Assembly (NCBI RefSeq): GCF_011492945.1
Contig: NZ_CP045119.1
Span: 1,798,001 to 1,862,000 of the forward strand
Direction: 5' to 3'
DNA from: Rubrobacter tropicus
GTDB lineage: Bacteria; Actinomycetota; Rubrobacteria; Rubrobacterales; Rubrobacteraceae
Length of the DNA stretch: 64,000 nt
Below, one piece after another: positions 1 through 64,000 of this stretch. Position 1 is the stretch's first letter, and each line of letters begins with the position of its first letter. The translations under genes were made by a program, and so were the position numbers. The notes beneath the pieces were generated by a model that did not search any database, was not told where the DNA came from, and worked only from the letters and a program-made list of their open reading frames with translations.

Positions 1-71
1 ATCGCCACCGCGCCGGGTCTCAAACCGAGATCGGCCAGATCACGAGCCAGCCGCGTACGCGCTACCAACAT
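1..71 (-). CDS. Partial N-terminus, AAC(3)-like aminoglycoside N-acetyltransferase family
   Basis: This reading frame runs off the left edge on the minus strand. From the ATG at 71 it gives about 23 residues, containing TRLARDLADLGLRPGAVA. That resembles the start of AAC(3)-family acetyltransferases, where a TR-x-x-L-x-x-DL-x-x-LGLRPG segment leads into the acetyl-CoA-binding part. An in-frame TGA lies upstream near 109-111, so the start is at 71 or at the GTG at 80. There is no strong ribosome binding site. The catalytic part is outside the window, so the assignment rests on a short segment. These proteins often act on substrates other than drugs. Confidence 0.38.
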   Translation of the reverse strand, partial: MLVARTRLARDLADLGLRPGAVA

Positions 72-224
72 GTCCCACACGGTAGCAGGTGCGCCGCAAG
101 TCGGCCTTCACCGATGGTGGTTAGCGCAGTTTGCGGAAGTATTGAGACCAGCAAGGAAAGGTCCTTAATTTCTTAGGCTTTCAGGGATGGAGGGTCGAAG
201 CTTGCTCATAGATTTCTTAACGCG

Positions 225-258
225 CCCCTCAAAACCTCAGTGCCTTGAAACCTCAAGG
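225..258. repeat. Dispersed intergenic repeat, copy 1
   Basis: A 30-base core (225-254) matches 43305-43334 with one mismatch. Both copies read CCCCTCAAAACCTCA, one variable base, then TGCCTTGAAACCTC. Both lie in gaps with no gene. No open reading frame is associated with the repeat. The rest of the 72-327 gap holds nothing I recognise. Confidence 0.7.
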
Positions 259-327
259 CCAACAAGAATCAGTCCTTATGCAACCCGCTATAGTCGGGAC
301 TCACGGACGTCCGAAGCTTCGGAGATT

Positions 328-1371
328 CTATCCGCCCAGCCGTTCGACCACGGCGTCCGTCATCTCTTCTGTGTTCGCCTCGCCGCCGAGATCTCGGGTC
401 CTGATGCCCGAAGCCAGGGTCTCTTCCAGGGCTTCGAGGATTCGGCCCCCGGTCTTCGGGTGGCCCGCGTGCTCCAGCATGAGGGCGGCGGCCCAGATGG
501 CGCCGGCGGGGTTTGCGACGCCCTGGCCGGCGATGTCGGGGGCGGAGCCGTGAATGGGCTCGAAGAGGGACGGGAAGGCGCCCTCCGGGTTGAGGTTCGC
601 GGAAGGGGCTATGCCGATGGCGCCCGAGACGGCTGCCGTGATCTCCGAGAGGAGGTCCCCGAAGAGGTTCGAGCCGACGATCACGTCGAAGCGGGCAGGG
701 TCGAGCACGAGCCGGGCGGCCAGCGCGTCCGCGTGCATCAGGGACGCCTCCACCTCCGGGTACTCCCGGGCGACCTCGTTGAAGATCTCGTCAAAAAACG
801 GCATCGTGATGCTGATGCCGTTCGACTTCGTAGCCCCCACGAGGAGGCCGCGCCTGCCCTTCGCCTCCTCGAAACCGTAGCGGACTATCCGCTCGACGCC
901 GCGGCGGGTGAAGATGCTCTCCTGCACCGCGATCTCGTGCGGGGTTTCCTTGTAGATGCGCCCCCCGGAGTCCGAGTATTCGCCTTCGGTATTCTCCCGG
1001 ACTACTGTAACGTCCAGGTTCCCCGGGTTGGCGAGCGGGCTTTCGACGCCCCGCAGGAGGCGGGCCGGGCGCAGGTTCACGTACTGGTCGAAGCGCCGGC
1101 GGATGGGGAGCAGGAGGCCCCACAGCGAGACGTGGTCGGGCACGGTGGGCCAGCCGACGGCGCCGAGGTAGATCTCGTCGAAACCCCTCAGCCTCTCTAT
1201 CCCGTCCTCGGGCATCATCCGCCCGTGCTCCAGGTAGTACTCGCAACCCCATTCGAACTCGGTGAAGCGCAACTCCAGCGGGTCGTCCGCCGCGGCCTCC
1301 ATTACCCGCATCCCGGCGCGGACCACCTCGGGCCCGATCCCGTCCCCGCCTATGACCGCCACGCGTACCAT
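328..1371 (-). CDS. Isocitrate/isopropylmalate dehydrogenase family, tartrate/D-malate dehydrogenase type
   Basis: The 347-residue protein is full length for the NAD-dependent beta-decarboxylating dehydrogenases. It opens with the IGGDGIGPEV loop (residues 7-16), has the RENTEGEYSD segment and a DALAARLV/NLFGDLLSE metal-site region, and ends with the usual EPIHGSAPDIAG block. The GAVGWPTVPDH and LWGLLLPIRRRFDQYVNLRP segments fit tartrate dehydrogenase/decarboxylase and D-malate dehydrogenase better than LeuB or Icd. It would oxidise and decarboxylate a 2-hydroxyacid in the cytosol. No leu genes lie next to it, which also argues against LeuB. The exact substrate cannot be read from sequence. 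Confidence 0.88.
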   Translation of the reverse strand: MVRVAVIGGDGIGPEVVRAGMRVMEAAADDPLELRFTEFEWGCEYYLEHGRMMPEDGIERLRGFDEIYLGAVGWPTVPDHVSLWGLLLPIRRRFDQYVNLRPARLLRGVESPLANPGNLDVTVVRENTEGEYSDSGGRIYKETPHEIAVQESIFTRRGVERIVRYGFEEAKGRRGLLVGATKSNGISITMPFFDEIFNEVAREYPEVEASLMHADALAARLVLDPARFDVIVGSNLFGDLLSEITAAVSGAIGIAPSANLNPEGAFPSLFEPIHGSAPDIAGQGVANPAGAIWAAALMLEHAGHPKTGGRILEALEETLASGIRTRDLGGEANTEEMTDAVVERLGG

Positions 1372-1458
1372 CCGTCCATGCTAGCAACCGGCCGCGCTCC
1401 GGTCCAACCGCAGCACGATATAATCCCCGTCGGGTAAGGACGAGGAGAGGAGAGGTGC

Positions 1459-1746
1459 GTGCCGAGAGCAACGCTGAACGGCGTAACCCTGGCCGAGAGC
1501 GACCACACGGAGGTGGTCGAAGGAAACCACTACTTCCCGCCGCACTCCGTCAACACGGAACTCTTCCGGCCGAGCGAGACCACCACCCACTGCCCCTGGA
1601 AGGGCGACGCGAGCTACGTGAACGTGGAGGTCGACGGCGCCGTCGTCGAGGACGCGGCCTGGTACTACCCCGAGCCTATGGACGCCGCAAACAACATAAG
1701 AGACCACTTCGCCTTCTATGGAAACAAAGTCGACGTGGCGGGCTGA
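1459..1746 (+). CDS. DUF427 domain protein
   Basis: A 95-residue protein covering one whole DUF427 domain. The recognisable core is VNTELFRPSETTTHCPWKGDA followed by W-Y-Y-P-x-P, the usual signature of this family. Start GTG 1459 sits just after a purine-rich GAGGAGAGGAGAG stretch, which favours it over the overlapping GTG at 1455 in another frame. DUF427 proteins are small cytosolic proteins without an agreed reaction. The gene stands alone, divergent from the dehydrogenase on its left and followed by an AGCTGA-type repeat. Confidence 0.85.
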   Translation: MPRATLNGVTLAESDHTEVVEGNHYFPPHSVNTELFRPSETTTHCPWKGDASYVNVEVDGAVVEDAAWYYPEPMDAANNIRDHFAFYGNKVDVAG

Positions 1747-1764
1747 TGCGGCCCGACCACGCTC

Positions 1765-1792
1765 GCTGAAAGCTGATAGCTGACAGCTTTCA
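1765..1792. repeat. AGCTGA-type intergenic repeat
   Basis: A short run built from GCTGAAAGCTGATAGCTGAC and its near-inverse. It lies in the gap between the DUF427 gene and the next gene. It belongs to the dispersed family also seen at 3761, 6676, 18501, 21701, 21840, 32750, 34890 and 49785. Confidence 0.7.
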
Positions 1793-1834
1793 CCCCCTTC
1801 CGTCGCGTGGGGCGACGGGGAGAGGAAAACCATC

Positions 1835-2176
1835 ATGAACGCAGACAAGACGCGGGAGCGCAGGGAGGCCGTCGAGAAGTTCGACGCGGCGGCCCGGCAA
1901 TCCTACATGGCCGCCGTGGACCGGGCCTTCGAGGTTCAAAAGAGCGGGGCGAAGCTCTCGCGGACCTTCTTCGAAAACTGGGTTCAGACGCTGGAGGAGG
2001 GGGTGGAGATCAACCGCCGCGCGCTCGAAGACCTGCAGAATATCGCAGCCGAACAGCGGGAGGTCTTCTACAACCTCTCCCGCGAGTCGCTAGGCGCCTA
2101 CGAGGGGTTCGTCGGCTCGCTCGACGCCTACGAGGCCAGGATCTCGGAAAACAGGGAGACGGCCGACAAACCTTGA
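1835..2176 (+). CDS. Small helical (phasin-like?) hypothetical protein
   Basis: A 113-residue protein predicted to be almost all alpha helix and rich in E, R and A, with no signal peptide or membrane segment. Helical blocks such as ERREAVEKFDAAARQSY and NRRALEDLQNIAAEQREVFY resemble the amphipathic repeats of phasins and other small coiled-coil proteins. No catalytic motif is visible. Start ATG 1835 follows GGGGAGAGG at a suitable distance. A phasin role at polyester granules is only a guess, because no polyhydroxyalkanoate genes are nearby. Confidence 0.65.
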   Translation: MNADKTRERREAVEKFDAAARQSYMAAVDRAFEVQKSGAKLSRTFFENWVQTLEEGVEINRRALEDLQNIAAEQREVFYNLSRESLGAYEGFVGSLDAYEARISENRETADKP

Positions 2177-2243
2177 ACCCGCCTGTCCTTGAAGGTTGTG
2201 CCTCGACCCTATAGATTAAGGGGGTCGAGCGAAGCGACGGGAG

Positions 2244-3650
2244 TTGCGCCAGCGGTTCATGCAAGAAGAAGAGGTCCCACAGACCGTCTCCAAACCGCCC
2301 GGGCGCCCCGGCTTCCATGACGTAAACCCCCAGGCGGCCGGCGTGCTGCAGCGAAACGGCGTCAAGTCCTGGACGAAGCCGGCGCCCTCCCTCTACCCGC
2401 ACCAGTGGAGCTGGGACTCCGCGTTCATAGCGCTCGGCCTCGCCCACGTGGACAACCGCCGGGCAACGGGCGAGCTCGAGGCGCTCTTCTCGGCCCAATG
2501 GAAGACCGGCAAGGTGCCGCACATAGTCTTCGACCCCGAGGCGCCCCCGAAGAGTTATTTTCCGGACGCCGAGCGCTGGAACTCGAACGGGCTCTCCGAG
2601 CACGCGCCGACGGGGCCGCACACCAGCGGGCTCTGCCAGCCGCCCGTGCACGCGCTCGCCGTGCGCAGGATCTGGGAGACCGCCCAGGACAAGGACGAGC
2701 GAGGCGTCGAGGCCGCCAGGGAGTTCCTGACGGGCAACTACCCCCGCCTCTACTCCTGGCACCGCTACCTGTCGACCGCCCGCGACCCCGAGCGGTCGGG
2801 CCTCGTCACGATCTACCACCCCTGGGAGAGCGGGACGGACAACTCCCCCCGCTGGGACGCGCCGCTCTCGCGCATCGCGATCGGGGACATCCCAAGCTAC
2901 ACCCGCTACGACGTGCAGCACGTCGCCGACGCCTCGCACCGGCCGACGGACGAGGAGTACGACCGTTTCCTGTGGCTGCTTGAGATGCTCAAGAAGGCCC
3001 GCTACGAGGAGATGGACATCTACGGTTCGCACCCTTTCCTCGTCAAGGACGTCCTCTTCAGCGCCATCCTGGTCGCGGCCAACGAGGCGCTGCTCGAGAT
3101 CGGGGCCGTCGTCGGGGCGCCGGCCGAGGAGCGGGCGCAGGTGGAAGCCTGGATCGAACGCGGCCGCGAAGGGCTCGAAGAGCAGTGGGACCCCGCCCTA
3201 AACCTCTGCGTGGACCGCGACGTGCTGACCGGCGAGTCGCTGCGGGTCCGAACCGTCGCGGGCTTCGCGCCCCTGATCTCCGGCGGCCTGGACGAGAGGA
3301 GGCTGAAGGACATGCTCCTCACGCTCGACTCTGAGGATTTCGCCGGAAACCCGACCCTCCACAGGCCGCTCCCGCCCTCCACGAGCCCCGACGAGCCGGG
3401 CTTCCACCCTCGCAGCTACTGGCGCGGCCCGGTGTGGCCCGTGGCGAACTGGTTGCTCTGGTGGTCGCTCCTGCGGGCCGGCGAGTCCGAACGGGCCGCA
3501 TCATTGCGCCACCACACCCTGGAAGAGCTCGCCGAAAGCGGCTTCGCTGAGTACTTCGAGCCCTTCACCGGTGAGCCGCTCGGCTCGGGCGAGCAGTCCT
3601 GGACCGCCGCCATTGCCCTAGACATGCTCGCCACCGAGAACGGCCCGTAA
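2244..3650 (+). CDS. GH63-like glycosidase, mannosylglycerate/glucosylglycerate hydrolase type
   Basis: About 468 residues with the (alpha/alpha)6-barrel hallmarks of glycoside hydrolase family 63. These are YPHQWSWDSAF near the start, GLCQPPVHA, YHPWESGTDNSPRWD with a likely catalytic acid at D199, YWRGPVWPVANWLLW, and GSGEQSWTAA near the end with E450 as the likely base. This set fits the bacterial hydrolases that release glycerate from mannosylglycerate or glucosylglycerate, described in Rubrobacter, Thermus and mycobacteria. Its likely role is turnover of compatible solutes. The start is uncertain: TTG 2244 is nearly touching GGGAG, and ATG 2259 is the alternative. Confidence 0.82.
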   Translation: MRQRFMQEEEVPQTVSKPPGRPGFHDVNPQAAGVLQRNGVKSWTKPAPSLYPHQWSWDSAFIALGLAHVDNRRATGELEALFSAQWKTGKVPHIVFDPEAPPKSYFPDAERWNSNGLSEHAPTGPHTSGLCQPPVHALAVRRIWETAQDKDERGVEAAREFLTGNYPRLYSWHRYLSTARDPERSGLVTIYHPWESGTDNSPRWDAPLSRIAIGDIPSYTRYDVQHVADASHRPTDEEYDRFLWLLEMLKKARYEEMDIYGSHPFLVKDVLFSAILVAANEALLEIGAVVGAPAEERAQVEAWIERGREGLEEQWDPALNLCVDRDVLTGESLRVRTVAGFAPLISGGLDERRLKDMLLTLDSEDFAGNPTLHRPLPPSTSPDEPGFHPRSYWRGPVWPVANWLLWWSLLRAGESERAASLRHHTLEELAESGFAEYFEPFTGEPLGSGEQSWTAAIALDMLATENGP

Positions 3651-3760
3651 ACGCCGTATCATGACCGTCCGCAGGCTCCATGAACGTGACGCGCGTGCTA
3701 CGGCGACGGCCTGCAACTACTGAGTTCGGTAGCGGGGCGTAGCCTAAAAAGCGGTTTGTA

Positions 3761-3862
3761 AAGCTGTCAGCCTTCAGCCATCAGCTTTCAGCCAAGGACA
3801 AAAAGCTGACAAGCTGAGAGCGTAGGCCTGCGGAGCAGGCCGAAGCGGGCTGATCGCTGATG
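3761..3862. repeat. AGCTGA-type repeat with embedded hairpin
   Basis: Several AGCTGA/TCAGCT units surround a stem of GGCCTGC (3825-3831), loop GGA and GCAGGCC (3835-3841). The order of units, GCTGACAAGCTGAGAG and then a hairpin, is the same as at 49855-49882. The repeat lies between convergent genes. Confidence 0.7.
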
Positions 3863-3864
3863 GC

Positions 3865-3899
3865 GCGGTTTTCGGAAGCGATTAGCTTCCGAAAACCGC
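3865..3899. terminator. Bidirectional intrinsic terminator between convergent genes
   Basis: A perfect 15-bp stem, GCGGTTTTCGGAAGC (3865-3879), closes over the loop GATTA with its complement at 3885-3899. It sits directly beyond the stop codon of the minus-strand gene ending at 3901 and downstream of the plus-strand hydrolase. The stem contains TTTT/AAAA but no long run of T follows it on either strand. Confidence 0.65.
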
Positions 3900-3900
3900 T

Positions 3901-4515
3901 CTAAGCTGGGGCTTCTCCGCGGCCCAGCCACTCGTCCCTGCGCTCCTTGAGCCAGGTAGTGCGGAGTCTGTTCGCGGCGATCCTGGCCGGCATGTCCTCG
4001 GGTTTTAGTTCTTCGAGGGGTTTGTAGACCGTGTTGCCGCCGCTCATCAGGGCCACGAGGCCCAGTTTGGCCTGCGTCTGGTCGTGGGCGGCGAGCTTTT
4101 GCAGCGCCGCCGGGAGCTCGCCCGGCAGCGGCGCGCCGAGGTGCCTGGCGAGCTGGCCGTCCTGGCGCAGTTTGATCTCTCGCCGCTCCGTCTCCATGAA
4201 CTCGTGCCAGAGCGCTACCTGATCCGCGGCCTTCTGCCTCTTCGATTCCTCCCGCTTGCGCGCGAGCTCTTCCAGCTTCTCGACGTCTTCCCAGGCCTCG
4301 TCAAGACTGAGACGGCCCCCTTCGCCGTCCCGATCCTCCCCGCCCAGCCCCGGGCTTCTCTCTTCCAGATCGCTATTTCCGTTTAGCTTCAACGAAACCC
4401 TTCTCTCGTTCACGACCCCGAACCGCCTCGAAAAGACGACCGGGCCCGCCTGTTTGATTGGTGGGTAAAGCCATCCAGCCCCAGCGCGAGGCAGGCGACT
4501 TTCCATTAAATACAC
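3901..4515 (-). CDS. Hypothetical charged helical protein
   Basis: Up to 204 residues with no family I recognise. The middle (about 60-115) is a long charged helix, likely a coiled coil. The end has a conserved-looking block, ALMSGGNTVYKPLEEL, followed by an R/W/E-rich helix. The first 40 residues read like untranslated sequence, so the true start may be a GTG near the VVNERRVSLK segment. There is no signal peptide or membrane segment. An AT-rich stretch upstream (4505-4525) could hold the promoter. Function unknown. Confidence 0.55.
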   Translation of the reverse strand: MYLMESRLPRAGAGWLYPPIKQAGPVVFSRRFGVVNERRVSLKLNGNSDLEERSPGLGGEDRDGEGGRLSLDEAWEDVEKLEELARKREESKRQKAADQVALWHEFMETERREIKLRQDGQLARHLGAPLPGELPAALQKLAAHDQTQAKLGLVALMSGGNTVYKPLEELKPEDMPARIAANRLRTTWLKERRDEWLGRGEAPA

Positions 4516-4600
4516 ATTGTATCATGCCTGCCGCCGATGGACGGGGCGGGGCCGGCGCGGACCCCACCATCGGCCCGCGGCGCGGTCGTGGGGGCGGGGG

Positions 4601-5365
4601 TTAGGGAAGCGCCTCCCCGATTGGGAGTACGATCCCTTCCGTCAGCACGAACTCGGGAGGGGATGCGACGAACCACGAGATAAAGTCCGCGACCCGCTCC
4701 GGCGGGAGTACCTGGGTTGCGGGGGCTTTGGCGGTATCTTTTTGTTGGCGCTCCTCGGGGGAGAAGGCGCCCCAGTTCGTCGCCATCGCGCCGGGGTAGA
4801 GGATTATCGCGCGGATGCCGTGCTCCCTCCCCTCGTCGGCCAGGGCCTCGGTGAGGCCCGTAAGCCCAAACTTGGAGGCGCAGTAGGCTGCGGCGTTTGC
4901 CCAGCCCTTCTTGCCCGCCACCGAGGAGACGTTGACTATCGTGCCGCCACCAGCTTCGCGCATACGCGGGAAGGCCGCCCTGGCGAGTAAGAACGGCGCC
5001 CGCAGGTTCACGGAGAGCGTCCGGTCCCACCCCGCGGCGTCGAGGTCCTCCACCGGCCCGGGCGCGTCGGTGCCGGCCGCGTTTACGAGCACGTCCAGGC
5101 GGCCGAACTCGTCGACCGTCCGCGCGACGGCGGCCCCTGTCTCGCCCTCGTCCGCGAGATCGGTGGGCACGACCAGCGCCCGGGCGCCGGTCGCGGAGAT
5201 CTCGCGCGCCGCCCCCTTCAGCTCCTCCTCGCTCCTGGCGACCAGGGAGACGTCCGCCCCGGCGCGGGCGAGTGAGACCGCCGTCGCCCGCCCGAGTCCG
5301 CTGCTGGCCCCCGTGACCAACGCCGCCCGGCCCTTCAGCCCGCCCTCTCCGTCCGCCCCGACCAT
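4601..5365 (-). CDS. Short-chain dehydrogenase/reductase (SDR)
   Basis: From ATG 5365 the protein is 254 residues, the normal SDR length. It has the TGASSGLG dinucleotide-binding motif, the NAAG motif, and the catalytic S...YCASK set. The order matches classical SDRs such as 3-oxoacyl reductases and sorbitol/glucose dehydrogenases. The reading frame continues upstream to 5845, but that part is antisense to the next gene. ATG 5365, with GAGAGG about ten bases before it, gives the family-sized protein. It is an NAD(P)H-linked cytosolic oxidoreductase, and the substrate cannot be inferred. Confidence 0.85.
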   Translation of the reverse strand: MVGADGEGGLKGRAALVTGASSGLGRATAVSLARAGADVSLVARSEEELKGAAREISATGARALVVPTDLADEGETGAAVARTVDEFGRLDVLVNAAGTDAPGPVEDLDAAGWDRTLSVNLRAPFLLARAAFPRMREAGGGTIVNVSSVAGKKGWANAAAYCASKFGLTGLTEALADEGREHGIRAIILYPGAMATNWGAFSPEERQQKDTAKAPATQVLPPERVADFISWFVASPPEFVLTEGIVLPIGEALP

Positions 5366-5543
5366 GCTCCACCATCCTCTCTCCGATGCCCGCCCTGCAA
5401 GTCCAAGAAGGGAGAGCATGGCAGGTACCATCGCCCGCTGCCAGTCGGGGGGTTCCGGGGCGGCCATTCGGCCGGGGGGGTATGATCTCCGCGGGCCGAC
5501 GGTTGCTTGGTCCTGAACTCGAATAGGGCATCGGAGGTGGGGC

Positions 5544-5969
5544 GTGCGGGAGATGAACGCCGAAGAGTACAGAGACTTCTTGCTTGGCCGAGCCCGCACG
5601 GCGAAGCTGGCGACCGTGCGGGCCGACGGGCGCCCGCACGTTGCCCCGGTCTGGTACGACCTCGACGGCGAGACTTTCGTCTTTATGACCGGCGAGGGCA
5701 CGGTGAAGGGAAGAAACATGCGGCGGGAGCCCCGCGTGAGCCTGTGTATCGACGACGAGAGGCCGCCCTTCCACTTCGTCATCGTGGAAGGCATCGCGGA
5801 GTTGACCGAGGGCGACCCGGACCTGCTCCGCTGGGCGACGAGCATCGGGGGCCGCTACATGGGCGAGGACCAGGCCGAGGCCTTCGGCCGCCGCAACGCC
5901 GTTCCGGGGGAGTTGCTCGTGCGCGTCAGGCCAACGAAGGTGCTCGCGTACATGAACATCGCCGACTGA
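5544..5969 (+). CDS. PPOX-class F420-dependent oxidoreductase family protein
   Basis: A 141-residue split-barrel flavin/F420-binding protein. The pattern AKLATVRADGRPHVAPVWYD, then GTVKGRNMRREPRVSLCIDD, is typical of the PPOX-class family annotated as F420-dependent in actinobacteria. These enzymes reduce or bind small substrates using deazaflavin F420 or flavin. Start GTG 5544 has a clear GGAGG at 5533-5537, six bases upstream, which favours it over ATG 5553. It lies just before, and in the same direction as, the NUDIX gene. Confidence 0.85.
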   Translation: MREMNAEEYRDFLLGRARTAKLATVRADGRPHVAPVWYDLDGETFVFMTGEGTVKGRNMRREPRVSLCIDDERPPFHFVIVEGIAELTEGDPDLLRWATSIGGRYMGEDQAEAFGRRNAVPGELLVRVRPTKVLAYMNIAD

Positions 5970-5986
5970 AATGCCGGACGGTGCGT

Positions 5987-5992
5987 TATGAT
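5987..5992 (+). promoter_or_regulatory. -10 element (TATGAT) for the NUDIX gene
   Basis: TATGAT ends nine bases before ATG 6002. Transcription would start close to the initiation codon, giving little or no leader. No ribosome binding site is visible in front of this ATG, which fits. Confidence 0.5.
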
Positions 5993-6001
5993 CCCGGGAT
6001 C

Positions 6002-6675
6002 ATGAACGACGCGACCGGAGAGCGGGATATCGACGCCAGGGAGTTGCTGAGATCCGCCCTCGCGACGCCGCTCGAAGGCTGGCGCGAGGTTTACGAGAGC
6101 TTCTCGCCCGTCAACCTCGAGACGGGGGAGAGGCTTGGGCGGGTCCCGCCGCCGAACGGGGAGACCCGGCGGGCCGCGGTGCTCGTTCCCGTCCTTCTGG
6201 AACCCGACGGTTTGCACCTGGTATACACGGTTCGGAAGAGCCACCTGCAGGACCACGCCGGCCAGATCTCTTTCCCCGGCGGCAGCATGGACCCTGCCGA
6301 CACCTCGCTGATGGAGACAGCCCTGCGGGAGGCCGAGGAGGAGATAGACCTGAGCCGGGAGCTCGTCGAGATCGTCGGCGAGCTCGAAGAGATGTATATT
6401 CCCCTTCGAACTTCCGGGTAAGCCCTTTCGTAGGGCTTCTGCCCCCGGAAGCCGAGCTGGTCCTCGCCCCCGACGAGGTAGAGGAGATCTTCACGGTCTC
6501 CGTGGAGGAGCTTCTCGCCCCCAAGACCTTTCGTAAGGTCCTCTGGCGCCGCGACGGACGCGACTACGAGGTGCCCGTCTTCGCCGTCGAGGGGCCGCGT
6601 GAGATCTGGGGCGCCACCGCCGCCATGACCGCGGCACTGCTCGTCCGCCTGGGATGGGACGGGTACCGGGTGTAG
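6002..6675 (+). pseudogene. NUDIX hydrolase, CoA pyrophosphatase type, frameshifted
   Basis: The first part has the NUDIX box of CoA/acyl-CoA diphosphatases: the GQISFPGGSMDPAD segment followed by ALREAEEEI. These enzymes cleave CoA to 4-phosphopantetheine and 3',5'-ADP. The frame stops early after EEMYIPLRTSG. Adding one C to the CCCC run at 6401-6404 turns this into MYIPPSNFRVSPFVG, the expected family sequence, and reading continues to TAG 6673-6675 for about 224 residues. The gene is therefore either sequenced one base short or truly broken. The downstream half shows no other damage, which favours a sequencing error. Confidence 0.82.
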
Positions 6676-6700
6676 AGCTTTCAGCCGTCAGCTTTTAGCA
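6676..6700. repeat. AGCTGA-type intergenic repeat
   Basis: AGCTTTCAGCCGTCAGCTTT directly follows the NUDIX stop codon. It is a member of the dispersed intergenic family. Confidence 0.6.
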
Positions 6701-6800
6701 GGGGCGAGTAGGCTGGAGTGGTTTTTCTGAGTTGATCCTGGTCTGGCTGTGTGTGCGGGGTCCCATTTCGCGGTATGGGGGTCTGGTAGGTTTCTTTTTC

Positions 6801-7982
6801 GTGTCTTCCGCTGAGGGAACAGGGCCGGAACGCAAGGTCTACAAGGACCACAACCTGCACGTGCTCTGGGGGGTTACCCTGATGGCGGTGCTCGGGGTAT
6901 CGAGCGTGACGCCTGCGTTTCCTGCCATTTCCCGGGAGTTCGGGATCTCGGGCGGGCAGGTCGGGTTGCTTATTACCGTCTTTACGCTCCCGGGTATCGT
7001 GCTTACGCCGGTGCTCGGGGTGCTCTCGGACCGGTACGGGCGGAAGAAGATCCTGGTCCCGGCCCTGCTCCTCTTTGGGGTGGCGGGGGGTGCTTGCGTC
7101 TTTGCCCGCGACTTCCAGCTCTTGCTCGTCTTACGCGCTTTTCAGGGTATGGGGGCCGCGGCCCTGGGCACCTTGAACGTTACCGTGATCGGGGACATCT
7201 ACGGCGGGCGCGAGCGCTCGGCGGCGCTGGGCTACAACTCCAGCGTCCTCTCCGTTGGGACCGCGAGTTATCCGGCCGTTGGTGGCGTGCTCGCGACGTT
7301 CGGGTGGTTCTACCCCTTTGCGCTGCCGGTGATCGCGGTCCCCATCGCCGTGGTCGTGCTCTTCTCGCTGCGCAACCCCGAGCCGCTGAACGAGCAGGGC
7401 CTCAAGGAGTACTTCGGGAGCGTGTGGGGGCACCTGCGCGACAGGGAGGTGCTCGGCCTGATCGGGGCCTCCCTCATGACTTTCATCATCCTCTTCGGAC
7501 CACAACTCTCCTACCTCCCGATCCTGATGAACGACCGGTTCGACGCGCCCTCCTACGTCATCGGCGCCGTCCTCTCCGGCGCCTCCCTGACCACAGCCCT
7601 CGTCTCCTCCCAACTCGGCCGCCTGACGGGCCGCTTCGACGAAAAGACCCTCCTCAAGACGTCGTTTTCCCTGTACGCCATAGCCCTCGCGGCCGTCGCC
7701 ACAGCTCCCACGCTCTCCCTCCTGCTCGTCCCTGCCGTCCTCTTCGGCGTCGCCCAGGGGATCAACCTCCCCAACGTCTTCTCCCTCCTCAACTCCCACG
7801 CCCCCAATGAGAACCGCGGCGCCTTCATGGCGACGAACGGCATGTCCCTGCGCACCGGCCAGACCATAGGCCCCCTCTTGATGGCCTCCCTGGCCGGAAC
7901 CCTCGGCGTTACCAACGCCTACCTCGCCTCCGCCGCCATAGCACTCGCCGCCTTCCTGCTCGTCCTCGCCTTCGTCCGCTAG
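6801..7982 (+). CDS. MFS transporter, drug:H+ antiporter type
   Basis: From GTG 6801 the protein is about 393 residues with twelve predicted membrane helices. It has the loop 2-3 signature LGVLSDRYGRKK, and RAFQGMGAAA in helix 4 as in DHA1-type exporters. A longer frame from TTG 6732 would add a short unusual N-terminus, so the start is not certain. It most likely exports small molecules using the proton gradient. No regulator lies next to it, and the substrate is unknown. Confidence 0.82.
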   Translation: MSSAEGTGPERKVYKDHNLHVLWGVTLMAVLGVSSVTPAFPAISREFGISGGQVGLLITVFTLPGIVLTPVLGVLSDRYGRKKILVPALLLFGVAGGACVFARDFQLLLVLRAFQGMGAAALGTLNVTVIGDIYGGRERSAALGYNSSVLSVGTASYPAVGGVLATFGWFYPFALPVIAVPIAVVVLFSLRNPEPLNEQGLKEYFGSVWGHLRDREVLGLIGASLMTFIILFGPQLSYLPILMNDRFDAPSYVIGAVLSGASLTTALVSSQLGRLTGRFDEKTLLKTSFSLYAIALAAVATAPTLSLLLVPAVLFGVAQGINLPNVFSLLNSHAPNENRGAFMATNGMSLRTGQTIGPLLMASLAGTLGVTNAYLASAAIALAAFLLVLAFVR

Positions 7983-8028
7983 ACCCCTACCTGCTCCCGA
8001 CGCTTGCCCCAGACACGCGTATCTGCTA

Positions 8029-8056
8029 ACTTACAATGTAAATATACGGTGTAAGT
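8029..8056. promoter_or_regulatory. AT-rich operator/promoter upstream of the aminotransferase operon
   Basis: ACTTACA (8029-8035) pairs with TGTAAGT (8050-8056), and a smaller TTACA-a-TGTAA palindrome sits inside the left half. The stretch is strikingly AT-rich in this GC-rich genome. It lies about 30 bases before the start of the aminotransferase/GlpD pair. A regulator-binding site overlapping a promoter is the natural reading. Confidence 0.5.
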
Positions 8057-8085
8057 CAAAGGTGGTTTTTGGGGAGGTGGTCGGT

Positions 8086-9345
8086 GTGGGGTGTTTGGAA
8101 GGGGGAGGCGCGGTGTACGTCCGCCATCGGTTGGACGCGTCTTTGGGCGACGTCTTGTTCGGGGCCGCGGCGTGCGCGGGGGTGTGGGGGCGGGACGGGC
8201 TCGTGGCACGGGCGCTGGCGTCGTGCGGGGCCGGGAGGGATGGGCTGGTCTGCCTCTCGGTGCGGACGGGGTGGGATTTGTGGCTGGGGGCGTCGGGGTT
8301 GGGGGAGGGTGATGAGGTTTTGGCCTCGGCCATCACGCATCCGGAGATGGGGCGCATTGCCCGGTTGCGAGGCTTGCGGGTCGTTCCCGTGGACCTCGAT
8401 CCGGCGACGCTCGCGCCCGGAGTCGGGGCGTTGGAGGCGTCGGTCTCGGCGCGTACCCGGGTAGTATTGGTGGCGCACCTGTTCGGGGGGAGGCTGGATC
8501 TCGGGCCGGTCTCCCGGTTCTGCGGGGAGCACGGGTTATCGTTGGTCGAGGATTGCGCACAGGCCTTCGCAGGGCCTGGCGAGGTGGGACATCCTGAGGC
8601 CGACGTGTCCATGTACAGCTTCGGGACGCTAAAGACGGCCACCGCCTTCGGGGGCGCCGTGTTGCGGGTGCGGGACGGCGAGGTGCTCGGTCGGATGCGA
8701 GAGATCGAGGCAGACTACCCGGTCCAGACCCGGCGCGAGTACGCGGGCAGGCTGCTCAAGGGGATTCTTCTACTTGGTGCTTCCAGGCCCGGGGTGTACG
8801 GGTTCCTGATCCGGGCTTGCGCGCGCCTCGGTTTGGACCTCGATGGCCTGGTGGACGTGGCGACGAAGTCCCACGCTGTCGGGGTGCCGGACGGGGAGTT
8901 GCTCCGTCGGATCAGGCGCAGGCCTTGCGCGCCCCTGATCTCACTCCTCCTGCGTCGTCTGCGGCGTTTCGACCGCGGCAGGCTCGCCGCCCGAACCGCG
9001 GCGGGCGAACGCCTCTCGGACGCGCTCGGGCCTTACGTCATGCGGCCCGGGTCCGGCTCCCTCGGACGGACGCACTGGATCTTCCCCGTGGTGGTTCATG
9101 ACCCGGATGAACTGGTAGAGGGCTTGCGGAGACGAGGTTTCGATGCCAGCCGGGCGACCAGCAGCATCGTCGCCCTTAGCCCGCCGGACGGGGCTCCCGA
9201 GCCCTTCGAGGCCGCGCGCATGATGGCCGGGATCGTCTTCCTCCCGGCGCCGATAGGGCTTCCTGAAAAAGAGATGGGCCGGCTCGCATCTGTCGTCAAC
9301 GGGCTCGCCGTCCCGCGGCGCGACGCCGGAAGGTTGTTGGCATGA
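8086..9345 (+). CDS. DegT/DnrJ/EryC1/StrS-family PLP aminotransferase-like protein
   Basis: About 419 residues from GTG 8086, which is preceded by GGGGAGG; GTG 8062 is an alternative. The fold type I PLP signature is present: VEDCAQAFAG provides the ring-binding Asp (about D156) and Gln, and SFGTLKTATAFGG provides the Schiff-base Lys (about K183). This family transfers amino groups to keto-sugars or related compounds. The stop overlaps the next gene by four bases (ATGA), so the two are translationally coupled. The pairing with a glycerol-3-phosphate dehydrogenase suggests a substrate derived from triose or glycerol phosphate, but no sugar-nucleotide genes are present. Confidence 0.8.
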   Translation: MGCLEGGGAVYVRHRLDASLGDVLFGAAACAGVWGRDGLVARALASCGAGRDGLVCLSVRTGWDLWLGASGLGEGDEVLASAITHPEMGRIARLRGLRVVPVDLDPATLAPGVGALEASVSARTRVVLVAHLFGGRLDLGPVSRFCGEHGLSLVEDCAQAFAGPGEVGHPEADVSMYSFGTLKTATAFGGAVLRVRDGEVLGRMREIEADYPVQTRREYAGRLLKGILLLGASRPGVYGFLIRACARLGLDLDGLVDVATKSHAVGVPDGELLRRIRRRPCAPLISLLLRRLRRFDRGRLAARTAAGERLSDALGPYVMRPGSGSLGRTHWIFPVVVHDPDELVEGLRRRGFDASRATSSIVALSPPDGAPEPFEAARMMAGIVFLPAPIGLPEKEMGRLASVVNGLAVPRRDAGRLLA

Positions 9346-10871
9346 CCGGCGGTTCGCGGGACGAGGCGCTGGAGCGGCTCGGCGCGGGCGTGTTCGACCT
9401 GCTCGTGATCGGGGGCGGCATCGCGGGCTGCCGGACGGCTTACGAGGCGGCGCGGGCGGGCCTGCGCGTGGCGCTCGTAGACGCCGGGGACTTCGCGGGC
9501 GCCACCTCCGGCTCCTCGGCCCGCCTCGTACACGGAGGGTTACGCTATCTTGGGAGGGGGGATCTTCGTCTGGTGCGAGCCGCCTCCGTGGAGAGGAACA
9601 TTCTCTGCTCGCGCGTCGCGCCGCACCTCATGCACCCGTTACCGTTCGTGGCGGCTACCGGCAAAGAAATCTTCCGCGGGACGGGGATCATGGCTGGACT
9701 CTCGCTCTACGCCGCGGTCGGCGGACGGGGTTGGCCTCGCCCCAGGGCCATCGCGGGTCAACAGGCAGGTAGGCTCGTACCCCGGATCCAGGATAGCGCG
9801 GTAGTCCCCCGCGCGGTCTTCCACGAGGCCAGAACCGACGATGGCCGTCTCACCCTCGCCACCGTGAAGGCGGCTAGAGGAGCGGGGGCCGTGGTTGCAA
9901 ACTACTTGCGGGTGGTGGACCTCGCCGTGATCCCGGAAGGCGTCTCCGAAGCCATTATGTCCGGGCCCGAGGGCGAATTGCGGGCCCGGTTCAGGGCCGT
10001 CGTCAACGCGACGGGACCGTGGATGGACGCGCTCCGCCGGCTGGAGGACCCTCGCGCCGAACCCGCGACCCGGTTGAGCAAGGGCGTCCACGTAGTACTC
10101 CGTTCGCGAGAGGCGTGGAGGGCCGCCGTTGCCGTCTCCTTCCGCGACGGGGGCCACCTCTACGCGATACCGCACGACGACATGGTCCTGGTCGGCACCA
10201 CGGACGACGAGTACGCCGAAGAACCCGGCCGCGTTGGACCGGAGGCCGTAGACATCGCCCGCGTGCTCGAGCGGGCCTCCGCTTTTCTGCCCGACGACAT
10301 GCTCCGCCCCGGGGCGGTTGCCTCCGCGTATGCCGGCCTTCGCGTCCTCCCGCTCGGTGCGGGGGCGACCATCTCGGCGGGCCGGGATCACCTCCTCAGC
10401 GTCGGTCCCGGAGGGATGGTCTCCGTGGCCGGCGGAAAGCTGACGACCCACCGCCGCATCGCCATCGACGCTCTCCGTCTCCTACCCTCGCACGTCCGCC
10501 CACGCAACCCGCGCGCCTGCGACGCGCCGCTCCCCGGTTCCTTACCGGCCAACGTCCGGGCGCGCCCGGACCCGGAGAACCCCGTCCTGCGCCACCTCTC
10601 CCGCGTCTACGGACATGAGGCAGCAATGGTCCTCTCCCGCGCCGCGCGTCTACCCGGCGGACTCGAACGCATATCCCCGCAAGGACCGGACGTCTGGGCG
10701 CAGGTCCACCATGCCGTCGCGGAGGAGTGGGCACTCACCGTCGAGGACGTGGTCCGGCGGCGGACCACCCTCGCCCTGCGCGGGCTCGACACGCCCGAGG
10801 TTCGGGCCGGGATCTCCGCTGCGATCTCCGCCCCCGACCGCAGCCCGCTACCTTCCGGCCGCACCGCTTGA
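9342..10871 (+). CDS. FAD-dependent glycerol-3-phosphate dehydrogenase-like protein (GlpD family)
   Basis: A 509-residue flavoprotein with the N-terminal dinucleotide fold VIGGGIAG (residues 22-29) and the GlpD-specific stretch GATSGSSARLVHGGLRYL (about 53-70). Further GlpD features are KGVHVVL, LVGTTDDEY and SVAGGKLTTHR, followed by a C-terminal helical domain. GlpD oxidises glycerol 3-phosphate to dihydroxyacetone phosphate and passes electrons to quinone. The gene overlaps the upstream aminotransferase by four bases and there is no glpF or glpK nearby. A specialised paralog working with the aminotransferase is therefore possible. Confidence 0.85.
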   Translation: MTGGSRDEALERLGAGVFDLLVIGGGIAGCRTAYEAARAGLRVALVDAGDFAGATSGSSARLVHGGLRYLGRGDLRLVRAASVERNILCSRVAPHLMHPLPFVAATGKEIFRGTGIMAGLSLYAAVGGRGWPRPRAIAGQQAGRLVPRIQDSAVVPRAVFHEARTDDGRLTLATVKAARGAGAVVANYLRVVDLAVIPEGVSEAIMSGPEGELRARFRAVVNATGPWMDALRRLEDPRAEPATRLSKGVHVVLRSREAWRAAVAVSFRDGGHLYAIPHDDMVLVGTTDDEYAEEPGRVGPEAVDIARVLERASAFLPDDMLRPGAVASAYAGLRVLPLGAGATISAGRDHLLSVGPGGMVSVAGGKLTTHRRIAIDALRLLPSHVRPRNPRACDAPLPGSLPANVRARPDPENPVLRHLSRVYGHEAAMVLSRAARLPGGLERISPQGPDVWAQVHHAVAEEWALTVEDVVRRRTTLALRGLDTPEVRAGISAAISAPDRSPLPSGRTA

Positions 10872-11009
10872 CCGGCGTTCGAGCATCGAAACCGACCCTG
10901 TCCTCGTTCCAATGGCCGGGATCGCCGGGCCGGCTTTGCCAGGGGCCCGTAGCGGCACCCGTTAATGAGATGTAACAAGATGGGGTGGTTTTGCACCAGT
11001 CAGCGCAAG

Positions 11010-11054
11010 TTATCCACAAGATGTTGTGGATAAAGCGAGGCGAACGGTGGATAA
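11010..11054. promoter_or_regulatory. Cluster of DnaA-box-like sites
   Basis: TTATCCACA (11010-11018) is a perfect consensus DnaA box. TGTGGATAA (11025-11033) is the same box inverted, six bases away. GGTGGATAA (11046-11054) is a third site with one mismatch. All lie in the noncoding gap just left of the IS1595 element. No dnaA, dnaN or other origin genes are in the window. Confidence 0.55.
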
Positions 11055-11076
11055 GTGCATCACGTGTAACAAGGCC

Positions 11077-11084
11077 TTAACTAA
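11077..11084. repeat. Target-site duplication, left copy
   Basis: TTAACTAA here and at 14599-14606 directly flank the two inverted ends of the element. Eight bases is the usual duplication length for IS1595-family transposition. Confidence 0.85.
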
Positions 11085-11116
11085 GGCAATAACGTACTTG
11101 ACTCACCAAAACGTGG

Positions 11117-11122
11117 TATAAT
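11117..11122 (+). promoter_or_regulatory. Extended -10 promoter for the transposase
   Basis: TGGTATAAT contains a perfect -10 (11117-11122) with the extended TGn. It lies just inside the left end of the element, so the transposase carries its own promoter. TTGACT at 11098 lies only 13 bases upstream, too close to act as the -35. Confidence 0.55.
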
Positions 11123-11287
11123 GCACTCATAGACGGAAAAAGCCAGCCGAAAACCCTCATAGAAGCCATCCGGTTCTTCTCGGATCTGGACGTTGCAACC
11201 GCGTACTTCGCCAAGCTCCGTTGGCCAGAAGGCCCGGTTTGCCCGAAATGCGATGGCAAGGACCACTACCACCTGAAGACCCGCAGG

Positions 11288-12052
11288 GTGTGGAAGTGCA
11301 AGGCCTGCAAGAAGCAGTTCTCGGCCAAGGTCGGCACGGTCTTTGAGGACTCCCCGATAGGCTTGGACAAGTGGCTCCCCGCCGTGTGGTTGATCGTCAA
11401 CGCGAAGAACGGCGTAAGCTCCTACGAGATCGCCCGCAGCCTGGGCGTTACCCAAAAAACCGCGTGGTTCATGATGCACCGCATACGGCTCGCCATGCAG
11501 ACCGGCACCTTCGAGAAGCTTTCGGGCGAGATAGAGGCCGACGAGACCTTCGTCGGCGGGCTTGAGAAGTTCAAGCACGAGTCCAAGAAGCGCAAGCGGG
11601 GGCGCGGCTACAACGGCAAGACCGCCGTTATGGGCCTCGTGGGTAGGGACGGAGAGGCGAGGGCCAAGGTCATCCCGAACACCGCGAAAAGTACGCTTCA
11701 CGGCGGGGTCAGGGAGAACGTCGAGCGCGGCTCGACGGTCATAACGGACGCCCTCTACTCCTACCGGGGCTTGCAGGGCGAGTACACGCACGAGTGGGTT
11801 GACCACGCCATCGAGTACGTTCGCGGGAACATCCACACGAACAAGACGGAGAACTTCTGGAGCCTCTTGAAGCGCACCCTAAAGGGAACCTACGTCCAGG
11901 TGGAACCCGAACACCTCTCGCGCTACCTGGACGAGCAGACCTTCCGGTTCAACAACCGCGAAGGCAAGGATGCGGATAGGTTCGCAAAGGCGCTCGGAAA
12001 CGTGGCGGGGCGGCGGCTCACCTACGACGAACTGACAGGCAAGACCGAGTAG
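11288..12052 (+). CDS. IS1595-family transposase
   Basis: Zinc-ribbon plus DDE-type transposase. Counted from GTG 11288, the catalytic residues are D85 (IEADETFVGG), D154 (VITDALYSY) and E188 (TNKTENFWSLLKR). Family similarity clearly continues upstream in the same frame back to about 11135, with the segments KTLIEAIRFFSDLDV and GPVCPKCDGKDHYHLKTRR, the latter giving the first CxxC of the zinc ribbon. No ATG, GTG or TTG exists between the upstream TGA (11099-11101) and 11288. Translation must begin at a rare codon such as ATA, or the element has lost its start. Confidence 0.85.
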   Translation: MWKCKACKKQFSAKVGTVFEDSPIGLDKWLPAVWLIVNAKNGVSSYEIARSLGVTQKTAWFMMHRIRLAMQTGTFEKLSGEIEADETFVGGLEKFKHESKKRKRGRGYNGKTAVMGLVGRDGEARAKVIPNTAKSTLHGGVRENVERGSTVITDALYSYRGLQGEYTHEWVDHAIEYVRGNIHTNKTENFWSLLKRTLKGTYVQVEPEHLSRYLDEQTFRFNNREGKDADRFAKALGNVAGRRLTYDELTGKTE

Positions 12053-12072
12053 GGGTTCGCCTAGAGGAAGGC

Positions 12073-12480
12073 TTAGCTGCCCGAACCCCCGCCGGGGTTC
12101 TGCGGCGGGGGTTGGCCGGGGAAGTAGTGGCCCGCTATGTAACCCCCCAAGGCGGTGATAAATGGGGCGAAGTACTTCACTAGCTCGAATGCGTTGTTCC
12201 AAGGTTCATTACTTCGCAACGCTCCGACAGCTCCCACACCCAGGACAGCAAGAAACAAGGCGAAGAATCCGATAATGAGTGCCCTGCGTGTTCGTTCTCG
12301 GGAGCGTTCCGGGTCTCTTGTTGCAATCTGCTCGACCGCTTCTCCTACCCCCGAAACGTCAACGTTGACCTTGACGGGCGGCGCAGAAGGAGAGGCCCCC
12401 GCGTCCGACGCGGGGGCCTCTCCTGATTCCTGCATAGCTTCTTGCCTTGGGGGCGGCGGATCGCCAGGGTTACCGGCCAC
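12073..12480 (-). CDS. Small membrane protein, IS1595 cargo
   Basis: A 135-residue protein with a charged, proline-rich N-terminus and a predicted membrane helix around ALIIGFFALFLAVLGVGAVG. A second hydrophobic stretch, YFAPFITALGGYIAGHYF, precedes a Pro/Gly-rich tail. Start GTG 12480 shares one base with the stop of the upstream regulator (TAGTG), so the two are translated together. Its codons include an 18-bp perfect palindrome at 12388-12424. The holin-like size and topology are suggestive only. Function unknown. Confidence 0.65.
   Translation of the reverse strand: MAGNPGDPPPPRQEAMQESGEAPASDAGASPSAPPVKVNVDVSGVGEAVEQIATRDPERSRERTRRALIIGFFALFLAVLGVGAVGALRSNEPWNNAFELVKYFAPFITALGGYIAGHYFPGQPPPQNPGGGSGS
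12084..12113. terminator. GC-rich hairpin after the transposase gene
   Basis: AACCCCCGCCG (12084-12094) pairs over an 8-base loop with CGGCGGGGGTT (12103-12113). It lies 30 bases beyond the transposase stop and overlaps the end of the opposing membrane-protein gene. No T run follows, so terminator activity is uncertain. Confidence 0.4.
12388..12424. repeat. Perfect 18-bp inverted repeat inside a coding region
   Basis: AGGAGAGGCCCCCGCGTC (12388-12405) is the exact inverse of 12407-12424, with a single C between them. It lies inside the small membrane-protein gene and codes for the Ala/Ser/Gly-rich linker. The DNA or RNA could fold into a very stable hairpin. Confidence 0.85.
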
Positions 12481-12722
12481 TACGGACGGACGATCTCCTG
12501 AGGACGCCCGCTATTGCGCTCGACAAGCACATGCCCGCCGCTATCCACGGTGTCCTGGTACCACTTCTCGAAGGCTATAGCATCACGCAGCACCTCGGAG
12601 ATGCTCTTGCCCCTACGCTCCGCTATTTCCGTAAGGACCTTGTAGGCATCAGGAGAGAAATTGGCATTCACGCGCACCCTCTGACCGCTTTCACGGGTCC
12701 TGCTCTCGACGGTCTCGGCCAT
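12480..12722 (-). CDS. Ribbon-helix-helix (CopG/Arc-type) protein, IS1595 cargo
   Basis: From ATG 12722, with GAGAGGAGAG just upstream, the protein has 80 residues. A short strand, RVRVNANFS, is followed by DAYKVLTEIAERRGKSISEVLRDAIAFEKWY, the strand-helix-helix pattern of RHH DNA-binding proteins with the typical G-K-S-I-S-E turn. It probably represses the palindrome-rich region just upstream (12770-12846). It could be an antitoxin, but the coupled partner does not look like a known toxin. Confidence 0.78.
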   Translation of the reverse strand: MAETVESRTRESGQRVRVNANFSPDAYKVLTEIAERRGKSISEVLRDAIAFEKWYQDTVDSGGHVLVERNSGRPQEIVRP

Positions 12723-12769
12723 GTTGCTCTCCTCTCTCGGTGCCGGTTTCGTGTGGTAGGGCACCTAGT

Positions 12770-12846
12770 ATATGAGGCGTTTGTGTACCTCATATGAGTA
12801 AATCATACACCTAGGCGGTTTCCGGTACCACCTAGGCGGTACCGGA
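12770..12846. promoter_or_regulatory. Operator region with nested palindromes and 21-bp spaced repeats
   Basis: Three signals overlap. ATATGAGG (12770-12777) is inverted at 12788-12795. CACCTAGGCGGT occurs at 12808-12819 and again at 12829-12840, exactly 21 bases apart. A 26-bp palindrome at 12821-12846 has arms TCCGGTACC/GGTACCGGA around CCTAGG, with two mismatched positions. The region lies between the divergent RHH and protease genes of the element. Confidence 0.65.
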
Positions 12847-12939
12847 GAGCTGCGAATCCTCTATCAGCTTCTTGTAGGGCAGCGTTTCGGCTAGCCCACT
12901 GCCCCCGGGTAGAGGGTTACCGGGGGGACACCGCCAAGA

Positions 12940-12957
12940 TACACTACATAAAGTGTA
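12940..12957. promoter_or_regulatory. Palindrome in front of the SDH-type protease gene
   Basis: TACACT (12940-12945) and AGTGTA (12952-12957) are inverted around ACATAA, about 40 bases before the start codon. The position and AT content suit a promoter/operator. Confidence 0.4.
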
Positions 12958-12995
12958 GAACACTAGGCACAAGGGTAACAACAGCGGCGGACCTT

Positions 12996-13907
12996 GTGGA
13001 TGCACTACGGGACGCTACGAAGCGGGAGATGATGGCGGAACGACGGTCGGATCCAGTATGGACGCAGATTATGGCCGATATAGGCCAGAGTCACCAGACG
13101 CGCCAGGAAATCTACGCCGGACTGGAAGTCGAACTTGGCAAGCCCGTGGTAACGCTTTTTACCAGCTTCGTCAACGCGGCTCCCCTTGCGGATGCGGACG
13201 CCGACATGCTGGAAGGCGTCTTGCAAAACATGGACCTGTCGGAAGGTTTTGTGTTGGCGATAAATTCGCCTGGCGGCAGCGGATTAGCCGCAGAGCGGAT
13301 CATCAACATTTGCCGTGGCTACAGCGGTACCGGCGAATACCAAGCCTTCGTGCCCAACAAGGCGAAGTCTGCCGCAACGATGGTGTGTCTCGGCGCGAGC
13401 CAGATTTTCATGGGGCCTAGCTCGGAGTTAGGCCCCGTGGACCCGCAGTTGACCGATGCCCAGACGGGGCAATGGTTTTCTGTCTACAACCTCGTTCAAA
13501 GCTACGACGATTTGTTCAAGCGAGCCGTGGAGGCAAATGGCAACTTGGAGCCCTACATTCAGCAGTTGGGGCGCTATGACGAACGAGAAATTCAGGAGCT
13601 TAGACAGGAACTTGCGTTATCGGAGGACATTGCGACCAGGACTCTTGCCAAGGGGATGATGGCGGGCATCTCCGAAAGTGACATAGGAGAACAGATAAAG
13701 GTCTTTCTAACCCCGGAGCGTACCAAAACGCACGGCAGACCGATTTACAGGGACGAGGCGTTGGAATGCGGTTTGGCGATAAAGCCGGTCGAGGTCAAGG
13801 AGAGGCTATGGGAACTCGCGTTTGAATTGTATCTTCGGGCGAACGTTTACGTGAGTACGAACGTAACAAAATGCGTGGAAACCAAAGACCACGCCTTCTT
13901 CGCGTAG
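12996..13907 (+). CDS. SDH-type (ClpP/crotonase-fold) serine protease, IS1595 cargo
   Basis: A 303-residue protein matching the serine-dehydrogenase-proteinase family. AINSPGGSGLAAERI (about 89-103) is the oxyanion-side motif. NKAKSAATMVCLGA (121-134) carries the likely nucleophile S125, and MGPSSELGPVDPQ (139-151) is strongly conserved. It is related to ClpP and SppA and probably cleaves peptides or proteins. No signal peptide is visible. The start is GTG 12996, or an internal ATG near 13029 preceded by GCGGGAG. Base composition is less GC-rich than neighbouring core genes, in keeping with transfer. Confidence 0.78.
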   Translation: MDALRDATKREMMAERRSDPVWTQIMADIGQSHQTRQEIYAGLEVELGKPVVTLFTSFVNAAPLADADADMLEGVLQNMDLSEGFVLAINSPGGSGLAAERIINICRGYSGTGEYQAFVPNKAKSAATMVCLGASQIFMGPSSELGPVDPQLTDAQTGQWFSVYNLVQSYDDLFKRAVEANGNLEPYIQQLGRYDEREIQELRQELALSEDIATRTLAKGMMAGISESDIGEQIKVFLTPERTKTHGRPIYRDEALECGLAIKPVEVKERLWELAFELYLRANVYVSTNVTKCVETKDHAFFA

Positions 13908-13919
13908 CGGGAGGTAGCG

Positions 13920-14174
13920 ATGAGCGAAGCAACGAAGCAAGAGCAGACGATGGAAAGACAGAGAAGATTCGAGCGGGCGCGTAAGAGTGTGCGCGATATG
14001 GAAGAAGCGGTCGAGCCATACACCGAGAGGCACGAGATCCGTGAAAGTTCGGAGCCGAGTCAGTGGCGCGATGCCTCGGATTACGAGCGGTCCCATTTCT
14101 TCCGCGACTTGAAGAAGGTGGTTAGGAAACTGCCCTCGAATCACCCTTCTCGATCCGGCTCAGGAGGGCGCTGA
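13920..14174 (+). CDS. Small charged hypothetical protein, IS1595 cargo
   Basis: An 84-residue protein, strongly charged and probably helical (RRFERARKSVRDMEEAVEPY), ending in a basic Ser/Gly tail. No known domain. ATG 13920 has a good GGGAGG site and starts 12 bases after the protease stop, so the two form an operon. Its role may be to assist the protease, but nothing in the sequence shows this. Confidence 0.6.
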   Translation: MSEATKQEQTMERQRRFERARKSVRDMEEAVEPYTERHEIRESSEPSQWRDASDYERSHFFRDLKKVVRKLPSNHPSRSGSGGR

Positions 14175-14227
14175 ACATCCCTTACGGGTCTTCACGGTGC
14201 TAGAGGGAGAGGACTTGGGCTTGTAGC

Positions 14228-14416
14228 TTAGCCCGCCCGCTTCTCCCGTTCCCGCTTCTCTTTCTGCTCCCGCTCCCACTTGCGGCGTTCGGCGTCCACT
14301 TCCTCTTTCGGAACCTTCGCCAGCTTCTTCATGGTTTCCTCGAAGCGGTCGAATTCCTCGCTGCGTTCGTCCTCTTTGCGTTCTTGGTTCGGCTTCTCGT
14401 CCTGCACGTTAGCCAA
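14228..14416 (-). CDS. Small charged hypothetical protein, IS1595 cargo
   Basis: A 62-residue, very charged, probably fully helical protein (EEFDRFEETMKKLAKVPKEE, then a K/R/E-rich tail). It has a proper length-wise stop and start but no motif and no clear ribosome binding site. It is convergent with the preceding small gene and near the right end of the element. It could be chance reading of a repetitive stretch. Confidence 0.42.
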   Translation of the reverse strand: MANVQDEKPNQERKEDERSEEFDRFEETMKKLAKVPKEEVDAERRKWEREQKEKREREKRAG

Positions 14417-14720
14417 CCTTTCGGCGCGTTAGACGCGCTGTTGAATCGTTAGCCGTTCTGTTTACTCGCCAGACGTGCTGTCGCATTCTACTACGCTGTG
14501 TAGTACGGATGCCCACTACTTGCGTACCGGATGACCACTGGATGCGCACAACTTGTTCACCTCCATTTGCTGCTTGGTGAGCCAAGTACGTCATTGCCTT
14601 AACTAAAGCTACGTCGGGTGGGGGAGACGTGGGGATTGCGGGGTACGGGGAGAAAGGTGGAAATGGCTCTGTTCGGCTTTACAATTGGGAGGCCGAGGAG
14701 ATCCGACAAGAGGTGAGAGA
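14417..14720. other. Right end of the IS1595 element and intergenic gap
   Basis: No gene is seen. 14574-14598 is the inverted right end of the element and 14599-14606 the right TTAACTAA duplication. Bases 14420-14540 contain several short inverted motifs (GCGCGTTAGACGCGC, CTACTACGCTGTGTAGTA), which may help define the element end. The rest, 14607-14720, is the leader of the DUF59 gene. Confidence 0.6.
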
Positions 14721-15023
14721 GTGATAACCGAAGAGCGCGTGCGGGACCAGCTCAGGAACGTGATAGACCCCGAGATCGGGATGGATTTGGTGGAGCTTGG
14801 TCTGATCTATGACGTGGGCGTCCATGACGAGGGCCGTCACGTAGACGTCACGTTCAGCCTCACGAGCCCGATGTGTCCCGTGGGGGACATGATCCAGGAG
14901 CAAGTCGAGACCGAGGCGCTCGCCATCGAGGGTGTGGAGACCGTCAACTCCCAGCTTACCTTCGACCCTATGTGGTCCCCGGAGATGATGAGCCCCGCCG
15001 CCAAGCTCTTTTTCGGCCGCTAA
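14721..15023 (+). CDS. DUF59/MIP18-family Fe-S cluster assembly protein
   Basis: A 100-residue protein covering one DUF59 domain. The core NVIDPEIGMDLVELGLIYDV and the SLTSPMCPVGD motif, with the functionally important Cys, are present. Such proteins (SufT, PaaD-like) help mature Fe-S proteins. GTG 14721 follows AGAGGTGAGA and gives the normal length, whereas the frame from 14685 adds a poor extension. No suf operon is adjacent. Confidence 0.87.
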   Translation: MITEERVRDQLRNVIDPEIGMDLVELGLIYDVGVHDEGRHVDVTFSLTSPMCPVGDMIQEQVETEALAIEGVETVNSQLTFDPMWSPEMMSPAAKLFFGR

Positions 15024-15051
15024 CCTGATCGACCCGGCGCGAGACCCCGGG

Positions 15052-15678
15052 GTGCTGCACCTTCTCGGGTGCGGCGACCCGGTGATGGAAGACGTCGTGC
15101 GCCGCGTCGGGCCTTTAGGCTTCGAGGAGCGCCGCCGCGGGCGGCCGGACGACGCCTACGGGGCGCTCGTCCGCACCATCGTCGGCCAACAGCTCTCCAC
15201 GAAGGCGGCCCGCAGCATCTACGCCCGCCTCACCGCGCTCTTCGGCGACCGCGCGCCGACGCCCTTCGAGTTGATCTCCACGGACGAAGACCTCCTGCGC
15301 GGCGCGGGCCTTTCCAGGCCCAAGATCCGGTACCTCCGCGACCTCGCGGACCACGTCCTCTCGGGCGGGCTGGACCTCGGCGCGTTGCAAGAACTCTCTG
15401 ACGACGCCGTCGCGGCCAGGATCGTCGCCGTCAAGGGCCTCGGCCGGTGGAGCGCGGACATGTTTCTGATGTTCCACCTCGGCAGGGAGGACGTCCTGCC
15501 CGTGGGCGACCTCGGCATCCGGCGCGCGGTCGAGAAGGCTTACGACCTCCCCGACGCCCCGTCCCCGGACGCCCTTCGGGAGCTCGCCACACCCTGGCGG
15601 CCCCACCGGACCCTGGCGAGCCTCTACCTCTGGGAGTCGTTGGACAACAAACCGGCCGTGGAAGGCGCTTCGGCCTAG
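15052..15678 (+). CDS. HhH-GPD DNA glycosylase, AlkA/3-methyladenine type
   Basis: A 208-residue protein with the helix-hairpin-helix-GPD core. YGALVRTIVGQQLSTKAA is the AlkA-type motif. AVKGLGRWSADMFLMFHL is the hairpin, followed by VLPVGDLGIRRAV with the catalytic Asp. It removes alkylated or otherwise damaged bases to start base excision repair. Similarity may begin a few residues before GTG 15052, because the in-frame upstream codons LIDPARDPG fit the family but lack a standard start. It lies 28 bases after the DUF59 gene and may be co-transcribed. Confidence 0.87.
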   Translation: MLHLLGCGDPVMEDVVRRVGPLGFEERRRGRPDDAYGALVRTIVGQQLSTKAARSIYARLTALFGDRAPTPFELISTDEDLLRGAGLSRPKIRYLRDLADHVLSGGLDLGALQELSDDAVAARIVAVKGLGRWSADMFLMFHLGREDVLPVGDLGIRRAVEKAYDLPDAPSPDALRELATPWRPHRTLASLYLWESLDNKPAVEGASA

Positions 15679-15701
15679 GACACCGGCACTTCCGGGTGCA
15701 T

Positions 15702-15707
15702 TATGAT
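15702..15707 (+). promoter_or_regulatory. -10 element giving a leaderless HAD gene
   Basis: TATGAT ends six bases before ATG 15714, so the transcript should begin at the A of the start codon. There is no ribosome binding site. Confidence 0.6.
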
Positions 15708-15713
15708 GCTGCC

Positions 15714-16463
15714 ATGCGAGTAAAAGGCTTTATGCTGGATCTCGACGGGACCCTCTACGTCGGCGCGGAGCCCGTGCCAGGCGCCCGCGAAGCGGTCACG
15801 GAACTCAAGGCCGCCGGCCTCGTCCTCCGCTACGTCACCAACACCACCCGAAAGCCGCGGAGGGCAGTCGCGGAGAACATGAGGGACCTCGGCTTCGAGG
15901 TGGACGGCGCCGAGATACTCACACCGGCGACAGCCGCGGCCGACTTTATAGGCGCCAGGAGTTGCCTGCCTCTCGTGGACGATTCGCTGCTCGAAGACCT
16001 CCCCGACATGACGACTTCCAGCGATTGCCCCGACTACGTCCTCATCGGTGACCTGGGAGAAGGTTTTACTTACGCCCGGCTCGACGCGGCGTTCCGTTGC
16101 CTGATGGAAGGGGCGGAGTTGATTGCCCTGCAGAAGAACCGTTACTGGCGGACCGGGACGGGGCTCTCGCTCGACGCGGGACCGTTCGTGGCCGCCCTGG
16201 AGTACGCGAGCGGCAAGCGGGCCACCGTGCTCGGCAAACCGCAGGCGGAGTTCTTCCGGCTCGCGCTCGAAGACATGAACCTCCAGGCGGCCGAGGTCGC
16301 GATGGTCGGCGACGATCCAGAGTCGGACGTTGCGGGGGCGAAGATGGCCGGGCTCTGGGGCGTGCAGGTCAGGACCGGGAAATGGACCCCCGACGTCGAG
16401 GCCGGTCGGGCGGATCTCACCCTCGACTCCGTCGCGGAACTACCCGCGGCCATCGGGTTGTGA
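15714..16463 (+). CDS. HAD-superfamily hydrolase, subfamily IIA (NagD/HDHD2-like)
   Basis: 249 residues. Motif I is MLDLDGTLY (nucleophile D9, acid D11), motif II is RYVTNTTRK, and VLGKPQAEFF and AMVGDDPESDVAGAKMAGLWG give motifs III and IV. Between them lies a C2-type cap, typical of IIA phosphatases acting on nucleotides, sugar phosphates or phosphoglycolate. Initiation at ATG 15714 is supported by the -10 element six bases upstream. It is a cytosolic phosphatase and the substrate is not predictable. Confidence 0.88.
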   Translation: MRVKGFMLDLDGTLYVGAEPVPGAREAVTELKAAGLVLRYVTNTTRKPRRAVAENMRDLGFEVDGAEILTPATAAADFIGARSCLPLVDDSLLEDLPDMTTSSDCPDYVLIGDLGEGFTYARLDAAFRCLMEGAELIALQKNRYWRTGTGLSLDAGPFVAALEYASGKRATVLGKPQAEFFRLALEDMNLQAAEVAMVGDDPESDVAGAKMAGLWGVQVRTGKWTPDVEAGRADLTLDSVAELPAAIGL

Positions 16464-16495
16464 GAGACTGGCCTGACGCCACGGAGGATGGGCCC

Positions 16496-18136
16496 TTGCG
16501 CCGAAGAAAAGTCTTCACCACGCTGGTCTTGACGGCGCTGATCGCCGCGGTCGTGGCCTGCGGAAGCAAAGAGGAAAATGCCTCGGAGCCTGCCCCCAAA
16601 AACCAGACCGTGTCTCCGGGAGACTTTGTCGACTACGAGGGACCACGGTCTCCCGGAGACTCCGAGTGGTTGCTCCGGTCTCTAAACGGCGACGGCGCTG
16701 CGGAGGGCTCGGATATCACGCTGAATCACCTCGGATACGACGGCAAGTTCGAGCTGAACGTGGAGGGCGGGTGCATCGGTTTCTTCCTTATGCACAAGCT
16801 GGAAGGTCGGCGTATACGCGCCGTCGAGCCGGGCCTGCAGGTCGGAAGGCTGGACTGCGGCAAACCCGAACAGGTGAAGCGGCAGGCCGAGAGCATCCTG
16901 GACATCATGCGGGATCTCGCCCGGGTCCGGGCGACGGAGGACCGCTTCGAGCTTACGAGCGCCTCCGGCGAAGTGGCCGTTTTCGTGCCCCGGCCCCGCG
17001 CAGGTGGACCCGGCGCTCGTTGGGACAGAGTGGTTTCTGATCTCCTTGCGGGGCAAGAAACCGCTCCCGAAACCCCGCCTGACGCTGGAGATCGGTAAGG
17101 AAGACGTCGGGGGTTCTCCGGTTGCAACAGTTTCGGCAGCGCGGTCGACAAGATGGACGACGGAGAGTTGGTGTGGTCGAGCGGTCCGAGCGACGGCTTT
17201 GCCAGCACAACGGTTGGATGCGGTGGTCCGCTGGCGCCGCAGGAACGAACGTACCAGAACGTAGTGGAGGCGGCGGAAGGCTACCGGCGCGACGGCGACC
17301 GGCTGGAGTTGCGCGACGCCGCCGGCAAGACGACCGCCGTGCTCGACCAGAAGACTCGGTCGACCTTCGATCCCGCGATGATCGAGAGTACCCGTTGGAG
17401 GGTCCGTGCCATTGACGGCAAGGCGCCCGGTACGGGATCTGTCCCCACCGTCGAGTTCGGTTCGGAGGGACAGGTCGCCTGGTACGACGGCTGCCTGCGA
17501 CACAGCGGCACGTACAGGTTCACCGAATACGAGCTCGTGGCGAGCCGCAGGGGCCCGATGGAGGAGGAGTGCATGAAACCCGGGACCCGCGTGAACTTCC
17601 ACCCCAGCGGCAACTACCGGACGCAAGACGGGCTGCTGGAGGTCCTGTACGAGGATGACGGAACGAAGACCATCCTCGAACCGCTCGCCAAAGACGCGGA
17701 GCTCAGCCGTGAAGGCACCCCGTGGGAGCTCGCGGCGTTCGTCGAGCAGGGCGTGACCACCCGAGCGGCCGGAGAGGCTCCGATCACGCTGACCTTCGAC
17801 CGCGGCACCCTGCGAAGGGAGGGGGCCATCTACGGCTCCACCGGGTGCAACGATTACCGCGCCGCCTACGAGTACCCCACGGCCCGCAACACCTTCGAGC
17901 GTATCGTCGTCGCGGACCCCGTGTCGTACCCGCGCGAGTGTCCCGATACACGCGATCTCTCCGATGAGAACCGCTTCCTGGAGATCCTCGGCGATCTGGG
18001 CGAACATCCAGCCACCTCCGGAAACGGCCAACTGACGCTGGAGACGAAGGACGGCCGCAAACTCGTCTTCCGGCAAAGGAATAAGGAGAAAGGAACCCCG
18101 CGTGAAAGTGCAGGAGATATCCGTAAGCACCGATGA
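16496..18136 (+). pseudogene. Multi-domain META (HslJ-like) lipoprotein, two compensating frameshifts
   Basis: TTG 16496 follows GGAGG and opens a lipoprotein signal with a VVAC lipobox. Read through, about 546 residues hold four META-like domains: SEWLLRSLNGDG, LVGTEWFLISL, STRWRVRAIDG and TPWELAAFVEQ, with the typical SGCNSFGS and STGCNDYRA motifs. The frame moves by one base near 16988-17000 (C-rich run) and back near 17105-17110. Adding a G to GGGGG there gives VGGFSGCNSFG. Net length is preserved, which suggests two assembly errors rather than decay. META domains occur in stress-related envelope proteins. Confidence 0.78.
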
Positions 18137-18500
18137 GCGTTACCAGCTGGTCTCGATCACGAGCGAGGTAAGAGAGGCCGTTAGAAACTCCGATGTCGAT
18201 GAAGGAATCTGCGTGATCTCCTCGACCCACACCACGGCCGCCGTCACGGTCAACGAGGACTACGACAGGGACGTGCCGAGGGATCTCGCCGCCGCCTGCC
18301 GCGCCTTCCTGGAGAAGCTCGACGTCCGCTTCGATCACATGGAAGGCAACAGCGACTCCCACTTTCTCACCAGCCTCTTCGGCCAATCCCAGACCCTGCT
18401 CGTTCGGAATGGCGAGCCGGACCTCGGCCGCTGGCAGGGCGTCTTCCTCGCCGAATTCGACGGTCCCCGCCAGAGAACCGTCAGGGTAGCGGTTTATTAG
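18102..18500 (+). CDS. YjbQ/UPF0047 family protein
   Basis: A 132-residue protein that is full length for the family. It shows ISSTHTTAAVTVNEDYDRDV near the middle and the GNSDSHFLTSLFGQS motif whose His residues form the metal-like site. Family members have weak thiamin-phosphate synthase activity in vitro, and the true role is unsettled. GTG 18102 overlaps the upstream META gene by 35 bases, with AAGGA upstream, so translation may be coupled. Confidence 0.88.
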   Translation: MKVQEISVSTDERYQLVSITSEVREAVRNSDVDEGICVISSTHTTAAVTVNEDYDRDVPRDLAAACRAFLEKLDVRFDHMEGNSDSHFLTSLFGQSQTLLVRNGEPDLGRWQGVFLAEFDGPRQRTVRVAVY

Positions 18501-18650
18501 CCGTCAGCGTTCAGCCGTCAGCCGTCAGTCCTTGTGGCGGTTCCCGCGCAAGCGCGCTACGTACGTGTCTTCTGTCGAGAGGAGGCACGAGCGAGGATGG
18601 GGGCGCCCGGTTTGTTCGCTGAAAGCTGAACGCTGACGGCTGACAGCTAT
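18501..18650. repeat. AGCTGA-type inverted-pair repeat (BIME/MITE-like)
   Basis: CCGTCAGCGTTCAGC (18501-18515) is inverted exactly at 18625-18639, and both arms are extended by further TCAGC/GCTGA units. The core between them holds a small CGCGC-AA-GCGCG hairpin and no gene. The architecture matches the element at 49785-49899. Confidence 0.7.
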
Positions 18651-18660
18651 CGCCCCTGTT

Positions 18661-18687
18661 TTGTTACGGTTGCCGGTTCGGTAGAAT
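18661..18687 (+). promoter_or_regulatory. Promoter for the NDH-2 gene
   Basis: TTGTTA (18661-18666) and TAGAAT (18682-18687) are 15 bases apart. Transcription from here would give a leader of about 60 bases before GTG 18757, which has its own ribosome binding site. Confidence 0.4.
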
Positions 18688-18756
18688 AACAGTCGGTTGG
18701 ACGGTTCTTCTGGTTCCAATCTTGTCGGGCAGGTGGCAAACTTTTTGGAGGCTCGC

Positions 18757-20148
18757 GTGAACGGATTGGCGAAGGGCGGTCTGGCTTTGGGAGGGCTGGT
18801 CGTTGGTGTGGTGGGCCTCAAGAAGGCGCTCAACCCGCGGCCCCGGTACGCGCCGTGGGAGAAGCCGCCCTACGGCGAGTTCGAGAACAAGGTTCTCGTG
18901 GTCGGCGGCGGGTTCGGCGGCTACACGGTCGCGAAAGATATATGCAAGCTCACCGAACGCCGCGACGACGTCGGGGTGCTGGTGATCGCGAGGGACAACT
19001 TCTTCACGTTCTGGCCGATGGTGCCAGGTATCGTCAGCAGCGACATCGACGCGCGCAACGTGGCGCAGCCCTTGCGGCGGGCGCTCATCACCTCGGGGGC
19101 GAGCTTCCGGCGGGCGGAGGTCAAAACCGTGGACTACGAGCGCAAGGTCGTGGTTGCGGACGGCGGGATCGAGTTTCCGTTCGACCACCTCGTGATCTCC
19201 CTGGGCGGGCAGCCCAACTTCTTTGGGATACCGGGTGTGGAGGAGCACAGCCTCACGATGCGGGGTGTGGAGGACGCCGAGCGCATCCGCAACCGCGTGA
19301 TAGAGCGGTTCGAGGAGGTCTCCCTCATCCGGGGCGAGGTGCCCGAGTCGAAGCTGACGTTCGTGGTGATAGGCGGTGGGGCCACGGGGGTCGAGACGGC
19401 GTCCGAGATCCACAGCCTCGTCCACGAGAGCCTCGCGCCCGACTACCCGAACATCGACCCGCACAGGGTCAGGATCTTCCTGCTCGAAGGGCTGCCGAAC
19501 ATCCTGCCGGAGCTGGACCCCGCCCTGCGCAAGGCCGCCCGCACGCGGCTCGTCAACGAGCGCATAGACGTACGGACGGGCGCCATGGCGACCGAGATCA
19601 CCGAGAACTGCGTCCAACTCAAGAGCGGGGAGACGATCTCGACGGAGAACGTGATCTGGACGGCCGGCAACCGCCCGAACCAGGCGATCACGGACCTCGG
19701 TCTCCCCTACGACGAGCGGACCGGGATCAAGGTGGGACTCGACCTGCGCGTCGAGGGCCACGAAAACGTGTGGGCCATCGGCGACTGCGCCTCGGTGGCG
19801 GACAAGCGCCAGGACGACGGGAGGATCGTGCCCCCGACCGCCCAGGCCGCGATCCAGCAGGGCCACGTCGTCGCCCGCAACGTGCTGAAGAGCATAGACG
19901 GGGAGCCCGGCCTGGAGGAGTTCGAGTACAAGCCGCTCGGCCAGCTCGTCGAACTCGGCAGCGATTTCGCCGTCAACGAGGTGATGGGCGTCCGGTTCAC
20001 GGGCCTGATCGCGGCCCTCTTCTGGAGGATGACATACCTGGTGCGCCTGAACAGCCCGCAGAGCAGGGCCCGCATAGCGGCCGACTGGCTCCTCGGCGCC
20101 GTCCTGCGGCCCGCCGTGACCCAGACCCGGGGTACCTCCAAGGAGTAG
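18757..20148 (+). CDS. Type II NADH dehydrogenase-like FAD/NAD(P) oxidoreductase
   Basis: 463 residues from GTG 18757, which has GGAGG five bases upstream; a TTG at 18697 is less likely. A hydrophobic segment (about residues 4-20) precedes the FAD fold VLVVGGGFGGYT. The NAD fold is VVIGGGATGVETASEI, and VWAIGDCASV is the second FAD motif. The order is that of NDH-2 enzymes, which oxidise NADH and reduce quinone without pumping protons. The N-terminal helix and a hydrophobic C-terminal stretch would hold it on the membrane. It stands alone, flanked by AGCTGA repeats. Confidence 0.88.
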   Translation: MNGLAKGGLALGGLVVGVVGLKKALNPRPRYAPWEKPPYGEFENKVLVVGGGFGGYTVAKDICKLTERRDDVGVLVIARDNFFTFWPMVPGIVSSDIDARNVAQPLRRALITSGASFRRAEVKTVDYERKVVVADGGIEFPFDHLVISLGGQPNFFGIPGVEEHSLTMRGVEDAERIRNRVIERFEEVSLIRGEVPESKLTFVVIGGGATGVETASEIHSLVHESLAPDYPNIDPHRVRIFLLEGLPNILPELDPALRKAARTRLVNERIDVRTGAMATEITENCVQLKSGETISTENVIWTAGNRPNQAITDLGLPYDERTGIKVGLDLRVEGHENVWAIGDCASVADKRQDDGRIVPPTAQAAIQQGHVVARNVLKSIDGEPGLEEFEYKPLGQLVELGSDFAVNEVMGVRFTGLIAALFWRMTYLVRLNSPQSRARIAADWLLGAVLRPAVTQTRGTSKE

Positions 20149-20234
20149 CCGCGGGTCTTGAGCCGTCGGCCCGGAAGTGCTACGTTAGTGCAGGGAAAGG
20201 CTTTTCCTCCCCTGACGCAGACGAAGGCCGGACT

Positions 20235-20270
20235 ATGACGAACAGCATCGAGAAAACCGAGGCCGCATGA
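20235..20270 (+). CDS. Possible 11-residue upstream peptide coupled to pgsA
   Basis: ATG 20235 opens MTNSIEKTEAA and ends in a TGA overlapping the pgsA start codon by four bases (ATGA). GAAGG lies just upstream. It could serve to couple or adjust pgsA translation. A chance frame of this length is also quite possible. Confidence 0.25.
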   Translation: MTNSIEKTEAA

Positions 20271-20836
20271 CCCTCGCCAACCAGCTGACCCTGGTCAGGC
20301 TCGTGGCGGTCGTTCCCGTGATGGCGATGCTCTACCTGCCCTTCGACTGGGCGAGGTGGGCCGCTGTCGGGATCTACGTCGCGGCCATCCTGACCGACTA
20401 CTTCGACGGGAAGCTCGCCAGGCGTTCCAACGAGGTCACGGGCTTCGGTAAGCTGATGGACTCCATAGCGGACAAGGCGCTTATCGTGTCGCTCTTCTTC
20501 GCCCTCGTCGGGGAGGGGTCGATGGCCTCGTGGATGGCCGCGGTCATGGTGATCCGCGAGTTCGCCGTCACGGGCCTGCGCATGGTCGCCCTGGAAGGCG
20601 GGGAGGTGATCGCCGCGAACAGTTGGGGCAAGGCGAAGATGAACGCCCAGAGCGTGGCGGTCTTCGTCCTGCTCGTCGGCATACCGGGGGCGGACGGCTG
20701 GCGGGGCGCCGTCTCGGTTATCGGCTGGTGGATGATGCTCGTCGCCGTCTTGTTGACGGTCCTCTCCGGCTGGTCTTACCTGAGGGACACGCCGCGCATA
20801 CTCGCCATCACTTCGAAGCGGGATCAGCGCCTCTAA
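20267..20836 (+). CDS. pgsA: CDP-diacylglycerol-glycerol-3-phosphate 3-phosphatidyltransferase
   Basis: A 189-residue membrane protein with the complete CDP-alcohol phosphotransferase motif. D44, D47, G48, A51, R52, G61, D65 and D69 are in the exact spacing D-x2-DG-x2-AR-x8-G-x3-D-x3-D. Several hydrophobic helices follow, with the PgsA-like IREFAVTGLRMVA segment. It makes phosphatidylglycerophosphate, the first step to phosphatidylglycerol and cardiolipin, at the inner membrane face. ATG 20267 has GAGG upstream. Confidence 0.93.
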   Translation: MTLANQLTLVRLVAVVPVMAMLYLPFDWARWAAVGIYVAAILTDYFDGKLARRSNEVTGFGKLMDSIADKALIVSLFFALVGEGSMASWMAAVMVIREFAVTGLRMVALEGGEVIAANSWGKAKMNAQSVAVFVLLVGIPGADGWRGAVSVIGWWMMLVAVLLTVLSGWSYLRDTPRILAITSKRDQRL

Positions 20837-20842
20837 AAGCTG

Positions 20843-20848
20843 TAGAAT
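20843..20848 (+). promoter_or_regulatory. -10 element before the next membrane protein
   Basis: TAGAAT ends ten bases before ATG 20859. This favours that ATG over GTG 20850 and suggests a very short leader. Confidence 0.45.
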
Positions 20849-20858
20849 CGTGCCCCGT

Positions 20859-21695
20859 ATGGCGGAGCACATCGAAAAACGTCTCAAGCCGGCCGAGGTC
20901 GAGATGATCCTGCGCCGCGCATCCGAGCTGAACGCCCGCCGCTGGGAGGGGGTCTCCCAGGACGCGCCTTCGGTCTCTCCCGAGGTCCTCGTGCAGGTCG
21001 CCGCGGCGGCCGGCATCCCGGAACAGGAAGTCCGCCGCGCCATGTGGGACCTCTCCTCGGAGAAAACTGCGGAGCCCCACTCTTTCGCCTGGAAGGTCTA
21101 CGGCCCCGCCCGGTTGCGCGCCGTGCGCGAGGTGCAACGCCCCGCCGGTCGAACGCGCGAACACCTCGAGGGCCTTCTGCGCCTGGAGCAGGGCCTCAAG
21201 GTCCGGCGCAAGACCGAGATGGAATCCCTCTGGGACCCCGGCGACGAGCTCGGCGTGGTGCGCCGGACCCTGGACTTCTCGGGCGACCGCACCCTCCTCA
21301 AGACCCGGAGCGTGGAGGTGAGGGTCGAGGCCGTCGAAGACGAACGGTGCGCCGCCAACGTCACCGCGGACATCGCCAACCAGCGCGCGGAGTACCTCTC
21401 CCTCGGCGGCATCCTGGGCGTAACGCTCGCCGCCCTCTTCGTCCTCGCGGGAATGCAGAACGGGATCTTTCTCCTCGGCGTCCTGCCCGCGCTCGCCGCC
21501 CCGGCCTTAGGGTTCAGGCTCGCCTACAGGCGGGCGGCCGTGGAGATCCGGCGCGCCCTCGACGACCTGCTAGACGCCGTCGAACAGGACCCTTCCAAAG
21601 AAGAACTACCCCCCGACCGCGGCGACCGGGAACCGGGCAGCATCAAGGGTCTCAAGCCGATCCCGCGCTTCACCTCCCCGCCGCGCGACGAGTAG
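20859..21695 (+). CDS. Hypothetical membrane protein
   Basis: 278 residues. The soluble N-terminal part (about 1-75) begins KRLKPAEVEMILRRASELNAR and looks like a small helical domain with an IPEQEVRRAM helix, similar to domains at the start of some actinobacterial membrane proteins. Two adjacent hydrophobic helices follow around 180-230 (LGVTLAALFVLAGMQNGIFLLGV), then a charged tail. No enzymatic motif. The gene starts 22 bases after pgsA, but its own -10 element suggests separate transcription. Function unknown. Confidence 0.72.
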   Translation: MAEHIEKRLKPAEVEMILRRASELNARRWEGVSQDAPSVSPEVLVQVAAAAGIPEQEVRRAMWDLSSEKTAEPHSFAWKVYGPARLRAVREVQRPAGRTREHLEGLLRLEQGLKVRRKTEMESLWDPGDELGVVRRTLDFSGDRTLLKTRSVEVRVEAVEDERCAANVTADIANQRAEYLSLGGILGVTLAALFVLAGMQNGIFLLGVLPALAAPALGFRLAYRRAAVEIRRALDDLLDAVEQDPSKEELPPDRGDREPGSIKGLKPIPRFTSPPRDE

Positions 21696-21700
21696 CTATT

Positions 21701-21864
21701 AGCTGTCAGCCGTCAGCTTTCGGCTATTGGGGGAGTAACAGTTGCGGGGTAATCTAAAGCTGGCGTGGTTGTGGGACGATCATTTTTTGGACAGATGCGT
21801 TAGGGCGTGGCAGGAACGATGACGGTGTTTGGAGTTGACCGCTGAAAGCTGAAAGCTGATAGCC
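21701..21864. repeat. AGCTGA-type inverted-pair repeat
   Basis: AGCTGTCAGCCGTCAGCTTT near 21701 faces GCTGAAAGCTGAAAGCTGAT near 21843 in inverse orientation, with about 115 bases of noncoding sequence between. This is the same layout as at 18501 and 49785. Confidence 0.6.
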
Positions 21865-23991
21865 GTGCCGCAAGGCATACTCAAAGAGATCTTCGGCTTC
21901 GATTCGTTCCGTCCGGGACAGGAGGCCGTGATCCGGGCGGTCCTTGAAGGCCGGGACACGCTTGCCGTGATGCCGACGGGCGGCGGGAAGAGCCTCTGTT
22001 ACCAGATCCCGGCGCTCATGCAGGAGAGCCTGACGGTTATCGTGTCGCCGCTTATCTCCCTGATGAAGGACCAGGTCGACTCGCTTTTGCAGAGCTCGGT
22101 CGCGGACGCTGCGGCCCTCCACTCCGGGCTCTCGCCGGAGGAGCGGTGGGAGGTCGAGCGGAGGGTTCGGACCGGGGAGATCCGGATGCTCTACGTCGCC
22201 CCGGAACGGCTGCGATCCCTCGAATTCGTCCTCTCCCTCCGGCGCGCCGGCGTCGGCCTCTTCGTCGTCGACGAGGCGCACTGTATAAGCGAGTGGGGCC
22301 ACGACTTCAGGCCCGACTACCTGTTTTTGCCGCGCGCCGTAAAGGACCTCGGCAGCCCGCCGGTCCTCGCGCTCACGGCGACGGCCACCCCGCGGGTGAG
22401 GCAGGACATCCGGCGGTCCTTGAGGATGCGCGACCCGCACGTCGAGGTGACGAGCTTCAACCGGCCGAACCTTACCTACAGGGTGGTCCCGGCTGAGAAG
22501 AAGGAGAAGCTCGCCCGGATATTGGACGTTGTACGGACCTCTCCGCCGCCGGGGATCGTGTACGCCACCACCCGCAAGGAGTGCGACGAGCTGGCCGCCG
22601 AGCTGCGCTCCGCGGGCGTCGACGCCGCCTCTTACCACGCTGGTCTTGGGGCCGCGAAGCGTAACGAGGTGCAGGAGCGGTTCATGACCGACGAGGTTGG
22701 GGTCGTCGTCGCGACGATCGCCTTTGGGATGGGCGTGGACAAGCCCAACGTACGCTTCGTCGTCCACTCGTCCGTACCCGGCAGCCTTCCCGCCTACATC
22801 CAGGAGTCCGGCAGGGCCGGCAGGGATGGGGAGGACTCCGAGTGCGTCGTGCTCTTCCGCGGGGCCGACGTCGGGCGCCGCAAACGCCTGGTGACCCTGA
22901 ACAGCTCGGGGGAGGACGAGGTCTCCTCGTTTTTTCGCGGGCTCACGGGGGTAGAGAGGGACGGCCGGGCCAACGTCCCCTTCAACTCGTTAGCCGCGCT
23001 CGGCGGGGTGGAGCAGGAGGCCGCCGGGATCGTGCTCGGAAGCCTCGAGAACGCGGGCCTGGTCTCCCGCGGCTACGACGTCTGGGCCGAGGTCGAGGTG
23101 CATCGGCTGGACGAAGAGCCGGGCGATCTGCGCGAGGAGGTCGCCGCAGTCCACGCGGCTTTGCCTGGAGCTGGATCTATCGGCCTGCCTGAGTTGTCCC
23201 GCAAGGTGGGGTTCCGGCCCGCGGTGGTACAGGGGGCCGTCTACAGGATGATGGTGGACGGGGTGGTCGAGGCGGTCCCGCGCGGTTCGCTCGTGGACGT
23301 GAGGCTAAAGGTCTCCTCGCTCGACGCGGAGAGCCGGCGGGATATCGCCTCCAGGCTAAAGGGCCGGGCCCAGGCGGCGTACGCCCAGATCCGGGACGTC
23401 GAATCCTACGCCACCCTGAACTCCTGCCGCCGCGAGCACCTCCTCCGCCACTTCGGCGACGCCGAAGAGGTGGCCCCCTGCTCCGGCTGCGACTTCTGCC
23501 TCGACGAGGTCAGCCAGCCCCCGAAGACGCCCGCCACCGTACTCGCCGCTTCGTCCAACGGGTCGAACCCGGACGTCGACGCCGACCTCTTCGAGCGGCT
23601 CAGGAGTTGGAGGGGGGAGAAGGCCAGGGAGCAAAAGGTGCCGGCCTACGTCGTCCTCCACAACTCGCACCTGGAGGAGATCTCGGCCCGCAAACCCCGC
23701 ACCATCCAGGAACTCGGCGCCGTAAAAGGCGTGGGCCTCCGCCGCGCGGCCCGCTACGGCGAACAGCTTCTGGCCCTCGTAAACGGCGAGGAGCCCCCCG
23801 TCCAGCCCTCCGAACCGCCGCCAACCGTCACAGCGGCCACAAACGGCTACCGCCCGCACCTACTATCCGCAACCGAGCTGCTCCGATCAGGCAAAGGCGC
23901 CGAAGCCGTCCCCGAGCTCGCCCGCGCCCTCGAACTGGGCGGGGAGGAAGCGCGCCGGGCGGTCGATGACCTGCTCAAGCCCCCCAGCTAG
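21865..23991 (+). CDS. recQ: ATP-dependent DNA helicase RecQ
   Basis: 708 residues with the full RecQ layout. Helicase motif I is PTGGGKS (37-43), and the Walker B DEAH box is at 136-139, followed by CISEWGHDFRPDY. QESGRAGRDG is motif VI. The RQC zinc site is built from Cys residues in NSCRREHLLRHF and APCSGCDFC, followed by an HRDC domain (about 570-640). It unwinds forks and recombination intermediates in the 3' to 5' direction. The last 80 residues are an unusual extension. Start GTG 21865 is preceded only by repeat sequence. Confidence 0.94.
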   Translation: MPQGILKEIFGFDSFRPGQEAVIRAVLEGRDTLAVMPTGGGKSLCYQIPALMQESLTVIVSPLISLMKDQVDSLLQSSVADAAALHSGLSPEERWEVERRVRTGEIRMLYVAPERLRSLEFVLSLRRAGVGLFVVDEAHCISEWGHDFRPDYLFLPRAVKDLGSPPVLALTATATPRVRQDIRRSLRMRDPHVEVTSFNRPNLTYRVVPAEKKEKLARILDVVRTSPPPGIVYATTRKECDELAAELRSAGVDAASYHAGLGAAKRNEVQERFMTDEVGVVVATIAFGMGVDKPNVRFVVHSSVPGSLPAYIQESGRAGRDGEDSECVVLFRGADVGRRKRLVTLNSSGEDEVSSFFRGLTGVERDGRANVPFNSLAALGGVEQEAAGIVLGSLENAGLVSRGYDVWAEVEVHRLDEEPGDLREEVAAVHAALPGAGSIGLPELSRKVGFRPAVVQGAVYRMMVDGVVEAVPRGSLVDVRLKVSSLDAESRRDIASRLKGRAQAAYAQIRDVESYATLNSCRREHLLRHFGDAEEVAPCSGCDFCLDEVSQPPKTPATVLAASSNGSNPDVDADLFERLRSWRGEKAREQKVPAYVVLHNSHLEEISARKPRTIQELGAVKGVGLRRAARYGEQLLALVNGEEPPVQPSEPPPTVTAATNGYRPHLLSATELLRSGKGAEAVPELARALELGGEEARRAVDDLLKPPS

Positions 23992-24002
23992 AATGCTGAC
24001 AA

Positions 24003-24021
24003 GCCGGCGAAGCCGGCGTGC
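24003..24021. repeat. GAA-loop hairpin repeat unit
   Basis: GCCGGC-GAA-GCCGGC then GTGC, preceded by GCTGACAA. The same frame with other stem bases occurs at 35076 (GCCCGC-GAA-GCGGGC-GTGC) and 49864 (GCCGTC-GAA-GACGGC-GTGC). It lies directly after recQ and could act as its terminator. Confidence 0.65.
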
Positions 24022-24043
24022 CGTCGACCGAAGGGAGACCTAA

Positions 24044-24565
24044 ATGAAGCTCGAAGGCAAGAGAGTCGCCGTCCTGCTGGCGGAGGGTTTCGAAGATCTC
24101 GAATACTGGGTTACGGTGATGCGGCTCCAGGAAGAAGGGGCGGAGGTCGTCACCGTCGGTCCTGACAAAGAGCCGGTCTCGGGCAAGAACGCCCTGGAGG
24201 CTCAGGCCGACGCGACCGCTGACGAGGTGGACGCGGAAGGCCTCGATGGGGTAGTCGTGCCGGGCGGGTGGGCGCCGGACAAGCTCAGGCGGTACTCGGG
24301 GATCACGGATCTCGTCAAGACCGTCCACGGGAGGGGCAAGACCGTCGGCATCATCTGCCACGGGGGCCTCGTCGCGATCTCCGCCGGCATCGTGGAAGGC
24401 TCGCGGGCCACCGGCTCCCTCGGCATAAAGGACGACCTCGTCAACGCGGGCGCCACCTGGGTCGACGAGGCGGCCTTCAAGGACGGCAACCTCGTCTGGG
24501 GCCGGGTCGTCGCGGACATACCCGACTTCAACCGCGAGCTAGTCGCCGCGCTGGCCGAGGGCTGA
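24044..24565 (+). CDS. DJ-1/PfpI family protein (type 1 glutamine amidotransferase-like)
   Basis: A 173-residue protein. E14 (LLAEGFEDLEY) and the nucleophile elbow GIICHGG with C105 and H106 form the PfpI-type catalytic set. DGVVVPGGWAPD is another family block. Members act as protein/glyoxal-damage hydrolases or proteases, and the activity of this one is not defined. The last 72 bases (24494-24565) occur again at 32656-32727, at the far side of the accessory island, so the island appears to have inserted into the 3' end of this gene while leaving it intact. Confidence 0.9.
   Translation: MKLEGKRVAVLLAEGFEDLEYWVTVMRLQEEGAEVVTVGPDKEPVSGKNALEAQADATADEVDAEGLDGVVVPGGWAPDKLRRYSGITDLVKTVHGRGKTVGIICHGGLVAISAGIVEGSRATGSLGIKDDLVNAGATWVDEAAFKDGNLVWGRVVADIPDFNRELVAALAEG
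24494..24565 (+). repeat. Island boundary repeat, left copy (3' end of the pfpI gene)
   Basis: These 72 bases match 32656-32727 at 63 positions without gaps, and both end at the TGA stop codon. Eight of nine differences are silent. This is the pattern expected when an element carries a replacement gene end as its attachment site. Confidence 0.75.
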
Positions 24566-24670
24566 GCGTTTCGGAAGTAACGGCGGGGCGGCCGCAAGCA
24601 GGCCAGAGAAGCTGAGAGCTCACGGCACACCAGTAGGTAAACCAATGGAGGCCGTGGACGCGGTGCGAGT

Positions 24671-24706
24671 AGGAGGCACGGGTTCGAACCCCTCTGGGCA
24701 CCCTAC
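24671..24706 (+). other. tRNA-3'-end-like fragment
   Basis: GGGTTCGAACCC with a following TCTGGGCACC looks like a T-arm and acceptor end. The T-stem pairs only three base pairs and no matching 5' half (GGTGCCC) is found upstream. It is likely a leftover tRNA fragment at the island edge, or chance. Confidence 0.3.
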
Positions 24707-24797
24707 TGAATTGTCCGGTTATGTAAAACACGAGCCATTGCCCATGCGCTAGGGTTACTCGATACCACTACCGTACCATCGAGAGATAGGGAACCTA

Positions 24798-25964
24798 ATG
24801 GGGATTTCAAGGCGCGAGAAGTGGAAAGAGCCGAAGAAGAGCCCTGCCTTTCTAGTGTATGGGGCTGATGAAGAGGTCAAAGCAATATTCGAGCGTAGGC
24901 GCATGGAGCGCGGGCCGTCGGAAGAGTCGGAGGCTCTGACGCAATCCAGCTTTATCGAGCCAGCCAAAGAACTAATATTCGACAAGGAGAATGACCGTCC
25001 AGTTTTCCATCCGGTTCTTCCAATGTTCAACACAGAAACAGCTGAACTTGAGCTCTCCGCAGCACTCACTATATCTTTGGGAGAAGACGACTCTGAAGAG
25101 TTGAGGGAATGGGTCAAGCTCGTTCTTGCCCTCGCGGTGATCCACGACGTTCCGGTCTATCCCGATACTGAGGAGCTAGCGTCGGAGCTAGCGTCATATC
25201 ATGAGGAGATGCTTGTAGTAGGTTTCAGGACCCAAGACGAATCCGGTAAAGACGTATTTGTGCGGTTCAACAAGCTGGCGGGAACAAGCGTCGGCACCCT
25301 TGACCATCTCGAAGCTATCAGAGCTACAGAACTACAATCACCAGCTGAGATTCAGTTGATCAAGCGGGCCTTGCTTACAGAGCTGCAGAAAAGGGAAGAG
25401 GCTGGGCGCCTCTTAGCGTCACTTAGACTTGCAATCGCAGAGTTGGAAGGCCTTTTGGATGAAACAGTGCGCAACGAGAACGCTCTTCAACGTTGCTTAA
25501 CTCAGAATCCCATCTTGTTCGGCACTGACTACAGGCGTGTCATCCCGAAGCATCGGTTGGGCGACGAATACGAGATGGATTATGCCCTTGAAAGGGTTTC
25601 TGGTCTGTTTGACTTAGTAGAAATCGAAGCTAGTACACACCTACTGTTCACCCAAAGTGGTGATCCACGCAAAGAACTAGTACATGCCGAGCAGCAGGTG
25701 CTCGACTGGATCGATTGGGTCGAACGGAATGGCGGGTACGCACAAGACCGTCTGCCTGGATTAATACGGCCGTTCGGCTACGTAATCATCGGCAGAACTC
25801 CCAATTTGGATGAAGGGGATCGAGACCGTCTGCGCAGGCGGAACAGCATCTTTCGTGGTGCTTTCCAGATTCTTACCTACGACGACTTGCTGGATAGAGC
25901 GGGAACGCTGCTAAAAATGCTTGAAGGTAGGCTGTTCGACCCTGGATCAACTAAGACCAATTAA
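24798..25964 (+). CDS. sduA: Shedu-like anti-phage nuclease (DUF4263/SduA family)
   Basis: 388 residues. The C-terminal third matches the DUF4263 nuclease domain: LTQNPILFGTDY, then D261 in EMDYAL, E275 and E277 in LVEIEAS, the LLFTQSGDPRKEL block, and HAEQQVLDWIDWV (296-308). These correspond to the PD-(D/E)xK-type active site of Shedu proteins, though the residue after EIE is Ala where Lys or Arg is common. The N-terminal 220 residues are family-variable and probably regulatory. Shedu is a single-gene defence system that cleaves nucleic acid on infection. GC content is well below neighbouring core genes, in keeping with transfer. Confidence 0.75.
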   Translation: MGISRREKWKEPKKSPAFLVYGADEEVKAIFERRRMERGPSEESEALTQSSFIEPAKELIFDKENDRPVFHPVLPMFNTETAELELSAALTISLGEDDSEELREWVKLVLALAVIHDVPVYPDTEELASELASYHEEMLVVGFRTQDESGKDVFVRFNKLAGTSVGTLDHLEAIRATELQSPAEIQLIKRALLTELQKREEAGRLLASLRLAIAELEGLLDETVRNENALQRCLTQNPILFGTDYRRVIPKHRLGDEYEMDYALERVSGLFDLVEIEASTHLLFTQSGDPRKELVHAEQQVLDWIDWVERNGGYAQDRLPGLIRPFGYVIIGRTPNLDEGDRDRLRRRNSIFRGAFQILTYDDLLDRAGTLLKMLEGRLFDPGSTKTN

Positions 25965-26085
25965 TCGTTACGTCAGGACAGCGCTGCTTTCAAGGGCATC
26001 CATGGTATCGTCTCCCAGATCATCCGTTACGAGGGTGGATATTCATCATCTGAGAAATCGTGGCATGAGCCACGCACCGCCTACC

Positions 26086-26208
26086 CTAGGCTCCTAGTGC
26101 GTCCTCCATCGCGCTGGCTGCTGCGTCCCCCAGCCCCGGTATCACGTGGCTGTGGATGTCCAGCGTCATGGCTATGGAGGAGTGCCCGAGCATCTCGCTC
26201 ACTATGTG
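26086..26208 (-). pseudogene. Tyrosine recombinase (integrase) C-terminal remnant 1
   Basis: About 40 codons ending at TAG 26088-26086 read VSEMLGHSSIAMTLDIHSHV then IPGLGDAAASAMEDALG. This is the LGHSSIAMT-x-x-x-Y-SHV end of phage integrases, with His (DIHSHV) where the catalytic Tyr normally stands. No upstream catalytic part is present. It is a relic of the island's mobility gene. Confidence 0.78.
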
Positions 26209-26278
26209 CTAACTACCTTAAGGTCGCCCGTGGCTCCTTTTCCTCTATCTCGTAGGGTGCGCATTGCAGAAGTTGCTC

Positions 26279-26884
26279 TTAGCTGGGGCCGACATCAACA
26301 GCAAGGTAGTATTTCCCGATCGCCGCTCTGGTAAATGGCAAATCTTCTGTGGTCTCCAATTCGCCGCTGGCGCGGCGCACTTGAAGGGTTATATCGTACT
26401 CATTCTGTTCGAGAAGCCTGCCGTACTGTTCTTGATTCAGTATCCTGGCGTACACTGTCACGGTCGCACCCGGTCTTACCCTAACCTGATAGTTATCGAT
26501 AGCATTGCCGTCCACTGTGCGTAACTCATATTTCCCAACTGCATGCTGAGCGTCTGGACCGGGTAACCACAAATAGAAATCACCCCGTGCGAGAACATCA
26601 GCTACTTTTTGGGAGCTATTGGAAAGCTTAACGGCAATCGCTGGAATGGATGGTGGGGCAGGTTCAGGGGTGACGTGATCTATTATTTGGAACAAGCCTG
26701 CGACCACTGCGCCCGCTCCCACAATGGTAGCCGCAACGATCTTGGCGATATTCTTAGTTCTTGTAGATACCGCGCCTAATCGCTCTCTCCAGTTTACCCG
26801 CTGCGGAAGTGGTCTCCCGCGGTGGTCAACGAGTTGCGAATCGCGTTCCTCGTCGGAATCAGGTGTAGGTGGTGACTGAGCCAT
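26279..26884 (-). CDS. Hypothetical membrane-anchored protein
   Basis: About 201 residues from ATG 26884; TTG 26899 is an alternative. A charged N-terminus is followed by one membrane helix (IVAATIVGAGAVVAGLFQII, about residues 48-67). The remaining 130 residues are an outer beta-rich domain with no known signature. The gene lies in the low-GC part of the island, near the Shedu-like gene, but faces the opposite way. A palindrome at 26929 may control it. It could be a defence accessory or a remnant cargo gene. Confidence 0.58.
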   Translation of the reverse strand: MAQSPPTPDSDEERDSQLVDHRGRPLPQRVNWRERLGAVSTRTKNIAKIVAATIVGAGAVVAGLFQIIDHVTPEPAPPSIPAIAVKLSNSSQKVADVLARGDFYLWLPGPDAQHAVGKYELRTVDGNAIDNYQVRVRPGATVTVYARILNQEQYGRLLEQNEYDITLQVRRASGELETTEDLPFTRAAIGKYYLAVDVGPS

Positions 26885-26899
26885 GTCCCCTCGTGGCAA

Positions 26900-27356
26900 A
26901 CTCTCACATAAACATATAACTCGCTATCGTACGGATACAATCCGTACAATCCGTGTCCACTGGTCTTATCCGCAACCGTGCGAAGCTGCTAATGAATGGC
27001 AGTTCAGGGTGTGAGGGAAGTTCCGGCAAGCGCCAGAAGTTCTTATGAGGTCAGCGCATACAAGCGGCTCCTCGCGCTCGAGCGCCAGACGGTCCTTGCA
27101 TATCGTGTTGGGCCGCGGCGTGCTCCCGAGGGTTGCTGCTTGTTACCAATCTTGGTTTGACCCCAACCTGGCACGGGAAACTAGAAAGTGACTACCGACG
27201 TTGAGGAGGGCTCATTTCTTCGACGAGCAGAGACTCGGAAAGAACTATCTCCGACAAACGCTGATAACCACAGCTCCGAAGACGCAACATCTCCCTGCGA
27301 TTCTTCGTGAATTTCTGTTTACCATCTCCAATAAGGTCGTAGGGTTGACAGCGGCA
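26900..27356. other. Gene-free island segment with a palindrome
   Basis: No convincing gene on either strand. GTACGGAT (26929-26936) and ATCCGTAC (26940-26947) form a perfect 8-bp inverted repeat around ACA, about 45 bases upstream of the membrane-protein gene, probably an operator. An additional ATCCGTG follows it. The remainder looks like decayed sequence. Confidence 0.5.
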
Positions 27357-27426
27357 TTACTCCCCGAGCGCCTCCTCCATGGCCTCTGCTGCCACCTCCT
27401 GCATCCCCGGAATCACGTGGCCTCGT
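27357..27426 (-). pseudogene. Tyrosine recombinase (integrase) C-terminal remnant 2
   Basis: The last codons before TAA (27359-27357) read HVIPGMQEVAAEAMEEALGE. This parallels the HVIPGLGDAAASAMEDALG end of remnant 1 about 1.27 kb away, in the same orientation but clearly different in sequence. It is a scrap of a second integrase, fused to unrelated sequence. Confidence 0.65.
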
Positions 27427-27465
27427 GACCCCGCCCTCGCCGTTCGCCCGGCGCCGCCTGGCCAC

Positions 27466-27690
27466 CTAGACCAGCCCCCTCTCGCGGGCGTAGGCCCTCT
27501 GCTCGTCGGTGAATCGGTCGTTGCGGAGCAGGGGGTCCCTCTCCAGGTTGCGCTTGAGCTCGCCGTGGAGACGCGTGTCGTGGCCGGGTTTGAAGCGCCC
27601 TCCACGGGTGGTATGGCCGCAGCCACACAGGCAGCTGCGGCCGGTACCCAGCGGGGCGCCCGTGGGCTGCTCCTGTGGCGTCCCTGCCGC
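27466..27690 (-). pseudogene. Cys-rich CxCGCG-type small protein, start not found
   Basis: A minus-strand frame ending at TAG 27468-27466 reads CLCGCGHTTRGGRFKPGHDT, then RLHGELKRNLERDPLLR and an acidic end RFTDEQRAYARERGLV. The C-x-CGCG...GRF-x-PGHD pattern matches the small protein at 30394. Upstream the frame stays open to about 27790 but has no ATG, GTG or TTG. It either starts at a rare codon or has lost its beginning. The motif is probably a metal-binding ribbon. Confidence 0.5.
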
Positions 27691-27764
27691 CTCCTGGCCT
27701 CGTCCTCGACCGTCGCTGGCCTCCGAGGTATCGGCGGGCCCGCCCCTCCTCCCCGACGTCGCAT

Positions 27765-27794
27765 CTACCTTCAGAATGTCTACCTTCAGAATGT
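27765..27794. repeat. 15-bp tandem repeat upstream of the XRE gene
   Basis: CTACCTTCAGAATGT occurs twice in direct succession (27765-27779, 27780-27794), and a partial third, CTACCTTC, lies near 27816. The spacing and place, just before a small DNA-binding protein gene, suit operator sites. Confidence 0.6.
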
Positions 27795-27830
27795 AGATCT
27801 GTAGTATGCACGCCCCTACCTTCGTTTTCC

Positions 27831-28064
27831 ATGGCGAGGGAAGCGCTGGTGCGGGGGTTCGGGGAGACGGTACGGCGGCTCCGGCTGGAACGAGATTACT
27901 CTCAGGAGCGTTTCGCCGAACTGTGCGGCCTGCACCGCACCTACATCGGCAGCATAGAGAGGGGCGAGAAGGTCGTTACCATCGTGACCGCCGACAAGCT
28001 GGCGCGGGCGCTCGGGATCAGCTTGACGGGGCTGTTCGCGGAATTGGAGCGGGAGCAACCTTAG
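27831..28064 (+). CDS. XRE-family helix-turn-helix protein (small)
   Basis: 77 residues covering one HTH_XRE domain: VRRLRLERDYSQERFAELCG, then LHRTYIGSIERGEKVVTIVT and ADKLARALGISLTGLFAELE. It is the type seen as control proteins of restriction systems and as phage repressors. It is closely related to the XRE protein at 53359-53616, sharing LCGLHR-x-YIG-x-IER and IVTADKLARALG. No restriction or toxin gene is directly attached. The tandem repeat upstream may be its own operator. Confidence 0.83.
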   Translation: MAREALVRGFGETVRRLRLERDYSQERFAELCGLHRTYIGSIERGEKVVTIVTADKLARALGISLTGLFAELEREQP

Positions 28065-28430
28065 GGTATGCTGCTTAAGGACTCCTGCGTGCCTCCTGCC
28101 GCTCCAGCCAGGCGAAGAGGTGCTGAGGATAGGACCGAGGGAGAGAAAACTACTGCTCGGCATTGCGCGGCAGATTGCGTCTCTCTCCTAGCTAGGCGCG
28201 ATCTGCTGACCCAAAGCTGTAGGGCGATTCCTCGACAGCGTCGGCGGACAGTGGGAGGGGACAGCCACGGAGTTGTTGCAAGTTGGAGTCTGGTACTGAG
28301 GTCCAAAAAGACCCATGGAAGGGGCTAGCCCATGCTGAAGTGACCCATCTTGTGCCTTCCCTTACCTCGCAGGTCCCGTGCTGTTAGCATAGTGTGCAGG
28401 GGAAAAACCGCTTGAGGGAGGACAAGGGCC
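28065..28430. other. Gene-free island segment
   Basis: No credible gene is seen in either direction. Short frames here lack ribosome binding sites and sensible composition. The last 30 bases hold the GGGAGGAC ribosome binding site of the next gene. Confidence 0.5.
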
Positions 28431-29720
28431 TTGGCGAACAGGTACTGCAGCAATTGTGGACAGGAGTTGAACGAAGACAGCCGATTCTGTCCTAACTGCG
28501 GACGCCCCGTACACGAAACGGCGCATGTACCCACCCCCGAGGCCGACGTTCCGGTCCCGCCCCCGCCGGTGACCCAGCGGTTTGACACTGCCACCCAGGA
28601 TGCCTCTCAAGAGCGGACCAGCGGCGGCTCCGACCGCGTGCGTGGCGCGTGGGGTTGGTTCTTGGCGCGTCCGGTCCGGACCAAGGTTTTGTTGGGGTTC
28701 GCGGTGCTCGTCGTGGCGCTCATATTGAGTCCGTTGTGGGAAGTGGTGGCCAGGCTCGCGCTCCTCGTAAGCGTTGTCGCACTCATCTGGTGCCTGTTGC
28801 GCCGGAGACCGGCAAGCACGTGGGGCATAGCGGTGATCGCGGCTTTCGTATCCATGTACGCGTTCGGCGGCGTGTCGAACGCCCTCTACAGCGAAACGTC
28901 CGGACAGACGAAGCCCACCGGTGCCGCGTCTTCCGACCAGGCCAACGCCGACCGGCCGAAACGGGAGGCCGAGGAAGCCCCCCGAGAGGTAAGGAGCACC
29001 GAAGAGGGGGCCGAACAGAAGGACCCAGAGGACCGGGGCGCAGGCGCGACGGGTTCCGAGGAGGAGGGCGCCTCAGAGAGCGAAAAGCCCGAAAGCAACC
29101 CCGGCACCGAACCCGCCACAAAGCCGAGCGCCGACGGGGAGGGGGACGCTCCGTCCGGGCAGGCTCCCCAGGTCAAGAGCCCGCCGCCCACGGCGGAAGA
29201 GCAGCTGTACGCGAAGATCGCTGGCGTGTTCTTGCTCGAGGGTAAGCCCGCAAAGGAAATGGCGGAGCACGTGAAGGGCCGGGAGTTCAGGCCTTCCCAG
29301 GCCGACGGGCTGAAGCAGGTGGACATCACCCCAGAATCCCAGGGCTGCCGATACGTAAACGTGGAGTTCTACGAGCAAGCGGCGGAGTTCATGGAATTCA
29401 ACATGGAGGAGGTCTACGCGAGCGTCTACAAGAACGAAGAACTCTCCCAAAGCGTGTGCAACGTGCAGGTCAGCGCCTTCCAGGAACTGCAAAATGACTA
29501 CGGCCAGACGTTCAGCAGGAGGGTCTACGTGACCTCCATGGACAAGACGACCGCGAACAAGGTCGGCGACTGGTTGATGGTCGAGCAGCCCGCGATATGG
29601 ACGGTCAACAAGATGCACCCCGTGGTGGAGGCAGAACTTGCCCAGAACGCGGTCGAGCACGCCGCCGATTGCGCCGAGGACGAGGGCATCTTCGACATGC
29701 AGCCGTTGGATTGCCCCTGA
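28431..29720 (+). CDS. Zinc-ribbon membrane protein with acidic linker
   Basis: 429 residues. The N-terminal double zinc knuckle has CSNCG at residues 6-10 and CPNCG at 20-24. Three to four membrane helices (about 80-155) are followed by a long Glu/Pro/Ser linker (160-260) and a globular C-terminal domain that holds three Cys residues and is probably outside the cell. The membrane block closely parallels that of the protein at 54424, for example VVALILSPLWEVVARL against LVFLSPVAMIVAGL and the final SNALYS/SDALYG. TTG 28431 follows GGGAGGAC. No enzymatic motif; perhaps a sensor or an envelope protein. Confidence 0.75.
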   Translation: MANRYCSNCGQELNEDSRFCPNCGRPVHETAHVPTPEADVPVPPPPVTQRFDTATQDASQERTSGGSDRVRGAWGWFLARPVRTKVLLGFAVLVVALILSPLWEVVARLALLVSVVALIWCLLRRRPASTWGIAVIAAFVSMYAFGGVSNALYSETSGQTKPTGAASSDQANADRPKREAEEAPREVRSTEEGAEQKDPEDRGAGATGSEEEGASESEKPESNPGTEPATKPSADGEGDAPSGQAPQVKSPPPTAEEQLYAKIAGVFLLEGKPAKEMAEHVKGREFRPSQADGLKQVDITPESQGCRYVNVEFYEQAAEFMEFNMEEVYASVYKNEELSQSVCNVQVSAFQELQNDYGQTFSRRVYVTSMDKTTANKVGDWLMVEQPAIWTVNKMHPVVEAELAQNAVEHAADCAEDEGIFDMQPLDCP

Positions 29721-29775
29721 GCGGCGCGAGACGCTTGAGCGGTGCTCGCACCCAAGCAATCCTTACGTAGGTTCG

Positions 29776-30336
29776 TTGAACCAGGGAGCAAACAAAAAAC
29801 GCGAGGCGAAGCTCAGAGAGCGCTGCGAGGTGCTGGCGGGCGTATTGGTAAGTGTGGGCGGCCTTTACCACAACGAGTCCACGACCAAGGACCAGAAAGC
29901 GTACCTCGAGACCATGATCGGGGCGGCGCTTTGGTACTTGCCCGTCCCTAAAGAGTGTTGGACCGGGAAGATATCCCTTGAGGCCATAAGAGCCCACCAC
30001 CCGGATTCTGGGGTCCAAAGGCCGAAGCTGACGGCCGACCACGAGTACCCGAGGAAGATAGCGGCGGGTGAGCTGCTCGGGAGGCACGCGGGGGAGAGGG
30101 CGAAACTCTCGGACGAACTACTGCCGCTTTACGTGGGCAAGTACGGCAGGTTCAACTACGTCACGCCTCAGGAGAACAGGTCGCTGATGCCGCACCAGAG
30201 ACGAAGCGCGTTCGTCGATCCCGCCACCGCCTACCTGGCGGCGGGCATCACGCTCGTCGCGGTAACGGAAGGCGAGCTATCGCAGATCAAGAAAAGAAAT
30301 GCGGCCGCGATAGCACGAGTGCTCCAGCGACTCTAG
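29776..30336 (+). CDS. Hypothetical protein, HNH-endonuclease-like
   Basis: About 186 residues from TTG 29776. No strong ribosome binding site is visible, so the start is uncertain. The middle contains KLTADHEYPRKIAAGELL followed, about 40 residues later, by GRFNYVTPQENRSLMPHQ. A D-H pair, then N-x-V-T-x-x-E-N-x-x-L, resembles the DH...N...EN pattern of HNH-superfamily nucleases, but the zinc or classical second His is not obvious. Its place in a defence-bearing island fits a nuclease. This assignment is tentative. Confidence 0.5.
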   Translation: MNQGANKKREAKLRERCEVLAGVLVSVGGLYHNESTTKDQKAYLETMIGAALWYLPVPKECWTGKISLEAIRAHHPDSGVQRPKLTADHEYPRKIAAGELLGRHAGERAKLSDELLPLYVGKYGRFNYVTPQENRSLMPHQRRSAFVDPATAYLAAGITLVAVTEGELSQIKKRNAAAIARVLQRL

Positions 30337-30382
30337 CCCTAGCCCCTGCGTACCGACGACCGCCTCAAGGCCCGCGTTCGTT

Positions 30383-30388
30383 TATGCT
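30383..30388 (+). promoter_or_regulatory. -10 element giving a leaderless small gene
   Basis: TATGCT ends five bases before ATG 30394. No ribosome binding site is present. Confidence 0.5.
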
Positions 30389-30393
30389 GTGGC

Positions 30394-30636
30394 ATGAGTC
30401 CGGCGGGAGCGAAGGAGGGTCCGGTGGCGAAGGAACGCAAGCCGACGGGAACCTGTTGGTGCGGGTGCGGGCAAGAAACGGGGTCCGGGCGGTTCTTCGC
30501 TCCCGGCCACGACCGGCGGGCGGAGGCTACGCTAATACGCCTGGAGTACGGGGACGTGGCGGGGTTCTTAGAGGCGCACGGCTACGGACCCGGAGGAAGG
30601 AACCTGGCGGAAGCGGCGAATAATCAAGGGCGCTAG
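30394..30636 (+). CDS. Small Cys-rich CxCGCG-type protein
   Basis: 80 residues. The core CWCGCGQETGSGRFFAPGHD (about 21-40) resembles a short metal-binding ribbon and is shared with the broken frame at 27466-27690. Related C-x-CGCG...GRF-x-PGHD proteins are widespread as unnamed small genes in actinobacteria. The remainder is a helical tail. A -10 element five bases upstream of ATG supports leaderless expression. Function unknown. Confidence 0.62.
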   Translation: MSPAGAKEGPVAKERKPTGTCWCGCGQETGSGRFFAPGHDRRAEATLIRLEYGDVAGFLEAHGYGPGGRNLAEAANNQGR

Positions 30637-30714
30637 GCGGGCTCGTACCATGCTCGCAGCCGCGAGGGACAGCCCAGGGACGCCAAGGCGGACGAACTGG
30701 GGAGAGCGCAACGG

Positions 30715-31206
30715 ATGGCCCTGAGGACGATCGTGATCGGCTGGCGGGGGCCGCACACGCCGGAGGAGGTGGGCTTCTCCGATCTCGAGAAAGGCCTGTA
30801 CTTCCTCGCCGGGCGCAGGAGGTACGAGAGGCAAGACCAAATCCAGTACTTCGGCATCACCGAGGGGCCATACCGCAGGCGCCTAAACCGCTGGCACCAC
30901 GCCTTGGGCCAGGTCACAAAGAACCCGACGGTGTGGCTGGGCCAGGTGGAGTACCCGCGCCGGTTCGACCGGAGGCACCTCGAGCTCGCCGAGGGATGCC
31001 TGATCTACTTCTAGGGGCCGAACATCAACCGTAAGAAGCTCGTCACGCCTCCGGAGCCGGTGTGCCTGATCTCGAGGTGGCTCAGGCCCGACGGGGAGGC
31101 CCGCAAGAACCGCCGAGCGATCTACAGGGAGCTCCCCGACGTGGTGTGGTGGGACGGCGCGTACTGGAGGACCGGCAACCTGAAGCCGCCGTACCCGGAC
31201 TACTAG
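30715..31206 (+). pseudogene. GIY-YIG nuclease-like gene with an in-frame amber codon
   Basis: The first 99 residues show a GIY-YIG-like order. GLYFLAGRR (27-35) and YFGITEGPYRRRLNRWHH (45-62) carry the Tyr-Gly and Arg, and E93 in LAEGCLIYF is the likely metal-binding Glu. TAG at 31012-31014 interrupts the family-typical Glu...LI-x-x-LxPxxNxKK stretch. Reading on gives GPNINRKKLVTPPEPVCLIS and a sensible 63-residue tail to TAG 31204-31206. One base change (TTG to TAG) would explain it. Either the gene is dead or a shortened protein is made. Confidence 0.68.
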
Positions 31207-31379
31207 CGTCGGCCGCGAGCACGGGTTGTGTCCAGTGAGCGAAGTGATGGAGCCGGGGGCAGGGGTGTCCACCTGGTTCAAAGCGACTCTCGTGGAGATG
31301 ACCGAGAGGAACTAGTGTCTGGGGCCCCGTAGGGCCCTAAGACAAGATGCCTTGAGCTTTCCTACTGAAGTTCGCAAGC

Positions 31380-32071
31380 TCACCCTTGGCTTTCGTGACG
31401 CTGGCGAATTTCTCGAGCGATCTCGGGCATCAAGCGCGTCGCGCTGCTGGGCGGACGCTGCCGGTCGCTGCGTCCCCTCTCCAGCACTTGGAGCTTCATA
31501 ACGGCACGGTCGAGGGGGGCCGAGACGCTGCCGAATACGTCGGAAGTGCCCTTCCCGATCGCTACGACGAAGGCGGGCGGAGCTGGTGGAACTGGTCATT
31601 TGTGTGGGCTTGCCAGCTGCGACGGAACATGGACATCGTCGGCTCGGCGTCGGAACGCCACTTGAGCAGGTTCAGGTACGCGATCGAGTCGAGGTCCATG
31701 TCGGCCCTCGAGATGATGGGACGGACGTAGTTCCGCACTATGTCCCACGCCGACATGATACGAGTGAGGTCTTCCGTGAGGGCCTCGAACGACGTGAGAA
31801 GGGAGTCCGGTCCTGCAGATTGCAGGTTCCTCAGTGCCCGTATATGCGCTTCCTCGAGGGCATTGTGGGGCACGGCGCCTTTTCCTGGATTTTTGCCCAT
31901 GAACAGGACGCCTCCAAGCCGATACGAAGGACCCACGAAGCCCGGCTGCGGCAGCTCGTCCCCGGAGCCGGGCCGTTGCGCCAAGCGCTCGGCGTCCCGC
32001 CCGAACAGCCGGTGCGGGTCGGTTCGAAGGATGGCTTGCCACAGGCGGGACAGCTCTGTACGGTCGATCAT
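31380..32071 (-). pseudogene. Uracil-DNA-glycosylase-like protein, frameshifted
   Basis: From ATG 32071, which has GGAGG upstream, the protein has VLFMGKNPGKG (55-65), resembling the GxNPG motif of the uracil-DNA-glycosylase superfamily, and SIAYLNLLKWRSD further on. The frame stops at QLRPPSS. One missing base near 31573-31578 (CCGCCCGCC) restores QLRPAFVVAIGKGTSDVFG and about 60 more residues to TGA at 31380-31382. The V-V-A-I-G-K segment fits the superfamily. It sits in the island and could be a defence or repair enzyme. Sequencing error and real decay are both possible. Confidence 0.62.
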
Positions 32072-32149
32072 CTATCCTCCCTAGTTCTCCTCAGACGCTG
32101 CCGTCCGCCGACCGTTGGGGACCTGCGCCGCTGCCGCAACCGGCGTCGG

Positions 32150-32443
32150 CTACCCGAAACAAGTGCCGCAGCGCGTCCAAGTTATCCCGCGTTCGGTCGC
32201 CCACGCCTTCAGGGGTGCGCTCGTGGGGGAGCACACCTTGCGTTTGTCCGTCAGGCTGACGTCCGGGTCGGAGTAGTCCGCTATGTGCATGCAGCCGCTC
32301 TCGTGGAGGACGGCCGCCTTTTGCGTCTTGAGGTTCAGCACGAAGCCACGGGGGTTGCGCCGAAGCCACCCTATGTAGTCGTTGTGGGTGTCCCGGTACT
32401 CATCGTCATGGAACTCGCGTACGGCAGTCGCGCTCTCCGTCAC
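32150..32443 (-). CDS. Small conserved hypothetical protein
   Basis: 97 residues from GTG 32443, with GAGAGGAG upstream. It contains WLRRNPRGFVLNLKTQKAAV then LHESGCMHIADYSDP, and ends KVCSPTSAPLKAWATERG with C-G-T-C. This arrangement (GFVLN, LH-x-x-x-C, K-V-C-S, L-x-x-W-A, then C-x-x-C) recalls a family of small Cys/His-containing proteins found near mobile and defence genes. The pairs of Cys suggest metal binding. Function unknown. Confidence 0.6.
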   Translation of the reverse strand: MTESATAVREFHDDEYRDTHNDYIGWLRRNPRGFVLNLKTQKAAVLHESGCMHIADYSDPDVSLTDKRKVCSPTSAPLKAWATERGITWTRCGTCFG

Positions 32444-32797
32444 AGCCCGCGCTCCTCTCTAGCCGAAGGGCCAAGATACTTTGCCATAGGATACCTTGGT
32501 GCGGTGTCTCACGGGTTCGCCCTTCTCAATAGCAATCGCGCCAGCCCCGTTGACCACACCAGCTTGCACACAAGCCGTAGCGGAGGCGCCCGCCGGGGCT
32601 TCGTCAGGGGGCCGTCGGGGACGTGTTCGGCCGCTTCGCGACCTCTCTTTACTCGGTCTGGGGCCGGGTCGTTGCAGACATACCAGACTTCAATCGCGAA
32701 CTCGTAGCCGCGCTAGCCGAGGACTGAAGGGGCTACGGACCGGTCGAAATAGCTGACCGCTGGCGGCCGAAAGCTGACAGCGCGGCCCAAAGGGCCG
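32444..32797. other. Right junction of the island
   Basis: No intact gene. 32656-32727 is a second, diverged copy of the pfpI 3' end. It is followed by an AGCTGA-type repeat (about 32747-32780) and the terminator-like hairpin of the sulfatase gene. Bases 32484-32655 show no recognisable content. Confidence 0.6.
32656..32727 (+). repeat. Island boundary repeat, right copy (pfpI 3'-end remnant)
   Basis: Codes for VWGRVVADIPDFNRELVAAL-AED and stops at the same codon as the intact gene. It is 87.5% identical to 24494-24565 and the differences are almost all at third positions. Sequence before 32656 has no similarity to pfpI. Confidence 0.78.
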
Positions 32798-32798
32798 C
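32782..32798 (-). terminator. Hairpin at the sulfatase stop codon
   Basis: GCGGCCC-AAA-GGGCCGC, a 7-bp stem with a three-base loop, begins directly after the sulfatase stop on the minus strand. It has no T tract. Confidence 0.4.
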
Positions 32799-34321
32799 TA
32801 AACCGTCGGTTCCGGCAGCGGGTCGTAGACCGGCAGGGGGCCCCCTGCGTCCCTGAGGACGTAGCCGTCGAACATGCGCTTGACGACGTCGGGCTGTTGG
32901 GCGGCGAGGTCTTCGTACATCTCCGGGTCGGCCTCCACGTCGTAGAGCTTGGCATCGGTGCCGTCGTGGCGGCAGAACATCACGTAGCGGTCGTCAGTGG
33001 TCCAGACGTGGTCGTGGTAGCCGGAGGTGAAGTGGGATCGGTCGTCGTCCGGGTCGTCGTCCGGCATGACCGAGAGGTCTTGGCCGGTCATCTGCTCGGG
33101 GGCATCTATGCCTAGGTAGCCGAGGACGGTCGAGGCGACGTCGTGGGTCGAGGCTATGTAGTCGCTGGTCTGGCCCGCGCCCTTGCCGTCGGGGTGGCGG
33201 ATAAAGAACGGGACGTCGGTCATCTCGGGCCACAAGATGTAGGCCGGCTTGCCGGTGTATCCGTGCTCCCCGAGGCCGATCCCGTGGTCGGAGAGCAGGA
33301 GGAGCAGGGTGTTCTCGAAGAGGTTCAGCTCCTCCATCTTGTCCATCAACCGCCCGAGCCAGCGGTCCGTCATCGTGATCTCGGCCGAGTACCTGGCCCG
33401 CATCCGTTCGAGTTCCCTGTCCGTCAGGTAGTCGCTCGGGCCGTAGATCACGGAGAACGGCTCTTTTAGATCGTACGGCTCGTCGTCGTACATCTTCAGG
33501 TACTCCTCGGGGGGGTCCCAGGGCTCGTGCGGGTCGTAGGAGTCGACGGTAAGGAAGAAGGGGGAGCCGGTTCCGCTCACGGCCTCCAGCATCTCAGAGG
33601 CGCGGGAGAAGACCTGCGGGGCGAACCAGTCCTCCTCCGTCTGCCTGGCGGCGACGTTCGAGAAGTACTGCTTCATCTGGCCCGTCATCGCGGGGACGTT
33701 GCCCTTCATGAGGGCCTGGTCGACCTTCTCCGGCGGGTACGTCCAGTTGGGCATGTAGTTGTCCGTGGTCTGCCCCCGGATAAAGTCGAAGGCGTCGAAG
33801 CCGCGGTGCATGTTGTAGGCGGACTTGAACTGGTGCATGTTGTCCGTGACGAAGAAGGTGCCGTAGCCGTTCGCCCGCATCACCTCGGCGAGGGTCGTCT
33901 GCTCGCGGGGGATCGGCTGCCAGCCCTGGAGGATGATGTCCTCGCCCATCGGCGGGTCCCAGTCCGTGAAGGGCCACGTCCGCGTGCCGGTGTGGATCGC
34001 CCTGCGGGCGTTGATGGTCGGCATGGACTCTGGATGGGCCCGAGTAAAGATCAGGCTGTCCTTCGCCAGGGAGTCCAGGTTCGGCGTCCGCACGGCGCGC
34101 TCGCCCCCGTAGACGCCTATGTGGTCTTTCCTCAACGAGTCGATGATGACCAGCACCACGTTGGTTCCCTCGCGGTTGGGCGGCGTCGTGCCGGGGAGGC
34201 CCGGGACGCGCTCCGCAAGGTCGCACCCGGCGGCGCCGAGCAGCGCGGCGCCGGCCATTCCGGTACCGGTAAGCTTCAAGAAGTCTCTGCGGCTGAGGGT
34301 GCGTACTGAGGGCTTTCTCAC
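32798..34321 (-). CDS. TAT-exported sulfatase-family protein lacking the formylglycine Cys
   Basis: 507 residues. The twin-arginine signal SRRDFLKLTG (about 10-19) is followed by a hydrophobic segment with a GAAGC end that could be a lipobox. The alkaline-phosphatase-like fold is clear: VVLVIIDSLRKDHIGVYG binds metal, TVDSYDPHEPWDPP and LLLSDHGIGLGEHG supply the second metal site. Where sulfatases have C/S-x-P-x-R, this protein has ESMPTINARRA, with no Cys. It may work as another type of hydrolase, or use Ser modification. It is probably attached outside the membrane. The substrate is unknown. Confidence 0.83.
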   Translation of the reverse strand: MRKPSVRTLSRRDFLKLTGTGMAGAALLGAAGCDLAERVPGLPGTTPPNREGTNVVLVIIDSLRKDHIGVYGGERAVRTPNLDSLAKDSLIFTRAHPESMPTINARRAIHTGTRTWPFTDWDPPMGEDIILQGWQPIPREQTTLAEVMRANGYGTFFVTDNMHQFKSAYNMHRGFDAFDFIRGQTTDNYMPNWTYPPEKVDQALMKGNVPAMTGQMKQYFSNVAARQTEEDWFAPQVFSRASEMLEAVSGTGSPFFLTVDSYDPHEPWDPPEEYLKMYDDEPYDLKEPFSVIYGPSDYLTDRELERMRARYSAEITMTDRWLGRLMDKMEELNLFENTLLLLLSDHGIGLGEHGYTGKPAYILWPEMTDVPFFIRHPDGKGAGQTSDYIASTHDVASTVLGYLGIDAPEQMTGQDLSVMPDDDPDDDRSHFTSGYHDHVWTTDDRYVMFCRHDGTDAKLYDVEADPEMYEDLAAQQPDVVKRMFDGYVLRDAGGPLPVYDPLPEPTV

Positions 34322-34409
34322 GGTCAGAGAGGGTACTATGCCGCACGTGCGCCTACAAGGTGTTCCATATCCGGGTGATTCTTTCCACGGGCGGGACGCG
34401 CGGGACTGC

Positions 34410-34415
34410 TAAAAT
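34410..34415 (+). promoter_or_regulatory. -10 element giving a leaderless membrane-protein gene
   Basis: TAAAAT ends seven bases before ATG 34423. It lies in an otherwise GC-rich gap. Confidence 0.5.
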
Positions 34416-34422
34416 TTGCCGT

Positions 34423-34885
34423 ATGAGAAGCGTCGTGTCAATCGGGGCCGGGATGCTCGTGGCCTTCGTGTTCATCCTGCTGATCCTGTTCGGAATCCTG
34501 GCCCCGTGCTCTCCTGGCTCTTCCAGATAGAACCCTCCGCCTCCGCGGTAACGACCTTCGCCCCGTGTTGCTCGTGATCTGCGGCATCGGCTTCTACTTC
34601 GGCGGGATGGCGTCAGCCTACAAGGCGCCGGCCCGGCGTCTGCTACACGGTACCCTCGTGGCCCCCGCCGCGTTCCTGCTCTCCCCGGCCATCAACCTCG
34701 TCCGGGGCGATGCGCTGTTCCCCGGTCTGGACAGCGTCGGAAAGGCGCTCCTGGCCGCGGCCTTCCTGGCCGCCTCGGTAGTGGCCGCCTACATAGGCGC
34801 CAGGCGCGGCCAGACTCTCTACAACCACAACGAACGCGTGATGCGCCTGATGCGCCGCTCCAGAGAACGCAACGCCACGAAGTAA
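34423..34885 (+). pseudogene. Small membrane protein, two single-base frameshifts
   Basis: ATG 34423 opens MRSVVSIGAGMLVAFVFILL and stops after 35 residues. Adding one C to the CCCC run at 34502-34505 gives GILAPVLSWLFQIEPSASAV. Adding one C to 34561-34564 gives TTFAPVLLVICGIGFYFGGM, after which the frame runs cleanly to 34885, with four predicted helices and a basic tail. Both sites read GCCCCGTG. Two matching corrections in the same motif argue for sequencing error. Function unknown. Confidence 0.68.
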
Positions 34886-34889
34886 CGGT

Positions 34890-35175
34890 CAGCACGCTCC
34901 GCCCTATGGGCTCCGCCTTCAGCACGCATCGGCCCGCTTCGCAGTCCTCGCTCTCAGCCCGCTCCGGCTTCGCCTCCGCTCTCAGCTTTCAGCCGCGCGG
35001 AGCCTGACCGGGCGGCGCCACAAGCGACGGTTCGGGTGTCGCCTGGCGTGACGCCCACAGACGACTTAGCTGAAAGCCCGCGAAGCGGGCGTGCCGAGAG
35101 CGGAAGCCGAAGGCTGAAGCGGGCTGACGAGGCGCGAAGCGCCGGGCTGACAAGCGGAGCCCGCAAGGGCGGAGC
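34890..35175. repeat. Composite AGCTGA/GAA-hairpin repeat region
   Basis: A mosaic of CTCAGC/GCTGA units and small hairpins: GCCCGC-GAA-GCGGGC (35076-35090), GGCGC-GAA-GCGCC (35131-35143) and a GAGCCCGCAAGGGCGGAGC block at the end. It fills the whole gap between two genes. It contains no gene. Confidence 0.7.
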
Positions 35176-35178
35176 GGG

Positions 35179-36981
35179 CTATCTCGCCTGCACTCCGAGC
35201 GTCAGGCGTCCCTGGGCGTCCATGCGGGCGTTTGGTTGGCGTTCGGTCCGGGGGACTTCTTCGGGGTCGTCGCCCGTGCCCGCCAGGTATACCCTCGGTT
35301 CGGGGACGCCCTCTGAGGGGTCGGAGACGTAGCGGCGCCAGGCCACGTCGCCCCAGAGGAGGGTGAGGGTCGGCTTTCCTGTCGTTCCGCCGTCCAGGTC
35401 GGCGTGCACGCGGGGCAGGCCGAAGGAGCGGGAGATCGAGGCGACCACCCGGGCGTGCTCGCTCTCGTTGAAGAGCGCGAGCCCTTCCCGGAGCCTTCGA
35501 CCGGGCTCCGAGAGAAGCCGCAGGCTCTCGGTGGCCCTGTCGAGCTCCTCCGCGTTGCGCTTCGCCTCCTCTTCGGCCCGCGCGAGGCGCGCCTCGAGGT
35601 CTTCTATCCTCTCCTCGGCGAGAATCCTCTCCGCGTCGACTTCCTCCGTCCTGCCAGCCGGTTCGCCTTCGGGGTCTCCGGAACCATTCTGCGCGTGGTC
35701 GGCGGGAGGGGGTTCGGCGCGCGATGGCTCCGGCGCGGCGTCCGGTGGTGGCTCGGGAGTTTCTCCCGTCTCCTGGAGGGCCTCTTCCAGCTCCTCTATG
35801 CGGTCTTCCTTCGCGGAGATCTCGGCCCGCAGATGGTCGACCGCAAGTTCGTGGTCCTTTTCGAGGGCCGCCTTCTCCGCGAGACGGGATGCCTCCAGCT
35901 CCTTCATGCGGGCTCCGTAGACGCGTCTCTCGGTCTCAAGCCGGAGGCCGGCCTCGTGGAGCCGCTCTTCGAGGGCCCAGGTCTCGGACCTCCTGCGTTC
36001 GTCTTCGCCGGCGAGCTTCTCCTCGTAGTCGCGGCGGAGGGCCGAGATCTCCTCGGCGTGGCGGGCCCTTAGCGCCCGGTTGTCCGCCTCGCGCTGGGCC
36101 CGAAGGGCCTCGACGCGGCGCTCGGCGGCCTCCCGGGTCTCGGCGAGCCTCGTCGCCTGCGAGCGGCGGAGCTCCTTCTCCCGGCTCTCCGCCAACGCCT
36201 TTACCTCTTTGCGCTCTTCCTTGCGCGCCTCGTCGGCCTGGAGCTTGCGCGAGTCGAGCTCGGCCCGGAGCGACTCTATCTCCGTCTGCTGGGTCTCGAC
36301 GACCGCCTGGTAGTCCCTCTGCAGTTCCAGCTCCCGCCCGGCCGCGGCGCTCTTGAGCGCCTTGAGGGCCGCCTCGTGGCGTTCCTCGTGGGCCGCCCGC
36401 TCCTCTGAGATCCTGCGTTCTATCTCCTCGTCCCGGGAGTTCTCTAGCTCCTCGATCCGCCCGCGGTCCTCCCTGCGGGCGGCTTCCAGTTCGGCCTCGT
36501 GGCGCTCCTCCTGCTCCCGATACTTCGTCCTGAGTTCTTCTTCCCAGATCTCCGAGTCGGTCCTTAGCGCCTCGATCTCGGCCTTGTGGAGGTCCTGCAA
36601 GGCCGCCCGCTCCCTGGCGAACTCTTCTTTCAAGGCCTCGACGCGGGTCTCGGAGGCCGCTGCCTCGACGTCGGCGCGGCGTTGTTCCTCCAGGGCGCGC
36701 CGTACGTTGGCGACCTCGTTTATGTGCGCGTTGCTCATGCGGAGTTGCTCGTCGGAGTGACGGCGTTTGAGGTCGGAGATCTCGGCCCGCAACTCCTCCG
36801 CCTCGCGCCCCGCGTCGGCGCGCCCGCCCACCTGTTCCTGGGCCACCCTGAGCGCGGCGGTCGCCGCGTCGAGGTCCCGCCGCAGGCCCGCCACCTCTTC
36901 CTCCAGGCTCTCTATGAGGGCGCCCGCGGCCTCCAGGCTCGACGCCAACCCGGCCGTCTGGTCCTCCGGCCCTTCTCTCAC
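35179..36981 (-). CDS. Long coiled-coil protein
   Basis: About 600 residues from GTG 36981, which has GGGAGG seven bases upstream; 37005 is an alternative. Residues 15-390 form a nearly uninterrupted coiled coil rich in E, R, A and L, with repeated AEISxLRRDYEE-like heptads. A Pro/Glu linker follows (about 390-440), then another coiled coil, then a compact end domain (about 490-600) with FNESEHARVVASISRSFGLP and VAWRRYVSDPSEGVPEP. No signal peptide or membrane segment. It may be a cytoskeletal or chromosome-structuring protein, but no ATPase motif is present. Function unknown. Confidence 0.75.
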   Translation of the reverse strand: MREGPEDQTAGLASSLEAAGALIESLEEEVAGLRRDLDAATAALRVAQEQVGGRADAGREAEELRAEISDLKRRHSDEQLRMSNAHINEVANVRRALEEQRRADVEAAASETRVEALKEEFARERAALQDLHKAEIEALRTDSEIWEEELRTKYREQEERHEAELEAARREDRGRIEELENSRDEEIERRISEERAAHEERHEAALKALKSAAAGRELELQRDYQAVVETQQTEIESLRAELDSRKLQADEARKEERKEVKALAESREKELRRSQATRLAETREAAERRVEALRAQREADNRALRARHAEEISALRRDYEEKLAGEDERRRSETWALEERLHEAGLRLETERRVYGARMKELEASRLAEKAALEKDHELAVDHLRAEISAKEDRIEELEEALQETGETPEPPPDAAPEPSRAEPPPADHAQNGSGDPEGEPAGRTEEVDAERILAEERIEDLEARLARAEEEAKRNAEELDRATESLRLLSEPGRRLREGLALFNESEHARVVASISRSFGLPRVHADLDGGTTGKPTLTLLWGDVAWRRYVSDPSEGVPEPRVYLAGTGDDPEEVPRTERQPNARMDAQGRLTLGVQAR

Positions 36982-37091
36982 GCCTCCCCCTCCCGCGGGC
37001 ACCACTCCGTCATCGCCTCATCCTCGGGTTCTCGCTCGACTCAAAGGTTAATGGTCTACGGGGTCCAGGTAAAGGGGCCCGGTGGAGCGAC

Positions 37092-37526
37092 CTACCGGCC
37101 GTCGGCGCGGCAGGCGGGGCAGAGGCCCTCGATGACGACGGCGGCGCGCGTCACCTCGTACGGGGTCGCCCCCCTGACCCGGTCTTCCAGGTCGCCAAGG
37201 TCGACGCCCGGGACTTCCGAGACCGCGCCGCAATCCGTACAGCGGATGTCGAGATGAGGCTGGACGTTCAGGTCGTAGCGGGTCGGGGACTCGGCCCAGT
37301 GCTTGGCGCCTATCACCCCGATCTCCTCCAGGACCGAGAGGGCCTGGTAGACGGTCCCCAACGCCACGCGCGGGTTCTTCTTCTTGACCAAAAGGTAGAC
37401 GTCTTCGGCCGAGGGGTGCCCCCGGCTCTCGCCGAGCGCCTCCAACACCGCCTTGCGCTGCGAGGTCAGGGTGTAGCCTGACCTGCGAAACCGCTCGCGT
37501 ATGTCCCTCTCCAGCGTGGCGCCCAT
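37092..37526 (-). CDS. Fur-family transcriptional regulator 1
   Basis: 144 residues. A winged-helix N-terminus (YTLTSQRKAVLEALGESRGH, then VALGTVYQALSVLEEIGVI) is followed by the dimerisation domain. HLDIRCTDCG and LCPACRADG provide the two CxxC pairs of the structural zinc site. It binds DNA in response to iron, zinc or peroxide; the PerR, Zur and Fur types cannot be separated by sequence alone. A second Fur protein lies at 43401. Next to it, divergently, is sppA. Confidence 0.9.
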   Translation of the reverse strand: MGATLERDIRERFRRSGYTLTSQRKAVLEALGESRGHPSAEDVYLLVKKKNPRVALGTVYQALSVLEEIGVIGAKHWAESPTRYDLNVQPHLDIRCTDCGAVSEVPGVDLGDLEDRVRGATPYEVTRAAVVIEGLCPACRADGR

Positions 37527-37604
37527 CTCCGCGTCTTTCCCTCCGGTGACCAGTAATCGTTCCTATTCGCGAGTCTATCACAAGGCCAATCGCCGACCGC
37601 GTTG

Positions 37605-37610
37605 TACCAT
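37605..37610 (+). promoter_or_regulatory. -10 element for sppA
   Basis: TACCAT ends eight bases before GTG 37619, with no ribosome binding site between. A leaderless start is likely. Confidence 0.45.
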
Positions 37611-37618
37611 AACGGCCA

Positions 37619-39303
37619 GTGTCCGCGATCTTCGACTTCCTGGTCAACCTCTGGCGCTTCGCGCGCAACACCCTCGTGGGCCTGCTCGGGCGCGCCCCCG
37701 GCTTCGTCTGGATCGAGGTGGGCGGGACTCTGCCCGAGTTCGAGACGCCCGTCGGTTTTGTCAGGAAGCGGCTGACGCGCGGGCCGTCTCCCCTTACCCT
37801 CCAGTCGCTCCGGGAGAGGCTGGCCAGGATCTCCGCCGACGGCAGGCCCCGCGGCGTCGTGCTCCGTCTTCGGGACGTCGAAGCCGGGTGGGCCTCCCTC
37901 GAAGAGGCGAGGGAGGAGTTGCTCGAGTTTCGGAGTGGGGGAGGCCGGGTGGTCGCGTACCTCTCGGATCCCGTCGACACGCGCTCCTACTACCTGGCGA
38001 CCGCCGCTGATGAGATACTGGCTGCGCCGCTCGTTACCGTGGGCGTTACGGGCGTACGGACCAGGGTCAGCTTCTTCAAAGACGCACTTGAGCGGCTCGG
38101 TATCGGAGCCGAGGTCGTCGCCGTCTCGCCCTACAAGTCCGCCGGCGAGACCTTCACCCGAAACGACTTCTCTGCCGAGGCCCGCGAGCAGGCCCAACGC
38201 CTCCTCGACGGCCGTTACGAAGAGTTGGTTCGCGCCGTTGCCGGGGCGAGGGGCCTGACCCCGGCGGAGGCGCGCGAGAAGATCGACCGCGCCCCGTACG
38301 GTGCCGAAGAGGCGGTCGCTGCCCGTCTCGTAGACGGCGTCTGCTACGAGGACGAGCTGGCGGCACGGCTCGCGGGAAACGGAGACAGGGTACGCCTCGC
38401 GGAGTGGGGGGCGGCAAGGAAGTCGCTAAAGGCTCCGTACCGGAGGCGGTCGCGGCGTCGGGTCGGGATGGTGCAGGTTTCCGGGACGATCATGCGCGGC
38501 AGGAGCCGGAAGGTGCCGATCCCACTGCCTTTCCTGGGAGGGGAGCGGGCCGGAAGCGAATCCGTCGTGGCGGCGCTCAGGGGGGCGGAGGGGAACGGGC
38601 GCGTCGCGGCCGTGATTTTGCACGTCGAGTCGCCCGGTGGGGATGCTTTGGCGTCTGATCTGATCTGGCGCGAGGTCCAGAGAATCTCTGCCAGGAAGCC
38701 GGTCGTCGTCCTGATGGGCAACGTCGCGGCCTCGGGAGGCTACTACGTCTCGGCCCCGGCGGCGCACGTCGTCTCCCGCCGCACCACGGTCACAGGCTCC
38801 ATCGGGGTCATCACGATCCGGCCCTACGCAGACCGCCTCTACGAGAAGCTCGGGGTCAACCCGGTAGGCCTCGAGAGGGGCGGCGGGCCGGGCTCATGGA
38901 CCCAAGCCGGCGTCCCACGCAGGACGAGTTGGCGGTGCTCGAAGGCCAGATCGGGCGCATCTACGACGAGTTCAAGGCCAGGGTGTCGAGCGGCCGGAAC
39001 CTGCCCGACCTCGAAGGCCTCGTCGGCGGCAGGGTCTGGAGCGGCGCCGAGGCGCTCGAGCGCGGCCTCGTCGACGATGTCGGCGGTTTCCGGGGGGCGT
39101 TTCGGAAGGCCTGCGAGCTCGGCGGCATCGAGGAGGGGAAGACGGACGTCCTGGCGCGAATCCCAGTCCCGCGTTCGGGCCGGCCCGCGCCCAAGAATCC
39201 CGCCGACGTTCTCGGGGAGGTCGTGGAGACGCTGCGGCGGGAGGTCCTCGAGTTCTCCGGCGGGGTGTGGGCGATGGGGCCGTACAGGATCTCCGATGAC
39301 TGA
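37619..39303 (+). pseudogene. sppA: Signal peptide peptidase SppA (two-domain type), frameshifted
   Basis: The tandem-domain (67K-like) layout is recognisable. K173 in SPYKSAGETFTRNDFS is the general base, and S372 in GNVAASGGYYVSAPA is the nucleophile, with RTTVTGSIGV after it. The frame breaks after VNPVGLERGGGPGS. Adding one base around 38880-38887 (GGCGGCGGG) gives ERG-x-RAGLMDPSRRPTQDE and carries on to TGA 39303, for about 561 residues. SppA degrades leftover signal peptides in the membrane. Both parts look otherwise healthy, which favours a sequence error. Confidence 0.85.
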
Positions 39304-39345
39304 TAGCATCTTGCGGTCGGAGACCTGTGGGAGAGAGATCTGAGC

Positions 39346-40530
39346 GTGGCCTCGAAGAAGGGCGTGGATCGGCGGGCGATGGGCGTCCTGTCGGCGGGAC
39401 ACCTCTTTACGGACCTGAACCAGGGCGCCGTCGCGGCCTTGCTGCCGTTCCTGATCTCCGAGCGCGGCATCTCCCTGGCGGCGGCGGGCGCGCTCGTCTT
39501 CGCCGCCACCGTGAGCTCCTCGCTCGTCCAGCCACTCTTCGGGATCTTCTCGGACAGGAGACCCATCCCGGCGCTCATGCCGCTAGGCGTACTCCTTGCG
39601 GGGGTCGGCATGGCGCTCGTCGGGGTGGCGCCCAACTACGCCCTGATCTTCGCCTCCGTCGTCCTGAGCGGCGTCGGGGTCGCTGCCTTCCACCCGGAGG
39701 CCGCCCGCTTCGCCAACTACGTCTCGGGTTCCCGCAGGGCGCGAGGCATGAGCTTCTTCTCCGTCGGCGGCAACGCCGGCTTCGCTCTCGGTCCCGTAGT
39801 CGCCACCCCGCTCGTCCTCGTCTTCGGCCTCCCCGGCGCGCTTTTTCTCGCCGCCCCGGCCGCGATCATGGCCGGCGTCATGTTCTTCGAGACGCCCCGC
39901 ATGCTGCGCCTGGCGCCCGAGGCCGCGGAGGGTGGGGAGAAGAAGGCCGGGACGGAGGCCGCGCCGGAGAACTGGGGGCCGTTCGCCGTCATGATCGCGG
40001 TGGTCGCCGTCCGCTCCTTCGTCTACTTTGGGCTGGTCGCCTTCGTCGCCTCCTACTACGAGCGCGTGCTCGGGGCCTCCCCGGCCCTCGGGAACGTGGC
40101 CCTCACGGTCATGCTCGCTTCGGGGGCCGTCGGAACGCTGCTCATGGGACCGCTCGCCGACAGGTTCGGACGGAAGGCCGTGCTTGCTCTGTCGATGCTG
40201 GTGCTCCCGCCGTTAGTGCTCGCCTTTGTTTTCGCCGGTCCTTACGCGGGCATGGCTTTGCTCGCGCTCGTGGGCGCGGCGACGGTCGGGACTTTCGGGG
40301 TTACGGTGGTAATGGGGCAGGAGTATTTGCCCGGGCGCATCGGGCTGGCCGCCGGGATCACGATGGGCCTCTCCATCGGGCTCGGCGGGATCGGCGCGCC
40401 CCTGCTCGGCCTCCTCGCCGACGCGGGTGGCCTGAGGGCGGCCATGCTCGCCATCGCGGCCCTCCCCGTTCTCGGCCTCGTCCTCGCCCTTACCCTGCCG
40501 GCGAAGACCGGCCATCCCGGCGGCGCCTGA
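39346..40530 (+). CDS. MFS transporter, fosmidomycin-resistance (Fsr)-like
   Basis: 394 residues with twelve predicted helices. The first helix motif AGHLFTDLNQGAVAALLPFL and AFHPEAARFANYVSG in loop 4 are typical of the Fsr group, and MGPLADRFGRKA is the repeated loop signature in the second half. Fsr proteins export fosmidomycin and related small anions, but natural roles are varied. GTG 39346 starts 43 bases after sppA, in the same direction. No regulator is attached. Confidence 0.83.
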   Translation: MASKKGVDRRAMGVLSAGHLFTDLNQGAVAALLPFLISERGISLAAAGALVFAATVSSSLVQPLFGIFSDRRPIPALMPLGVLLAGVGMALVGVAPNYALIFASVVLSGVGVAAFHPEAARFANYVSGSRRARGMSFFSVGGNAGFALGPVVATPLVLVFGLPGALFLAAPAAIMAGVMFFETPRMLRLAPEAAEGGEKKAGTEAAPENWGPFAVMIAVVAVRSFVYFGLVAFVASYYERVLGASPALGNVALTVMLASGAVGTLLMGPLADRFGRKAVLALSMLVLPPLVLAFVFAGPYAGMALLALVGAATVGTFGVTVVMGQEYLPGRIGLAAGITMGLSIGLGGIGAPLLGLLADAGGLRAAMLAIAALPVLGLVLALTLPAKTGHPGGA

Positions 40531-40636
40531 GCGCCGCTTCGGTCTCGTTTTCGTGTAACCGAACACCGTCGACCCCACCGCACTCGGCTAACATAACGCG
40601 GGTGCGAACCTCCCCCGACAACAGCCGGCGCAAGGT

Positions 40637-43186
40637 ATGAGGGGCTTCTACCAGCTCGGCGCCTTCGTCTACCGCTTCAGGTGGGGGGTGCTCGCGTTGT
40701 GGGGGGCCATCCTCATCTTCAGCGCCATCTTCGCCCCGGACCTCTCCGGGCGTCTCAAGGGCGGCGGCTTCGAGGGCTCGAACTCCGAGGCAGAGCGCGT
40801 TCAGAACGTCATGTCCGAGGAGTTCGGGGTCTCCCCGGCGGCCCTGACGGTGGTCTTCACGGGAAACGGCCTCGATGCGAGGGGCGAGCAGTTCCAGGAC
40901 GCCCAGGACCGGGCGCTCGAAGAAGTCGGCGAGATGGACGAGGTCCGCTACGTCGCCTCCTACGCGAACTCCAAGGACGGGCGCTTCATCTCGAAGGACG
41001 GGGAGAAGTCCTACGCCATAGTCGCGTTTAGCGTCTCCATCGACCAGGCCCGCAACGTCGTCGCCGAGGTCAGGGAGAAGGTGCGCTCCGAGGAGTTGAA
41101 CACCTACGTTACCGGCGCCCCGGCCGTCTACCAGGATCTGGAGGCCGCGAGCAACGAGGACGTACAGCGGGCCGAGAAGTACGCCTTCCCGTTCGCCGTG
41201 GTCATCCTGGTCTTCGCCTTCGGGACGCTGGTCGCGGCCGGGGTGCCCGTGGTCATCGGGGGGGCGAGCGTGCTTACCTCGCTGGCGATCATCTACTTCT
41301 TCGCCGGCGCTTACGACATGTCCGTCTTCGTCCTGACGCTCTCCACTATGCTAGGCCTCGGGCTCGGAATAGATTACGCGCTCTTTTTCGTCAGCCGCTT
41401 CAGGGAGGAGTTGGAGGACTACTCGACGGCCGAGGCGGTGCCGAGGACGGTCGCGACGGCCGGGCGCTCGATCTTTTTCTCCGGGACGGCCGTCCTCGTC
41501 GGGCTCTCGGGCCTTCTGTTCTTCCCTTTCATGTTCATGCGTTCCATCGGGTTCGCCGGCGTGATAGTCGTCTTCGTCTCCGTGGTCGCCGCGCTGACGT
41601 TCCTACCGGCCCTCCTCGGCGTCATCGGCCCGCGGGTGAACCGGCTTGGCATCCGGCGCCGGGGCGGGGCCACCGGCGCGGGTTTCTGGAGCCGGAGCGC
41701 CGAGGTAGTCATGCGGCGCCCGCTCGTCGTGATCCTGCTGGTCGCGGGCATCCTCGCCGCCCTGCTTTTCCCCGTCGGCCACATGAAGGTCGGCATCCCG
41801 GAGGCGACGGTCCTCCCGAGAAGTACGAGTCGCGCGCCGGGGACGACCTGCTGAAACAGAATTTCGAGTACGCCGCCCTCAACCCGATGGAGGTGGTCGC
41901 CAACCTCGGGAAGACCCCTTGAGCCCCGAAGGACTCGCGGACGTGCGGGAGCTGGGCGAAAAGATAGGGAACGCGGAGGGTGTCGCGCGCGTCGAGAGCG
42001 TCTACACGGTGGGGAGGGCGCCGCCCGCGACTACGCCGCGCGGGTTGCCGACGCCCGCGAAGAGGCCGAGAAGGAGGCCGGGGGGCGCGTAGACGGGCTG
42101 GTGCAGGAGCAGATCCGGGAGCAGATCGACAAGAACACCGATGAGGCCGTCCGGCAGCAGCTCTCGGAAGTGGAGGCGACCTACGGCACGGTCCCGGCGG
42201 GTACGGAGGAGCAGGTCCGGGCCGAGGTCGAACCGCGGGTCGCCACCGAGGTCCGCGCGGCCGAGGGTGAGATCCGGGCCGAGGTCGAGGACCGCGTCTT
42301 CGCGGAGGTGGACCGCCGCGTCCCCGAACTGCCGGAAGGCGTCTCCGCGAACGGCGAGGCCACCCCCGAGGGCGTGTCGAACTTCCTGAAGCTCCCCGCC
42401 GCCCGCGAATCCGAGGAGTTGAACGACGCCGTCGACTCCTACGTGGCCGGGGACCGGTCGCTACTGCGGGCCGTGACGGAGGAGAACCCCTACACCCAGC
42501 GGGCTTACGGCGCGGTGGACGCGGTCCGGGCGGTCGAGGCGCCCGAGGGGACCAGCTTTATCGTCGGCGGGCTGTCGGCCGGGCAGAAGGACTTCATATC
42601 CAGCCTGTACCAGAAGGCGCCGCTGGCCGCGGCGTTCGTTATCGGGGTGACGTACCTGATACTGCTCGTGACCTTCCGCTCGGTCCTCTTGCCGTTGAAG
42701 GCCGTGATCGTGAACATCCTGAGCCTCTCCGCGAGCTACGGGGCCGTCGTCTTCGTCTTCCAGGACGGCAACCTGTCGGGCCTCTTGAACTTCACGCCCC
42801 TGGGCTTCGTGGACGCGACGCTCCCGATCCTGATGTTCTGCACCATCTTCGGGGTCTCGATGGACTACGAGGTCTTCCTGCTCTCCCGCATCCGCGAAGC
42901 CTACGAGAACGGCGACTCGAACACCGCCAGCGTCTCCAAGGGCCTCGTCGCAACCGCCGGCATCATCACTTCGGCGGCCGCGATCATCATAGTCGTCACC
43001 GGCGCCTTCGCCTTTACCGGCATCATCCTCACGAAAGCTGTGGGCCTCGGCCTTGCCGTGGCGGTCTTCGTCGACGCCACGATCATCCGGGTCCTGCTCG
43101 TCCCCGCCACCATGCGCGTCCTGGGCGACTGGAACTGGTGGCCCGGGGGACGAAAGGCGACTTTCCGGACGGACGGCAAGGCCTAG
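40637..43186 (+). pseudogene. MMPL/RND-family transporter, three single-base frameshifts
   Basis: The N-terminal MMPL block (about 400 residues, with GLGIDYALFFVSRFREEL) and the C-terminal block (ending GVSMDYEVFLLSRIREAY, then VAVFVDATIIRVLLVPATM) together form a whole transporter of about 850 residues. The frame is lost at about 41818 (LPRST instead of LPEKYESRAGDD), at about 41916-41922 (GKTP, then SPEGLADVRELG) and at about 42015-42020 (VGRG, then AARDYAARVADA). One added base at each site restores the reading frame. The extracytoplasmic loop is a long coiled coil. MMPL proteins export lipids or siderophore-like compounds. Confidence 0.85.
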
Positions 43187-43304
43187 AAGTAGCGAGAGAT
43201 CAAAGCGGTTTGCGGGGATACCGGGCTCGTGGTGGATAGGCTTTGAGGTTCTGAGGCTTCGAGGTTTTTGGGGTTGTCTTGCTGGGCCCGGTGTCGACTT
43301 CCCA

Positions 43305-43338
43305 CCCCTCAAAACCTCACTGCCTTGAAACCTCGAAA
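43305..43338. repeat. Dispersed intergenic repeat, copy 2
   Basis: The first 30 bases match 225-254 with one mismatch. The upstream sequence, GAGGTTCTGAGGCTTCGAGG (near 43245), is a partial inverse of the repeat, so this copy may fold into a long imperfect hairpin. It lies between the MMPL gene and the second fur gene. Confidence 0.7.
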
Positions 43339-43387
43339 CCTTTAGAGGCTTATAAGATCAATTCTTGATCTCGTAATGGCGCGGGTC

Positions 43388-43393
43388 TAGACT
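43388..43393 (+). promoter_or_regulatory. -10 element giving a leaderless Fur gene
   Basis: TAGACT ends seven bases before ATG 43401. The bases between are G-rich (GTGGGGG), so a weak ribosome binding role cannot be excluded. Confidence 0.45.
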
Positions 43394-43400
43394 GTGGGGG

Positions 43401-43811
43401 ATGCTGGATCTCGAACGCATACTCAGGGACAGGGGCTACCGGCTCACGAACCAGCGTCGCGTAATCGTGCGCGAGCTCGAAGACGAGCGCCACCTCTCCG
43501 CGGAAGAGCTCTACGACCGGGTCAAAGGCGAGCATCCGGAGCTCGGGCTATCGACGGTCTACCGGACGCTCGATCTACTGACGGAACTCGGGGTCGTGCG
43601 CAAGGAGGATTTCGGGGAGGGGTACTCGCGGTACGAGCTCTCCACGGAGCGGGTGCATCACCATGCCCGGTGCGACGGGTGCGGGTCCGTCATAGAGTTC
43701 AACGAGGAACTCATGGAGTACCTGGCGTTGCAGGTAGAGCGCGAGACCGGGTTCGTGACGGACTGGCACGAGATCACGCTCCACGGCCGCTGCGCCGCCT
43801 GCTCTGCTTAA
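43401..43811 (+). CDS. Fur-family transcriptional regulator 2
   Basis: 136 residues. Winged helix YRLTNQRRVIVRELEDERH and LSTVYRTLDLLTELGVVRKE are followed by HHHARCDGCGSVIEF and a final CAAC, giving both CxxC pairs of the structural zinc site. The triple His (VHHHARC) fits the regulatory metal site of Fur/PerR. It sits next to the MMPL transporter but in its own transcription unit. The metal it senses cannot be told. Confidence 0.9.
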   Translation: MLDLERILRDRGYRLTNQRRVIVRELEDERHLSAEELYDRVKGEHPELGLSTVYRTLDLLTELGVVRKEDFGEGYSRYELSTERVHHHARCDGCGSVIEFNEELMEYLALQVERETGFVTDWHEITLHGRCAACSA

Positions 43812-43928
43812 CACAAGCATGGGGATTTTCTATTCTGGTCTTGCGCCCGCGCGGTTACGTGCTTAGAGTGTAGGGGTTTTTGGGGGCGCACCAGATGTAG
43901 GGTGTCCCGGTCGTATGAGGGGGATAGA

Positions 43929-44918
43929 GTGAAGCGAGTAGCGTCGATAGCCGCGGCCCTGGCGCTGGCCTGCACGGCGGTAGCAATGTTTACCGGGTCC
44001 CTGCTCGCGCAGGCGGAAGGGACCGTCTACGACGCCTGCTCGCGGGACAAGCAGGAAGTCCGGGCTGCCGCGCTGCCCGAGGTTCTGGACGAAGAAAAAT
44101 GTCCGGTGGCCGGGCGCGTGATCGTGGACGGAGACATCGGGGCTGTGGTTCCCGAGCCGGGCATGGCCGTCATCGCCGAGGCCGAGTCTTCCGACGGGCA
44201 TCAGTACCTGTCCGTAAGCAACCCCCGTGGGGGCAAGCTACTTATCGATGGCGCGGGCCGGGAGCCTCGACCGGAAGCTGCTTCCGGGATCTCGGCGCGG
44301 GCCTCGGGGCCGGGAGAGTGCCGGGACTCTTTCTACTCATCCAGGGATGCCAAGGTCTACAACTACAACCGCTGGTACGTGAACGGGCGCAGTATTCCCT
44401 CGTACCTCTCGAAGTTCCGCGCCGTGTCGGCGATGAAGCAGGGCGCGGCGAACGTCACCAGGGTGCGGGATGCCTGCGGTTTCGGGGACGGTGTCAGGGG
44501 GCGCATGATCTACGAGGGCGCCACCAGGAGTTCGGTGAACATAACGAGCAACCTCAACTGCACATCCAACGACTACAGGAGCGAGGTCGGCTTCGGGGAC
44601 CTGCCCTCGAGCTACACGGCCTTCCATTGCGCCTGGGTCTGGCCCAAGAGCGGCGCCCCGGACAGGGTCGCCCACACCGACATACGCCTGAACAAATTCG
44701 ATTACAGGTGGACCGCCAGGGTCACGAGCTCTTGCAGGGGGCGCCAAGACATCGAGTCATCGATGACCCACGAGCGAGGGCACACCTTTGGGCTTGGCGA
44801 GGCGCCGGAGGGATCGCACGGCAACCTGACCATGAGCAACCTCACGAACGGGCCGTGCCAGACCTCGGAGCGATCCCTCGGCAAGGGCGACGCAATGGGC
44901 CTGAACAGAAAGTATTGA
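43929..44918 (+). CDS. Secreted metzincin-like zinc protease-type protein
   Basis: About 329 residues from GTG 43929, which follows GAGGGGGAT. A signal peptide (AALALACTAVAMFTGSLLAQA) leads to a Cys-rich exported protein. Near the end, SSMTHERGHTFGLGEAPEGS has the HExxHxxGL zinc site of metzincins, although the third ligand position (Glu in GLGE) and the later NLTMSNLTNG turn differ from classical ones. Such proteins are usually peptidases processing extracellular substrates. The preceding gap carries no clear regulator. Confidence 0.72.
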   Translation: MKRVASIAAALALACTAVAMFTGSLLAQAEGTVYDACSRDKQEVRAAALPEVLDEEKCPVAGRVIVDGDIGAVVPEPGMAVIAEAESSDGHQYLSVSNPRGGKLLIDGAGREPRPEAASGISARASGPGECRDSFYSSRDAKVYNYNRWYVNGRSIPSYLSKFRAVSAMKQGAANVTRVRDACGFGDGVRGRMIYEGATRSSVNITSNLNCTSNDYRSEVGFGDLPSSYTAFHCAWVWPKSGAPDRVAHTDIRLNKFDYRWTARVTSSCRGRQDIESSMTHERGHTFGLGEAPEGSHGNLTMSNLTNGPCQTSERSLGKGDAMGLNRKY

Positions 44919-44938
44919 GCCAGGGGCAGCTCAGGGCG

Positions 44939-45697
44939 TTAAACGCGGAACCGCAACCCGTCCTCCGCCACGAGTACCTCTCCGTCGAAACCTCGCTTTA
45001 CCGCCCCGGGCAAGCGGCCGTCGTCCACGGCGGGATAGAGGTGCGTGAGAACGAGGCGCTGCACGCCGGCCTCGCTCGCCATCCGCGCCGCCCCGCCCGG
45101 CGTCAGGTGTCCTCGCACGGGGGCGTCGTCTGGGAAAGAGCATTCGATCAGGAGCGTGTGCGCATCTCGGGCGAGATCCACCACGGACGGCGAGTACTCG
45201 GTGTCGCCTGTGTAGACGAACGCGCCGTTCTCGCCGTCGAGCCTGTAGGCTATGCTCTCGGGACGGTGGGCGGCCGGGGTCCAGGTGAGACCGTAGCGGT
45301 CGATCTCTATGGGTGAGTCGCATGTGTGCGCCACCTCCCTCGTCAGGATAGGGTAGTCACCCGTCATCCACTCGCCCCAGACGTTCAGGATGGAGGACCA
45401 GAAGTTCTCGAACGGTTCGGGGCCGGTGACGTGGAGTGGGCGGGTGCGGGGCTCTTCGGTACCGTAGTTCATGGCGAAGAGCAGGTTGACGGCGTCGAGG
45501 GTATGGTCCGGGTGGAAGTGCGTGAAGAAGATCCTGTCGACGGCGAAAGGGTCCACGCCGGCGGCGACCATGCCGGTGACGGCGCCCGCCCCGAGGTCGA
45601 AGACGAGCGTCTCTCCGCCGGCCTCGACCACGACGCAGCTCTGCCGGCGCTCCGGCCGGGGCGCGACCGTCCCCGAACCTACTACCGTGATCTCCAA
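44939..45697 (-). CDS. MBL-fold metal-dependent hydrolase (RNase Z-like)
   Basis: 252 residues. THFHPDHTLD (about 60-69) is the HxHxDH metal motif, FVYTGDTEYSP provides the bridging Asp, and IECSFPDDAPVRGHLTP and VLTHLYPA give the remaining His ligands. The order resembles RNase Z and lactonase-like hydrolases. TTG 45697 has GGAGGAGATC upstream. It converges with the secreted protein gene and is followed 13 bases upstream by the PAP2 gene in the same direction. The substrate is uncertain. Confidence 0.85.
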   Translation of the reverse strand: MEITVVGSGTVAPRPERRQSCVVVEAGGETLVFDLGAGAVTGMVAAGVDPFAVDRIFFTHFHPDHTLDAVNLLFAMNYGTEEPRTRPLHVTGPEPFENFWSSILNVWGEWMTGDYPILTREVAHTCDSPIEIDRYGLTWTPAAHRPESIAYRLDGENGAFVYTGDTEYSPSVVDLARDAHTLLIECSFPDDAPVRGHLTPGGAARMASEAGVQRLVLTHLYPAVDDGRLPGAVKRGFDGEVLVAEDGLRFRV

Positions 45698-45710
45698 GAT
45701 CTCCTCCGAT

Positions 45711-46328
45711 CTACCCGCCGGTTTTGGCCCGATCCGTACCCCCGAAAGCCCAGGCCAGGCCCGCGGCCCCGAGCAAGGCGCCCCCGAGGACGTCGGAGGG
45801 CCAGTGGGTCCCGAGGTAGACGCGGGCGAGGGCGGAGCCCGCGAGGATCACCACCAGGCCGAGCCGAACGAGCGGGTTGGGCCAGAGGAGGTAGACCGCA
45901 CCGAGAAGGAGAACCGCCCGCAACACGTGGCCGCTCGGATAGGGATACGGAGTGACGAAATCGACGAGCGACGGGTCCGGCACGCGCCCGACGTCTTGCG
46001 GCACGGGGGCCTGCGGCAGCACGAACTTAAGGAGTAGTTCCACGACCGTGGTCACGACTAACGCTACCAGGAGCCGCCGTCCCAAACGACCTCGGCCACG
46101 CAGGTAGAGCCCACCGGCCAGGACAATCAGCGCCGCAACGGAGACCTCGGCCCTCCCCGGCACGGACAAAACGCTCCCCGCATCATCCAGAGACGCAGAC
46201 GAACGCGACTGGGCGAGCCTGAGAAGGCCGGAGTCCACGCCCTCCAAATGCCCGGCGCCGGCCGCGGCCGAGAGCGCCGCAAAAGCGGCGGCCCACGCCA
46301 GAAAGATACCGTGTCCTCTACCGCTCAC
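45711..46328 (-). CDS. PAP2-family membrane phosphatase
   Basis: 205 residues with about six membrane helices. PYPSGHVLRA is motif 2 (PSGH) and ALARVYLGTHWPSDV is motif 3 (R-x5-H-x3-D). Motif 1 is weak: KFVLPQAPVPQD has the Lys but no Arg. PAP2 enzymes dephosphorylate lipids such as phosphatidate or undecaprenyl pyrophosphate outside the membrane. The start is GTG 46328. The MBL gene follows it and both may be read together. Confidence 0.82.
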   Translation of the reverse strand: MSGRGHGIFLAWAAAFAALSAAAGAGHLEGVDSGLLRLAQSRSSASLDDAGSVLSVPGRAEVSVAALIVLAGGLYLRGRGRLGRRLLVALVVTTVVELLLKFVLPQAPVPQDVGRVPDPSLVDFVTPYPYPSGHVLRAVLLLGAVYLLWPNPLVRLGLVVILAGSALARVYLGTHWPSDVLGGALLGAAGLAWAFGGTDRAKTGG

Positions 46329-46370
46329 GCGCCGAAGGCTAACAGAGTCGCCCCGAACGGGCGCGAAAAA

Positions 46371-46394
46371 GGCCGGGCCCCGAAAGGCCCGGCC
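46371..46394 (-). terminator. Rho-independent terminator of the sigma factor gene
   Basis: On the minus strand GGCCGGGCC, loop TTTCGG and GGCCCGGCC are followed directly by TTTTTC. This is a textbook intrinsic terminator just past the sigma gene's stop codon. Confidence 0.85.
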
Positions 46395-46418
46395 GACGAA
46401 AGCTCCGTAGAAGTGATT

Positions 46419-47333
<915 letters not shown>

Positions 47334-47504
47334 CCGAGATCGATTTTAGTAACTAATCCTAATCTACCGGGCGCCGCCAGTTTCTAAACCCCTCTAATTT
47401 CGGACCCGACGGGTACTTTTTTGTCCGACAACCTTTATACGGACGTCGGGACGAAAAGGTTGCGTCGGCGGCCTCCGGCTACCGCGGGAGAGATAGGGCA
47501 CGGG

Positions 47505-47510
47505 TATACT
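47505..47510 (+). promoter_or_regulatory. -10 element giving a leaderless GGDEF-like gene
   Basis: TATACT ends seven bases before ATG 47518, with no ribosome binding site between. Confidence 0.6.
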
Positions 47511-47517
47511 GTCTGTC

Positions 47518-48444
47518 ATGAGGACACCACCGCAGATAGTCGCCCACATCCGCCAGGACCTGCCCAGTATCTTGAAGAGTTGGAAGGAGGAACGCAAAGG
47601 GTTCGGCGAAGACGAGCCGTCCAGGCGCCTGGTCGCCGGGATGGAGGAGTTGCTCTCCGTCTTCGCCGGGTTCTTGGAGAGCCCGCAAGGCGTGGAGGGC
47701 TTCAGCAGGGGGGGTGAGATCCGCTCCCTCGTGGCCAGGATCGCCGACGACCAGCACGCCCTCGGCCGCGACGCCGTCGGTGTCATAGAGGACTTCGCCG
47801 TGCTCCGGCGGTGCGTCTGGCGCTCCGTCGAGGAGGGCGTGGACCTCTCGGACGGCTCGGGAAGCGAGGTGGCGGCGTTCTTCGTCAAGCTTTTGCAGGC
47901 CTCCGACTGGGTTACCGAGAAGGGCCTTGAGGCTTTCGAAGAGATAGCTATGCGCGACATGGAGCGGGCGCTCGGGCGGGCCGAGGCGACCGACCTCGTC
48001 ACGGGCCTGCCCGACAGGGAGCAGTTCAACCGCCTGCTGCTGCCGGCCGCCGTTAGGGAGCACGAGAGGTTCGCCGTGCTCGCCTTCGACGTGGTCGATT
48101 TCACCGAGACCGTCGCGGAGGGAGACCTGGGCCGGGCGCGCGGCATCCTGCACCTGCTCGCAGAGACGGTCGAGCAGGCGACGCCGGAGACGGCCGTCTG
48201 CGCCCGCTTCGGGGACGACGAGGTCTGCGCGATCCTGCCGGGCAGCACCAGCGAGGACGCCTACAAGATCGCGAAGCTCGTCTCCCAGCGCCTCTCGGAG
48301 GACCCGGACGGCTTCGAGGTCGACGCCGGCGTGGCCGAGTACCCGGTCCACGGCTCCGACGCCTCGGAGCTTATGGCGGAGACCCTGAAGGCGCTCAGCA
48401 CGGCCAAGCGAGTCGGCGGCGGCGGCATCGTCGTCGCCCGGTAG
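47518..48444 (+). CDS. Degenerate GGDEF protein with RsbR-like N-terminal domain
   Basis: 308 residues. Residues 1-150 (PPQIVAHIRQDLPSILKSWK to VTEKGLEAFEEIAM) resemble the helical RsbRD/RsbR N-terminal sensor. Residues 160-308 follow the GGDEF fold: TDLVTGLPDREQFNRLL, FAVLAFDVVDFTE and AVCARFGDDEVCAIL. GGDEF itself is replaced by FGDDE, so c-di-GMP synthesis is doubtful and nucleotide binding or signalling may remain. The final VAEYPVHGSDASEL matches GGDEF proteins. The leaderless start is supported by the -10 element. Confidence 0.75.
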   Translation: MRTPPQIVAHIRQDLPSILKSWKEERKGFGEDEPSRRLVAGMEELLSVFAGFLESPQGVEGFSRGGEIRSLVARIADDQHALGRDAVGVIEDFAVLRRCVWRSVEEGVDLSDGSGSEVAAFFVKLLQASDWVTEKGLEAFEEIAMRDMERALGRAEATDLVTGLPDREQFNRLLLPAAVREHERFAVLAFDVVDFTETVAEGDLGRARGILHLLAETVEQATPETAVCARFGDDEVCAILPGSTSEDAYKIAKLVSQRLSEDPDGFEVDAGVAEYPVHGSDASELMAETLKALSTAKRVGGGGIVVAR

Positions 48445-48458
48445 GTGGGGGGAGAGAC

Positions 48459-48767
48459 GTGATAGCGATCATGAACAGCCTGCCCGTGGTCGAGGGCGCC
48501 GCCGACGCGGTCGTGGAAAGGTTCGCCGGCAGCAGGGGGCACGTGCAAAACTTCCCCGGCTTCGTCTCGATGGAAGTCCTCAAGTCTGCCGAGGAGGACG
48601 AAGTGCTCGTGGTGACGCGCTGGCGGGACCGGGAGGCTTTCGACGCGTGGGTCGGTAGCGAAGAGTTCGCCAAGGCCCACTCGCGGGGTGGAACGCAGGG
48701 GTTACTGCGGGGGCACCCGAAGATGTCGTCTTACGAGGTGGCCGTGCAGCGTGGGGCCGCGGGCTAG
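48459..48767 (+). CDS. Antibiotic biosynthesis monooxygenase / IsdG-like protein
   Basis: 102 residues of the ABM ferredoxin-like fold. SLPVVEGAADAVVERFAGSR, FPGFVSMEVLKSAEEDEVLVVTRW and FDAWVGSEEFAKAHS give the typical pattern, with W/F and the late His of heme-degrading IsdG/HmoB relatives. GTG 48459 begins 14 bases after the GGDEF gene with GGGGGGAGAG upstream. It could degrade heme or act on small quinones. Substrate not certain. Confidence 0.83.
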   Translation: MIAIMNSLPVVEGAADAVVERFAGSRGHVQNFPGFVSMEVLKSAEEDEVLVVTRWRDREAFDAWVGSEEFAKAHSRGGTQGLLRGHPKMSSYEVAVQRGAAG

Positions 48768-48913
48768 GAGGTCGGCAGGGACAGGGCCAAGGCGGGGGAC
48801 GACTCTCGCTCCGCGCCCGGTTCGTACTCGCCCTTGCCGAGGACGGCGAACGTGAAGGCGAAGAGGAAGATCAGAAGCAAAATCAAGATTCCGAACGTTA
48901 GCCGCTCGCGCAC
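48764..48913 (-). CDS. Small single-pass membrane protein
   Basis: From GTG 48913, with GGAG six bases upstream, 49 residues. One helix (LTFGILILLLIFLFAFTFAV) is followed by a short acidic tail KGEYEPGAERESS. The frame continues upstream to 48994, but that part looks noncoding. It overlaps the end of the monooxygenase gene by four bases in the opposite direction. Function unknown. Confidence 0.55.
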   Translation of the reverse strand: MRERLTFGILILLLIFLFAFTFAVLGKGEYEPGAERESSPALALSLPTS

Positions 48914-49085
48914 CCGGTCTCCTCTCTCAGTTACCCGTCCGGGGCATTCTAACCGAATCGCGGCGGCCCGTCCCGCGTTCGCCGGCACGTCCAAGTAGGG
49001 TACAATGTATCAATGTGTAGCAGGCTCGATCCCGGGGCGCCGGGGGAGCGGGGACGCTGTGACGGACGCTATCGGGGGGCTTTAG

Positions 49086-49781
49086 ATGGACGTGGATCCT
49101 TCCCTGTCGGAATACACCAAGCTGCAGGAGGAGGAGTGTCGCTCGCTCCTGCGCCTGATGGAAGAGATGGGCATAGCCACGGCCGATCGGACCTACAGGC
49201 CCGGTGACGCCGTCTACCGCGAGGGCGAGTACGGCGACGCTCTGTACGTGCTCGTCTCCGGCATCGTGAAGCTCTTCCGCCCGTACTCCGGGACCAAAGA
49301 GGCGACGCTCCGGCTGTTGAGATCGTGGGACATCTTCGGGCACCTCGCCTTCGCCGGCGAGGCCCGCCAGCGCGCCTACGCCGAGGCCGTAACCGAGTGC
49401 AGGGTCACCAAGATCCCGAAGGTCTTCGTGGAGCGGGCCGTCCGGCAGGAGCCGCGGGTGGCGTTCAAGATCATGACCCTCCTCGAGCTGCGCCTCGTCC
49501 AGTACGAAGAACTGGTCAAGTGCCTGCTCCCCCGCGAGACGGAGGTCCGGCTCGCCAACCTGCTTCCCATCCTGGCCCAGAAGTTCGGCGAGCGCAACAA
49601 CGGCGTCGTCACCATAGACCTCCGCCTCACCCACCAGGACCTGGCCGCGATGGTCGCCTCGACCCGCGAGTCCGTCACCAAAGTCCTGAACGACATGCGA
49701 AACCGCGACCTCATAGTCGTCGACTCGGGACGCATCACGCTCAAGGACTCGCGCGCCCTCGCGAAACTGAGCGGACCGTAG
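49086..49781 (+). CDS. Crp/Fnr-family transcriptional regulator
   Basis: 231 residues. A cyclic-nucleotide-binding-like domain (GDAVYREGEYGDALYVLVSG to WDIFGHLAF) is followed by a dimerisation helix and a C-terminal winged helix-turn-helix (LTHQDLAAMVASTRESVTKV). The Cys residues C18 (EEECRS), C110 region (VTECRV) and C158 region (LVKCLL) are not arranged like an Fnr Fe-S cluster. The phosphate-binding R-A-E set is changed (EARQRAYAEA), so cAMP binding is doubtful. A TACAAT at about 49004 may be its promoter. Confidence 0.88.
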   Translation: MDVDPSLSEYTKLQEEECRSLLRLMEEMGIATADRTYRPGDAVYREGEYGDALYVLVSGIVKLFRPYSGTKEATLRLLRSWDIFGHLAFAGEARQRAYAEAVTECRVTKIPKVFVERAVRQEPRVAFKIMTLLELRLVQYEELVKCLLPRETEVRLANLLPILAQKFGERNNGVVTIDLRLTHQDLAAMVASTRESVTKVLNDMRNRDLIVVDSGRITLKDSRALAKLSGP

Positions 49782-49784
49782 AAG

Positions 49785-49899
49785 AGCTAGTCAGCATGTC
49801 AGCTTCTTTCGGCCTGTGGCCTAACCGGGCAGCGTGCCTAGACAGCCGGCTGACAAGCTGAGAGCCGTCGAAGACGGCGTGCTGACATGCTGACTAGCT
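49785..49899. repeat. Complete AGCTGA-type inverted-pair element (BIME/MITE-like)
   Basis: AGCTAGTCAGCATGTCAGC (49785-49803) is inverted without mismatch at 49881-49899. In between lies GCTGACAAGCTGAGAG then the hairpin GCCGTC-GAA-GACGGC (49864-49878). Total 115 bp, with no gene. It is the clearest example in the window and may also end transcription of the Crp gene. Confidence 0.78.
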
Positions 49900-49963
49900 G
49901 AAATGCTGACATGCTTCTGCAATAGTATGCCGGCTACGTTCGTCGGAGCTAAGGATTAGAGTC

Positions 49964-50800
49964 TTGCTGGAGCTTTTTCAGGCGGTACTTCTCGGCGTCG
50001 TGCAGGGGCTAACAGAGTTTCTGCCCGTGTCGAGCTCGGGGCATCTGTTGTTGGGGCAATATTTCCTGGGGTTGGACCAGGAGCGCTTCGGGCTATCTTT
50101 CGACGTAGCGCTTCACATGGGGACGCTCCTCGCCGTCGTCTCGTACTTCTGGCGTGACCTGTTGCGGATGGCCTTCGCGTTCTTCCGCTCGTTCTCTCAC
50201 CGGGACCTCAGTAACGACGCCGACCAGAGGATGGCCTACCTCATCATCGCCGCGACGGTGCCGGCGGCCGGGATCGGGTACTTTCTGGAGCCGTTCTTCG
50301 AGGGGCCGGTCGTCCGCTCGCCGTGGGTCGTCGTCTTCAACTTCGTGCTGATCGGTACCCTGTTTATCGTCGGGGAGGCTGTCGGGTCCCGGACGCGGCG
50401 GGCGTCGAAGCTCGGGTTCGGCGAGGCTGTGGGCATCGGGTTCGCGCAGGCGGCGGCGCTGGTGCCCGGGGTTTCGCGGTCGGGGGGGACCATAACGCTC
50501 GGTCTGTTTCTGGGGCTCAGGCGGGAGGAGGCAGCCCGGTTCTCGTTTCTGATGAGCGTGCCGATCATCGCGGGGGCCGGCGGGTTGCAGGTGGGGGAGG
50601 TGATCTCACGCGGCATGAGCTTCTCCCAGATGCTACTTTTCGTGGTCGGCTTCGTTACCTCGGCTGCTGTCGGGTACGTGACGATCCGGTTCCTGCTCAA
50701 CTACCTGACGCGGCACAGCCTGCGGGCCTTCGCGTTCTACCGCTTCGCGGTCGCCGGCATCGTGACGATCCTGCTCCTGATCGGCCTCGGAGGCTTTTGA
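49964..50800 (+). CDS. uppP: Undecaprenyl-diphosphatase
   Basis: 278 residues with about eight helices. GLTEFLPVSSSGHLLL (16-31) and ALVPGVSRSGGTITLGLFLG (about 166-185) are the two UppP/BacA signatures, including the Ser/Glu and Arg of the active site. It dephosphorylates undecaprenyl pyrophosphate so the lipid carrier can be reused in wall synthesis, and confers bacitracin resistance. TTG 49964 is the likely start, with GGAGC-like sequence nearby. No cell-wall genes are adjacent. Confidence 0.93.
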   Translation: MLELFQAVLLGVVQGLTEFLPVSSSGHLLLGQYFLGLDQERFGLSFDVALHMGTLLAVVSYFWRDLLRMAFAFFRSFSHRDLSNDADQRMAYLIIAATVPAAGIGYFLEPFFEGPVVRSPWVVVFNFVLIGTLFIVGEAVGSRTRRASKLGFGEAVGIGFAQAAALVPGVSRSGGTITLGLFLGLRREEAARFSFLMSVPIIAGAGGLQVGEVISRGMSFSQMLLFVVGFVTSAAVGYVTIRFLLNYLTRHSLRAFAFYRFAVAGIVTILLLIGLGGF

Positions 50801-50835
50801 CAAACGCCTCGCCGCTCTGGTAGTTTGAACCCATC

Positions 50836-50895
50836 ATGCAACTTTTTCTTTCAGTAGCGCGGCGATTTACCGGGGAGGGGCGCGCCCGCTCCTGA
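50836..50895 (+). CDS. Possible 19-residue leader peptide before pheA
   Basis: ATG 50836 opens MQLFLSVARRFTGEGRARS, and the stop lies inside a strong stem GAGGGGC/GCCCCTC (about 50875-50920). The peptide has only two Phe codons, fewer than classic phe attenuators, so it may be chance. The position just upstream of pheA is suggestive. Confidence 0.25.
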   Translation: MQLFLSVARRFTGEGRARS

Positions 50896-50948
50896 CGCGC
50901 GGTTCCGCCCCTCCAGACCACCAGAGCCGGGCTCACCAACACCCACGA

Positions 50949-52121
50949 ATGGAGGACGCGGTCGCCGTGGTTCCATCTGAACCTTTACGAGAAGAGATAG
51001 ACGGGCAAGTGGAAGTAGCGGGCCGGAAGGGGGCCATTGACGAGGCCGAGATGGCCGAGTTGCGGGCAGGCATAGACGCGGTGGACGCCGAGATCGTGCG
51101 CCTGCTCGACCGGAGGGCGTCGTTCGCGCGCAGGATCGGGGAGTTCAAGCAACAGAGGGGGATGGCCGTCTACGCGCCGGCGAGGGAGCGGGTGGTCCTG
51201 GACAGGGTCACCGCCCTCGGCGAGGGCGCGTTCCCCAAGCGGGGCCTCGAGGCCGTCTTTCGCGAGATCATCTCGAGCTCCGTCTCCCTGGAGACGAGCC
51301 TGAAGGTCGCGTACCTCGGCCCGGAGGCCACGTTCACGCACGAGGCGGCCCTCAGGTCCTTCGGGACCAGCATCGAGCTCCAGCCCCAGACCACCGTCGC
51401 CGAGGTCTTCGCCAGGGTCGAGAGGGGGGAGGCCGAACACGGCGTCGTCCCCGTCGAGAACTCGATGGAAGGCGCCGTAACCCACACCCTCGACGAGCTT
51501 ATGAACAGCCCGCTCAAGGTCTGCGGCGAGGTCTACCTGCCCGTCTCCCAGAACCTCATCTCAGCCGAGGAATCCCCGGACAAGGTAAGTCTCGTCTGCT
51601 CGCACCCGATGGCCCTCGCCCAGGCCGCGTCCTGGCTGCGGCGCGAGTTGCCCGGCGCGCGCCTGGAAGAGGTCGAGTCGACCGCCGAGGCCGCCCGCCG
51701 GGCGTCGGTGCAGCCGGGGGTGGCGGCCGTCGGGAGCGCGCTCGCGGCCGAGGCCCACGGCCTGAAGGTGCTGGCGCGCAACATCCAGGAGGCCAGGACC
51801 AACACCACGCGGTTCATAGTTCTCGGGCGCTCGTGGGCCGCCCGGACCGGGAAGGACAAGACCAGCGTGGTCTTCTCCGTCAAGGACAGGCCCGGCGTGC
51901 TCAAGGAGGCGCTCTCCGCGTTCGCGTCGGAGGGGATCAACCTCACCCGCATCGAGAGCCGCCCGAGCCGCAAGCGGGCCTGGACCTACGTCTTTTTCGC
52001 GGACTTCAAGGGGCATCCGGACGAGGAGAAGGTCAGGCGCGCGCTCGAAGGGCTGGAAGAGCATTGCCCTTACGTGAGCCTGATCGGGGCCTACCCGGAG
52101 GTCCCGCCCGAGGCCTCCTGA
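50949..52121 (+). CDS. pheA: Chorismate mutase / prephenate dehydratase, bifunctional
   Basis: 390 residues in three parts. The AroQ chorismate mutase is at about 33-105 (ELRAGIDAVDAEIVRLLDRR, FARRIGEFKQQRG). The prephenate dehydratase is at about 118-290 (VAYLGPEATFTHEAALRSFG, HGVVPVENSMEGAV). An ACT domain is at about 305-385 (VFSVKDRPGVLKEALSAFAS, RIESRPSRKRAWTYVFF) and senses phenylalanine. The protein converts chorismate to phenylpyruvate in phenylalanine synthesis. The start is ATG 50949. A leader peptide and hairpin upstream may attenuate it. Confidence 0.94.
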   Translation: MEDAVAVVPSEPLREEIDGQVEVAGRKGAIDEAEMAELRAGIDAVDAEIVRLLDRRASFARRIGEFKQQRGMAVYAPARERVVLDRVTALGEGAFPKRGLEAVFREIISSSVSLETSLKVAYLGPEATFTHEAALRSFGTSIELQPQTTVAEVFARVERGEAEHGVVPVENSMEGAVTHTLDELMNSPLKVCGEVYLPVSQNLISAEESPDKVSLVCSHPMALAQAASWLRRELPGARLEEVESTAEAARRASVQPGVAAVGSALAAEAHGLKVLARNIQEARTNTTRFIVLGRSWAARTGKDKTSVVFSVKDRPGVLKEALSAFASEGINLTRIESRPSRKRAWTYVFFADFKGHPDEEKVRRALEGLEEHCPYVSLIGAYPEVPPEAS

Positions 52122-52128
52122 GCGTCTG

Positions 52129-52290
52129 ATGGACTTCAAGGAAGCCGCAAGGGTGGTGCTCGGGGAAGTCGGGCACCCCTTGCACTACGGGGACATCACG
52201 GAGATCGCGTACCATAAGGTAGTGGTCTCCTTCTCTGCCACGTTGCGAATGGAGCGCAAGCCCGTGGTCAGTTGGGAGATGGCGGAATAG
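52129..52290 (+). CDS. Small HARE-HTH-like protein
   Basis: 53 residues from ATG 52129, eight bases after pheA. FKEAARVVLGEVGHPLHYGD then ITEIAYHKVVVSF looks like the HARE winged helix (AA-x-x-VL-x-x-x-G-x-PLHY-x-x-I-T-x-x-A), usually found fused to restriction enzymes or RpoE delta. Here it is alone and short, with a 15-residue tail. It may be a remnant of a larger protein or a free DNA-binding subunit. Confidence 0.5.
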   Translation: MDFKEAARVVLGEVGHPLHYGDITEIAYHKVVVSFSATLRMERKPVVSWEMAE

Positions 52291-52407
52291 GGGCGGGGTA
52301 GCGCCGCGAACCTGTGGAGTGCCGCAAGACGGCCCCGCCCGAGACGGAATTATACAGTTTGCGGCTGGGTCGAAGAGCCTTTCTACGGACGGGTCGGAGG
52401 ATGTGCC

Positions 52408-53022
52408 ATGAACCACGAAGACAGAAGGCGGATAGCGCAAGAAGAGGTTTATAGGGAAAGGGTGAGGGCAGAGTACCGCGTCGCTCGGACGAGAGAAGGT
52501 CTAGCCTCGGCGGGTCGGGGGCTCTTGGGACTCTTCAACCTGGGCGTGCTCCTCTTCGCGGCGGGCGTGTGGATTGTCTGGTCCGTCATCCTGTTCGTGG
52601 TTTTAGTCTTGACGCTCGTGGACGGCAGCGGGGCCGCCGCTATCTACGGCCTCCTGTTCCTCTTAGTCTTCTTCGGTCCGCTGTTCTGGCTGTACGTGAA
52701 GTACCTCGGGATCAAGCGCGAGCGCGAAAAGAGGGAAGAGAAGCAGAGGAGAGAGCGGGAAGCGCGGGAATCTCGTTGGAAACAACAGGACGAAGCAATG
52801 GTGGAGGAGGAGCCATGGGAGGGGTTCGCGAGGGCTGAGAACGATAAGTACGCGACTATGGCGAGGGAATGGGAGAGGCGCTGGGGTGTTCTTACCAAAG
52901 ATCTTCCCGAAGAGGAGGCGCAAAAGCTCCACAAGGAGTTCCTGACCGACAACCCTGGCCGCACCGACGAGGAGAGGTGGGAGCATATAGACGGCCTCTT
53001 CAACGAGAGGTCCGTCACCTGA
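52408..53022 (+). CDS. Hypothetical two-helix membrane protein
   Basis: 204 residues. Two adjacent hydrophobic helices (about 38-70 and 74-98: LGVLLFAAGVWIVWSVILFV, AAIYGLLFLLVFFGPLFWLY) are followed by a long charged cytosolic helix KREREKREEKQRREREARES and a second helical part ending in LPEEEAQKLHKEFLTDNPGR. No known domain. It heads a patch of unusual genes (52.4-57.9 kb). Function unknown. Confidence 0.68.
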   Translation: MNHEDRRRIAQEEVYRERVRAEYRVARTREGLASAGRGLLGLFNLGVLLFAAGVWIVWSVILFVVLVLTLVDGSGAAAIYGLLFLLVFFGPLFWLYVKYLGIKREREKREEKQRREREARESRWKQQDEAMVEEEPWEGFARAENDKYATMAREWERRWGVLTKDLPEEEAQKLHKEFLTDNPGRTDEERWEHIDGLFNERSVT

Positions 53023-53080
53023 TCCTGGCCGATCTGCGGGCGCGACGTCGGTTTTGGGACCGTCGGAAATGGAGTAGACG

Positions 53081-53335
53081 TTGAGCAGGGAGCGACGGAT
53101 AGGGCGGGACCTCAAGAGCGGAACGCTCTACGGAGTCACCGTCAACAATGGGACTGGTGTCTCCAGGACGTTCAACGCCTTCCGGCGCGAGGAGAACTCG
53201 ATGTTCTACCTGCACGACAGGACTTGGGAGGCGACCGGCACCGTGGAGTTCCGACTCACGCTCGACGCGGATATCATGCTGGGGGCCATGAGAGAGGTCG
53301 CACCTTTAGAAGAATGGGGAGAGCTGCACGAGTAG
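53081..53335 (+). CDS. Hypothetical small protein
   Basis: 84 residues from TTG 53081, with GGAG upstream. KSGTLYGVTVNNGTGVSRTF and TWEATGTVEFRLTLDADIML suggest a small beta-rich fold. No motif, signal or helix. It starts 58 bases after the preceding membrane protein. Function unknown. Confidence 0.55.
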   Translation: MSRERRIGRDLKSGTLYGVTVNNGTGVSRTFNAFRREENSMFYLHDRTWEATGTVEFRLTLDADIMLGAMREVAPLEEWGELHE

Positions 53336-53358
53336 CAACCGCCGTCGCGAGATATCTG

Positions 53359-53616
53359 TCAAGAGAACCAAGAGTCGCGGCCTTGGTCCAGGTTTCGCTC
53401 AAGCTCCGAGAAGACCTCCGACAGCGTGGTCCCGAGGGCTCGCGCCAGCTTGTCCGCTGTGACTATAGAAGGCGTCCTCTCGGCCCTCTCTATTGCCCCT
53501 ATGTAGTTGCGGTGGAGGCCGCATAACTCGGCCAACCCTTCCTGGGACAGGTCTTTCTCCAGACGAAGTTTGCGTACCAACGTTCCGAACTCCCGCGTTA
53601 GGTCCTCCCCTGCCAT
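53359..53616 (-). CDS. XRE-family helix-turn-helix protein (small)
   Basis: 85 residues from ATG 53616. VRKLRLEKDLSQEGLAELCG, LHRNYIGAIERAERTPSIVT and ADKLARALGTTLSEVFSELE form one XRE domain. It is a clear relative of the protein at 27831, with the same LCGLHR-x-YIG-x-IER core. It reads against the surrounding plus-strand genes. No partner toxin or restriction enzyme is adjacent. It probably regulates itself and perhaps nearby genes. Confidence 0.82.
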   Translation of the reverse strand: MAGEDLTREFGTLVRKLRLEKDLSQEGLAELCGLHRNYIGAIERAERTPSIVTADKLARALGTTLSEVFSELERNLDQGRDSWFS

Positions 53617-53792
53617 AGACACGAAAGTACGGACGCGGCATAATAGAGGTCTACACACTATTGATGGGATCGAAGGTCAGCAAACGGTGAACTGGGGAAG
53701 TCGTGGCGTCGTAGAAGGTGTTGTGGAGGCAGGGGATGCTTGGCCGGAGTGCGTCTAGATGCGTGCCAGGACCGGTTTAAGAGGGAGGTAGA

Positions 53793-54323
53793 ATGACTGA
53801 GGAGATAGGAGCTGGGCAACCACGGTTTTGCGGGCGCTGCGGGGCTCCAAGAAGTCAGAGAGACATCTTCTGTACCTCTTGCGGGGAGCAGCTCGATTAC
53901 GCCAACACGAGAGAGGAAGGTTCGGCGTCTGCTGTTGGTAGGCGTGCGTCCTCGGGCGGCGGTGCCGAAAAGGGTAGCGCAGTCAAGGAGGCACAGGCCA
54001 AACAATCCAACGCCGGTTTCGACTGGACGCCGGTGGGTCGGGAACTCAAGAACGTGGGATCGGATCTGCTTCGGGAGACCGATTTTATGTTGGGCAACAT
54101 CGTCGTAGTTTGCGTCTATTTTCTCTCGGGATTCGTCGCTTTCGGGTCCCTCTTCGGCTGGGTGGTGGCGGGCGCACTCGGGGAGTTCTTCTGGTACCTG
54201 CCGGTTTCGTTTCTGCTCTCCGCCACGGTGTTCGCGGTTTGCTTCGTCTATTTGAGGAGCAAGGTAGGGTCGCGCAGGTGGAAGAGCGGCTTCTACAAAG
54301 GCTGGTTCGGCCAAAGGGACTAG
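53793..54323 (+). CDS. Zinc-ribbon membrane protein (short)
   Basis: 176 residues. The N-terminal knuckles RFCGRCG and IFCTSCGEQL (about 11-34) form a double CxxC zinc ribbon. A polar linker rich in Ser/Gly/Ala follows, then two membrane helices (NIVVVCVYFLSGFVAFGSLFG, YLPVSFLLSATVFAVCFVYL) and a basic end. The family role of such ribbons in membrane proteins is not clear. It is one of three neighbouring zinc-ribbon genes. Confidence 0.7.
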   Translation: MTEEIGAGQPRFCGRCGAPRSQRDIFCTSCGEQLDYANTREEGSASAVGRRASSGGGAEKGSAVKEAQAKQSNAGFDWTPVGRELKNVGSDLLRETDFMLGNIVVVCVYFLSGFVAFGSLFGWVVAGALGEFFWYLPVSFLLSATVFAVCFVYLRSKVGSRRWKSGFYKGWFGQRD

Positions 54324-54423
54324 ACGTCGGTTCGGGCAACCGACGCCTGCGGGAGCCGTGACCTCATCCAGGCAACCCGGACAAACGTACACTATCCTGT
54401 GGCAGCGCGTGGGAGGAGGATGG

Positions 54424-55722
54424 GTGTCCGAGGAGTATGGGCGGCAGCGCTACTGCCGCGATTGCGGGGCGGAGCTTAGGTCTGGCATGTCTTTTTGTGT
54501 TTCGTGCGGGACCCCTGTGTCTTCCGTCACCGGGGGGTCAGGTCCATCGTCATCCGGCTCGGATGGACCGGGACGGTTGGGCTCGTTCCTCGATGATCTG
54601 CGGAGCAGCTTCCGGCAGAGCGCGGACGGTCTCGGTGAGACCTTCTCGGGTTTCGGTACGGACGGCATTCGGCGGTTCCCGAGGAAGGTTTTGGGATGGT
54701 TCAAGGACCTTCCCGTGGTGCCCAAGTTGGTACTCGTCGGTCTGGTGGTGCTGGTCCTCCTGGTCTTCCTCAGTCCGGTAGCCATGATCGTCGCCGGGCT
54801 TCTATTTGGTGTGAGCATCATCGCCCTCATCATCCGAGTGGCCCAGAAAGGGTCCATCAAGAACTGGGGAATGGTTGCGATCGGGTCTGTGGTCCTCATG
54901 TTCACGTTCGGGCTCATGTCGGATGCTCTGTACGGGATCAGGTTCATGGGCTCTTCTGGTCCGATTGGATCATCGGGAGGATCTGATCGGTCTGGGGGGG
55001 CGACGGACGTAGCGTATGACGTGGTTTCGGAGGAGGTTAACACGGACGGAAACCCGAGCTACTACGTCGTCAGTTCCGCCAACGACCTCGAATCGTTGAA
55101 CGTCGTTGCCCAGGAGATTCAGCGGGAGTTACTGCAAACCAACCAAGGATCTGTCACGTTCTTCGACAACCGGGCTGCGGCGGAATCTGTCGACTTGGAA
55201 GCCATGGTCGGTTTGGCATTCCTCTTCCTGGACGAGATGCAGGTAAGATCTCATTACGCAGATGGCACCGTGCCTCTGTCCTCCGAAGAGGTCGAGCAGG
55301 TGGTGGACGCGATGGCGGGCAACGGCTACGTCCAGACGAGTGTGGAAGGCGGCGACTCCCTGCCGGTGATGCCTGACTTCATGTACGAGCCTGTCGATTC
55401 GTCCAGTGCCACGTCGTCTTCGAGCGCCTCGTCTACCGCCTCGCCCTCGGTGTCCGACGATAACCGGGTTAGCTTCACGGGTGAGGTATTCGGCTACCCA
55501 GAGACGTTCAACTACGACGGTCTCTCCGTCACCGGCCAGGTCGTCGATTGGAACGGGAACCACGTAATGATCCTACTGGACCCGTGGCAGGGGAACCGCG
55601 TCCATTTGGGATTCCCAGGACAGCAAATAACCGTACACGGCGAGTACCGGGGAACCGTCACCACTTCCAGCGGCGGTACCTACGAAGCCGTGATGGCCGA
55701 CGATGTGGAGACTGCGGAGTAG
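54424..55722 (+). CDS. Zinc-ribbon membrane protein with OB-like C-terminus
   Basis: From GTG 54424, with GGAGGAGG upstream, about 432 residues. The zinc ribbon is YCRDCGAEL...SFCVSCGTPV. Three to four helices (about 95-180) match the island protein at 28431. A region follows that holds EEVNTDGNPSYYVVSSANDL and a Ser-rich linker. It ends in an OB-like beta domain: FTGEVFGYPETFNYDGLSVT, VVDWNGNHVMILLD and ITVHGEYRGTVTT. The last part probably lies outside the membrane. Function unknown. Confidence 0.72.
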   Translation: MSEEYGRQRYCRDCGAELRSGMSFCVSCGTPVSSVTGGSGPSSSGSDGPGRLGSFLDDLRSSFRQSADGLGETFSGFGTDGIRRFPRKVLGWFKDLPVVPKLVLVGLVVLVLLVFLSPVAMIVAGLLFGVSIIALIIRVAQKGSIKNWGMVAIGSVVLMFTFGLMSDALYGIRFMGSSGPIGSSGGSDRSGGATDVAYDVVSEEVNTDGNPSYYVVSSANDLESLNVVAQEIQRELLQTNQGSVTFFDNRAAAESVDLEAMVGLAFLFLDEMQVRSHYADGTVPLSSEEVEQVVDAMAGNGYVQTSVEGGDSLPVMPDFMYEPVDSSSATSSSSASSTASPSVSDDNRVSFTGEVFGYPETFNYDGLSVTGQVVDWNGNHVMILLDPWQGNRVHLGFPGQQITVHGEYRGTVTTSSGGTYEAVMADDVETAE

Positions 55723-55819
55723 CAGAGGGAGTTGGCGGCAGACTAAGGAGTCGCTTCGTGCCGGGAAGGACGCATAAGGGTACGCTAAGTATTGCGGCCC
55801 TGATAGGGGGAACGCGGCG

Positions 55820-57502
55820 ATGAACCGAGACAACCGTACCGCTTACTGCGGGCAGTGCGGCAACGCCGTCGAGCCGGGAGACAGGTTCTGCGGGACGTGC
55901 GGGGCTGCGGTAGCCACGGGCGCTTCGGACGATACACAAGTGATTCCGAGGTCGGTCGCGGCGGCCCAGGGTGTCGCCCACACGAACAGGCGCGGGAGAC
56001 GGCGGTGGGTCAACATGGCGGCGGTCTCGCTCATCCTGTTGCTAGGAATCGGAGCCATCACCGCCCTGGCTATAGGAGGCGGGCCAGAATTCTTGGGCAT
56101 GTCCGATCAACAACCAGCAGATGACCGTGAAGTCGATCTTCCCAAAGGCGACAAAAGCGTCGCCGGCCAGAGAGCTGTCTCGGCGGATTCGCCTCCCGAC
56201 CCTGCTTTCGAGCACCTCCTTCCTTCTATCGAAGGAACGACGGACGCTCCCGTAATGCTGTCCGCCGAGCTTCCAGACGACATGGACCTGCCTGCCATCG
56301 ACGGCTATTACAGCGGCGACGGGTACGGGATCGTCTTCCCGTATGGGCCCTCCGAGACCACCACCATGGCGAGCAATGCTGACACCCTGGGCACTCTGAC
56401 CGTCTACCCCGAAGACGAAGACGTGGCGAACGAATACTTCGACGCCGAGAGGATCGATGAGGTCGCCCTGCCGGATGGCACGAAGGCCACCTTGAGATAC
56501 ATGGTGCCAGCGGGGAGGGCTGGGTCCCAGGGACCGTTCTGGGAGGGCAAGTTCGACAAGGCCGGCTTCACCTACAACCTCAAGGTGGTGAAACCGAACG
56601 AAGTCGGAGAGGAAGAGGTCAGGCAGGCCCTCTCGACGATGGTGTTGGTGCCGGAGGCGGGCGGGCAGGAACCCTCCTGGATGTCGGACGGAGAGATCTC
56701 GTCGCTTGAGGAGTTCGGACGCGAGTACGACGAGGCCGTCAGGCGCGAAGATTGGGAAGAGACCTACGAGATGCTGGACGGGTCCTCCCAGGAGGAGTTT
56801 ACGGAAGACGAGTGGGCAGAGGGTCAGCAGGCCCTGGCAGACGAGAGTGGCGTTCCTGCCTCTCTGGAGTCGGTCAGTGTCACGCAAGAGGAGGAGGCGA
56901 CGGACGTTCCCGTCGACGTCAACCTCGCCTACGAGGACGGCTCCCAGGAGACCATTCTGGCGGGCATACCCCTGGTCATGGAGGACCCCGCCGATTCGGG
57001 AGGGCCGAGGCGCTACCTGACGGAGGAGGAGATCTCAGAGCTGGATGGTCTCTTAACGTCTTCGGAACCGACCACGTTCAGCAGCCCGGAGCCCACCACC
57101 CAAGAACCCACGGACTTCGGCGTCAGTCCCGGAGGGGAGGACGAGGTGCGAGAGGCGGTGGAACAATACTACTACGCGGTCGATTACGAGTCGTGGGACA
57201 CCACCTACTACAACCTCGACGCGGAATCGAAGGCGCTGTTCACGGAAGAGGAGTGGATAGCGAAGAACCGTTGGTACGCCGAGATCGAGGGCTTAGAACT
57301 CGACTCCATGAGCGTGGACGTGACGATGGACGGGGAGGAGCGGGCCGAGGTCACGGTCGACAGGACCTTCGCTGATGGCACGTCGATCACAAGGGACACC
57401 GTCTTCGTTTGGGAGGGCTACTGGAGGCACCACCTCACCGAGGAGGAAAAGGAGATCTTCATGCCCGGCGTTCCCTACGAGGAGTTCGTCGAAGCCCAGT
57501 AA
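55820..57502 (+). CDS. Zinc-ribbon, single-pass protein with two NTF2-like-type repeats
   Basis: 560 residues. The zinc ribbon is at about 9-32 (YCGQCGNAVEPGDRFCGTCG). One membrane helix (about 67-87, MAAVSLILLLGIGAITALAI) is followed by an outer region with IDGYYSGDGYGIVFPYGPSE and PFWEGKFDKAGFTYNLKVV. Two tandem helical/beta units come next, YDEAVRREDWEETYEMLDGS...YEDGSQETILAG and YYYAVDYESWDTTYYNLDAE...FADGTSITRDTVF. These resemble NTF2-like or SnoaL-type modules, as in some penicillin-binding-protein accessories. Each contains an EEW element. Function unknown; possibly envelope sensing. Confidence 0.7.
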   Translation: MNRDNRTAYCGQCGNAVEPGDRFCGTCGAAVATGASDDTQVIPRSVAAAQGVAHTNRRGRRRWVNMAAVSLILLLGIGAITALAIGGGPEFLGMSDQQPADDREVDLPKGDKSVAGQRAVSADSPPDPAFEHLLPSIEGTTDAPVMLSAELPDDMDLPAIDGYYSGDGYGIVFPYGPSETTTMASNADTLGTLTVYPEDEDVANEYFDAERIDEVALPDGTKATLRYMVPAGRAGSQGPFWEGKFDKAGFTYNLKVVKPNEVGEEEVRQALSTMVLVPEAGGQEPSWMSDGEISSLEEFGREYDEAVRREDWEETYEMLDGSSQEEFTEDEWAEGQQALADESGVPASLESVSVTQEEEATDVPVDVNLAYEDGSQETILAGIPLVMEDPADSGGPRRYLTEEEISELDGLLTSSEPTTFSSPEPTTQEPTDFGVSPGGEDEVREAVEQYYYAVDYESWDTTYYNLDAESKALFTEEEWIAKNRWYAEIEGLELDSMSVDVTMDGEERAEVTVDRTFADGTSITRDTVFVWEGYWRHHLTEEEKEIFMPGVPYEEFVEAQ

Positions 57503-57560
57503 CGAAACGGCCCTCCGATCCAGGCGCGTTGGTAGAACAGACGCCGGCCTTTACCTCTGG

Positions 57561-57908
57561 CTACATAACCGCCACGAACCTCCTCGTGCCCCGAATCCTG
57601 CGATAAGGACCGTACCTCTCTATGACTGCGCACATCCTCTCCGCGCCCGGCGGATTGGAGGAATGCACGGATATGGCTTCCGAGGGCCAAAGGCCGTGCT
57701 CTGCCATCCACAGGACGAGGCGGTGCCCCTCCTGCGTCCCCTCCCCGAGGTCGTGGTCGAGCGAGGCTTCGGCGACCCGGCCGTTCTCGATAAGGGAGAC
57801 GGCCTCCTCCACCGTTTTGACCCACGTCCAACCGTCGGGCACGGGACGCAGGTCGTCGAGCCACAGCCTCACCGGAGACTCCGCCGCGTTCTGATTCCTC
57901 GTTTCCAT
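57561..57908 (-). CDS. Cyclic-phosphate processing receiver domain (cREC) protein
   Basis: 115 residues from ATG 57908. RLWLDDLRPVPDGW, a middle strand SLDHDLGEGTQEGHRLVLWM and the ending AISVHSSNPPGAERMCAVIE follow the cREC_REC pattern, a receiver-like fold with acidic clusters (LDD, LDHD) and an HSSNP loop. The domain has been proposed to act on cyclic phosphates in RNA repair, but this is not shown for free-standing copies. The frame extends upstream as antisense to trxB; ATG 57908 gives the domain alone. Confidence 0.8.
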   Translation of the reverse strand: METRNQNAAESPVRLWLDDLRPVPDGWTWVKTVEEAVSLIENGRVAEASLDHDLGEGTQEGHRLVLWMAEHGLWPSEAISVHSSNPPGAERMCAVIERYGPYRRIRGTRRFVAVM

Positions 57909-58070
57909 ACTTCGATCATACGACACCCGTACAGAAACGGACCAACCTGTTCCTGGACCCACTACGAATACGAATCGGGTGCTTTCCGAACCACGCTCTC
58001 CAATAAATACGATATGTAGTATAGAATGAGGCAGGGACTTGCGCGGTGGGCGTACCAGGAGTGTTTCCGG

Positions 58071-59006
58071 TTGGTAGAAAGAGTTCGCGACACGGTGGTC
58101 GTCGGGTCGGGTCCTGCGGGCTACACGGCCGCCCTGTACGCCTCGCGGGCGAGGCTCGATACCCTCGTTTTTCAGGGGTTCGAGTCGGGCGGTCAGATGA
58201 TGCTCGCCTCCGAGGTCGAGAACTATCCCGGCTTCGGCAGCGGCGTCATGGGTCCCGATCTGATGGACGAATTCGAGGAGCAGGCGGCCCGGTTCGGCGC
58301 CGAGATGCGCCCCGAGAACGTCGAGAGGGTGGATCTTCGCGAGCGCCCCTTCAGGTTGTGGTCGGAGGGTGAAGAAGAGCCCGTGCTCGCCCGCAGCGTC
58401 GTCGTGGCGACGGGCGCGAAGCCCAAGCGCCTCGGCGTCGATGGGGAACTCCGGTTCTTCGGCAAGGGCGTCAGCGGGTGCGCGACGTGCGACGCGTTCT
58501 TCTTCAGGGGCAAGAAGGTGGCCGTCGTCGGCGGGGGCGATACTGCGATGGAGGAGGCCCTTCACCTTGCCCGGTACGCCTCGGAGGTCCTGATCGTCCA
58601 CCGGGGTGAGGCGTTGAGGGCGTCCAGGATCATGCTGGAGAGGGCGAAGGAGAATCCGAGGATCGGGTTCGTCGCGGGCGCGGTGGAGGAGATAGTCGGA
58701 GACGGGTCCGTCAAAGGCGTCTGGTTACGGACGCCGGGAGGCCCGGAGCGGTTCCTGCGGGTGGACGGGCTGTTCGTTGCCGTAGGACAGAGACCGGCGA
58801 GCGACCTTTTCCGGGGCCAGGTCGAGATCGACGAGGACGGTTACGTCGTGCTGAAGAGGCAAACGATGACGAGCGTGCCCGGCGTGTTCGCCGCCGGGGA
58901 GGTCGCCGACAAGAGCTACAGGCAGGTTGCCACGGCCGTCGGATCGGGTTGCATGGCGGCCATAGACGCCCAGAGGTGGCTCGAAGCTGACATCCGTTCC
59001 CTTTAG
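58071..59006 (+). CDS. trxB: Thioredoxin reductase
   Basis: 311 residues from TTG 58071, with AGGAG nine bases upstream; ATG 58026 is an alternative in frame. The FAD fold is VVVGSGPAGYTAALYASRA and the redox CxxC is CATC in GVSGCATCDAFFF. The NADPH fold is VAVVGGGDTAMEEALHLARY and the closing FAD motif is VPGVFAAGEVADKSYRQVAT. The low-molecular-weight enzyme passes electrons from NADPH to thioredoxin. No trxA is next to it, and the preceding cREC gene is divergent. Confidence 0.92.
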   Translation: MVERVRDTVVVGSGPAGYTAALYASRARLDTLVFQGFESGGQMMLASEVENYPGFGSGVMGPDLMDEFEEQAARFGAEMRPENVERVDLRERPFRLWSEGEEEPVLARSVVVATGAKPKRLGVDGELRFFGKGVSGCATCDAFFFRGKKVAVVGGGDTAMEEALHLARYASEVLIVHRGEALRASRIMLERAKENPRIGFVAGAVEEIVGDGSVKGVWLRTPGGPERFLRVDGLFVAVGQRPASDLFRGQVEIDEDGYVVLKRQTMTSVPGVFAAGEVADKSYRQVATAVGSGCMAAIDAQRWLEADIRSL

Positions 59007-59061
59007 CGGACTCAGAAATGGTCCTTTTGAGTGATACAGAAGGCTCAGGCGACTTCCTAAG

Positions 59062-59568
59062 ATGGTTCGTGGAAGTGCTGTGAGGTCGCCTGTGACGAAG
59101 CGGGAAAGGGTAGTAGTGGAAAACAAAGAAGCAGCTATGGCGCTTCAAGAGGGCTACAAGGCTATGGTGGACACCGCCAAGCATCTGACTACCCTTTGCA
59201 CCGCTTCGATAGTGATACTGGCAACGTACTTGAAGGACGTGTTCGGCGGAGCGGATCAGGTGCAGGTGTGGGAATCCCTGCTGCCCGCCGTTTTTCTCGG
59301 TTTCGTAGTGTCGTTGCTGCTCGCGGCGATCGTCGCCTACTTCGTGCCGCTCCGATTGATTACGCCCGCCTACAGAAGGTCGCGTGAGGCAATCGATGCA
59401 TCCGCCGCGAAGGAGTCGACCGATGCGCCCGGCAAAGCACTTTACCGCCTCCAAGGGTTGGAGGACGCCCTGAGCATCTCGGTGTTCTGGTGCTACCGTC
59501 TGTCCCTTGTCGCTTTCCTGGTTGGCATCGGCCTTCTCGCTTTCTTCGCGTACGAGAACCTGGCCTAG
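59062..59568 (+). CDS. Hypothetical membrane protein
   Basis: About 168 residues from ATG 59062, with GTG 59092 or 59116 as alternatives. MALQEGYKAMVDTAKHLTTL starts a helical region, and helices follow at LCTASIVILATYLKDVF, LLPAVFLGFVVSLLLAAIVAYF and LSISVFWCYRLSLVAFLVGIGLLAFFAY. Four-helix layout with a cytosolic charged loop SREAIDASAAKESTDAP between. No known motif. Family unclear. Confidence 0.68.
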   Translation: MVRGSAVRSPVTKRERVVVENKEAAMALQEGYKAMVDTAKHLTTLCTASIVILATYLKDVFGGADQVQVWESLLPAVFLGFVVSLLLAAIVAYFVPLRLITPAYRRSREAIDASAAKESTDAPGKALYRLQGLEDALSISVFWCYRLSLVAFLVGIGLLAFFAYENLA

Positions 59569-59601
59569 CCGCGATAGTGCGGCGGCCCCTTCGTCGATTA
59601 G

Positions 59602-60273
59602 CTAACCCGCAGACCCGCCTTCACCGAACTGTCGCACGATTCCGAGCGCCATCCGTTTCTCGCGGTCGGGTAGCCGCGAAACGTCCCTGGCTACGTCCCG
59701 AACCGTCTCGTCTCCCAAAGCCTCCAACAGCTCGGCGTCCAGGGACGGCGGCCCCTTGCGCCCGACCAGGTACGAGGGATCGACGCCGAACGCGTCGGCA
59801 AGTGCCACTACCTGCCCAACGGTCGGGTCGGCGATCCTGCCCGTCCTGATTCCCTCTATGTCTTCCTTCGAGAGGTCACCGGCGCTCGCGCGGGCCACCT
59901 CGGAGTCAGTGTAGGGCTTCCCCGTACTCGGGCTCCTCATGGTCGCGAAAAGGTGACGGACGCGTTCGGTCACCGTGCCGGCCTCCTCCAACCGTTCGGG
60001 ACGCGCCCCGTTTCCTTCCTCGAACCACTGCTCCGGCGGGAAGTTCATGGCCTTTGCTATGGCCTTGAGCTTCTCGTAGCCCGGACTCTCTATCCTGCCC
60101 TTCCGCAGGTTCGTCACGTAGGAACGGGTTACGACGCCCCCGGTCGCCCTCGCCAGCTTCTCACCGGTCCATTCGCCGCCGTCCGGGTGGCGGCGCGTCT
60201 CCAATAGCCGCTCGAATCTCTGTGCTATGTGTATCCTTCGCCTCCAGTTTCGGATTGTTGTCGTTGAATCCAC
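59602..60273 (-). CDS. DNA-binding protein with two XRE-type helix-turn-helix domains
   Basis: 223 residues from GTG 60273. The first HTH is TGEKLARATGGVVTRSYVTN...PPEQWFEEGN and the second is YTDSEVARASAGDLSKEDIE...VGQVVALADAFGVDPSYLVG. The arrangement resembles EspR-like actinobacterial nucleoid or secretion regulators. The end, LPDREKRMALGIVRQFGE, is a short helix. ATTGTTGT occurs twice around the start (60254, 60289), 35 bases apart, and might be its binding sites. The target genes are unknown. Confidence 0.72.
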   Translation of the reverse strand: MDSTTTIRNWRRRIHIAQRFERLLETRRHPDGGEWTGEKLARATGGVVTRSYVTNLRKGRIESPGYEKLKAIAKAMNFPPEQWFEEGNGARPERLEEAGTVTERVRHLFATMRSPSTGKPYTDSEVARASAGDLSKEDIEGIRTGRIADPTVGQVVALADAFGVDPSYLVGRKGPPSLDAELLEALGDETVRDVARDVSRLPDREKRMALGIVRQFGEGGSAG

Positions 60274-60779
60274 AATACGATACGCTGAATTGTTGTATTC
60301 GTGCAACGTAAGCGGCAGTATGGACAATGCCGGACCAGGACATTTCGGGGTACGGGGCCTTCCCTGCCTTCTGCGTGGCGACAGAAGGGGCGTTGGTATC
60401 GCGGGCAATCGCGGGTACTTAAAAGGCTGCGTGGCTTAGGTAACGGGAAAACACGGAATCGGCAGTCTTGGGCCTATCGCGGTTGCTTTTCGGGCTATCG
60501 CACCTATAGAAATCACTCAACTGCTTGGTGACAAGCCTTTCCGTGCCTCCTTCCTCGGCGTGCCATACGCTCTCGACCCACTTCGTCTCCGGGCCTCTTG
60601 GGGCGGAGACTTGTCGGGGGACGTGCTCCGGGGCGTTCGTAATTGAACGATCGGCATGCGCGAAGCGGGGCATGGTCGCCGCTTCGTGCTCGCCTATCTC
60701 GGCCTTCCTCGTCGCGGCTGTCGGGTAGAATGGAAAGACAGGAGGGCTCGGTAAGCCTGGAGGGAGGAGACCGGGAAGC
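60274..60779. other. Gene-free gap with promoter-type sequence
   Basis: No gene is found on either strand. An AT-rich stretch (60280-60310) holds the second ATTGTTGT. The right end (60757-60776) has GGAGGGAGGAG, the ribosome binding site of the response regulator. The remainder is unassigned. Confidence 0.5.
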
Positions 60780-61466
60780 ATGAAGGACGGGGCAGGACCT
60801 TTTCGCGTTCTCGTCGCCGACGACCATCCGCTGTTCAGGAGGGCTTTCGGTGCCATGATCTCTGCAGAGGAAGGTTTGGAGGCCGTGGGTGAGGCCGAAG
60901 ACGGGCTGGAAGCCGTCGAGTTGTGCCGTGAACTGCGCCCGGACCTTATCCTGATGGACCTCTCGATGCCGAGGATGGGCGGCCTTGAGGCCACGCGCGA
61001 GATAAAGGGAAGCTTTCCTGAGACCGTCGTACTGATCGTGACCGCAGACGACTCCGAGGACCTCATGCTGGAGGCGATACGGGCCGGGGCCGCAGGGTAC
61101 GTCCTCAAGATCGAGAGGCCCGAGCGCCTGGTTTCGGCCGCCCGTGCGGCGCTCGCCGGGGAGTCGCCCATCGACGCTGGCCTCGCCGGACGGCTGGTGC
61201 GTCGCATCGCGGCAGAGGGCGAGGAGGGCATGAACGGGCGACCCGAACTCGCCTTCGCAACACCGACCGTGCCGCTCACCCCGCGCGAGATAGAGGTGCT
61301 CGGGCTGGTGGTTACGGGAAAGACCAACCGCCTGATAGCCGGAGAACTGCACATGAGCCTCTCCACGGTGAAGAGGCACCTCGAACGGGTCGTCAAGAAG
61401 CTGGGCGTCTCCGACCGCACGCAGGCCGCCGTTAGGGCCATGGAGTTGGGACTGATTTCGGGGTAG
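60780..61466 (+). CDS. Response regulator, NarL/FixJ family
   Basis: 228 residues. The receiver domain (RVLVADDHPLFRRAFGAMIS, phospho-acceptor Asp in LILMDLSMPRMGG) is followed by LIVTADD and GYVLKIERPERL with the conserved Lys. The C-terminal LuxR-type HTH is LTPREIEVLGLVVTGKTNRL...MSLSTVKRHLERVVKKLGVS. No histidine kinase lies next to it, so its partner is elsewhere. ATG 60780 has GGAGGAG upstream. It activates or represses promoters not identified here. Confidence 0.92.
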   Translation: MKDGAGPFRVLVADDHPLFRRAFGAMISAEEGLEAVGEAEDGLEAVELCRELRPDLILMDLSMPRMGGLEATREIKGSFPETVVLIVTADDSEDLMLEAIRAGAAGYVLKIERPERLVSAARAALAGESPIDAGLAGRLVRRIAAEGEEGMNGRPELAFATPTVPLTPREIEVLGLVVTGKTNRLIAGELHMSLSTVKRHLERVVKKLGVSDRTQAAVRAMELGLISG

Positions 61467-61515
61467 CCGGCCAGCAAGACCCGTCAAAATCCTTTGTACA
61501 TGTGACCAACCTCGT

Positions 61516-61535
61516 GGTGAGCCACATGGCTCACC
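61516..61535. terminator. Perfect hairpin downstream of the response regulator
   Basis: GGTGAGCC (61516-61523), loop ACAT, GGCTCACC (61528-61535). It lies 50 bases past the regulator's stop and has no T tract, so terminator activity is plausible but unproven. Confidence 0.45.
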
Positions 61536-61619
61536 TCATGAGCCCCAAGAACGGACCACCCGGCCAATGTTCTCCTAGCCACTAATGACAGATAATCCTC
61601 CCAGGCGGAGCACCGCTAA

Positions 61620-61669
61620 AGGCGGGGCGGCCTCTTGCCCGCGAGGGCAGGATCACCGTCCCACCGCCT
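61620..61669 (+). ncRNA. Candidate structured 5' leader
   Basis: An outer stem AGGCGG (61620-61625) pairs with CCGCCT (61664-61669). Inside it is a hairpin TGCCC-GCGA-GGGCA (61636-61649) with a GNRA tetraloop. It lies 80 bases before the delta-60-repeat gene. I could not match it to a known riboswitch class. Confidence 0.35.
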
Positions 61670-61749
61670 CAGGGTACGGGCTCCAACTACGACGGGGGTA
61701 CTCGAAGGAGAAACAGCCGGCTTGAGCCTGGCAGAAAGGCGTGCTTGGG

Positions 61750-63546
61750 ATGGGGTTCAGGAAAGCGCAGCGAATAACGATTGGGCTCGGGACAGGGATA
61801 GTCGCGGCGGTTCTGTGGAGTGGTATGGCTTTCGCCTATCCAATGGATCTCGACCCCTCCTTCGACGGGGACGGGAGGGTCAGCACAGACTTCGCACCCG
61901 TCAACGACCTCAAGGACGAGTTCGCCAGGGACGTCGCCGTCCAGCCCGACCGTAAGGTCGTCGTCGCGGGGGAGGCCCAGGGTAACAATCAGATGGACGT
62001 AGGCCTTGCCCGCTACAATCCAGACGGCTCCCTCGACGGCTCGTTCGGGACCGGGGGTAGGACGACCGCAGACCTCACAGGCGTCAGCGAACAGGTGAGC
62101 GCCCTTATCCTCCAGCCCGACGGAAAGATTATCGTTGTCGGTTACGCTTCGGGCGGTAACAGTCAAGATTTCTTGCTGTCTCGCTTCGGGGCCGACGGCT
62201 CTCTCGATGCCTCCTTCGGCACCGACGGCACGGTGAGGACCGACCTCTTCTCAAACAACGACTACGCTTACGATGTCGCCCTTCAGACCGACGGAAAGAT
62301 CGTGGTCTCGGGACAGAGCAGCGGAGACTTTGCTCTGTCCCGTTACAATAACGATGGGTCTCTCGATGTCTCTTTTGACGGCGACGGCACGCTAGTCACC
62401 GACTTCGGTGACTACTCCGAGGGGGCTGCGGGTGTCGCGCTTCAGACGGACGGTAAGATTGTGGCGGTGGGCACGACGGGCTACAACGCCTTCGCCTTGG
62501 CCCGCTACAACCCCGACGGGTCTTCGGACGGTTCCTTCGACGGTGACGGCAAGCTCATCAGCAAGATTAGTTCCTCGACCGACGAAGCATACGACGTCGC
62601 CGTAGACGCCTCCGACAGGATAGTCGTGGCGGGGAGCGTCAACTACAACGCCGCCCTTGTCCGCTACGATCCCGACGGCACCTTCGACGATACTTTCGGT
62701 CAGACCGGCAAGGCCATAAACACGGATGAGGATCGGTACGAGGAATTGGCGATCCAGCCAGACGGCAAGATCGTCGCGCGGAGATATTCGTATCGCTGGG
62801 GCGTTGTAAGGCATGAGTCCGACGGGAGCCGCGATGCCTCGCTCGACATAGACTACGGTTGGGGAGGTAGGGTCTATCCTGACGCCTACGGTATGGCCCT
62901 GCAGCCCGACGGCAAGATTTTGCTCGCCGGCGGGGTGGAGGACGCCAATGGCTTCAGTGACTTCGCGGTTTCGCGCCACCTGGGAGGTTCCGACGACGCG
63001 GCCCCGCAGACGACCATAACGCGCAAGACGGCGGCGGCGACCACCGATACCTATGCGGATTTCCGATCTGCTTCCAGCGAAACGCGCTCCACGTTCGAGT
63101 GCCGACTTGACAGTGCTGCCACGTTCACGCGCTGTTACGGAGGGCGTGAATACTATTCGCGCCTTGCCGAAGGCACCCACACCTTTGAGGTGAGGGCCAC
63201 CGACGCGGCGGGCAACACCGATCCTACCCCCGCGAAGTGGACCTGGAAGGTCGACCGCACCAAGCCAACCGGACGCGTCGTGATAAACGGCGGGAAGGCC
63301 TCGACCGCGAGCCAGAGGGTCTTCCTGAAGCTCACCGCTTCTGACCCCTCTCCGGCCTCCGGTGCCTACCAGGTGCGCGTGAAGAACGAGAACTCGTACT
63401 ACTACGGTGCCTGGCAATCCCTTACCCCGAGCAAGGCGTGGACCCTTAGTCCGCGTGCGGGCACCAAGACGGTCTCCGTGCAGTTCAGGGACCGCGCCGG
63501 GAACGTCTCGACGACCGCGCTCGACAGGATCGCTTACAGACCATAA
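61750..63546 (+). CDS. Secreted delta-60-repeat protein
   Basis: 598 residues from ATG 61750; GTG 61741 is an alternative in frame. A signal peptide (ITIGLGTGIVAAVLWSGMAFAY) is followed by about seven repeats of the delta-60 type, for example LQPDGKIIVVGYASGG and LQTDGKIVVSG, each ending in a F/Y-D-G-D-G turn. Repeats 1-4 and 6-7 are clear. The C-terminal 180 residues form two Ig/chitobiase-like beta domains (TFECRLDSAATFTRCYGG, EGTHTFEVRATDAAGNTDPT, VSVQFRDRAGNVST). Exported, probably cell-surface or matrix. Target unknown. Confidence 0.82.
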   Translation: MGFRKAQRITIGLGTGIVAAVLWSGMAFAYPMDLDPSFDGDGRVSTDFAPVNDLKDEFARDVAVQPDRKVVVAGEAQGNNQMDVGLARYNPDGSLDGSFGTGGRTTADLTGVSEQVSALILQPDGKIIVVGYASGGNSQDFLLSRFGADGSLDASFGTDGTVRTDLFSNNDYAYDVALQTDGKIVVSGQSSGDFALSRYNNDGSLDVSFDGDGTLVTDFGDYSEGAAGVALQTDGKIVAVGTTGYNAFALARYNPDGSSDGSFDGDGKLISKISSSTDEAYDVAVDASDRIVVAGSVNYNAALVRYDPDGTFDDTFGQTGKAINTDEDRYEELAIQPDGKIVARRYSYRWGVVRHESDGSRDASLDIDYGWGGRVYPDAYGMALQPDGKILLAGGVEDANGFSDFAVSRHLGGSDDAAPQTTITRKTAAATTDTYADFRSASSETRSTFECRLDSAATFTRCYGGREYYSRLAEGTHTFEVRATDAAGNTDPTPAKWTWKVDRTKPTGRVVINGGKASTASQRVFLKLTASDPSPASGAYQVRVKNENSYYYGAWQSLTPSKAWTLSPRAGTKTVSVQFRDRAGNVSTTALDRIAYRP

Positions 63547-63601
63547 GACGATTCGGCAACAACTCCCGTCTCAACAACGAACCAGAAGGGAAGGTAGCGA
63601 A

Positions 63602-64000
63602 GTGGACAAGCTCACGATGTCGGAGGGATTCCCTATCCGTCCGGTTTCCGTTCTCCTGGCGGTCCTGGCGGCAGCCCTGATGCTTGCCCTGGCGGGTCCC
63701 GGTGATGGGTCTGCGGTTTCCCCGCGTCCTGCTGAGGCGGCTCCTTCGGTCAAGGTGGCGGTGAACTGTACCGGAAACCCGGAGATTACCCGCGTCACGA
63801 ACAACACGCGCCGAGCCATCACGGTCAAGGCCGTAGGATCGGTCCACCAGCCTCGCTCGAACGAGCCCTTCCGGGTCAACCGCACGCTCAAGAGGGGAAA
63901 GACCGTAGCCTTCGAGAGCGGCTACGCGGCCAACAGTAACACCCTGACTAGGCAGTACATCTACGACAACGAGGTGGGCCGAAACGAAGGCGCGAGGGTC
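63602..64000 (+). CDS. Secreted hypothetical protein, partial at the right edge
   Basis: From GTG 63602, with AAGGGAAGG upstream, 133 residues to the window end and still open. A signal peptide (VSVLLAVLAAALMLALAGPG) is followed by a beta-rich domain with NCTGNPEITRVTNNTRRAIT, VKAVGSVHQPRSNEPFRVNR and FESGYAANSNTLTRQYIYDN. The TNNTRRAITVKAVGS pattern is like small exported proteins of unknown role. It follows the delta-60-repeat gene by 56 bases and may form an operon with it. Confidence 0.72.
   Translation, partial: MDKLTMSEGFPIRPVSVLLAVLAAALMLALAGPGDGSAVSPRPAEAAPSVKVAVNCTGNPEITRVTNNTRRAITVKAVGSVHQPRSNEPFRVNRTLKRGKTVAFESGYAANSNTLTRQYIYDNEVGRNEGARV

Follow-up and report, generated by a model that had tools for sequence, protein, structure and literature searches.

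A cargo-carrying IS1595 transposon of Rubrobacter tropicus from a subclade marked by a small hallmark protein

We describe an element of Rubrobacter tropicus that is, with high confidence, a cargo-carrying IS1595 transposon (a "transporter IS"). It spans positions 11085-14598 (about 3.5 kb) of the window, the 64-kb stretch of DNA analysed here, and its IS-type ends enclose genes that have no part in transposition. It belongs to a subclade whose members share their ends, their transposase and a small protein called VPK (23 of 27 loci), and mostly differ in their cargo. Within the literature searched, a subclade with this hallmark and with exchange of compact modules appears undescribed.

Results

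The borders of the element are right to the base. A first-pass annotation had placed them at 11085 and 14598, with ends matching at 23 of 25 bases and the same 8 bp on either side, and the sequence confirms this. Within the 64-kb window, the flanking octamer is present solely at the two sites listed below. Terminal inverted repeats with an 8-bp target duplication and an IS1595/ISXO2-like DDE transposase with a zinc ribbon place the element in the IS1595 family, and the exact element is single-copy. Its features are as follows.

11077..11084, no strand: left target-site duplication TTAACTAA, from direct sequence and the empty site in congeners
11085..11109, + strand: left terminal inverted repeat, 25 bp, 23/25 against the right end, GGCAATAACGTACTTGACTCACCAA at the left end
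11129..12052, + strand: IS1595-family transposase, from domain matches and alignment with relatives
12073..12480, - strand: 135-aa protein with one apparent transmembrane segment (judged by eye)
12480..12722, - strand: RHH (CopG-type) regulator, PF01402 E=4.8e-7, probable ATG start at 12722
12762..12840, no strand: divergent intergenic region with CACCTAG repeats, candidate RHH operator
13032..13907, + strand: SDH-type ClpP/SppA-fold serine protease, start at 13032 likely, GTG at 12996 also open
13920..14174, + strand: 84-aa protease partner, an ORF downstream of the protease; L007 has a comparable ORF at this position
14228..14407, - strand: 59-aa VPK hallmark protein, GTG start after AAGG, conserved across related elements
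14427..14486, no strand: three 20-bp direct repeats upstream of the VPK gene, with the same period in L005 and L069
14574..14598, - strand: right terminal inverted repeat, 23/25 against the left end
14599..14606, no strand: right target-site duplication TTAACTAA, from direct sequence

The regulator with its membrane protein and the divergent SDH-type protease with its small partner, all named in the first-pass annotation, are present; that inventory holds but missed the VPK gene, the 20-bp repeats and an ATA codon at the head of the transposase frame. The transposase matches PF12762 (E=5e-40) and NF033547 (E=1e-57), with PF12760 also above cutoff, and its D139/D208/E242 columns are intact (numbering of window:11126-12049). 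At 11129-11131 the window reads ATA where aligned related transposases have ATG, and the first ATG, GTG or TTG of the frame comes only at 11288. This copy could be impaired, could start at a rare codon or could reflect an assembly error, and it may not be able to produce its own transposase from a normal start. An Rfam search of the window gave no match, and a sigma-70 promoter search within the element found none.

Comparison with congeners establishes that the element inserted at this site. A 1,008-base query joining both flanks through one octamer copy has a match in each of the nine genomes of the genus, and in six congeners the alignment crosses the junction without an insert. At the empty site of G004, identity is 81% over query positions 3-1003, with TTAATGAA at the junction. 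With the site uninterrupted in six congeners, lack of the element is the usual condition across the genus, and its insertion here took place in this lineage. These empty sites prove insertion as a past event only. Together with the transposase domains, the ends and the duplication, they support the earlier reading of an IS1595-type mobile element with cargo; protease genes at this locus without the element ends, which would have spoken against that reading, were seen in no congener. We also considered a composite transposon and a prophage moron: the first was rejected on the single transposase and single pair of ends, the second because the flanks are chromosomal and syntenic in congeners.

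The window element has close relatives, beginning with one in its own genome. This second element, L005, is 2,535 bp long with CTATTCAC on both flanks; its left end differs from that of the window element at 1 of 25 bases, its transposase is 73% identical (protein) and has ATG at its start, and the same small gene lies at its right end. Its cargo comprises an 86-aa ORF together with a 281-aa membrane protein that resembles phrog_3630. Beyond this genome, we assembled 51 IS1595-transposase loci; the sources were 396 phylum genomes, a set of 301 genomes centred on a Chloroflexi genome, and the IMG/VR contigs. Elements were delimited by a perfect 8-bp duplication together with ends matching at 18/25 or better. 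Sixteen subclade elements (1,784-5,904 bp) and 13 outgroup elements (1,927-5,082 bp) were delimited in this way, all longer than a transposase needs. The subclade ends follow the consensus GGCAATAATATACTTGACTCACCAA, shared by the window element. The first-pass annotation had proposed to look for other copies with the same ends; the members of the subclade share theirs.

Two loci show further arrangements. A 361-bp element at L065:5531-5891, bounded by ends of this kind and by a separate 8-bp duplication, CAAGTAAA, interrupts the transposase gene of a larger member of the subclade; it has no transposase and one 100-aa ORF, and we read it as a mobile cassette lodged inside an element of its parent type. 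At L071:2546-5652, perfectly matching 25-bp ends lack a target duplication, perhaps from recombination between copies.

Sister cargo that is recognisable by Pfam matches consists mostly of toxin-antitoxin, restriction or peptidase/protease genes. Within the subclade it includes a PemK toxin (L069), SocA/Panacea (L071), DUF3800 (L123), Fic, which is SoFic in PADLOC (L070), Schlafen AlbA_2 with HATPase_c_4 (L054), DUF433 with DUF5615, the latter just below cutoff (L066), an N6_N4 methylase with Mrr_cat (L074), and Trypsin_2; several sister cargos have no recognisable function. Outgroup cargo comprises a D12 methylase with a PDDEXK nuclease (L124), an N6 methylase with HSDR_N (L125), PIN (L126) and an N6_N4 methylase (L129). 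Among the outgroup IS1595 loci in Chloroflexi-centred genomes (L124-L139), restriction-modification and PIN genes lie inside clean 8-bp duplications without VPK. As a control we took ten flanking genes, one per element, of which one had a PADLOC match (an ABC protein) and the rest were unmatched or housekeeping. Cargo and flanks appear clearly different by these matches, though the control is small.

The cargo protease of the window element is a distant member of a known fold. It scores 36.7 bits against PF01972 (gathering cutoff 31.3, E=3e-9) and 48.2 bits against the equivalog NF047768, below the curated cutoff of 250. Its predicted nucleophile is S125 (numbering from 12996), and a low-confidence model (mean pLDDT 61.7) suggests a ClpP/SppA-like fold. 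Only three relatives occur in our genome contig collection, at 60% and 43% identity; a search of the phylum added one more at 53% (G259), whose gene is cut by the end of a 3.1-kb contig. This close clade is rare and patchy, like accessory genes. Viral contigs yielded no close relatives; distant ones occur in phages, phage-like plasmids, other plasmids and prophages. Three distant SDH-type proteases (L142, L143, L145) stand at accessory positions, in a Mu-like phage, in a phage-like plasmid and beside an integrase gene, and are possible phage morons.

The protease and its 84-aa partner form a unit that also exists outside the element. In L007, a Chloroflexi MAG locus, the protease is followed at once by a partner-like ORF (about 6900-7085) that shares a motif with the window partner (QWRDTSSLY vs QWRDASDYE), and that genome has no transposase of this subclade. 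The pair found together without the transposon is therefore a real unit existing apart from it. The first-pass annotation had called the cargo set unfamiliar: the full four genes (protease, partner, RHH regulator, membrane protein) were indeed not found elsewhere or in another element, but protease and partner recur in Chloroflexi.

The RHH regulator scores 29.9 bits against PF01402 (cutoff 20.5). Its gene overlaps that of the 135-aa membrane protein, which matched no family above cutoff, and both diverge from protease and partner. A plasmid search for the membrane protein and the 84-aa partner found neither. Between the divergent genes, CACCTAG occurs at 12762, 12808 and 12829, with four occurrences in the whole 64-kb window; the copies at 12808 and 12829 sit within exact 12-bp repeats 21 bp apart. 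From its position this region is a likely operator, through which the RHH protein would repress the divergent promoters. A perfect 18-bp inverted repeat with a 1-nt loop lies at 12388-12424, inside the membrane-protein gene. Membership of the RHH/membrane pair in the protease unit has no independent support.

Whether the cargo serves defence is close to an even call. The first-pass annotation had suggested a mobile stress or defence module, and this is plausible by the company the cargo keeps: the suggestion stands by association, through sister cargo and the distant protease relatives in prophages and plasmids, but PADLOC models gave no match to the window cargo genes. We rate a role of the defence or toxin-antitoxin type as about as likely as not: the cargo's company, its patchy spread and its regulator speak for it, and the lack of a match to any known defence protein speaks against it. 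A contending explanation, to which we give a little less than an even chance, is that the cargo is a neutral, metabolic or stress passenger, with the SDH protease serving general protein turnover and its acquisition, together with an unrelated RHH/membrane pair, due to chance. The missing PADLOC match, the absence of that pair beside the protease elsewhere and the sister cargos without recognisable function would all fit such a passenger, but the Pfam-matched sister cargos are mostly of toxin-antitoxin, restriction or peptidase kinds next to housekeeping flanks, and the close protease clade is distributed like accessory genes.

The subclade is marked by VPK, a protein of 50-65 aa. A profile built from 11 of these small proteins found 11 more in 453 kb, all within subclade loci. 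Presence in 23 of 27 subclade loci compares with 0 of 24 outgroup IS1595 loci (Fisher p~1e-10), and VPK distances track transposase distances (Mantel rho 0.53, p=1e-4), both p-values coming from related loci that are not independent samples. Of the four subclade loci without VPK, two have a truncated transposase and two (L059, L064) hold look-alike ORFs, judged by eye. Seven of eight matches (E<=0.001) in 296 phylum genomes lie at subclade transposases, the eighth being marginal; the 301 Chloroflexi-centred genomes gave two matches, one at the sole strong subclade transposase. The other (L159:1495-2322, G460) is the C-terminus of a protein that looks by eye like an HsdS restriction specificity subunit, and the surrounding 3 kb showed no transposase. 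A VPK motif there means that VPK is not entirely exclusive to this transposon. The motif is likewise the C-terminus of related Trypsin_2-type peptidases in L056 and L072. Modelling predicts a two-helix hairpin (pLDDT 81). The 20-bp period upstream of the gene gives 27/40 lag matches in the window and 26/40 in L005 (shuffle maxima 25 and 23), and weaker repeats in L069 (22/40).

VPK would on our reading be a core accessory of the element. It might instead be cargo, a small regulator or antitoxin travelling with different toxins and no core transposition factor, an alternative that we regard as possible but somewhat improbable. Its occurrence on either strand and at varying positions, and its fusion to the Trypsin_2 peptidases and the HsdS-like protein, point that way; yet VPK is kept when cargo changes, follows transposase distances and is absent from the outgroup loci.

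Discussion

We favour a transposon that moves as one unit. A chance or composite structure, with ends and cargo joined by recombination, would accommodate the uneven GC of the element (61% in the transposase, 56% in the protease) but is exceedingly improbable against the perfect 8-bp duplication, the six empty congeners and the many sister elements of the same plan. In the transposon model, the transposase would pair the 25-bp ends and insert the whole 3.5 kb into AT-rich DNA, and the second element's transposase could putatively move the window copy in trans. VPK as a core accessory would perhaps act on the 20-bp repeats to control itself or transposition. The 84-aa partner may be substrate, adaptor or inhibitor of the protease; together the two could form a conditionally active protein-degrading module of toxin-antitoxin or anti-phage kind, either useful to the host or serving to maintain the element, a proposal we rate at about one in two.

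Autonomous transposons of the smallest size are usually regarded as carrying a transposase alone. A clade retaining a single transposase and one tiny extra protein while it swaps compact toxin, restriction or protease modules would be a simple single-gene vehicle spreading defence-like genes. The shared ends and the VPK motif offer a direct route to mine new modules, anything between them being candidate cargo, and VPK is a candidate transposition or regulatory factor open to testing. A bolder proposal, which we consider unlikely, is that carriage of small toxin-antitoxin, restriction and protease modules, exchangeable among elements, is the dedicated role of a widespread undescribed IS1595 clade, dependent on a conserved two-helix VPK of about 55 aa that would act both as accessory and as a cargo tail linking transposition to cargo activity, with the SDH protease and its partner as one anti-phage module.

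Comparison with known systems

The window protease shares its fold and its SPGG / KSAAT core with the SDH-type ClpP-like serine proteinases (PF01972, NF047768), but falls into a clade of its own and is followed by a small partner. The closest phage family is phrog_11747, of unknown function. S125, the KSAAT serine of the window protease, aligns with the ASAGT serine of the NfeD/PH1510 membrane protease, and its predicted ClpP/SppA fold is that of ClpP (PDB); it differs from both in very low sequence identity (E=0.024) and in having no membrane-anchor or ATPase gene here.

The case for the transposon itself is strong, and the type is familiar, IS1595 elements with passengers being already known. 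Transporter IS (tIS) of this family are defined by passenger genes between IS-type ends (PMC11891212), with examples such as ISNha5, tISCpe8 and MTnSag1 (Siguier et al. 2009, as cited in PMC11891212 and PMC5704250). ISNha5 carries transcription regulators as passengers (PMC11891212), and MTnSag1/tISCpe8 combines an IS1595 transposase with 25-bp inverted ends and 8-bp duplications (PMC5704250). Our literature search for IS1595 elements with toxin-antitoxin, restriction or defence cargo returned no paper on the present group, and the founding 2009 IS1595 paper may hold part of it. The window element resembles ISNha5, tISCpe8 and MTnSag1 in its IS1595 transposase, ends, 8-bp duplication and passengers; compared by description only, it differs from them in its protease module, its VPK protein and the change of cargo from copy to copy.
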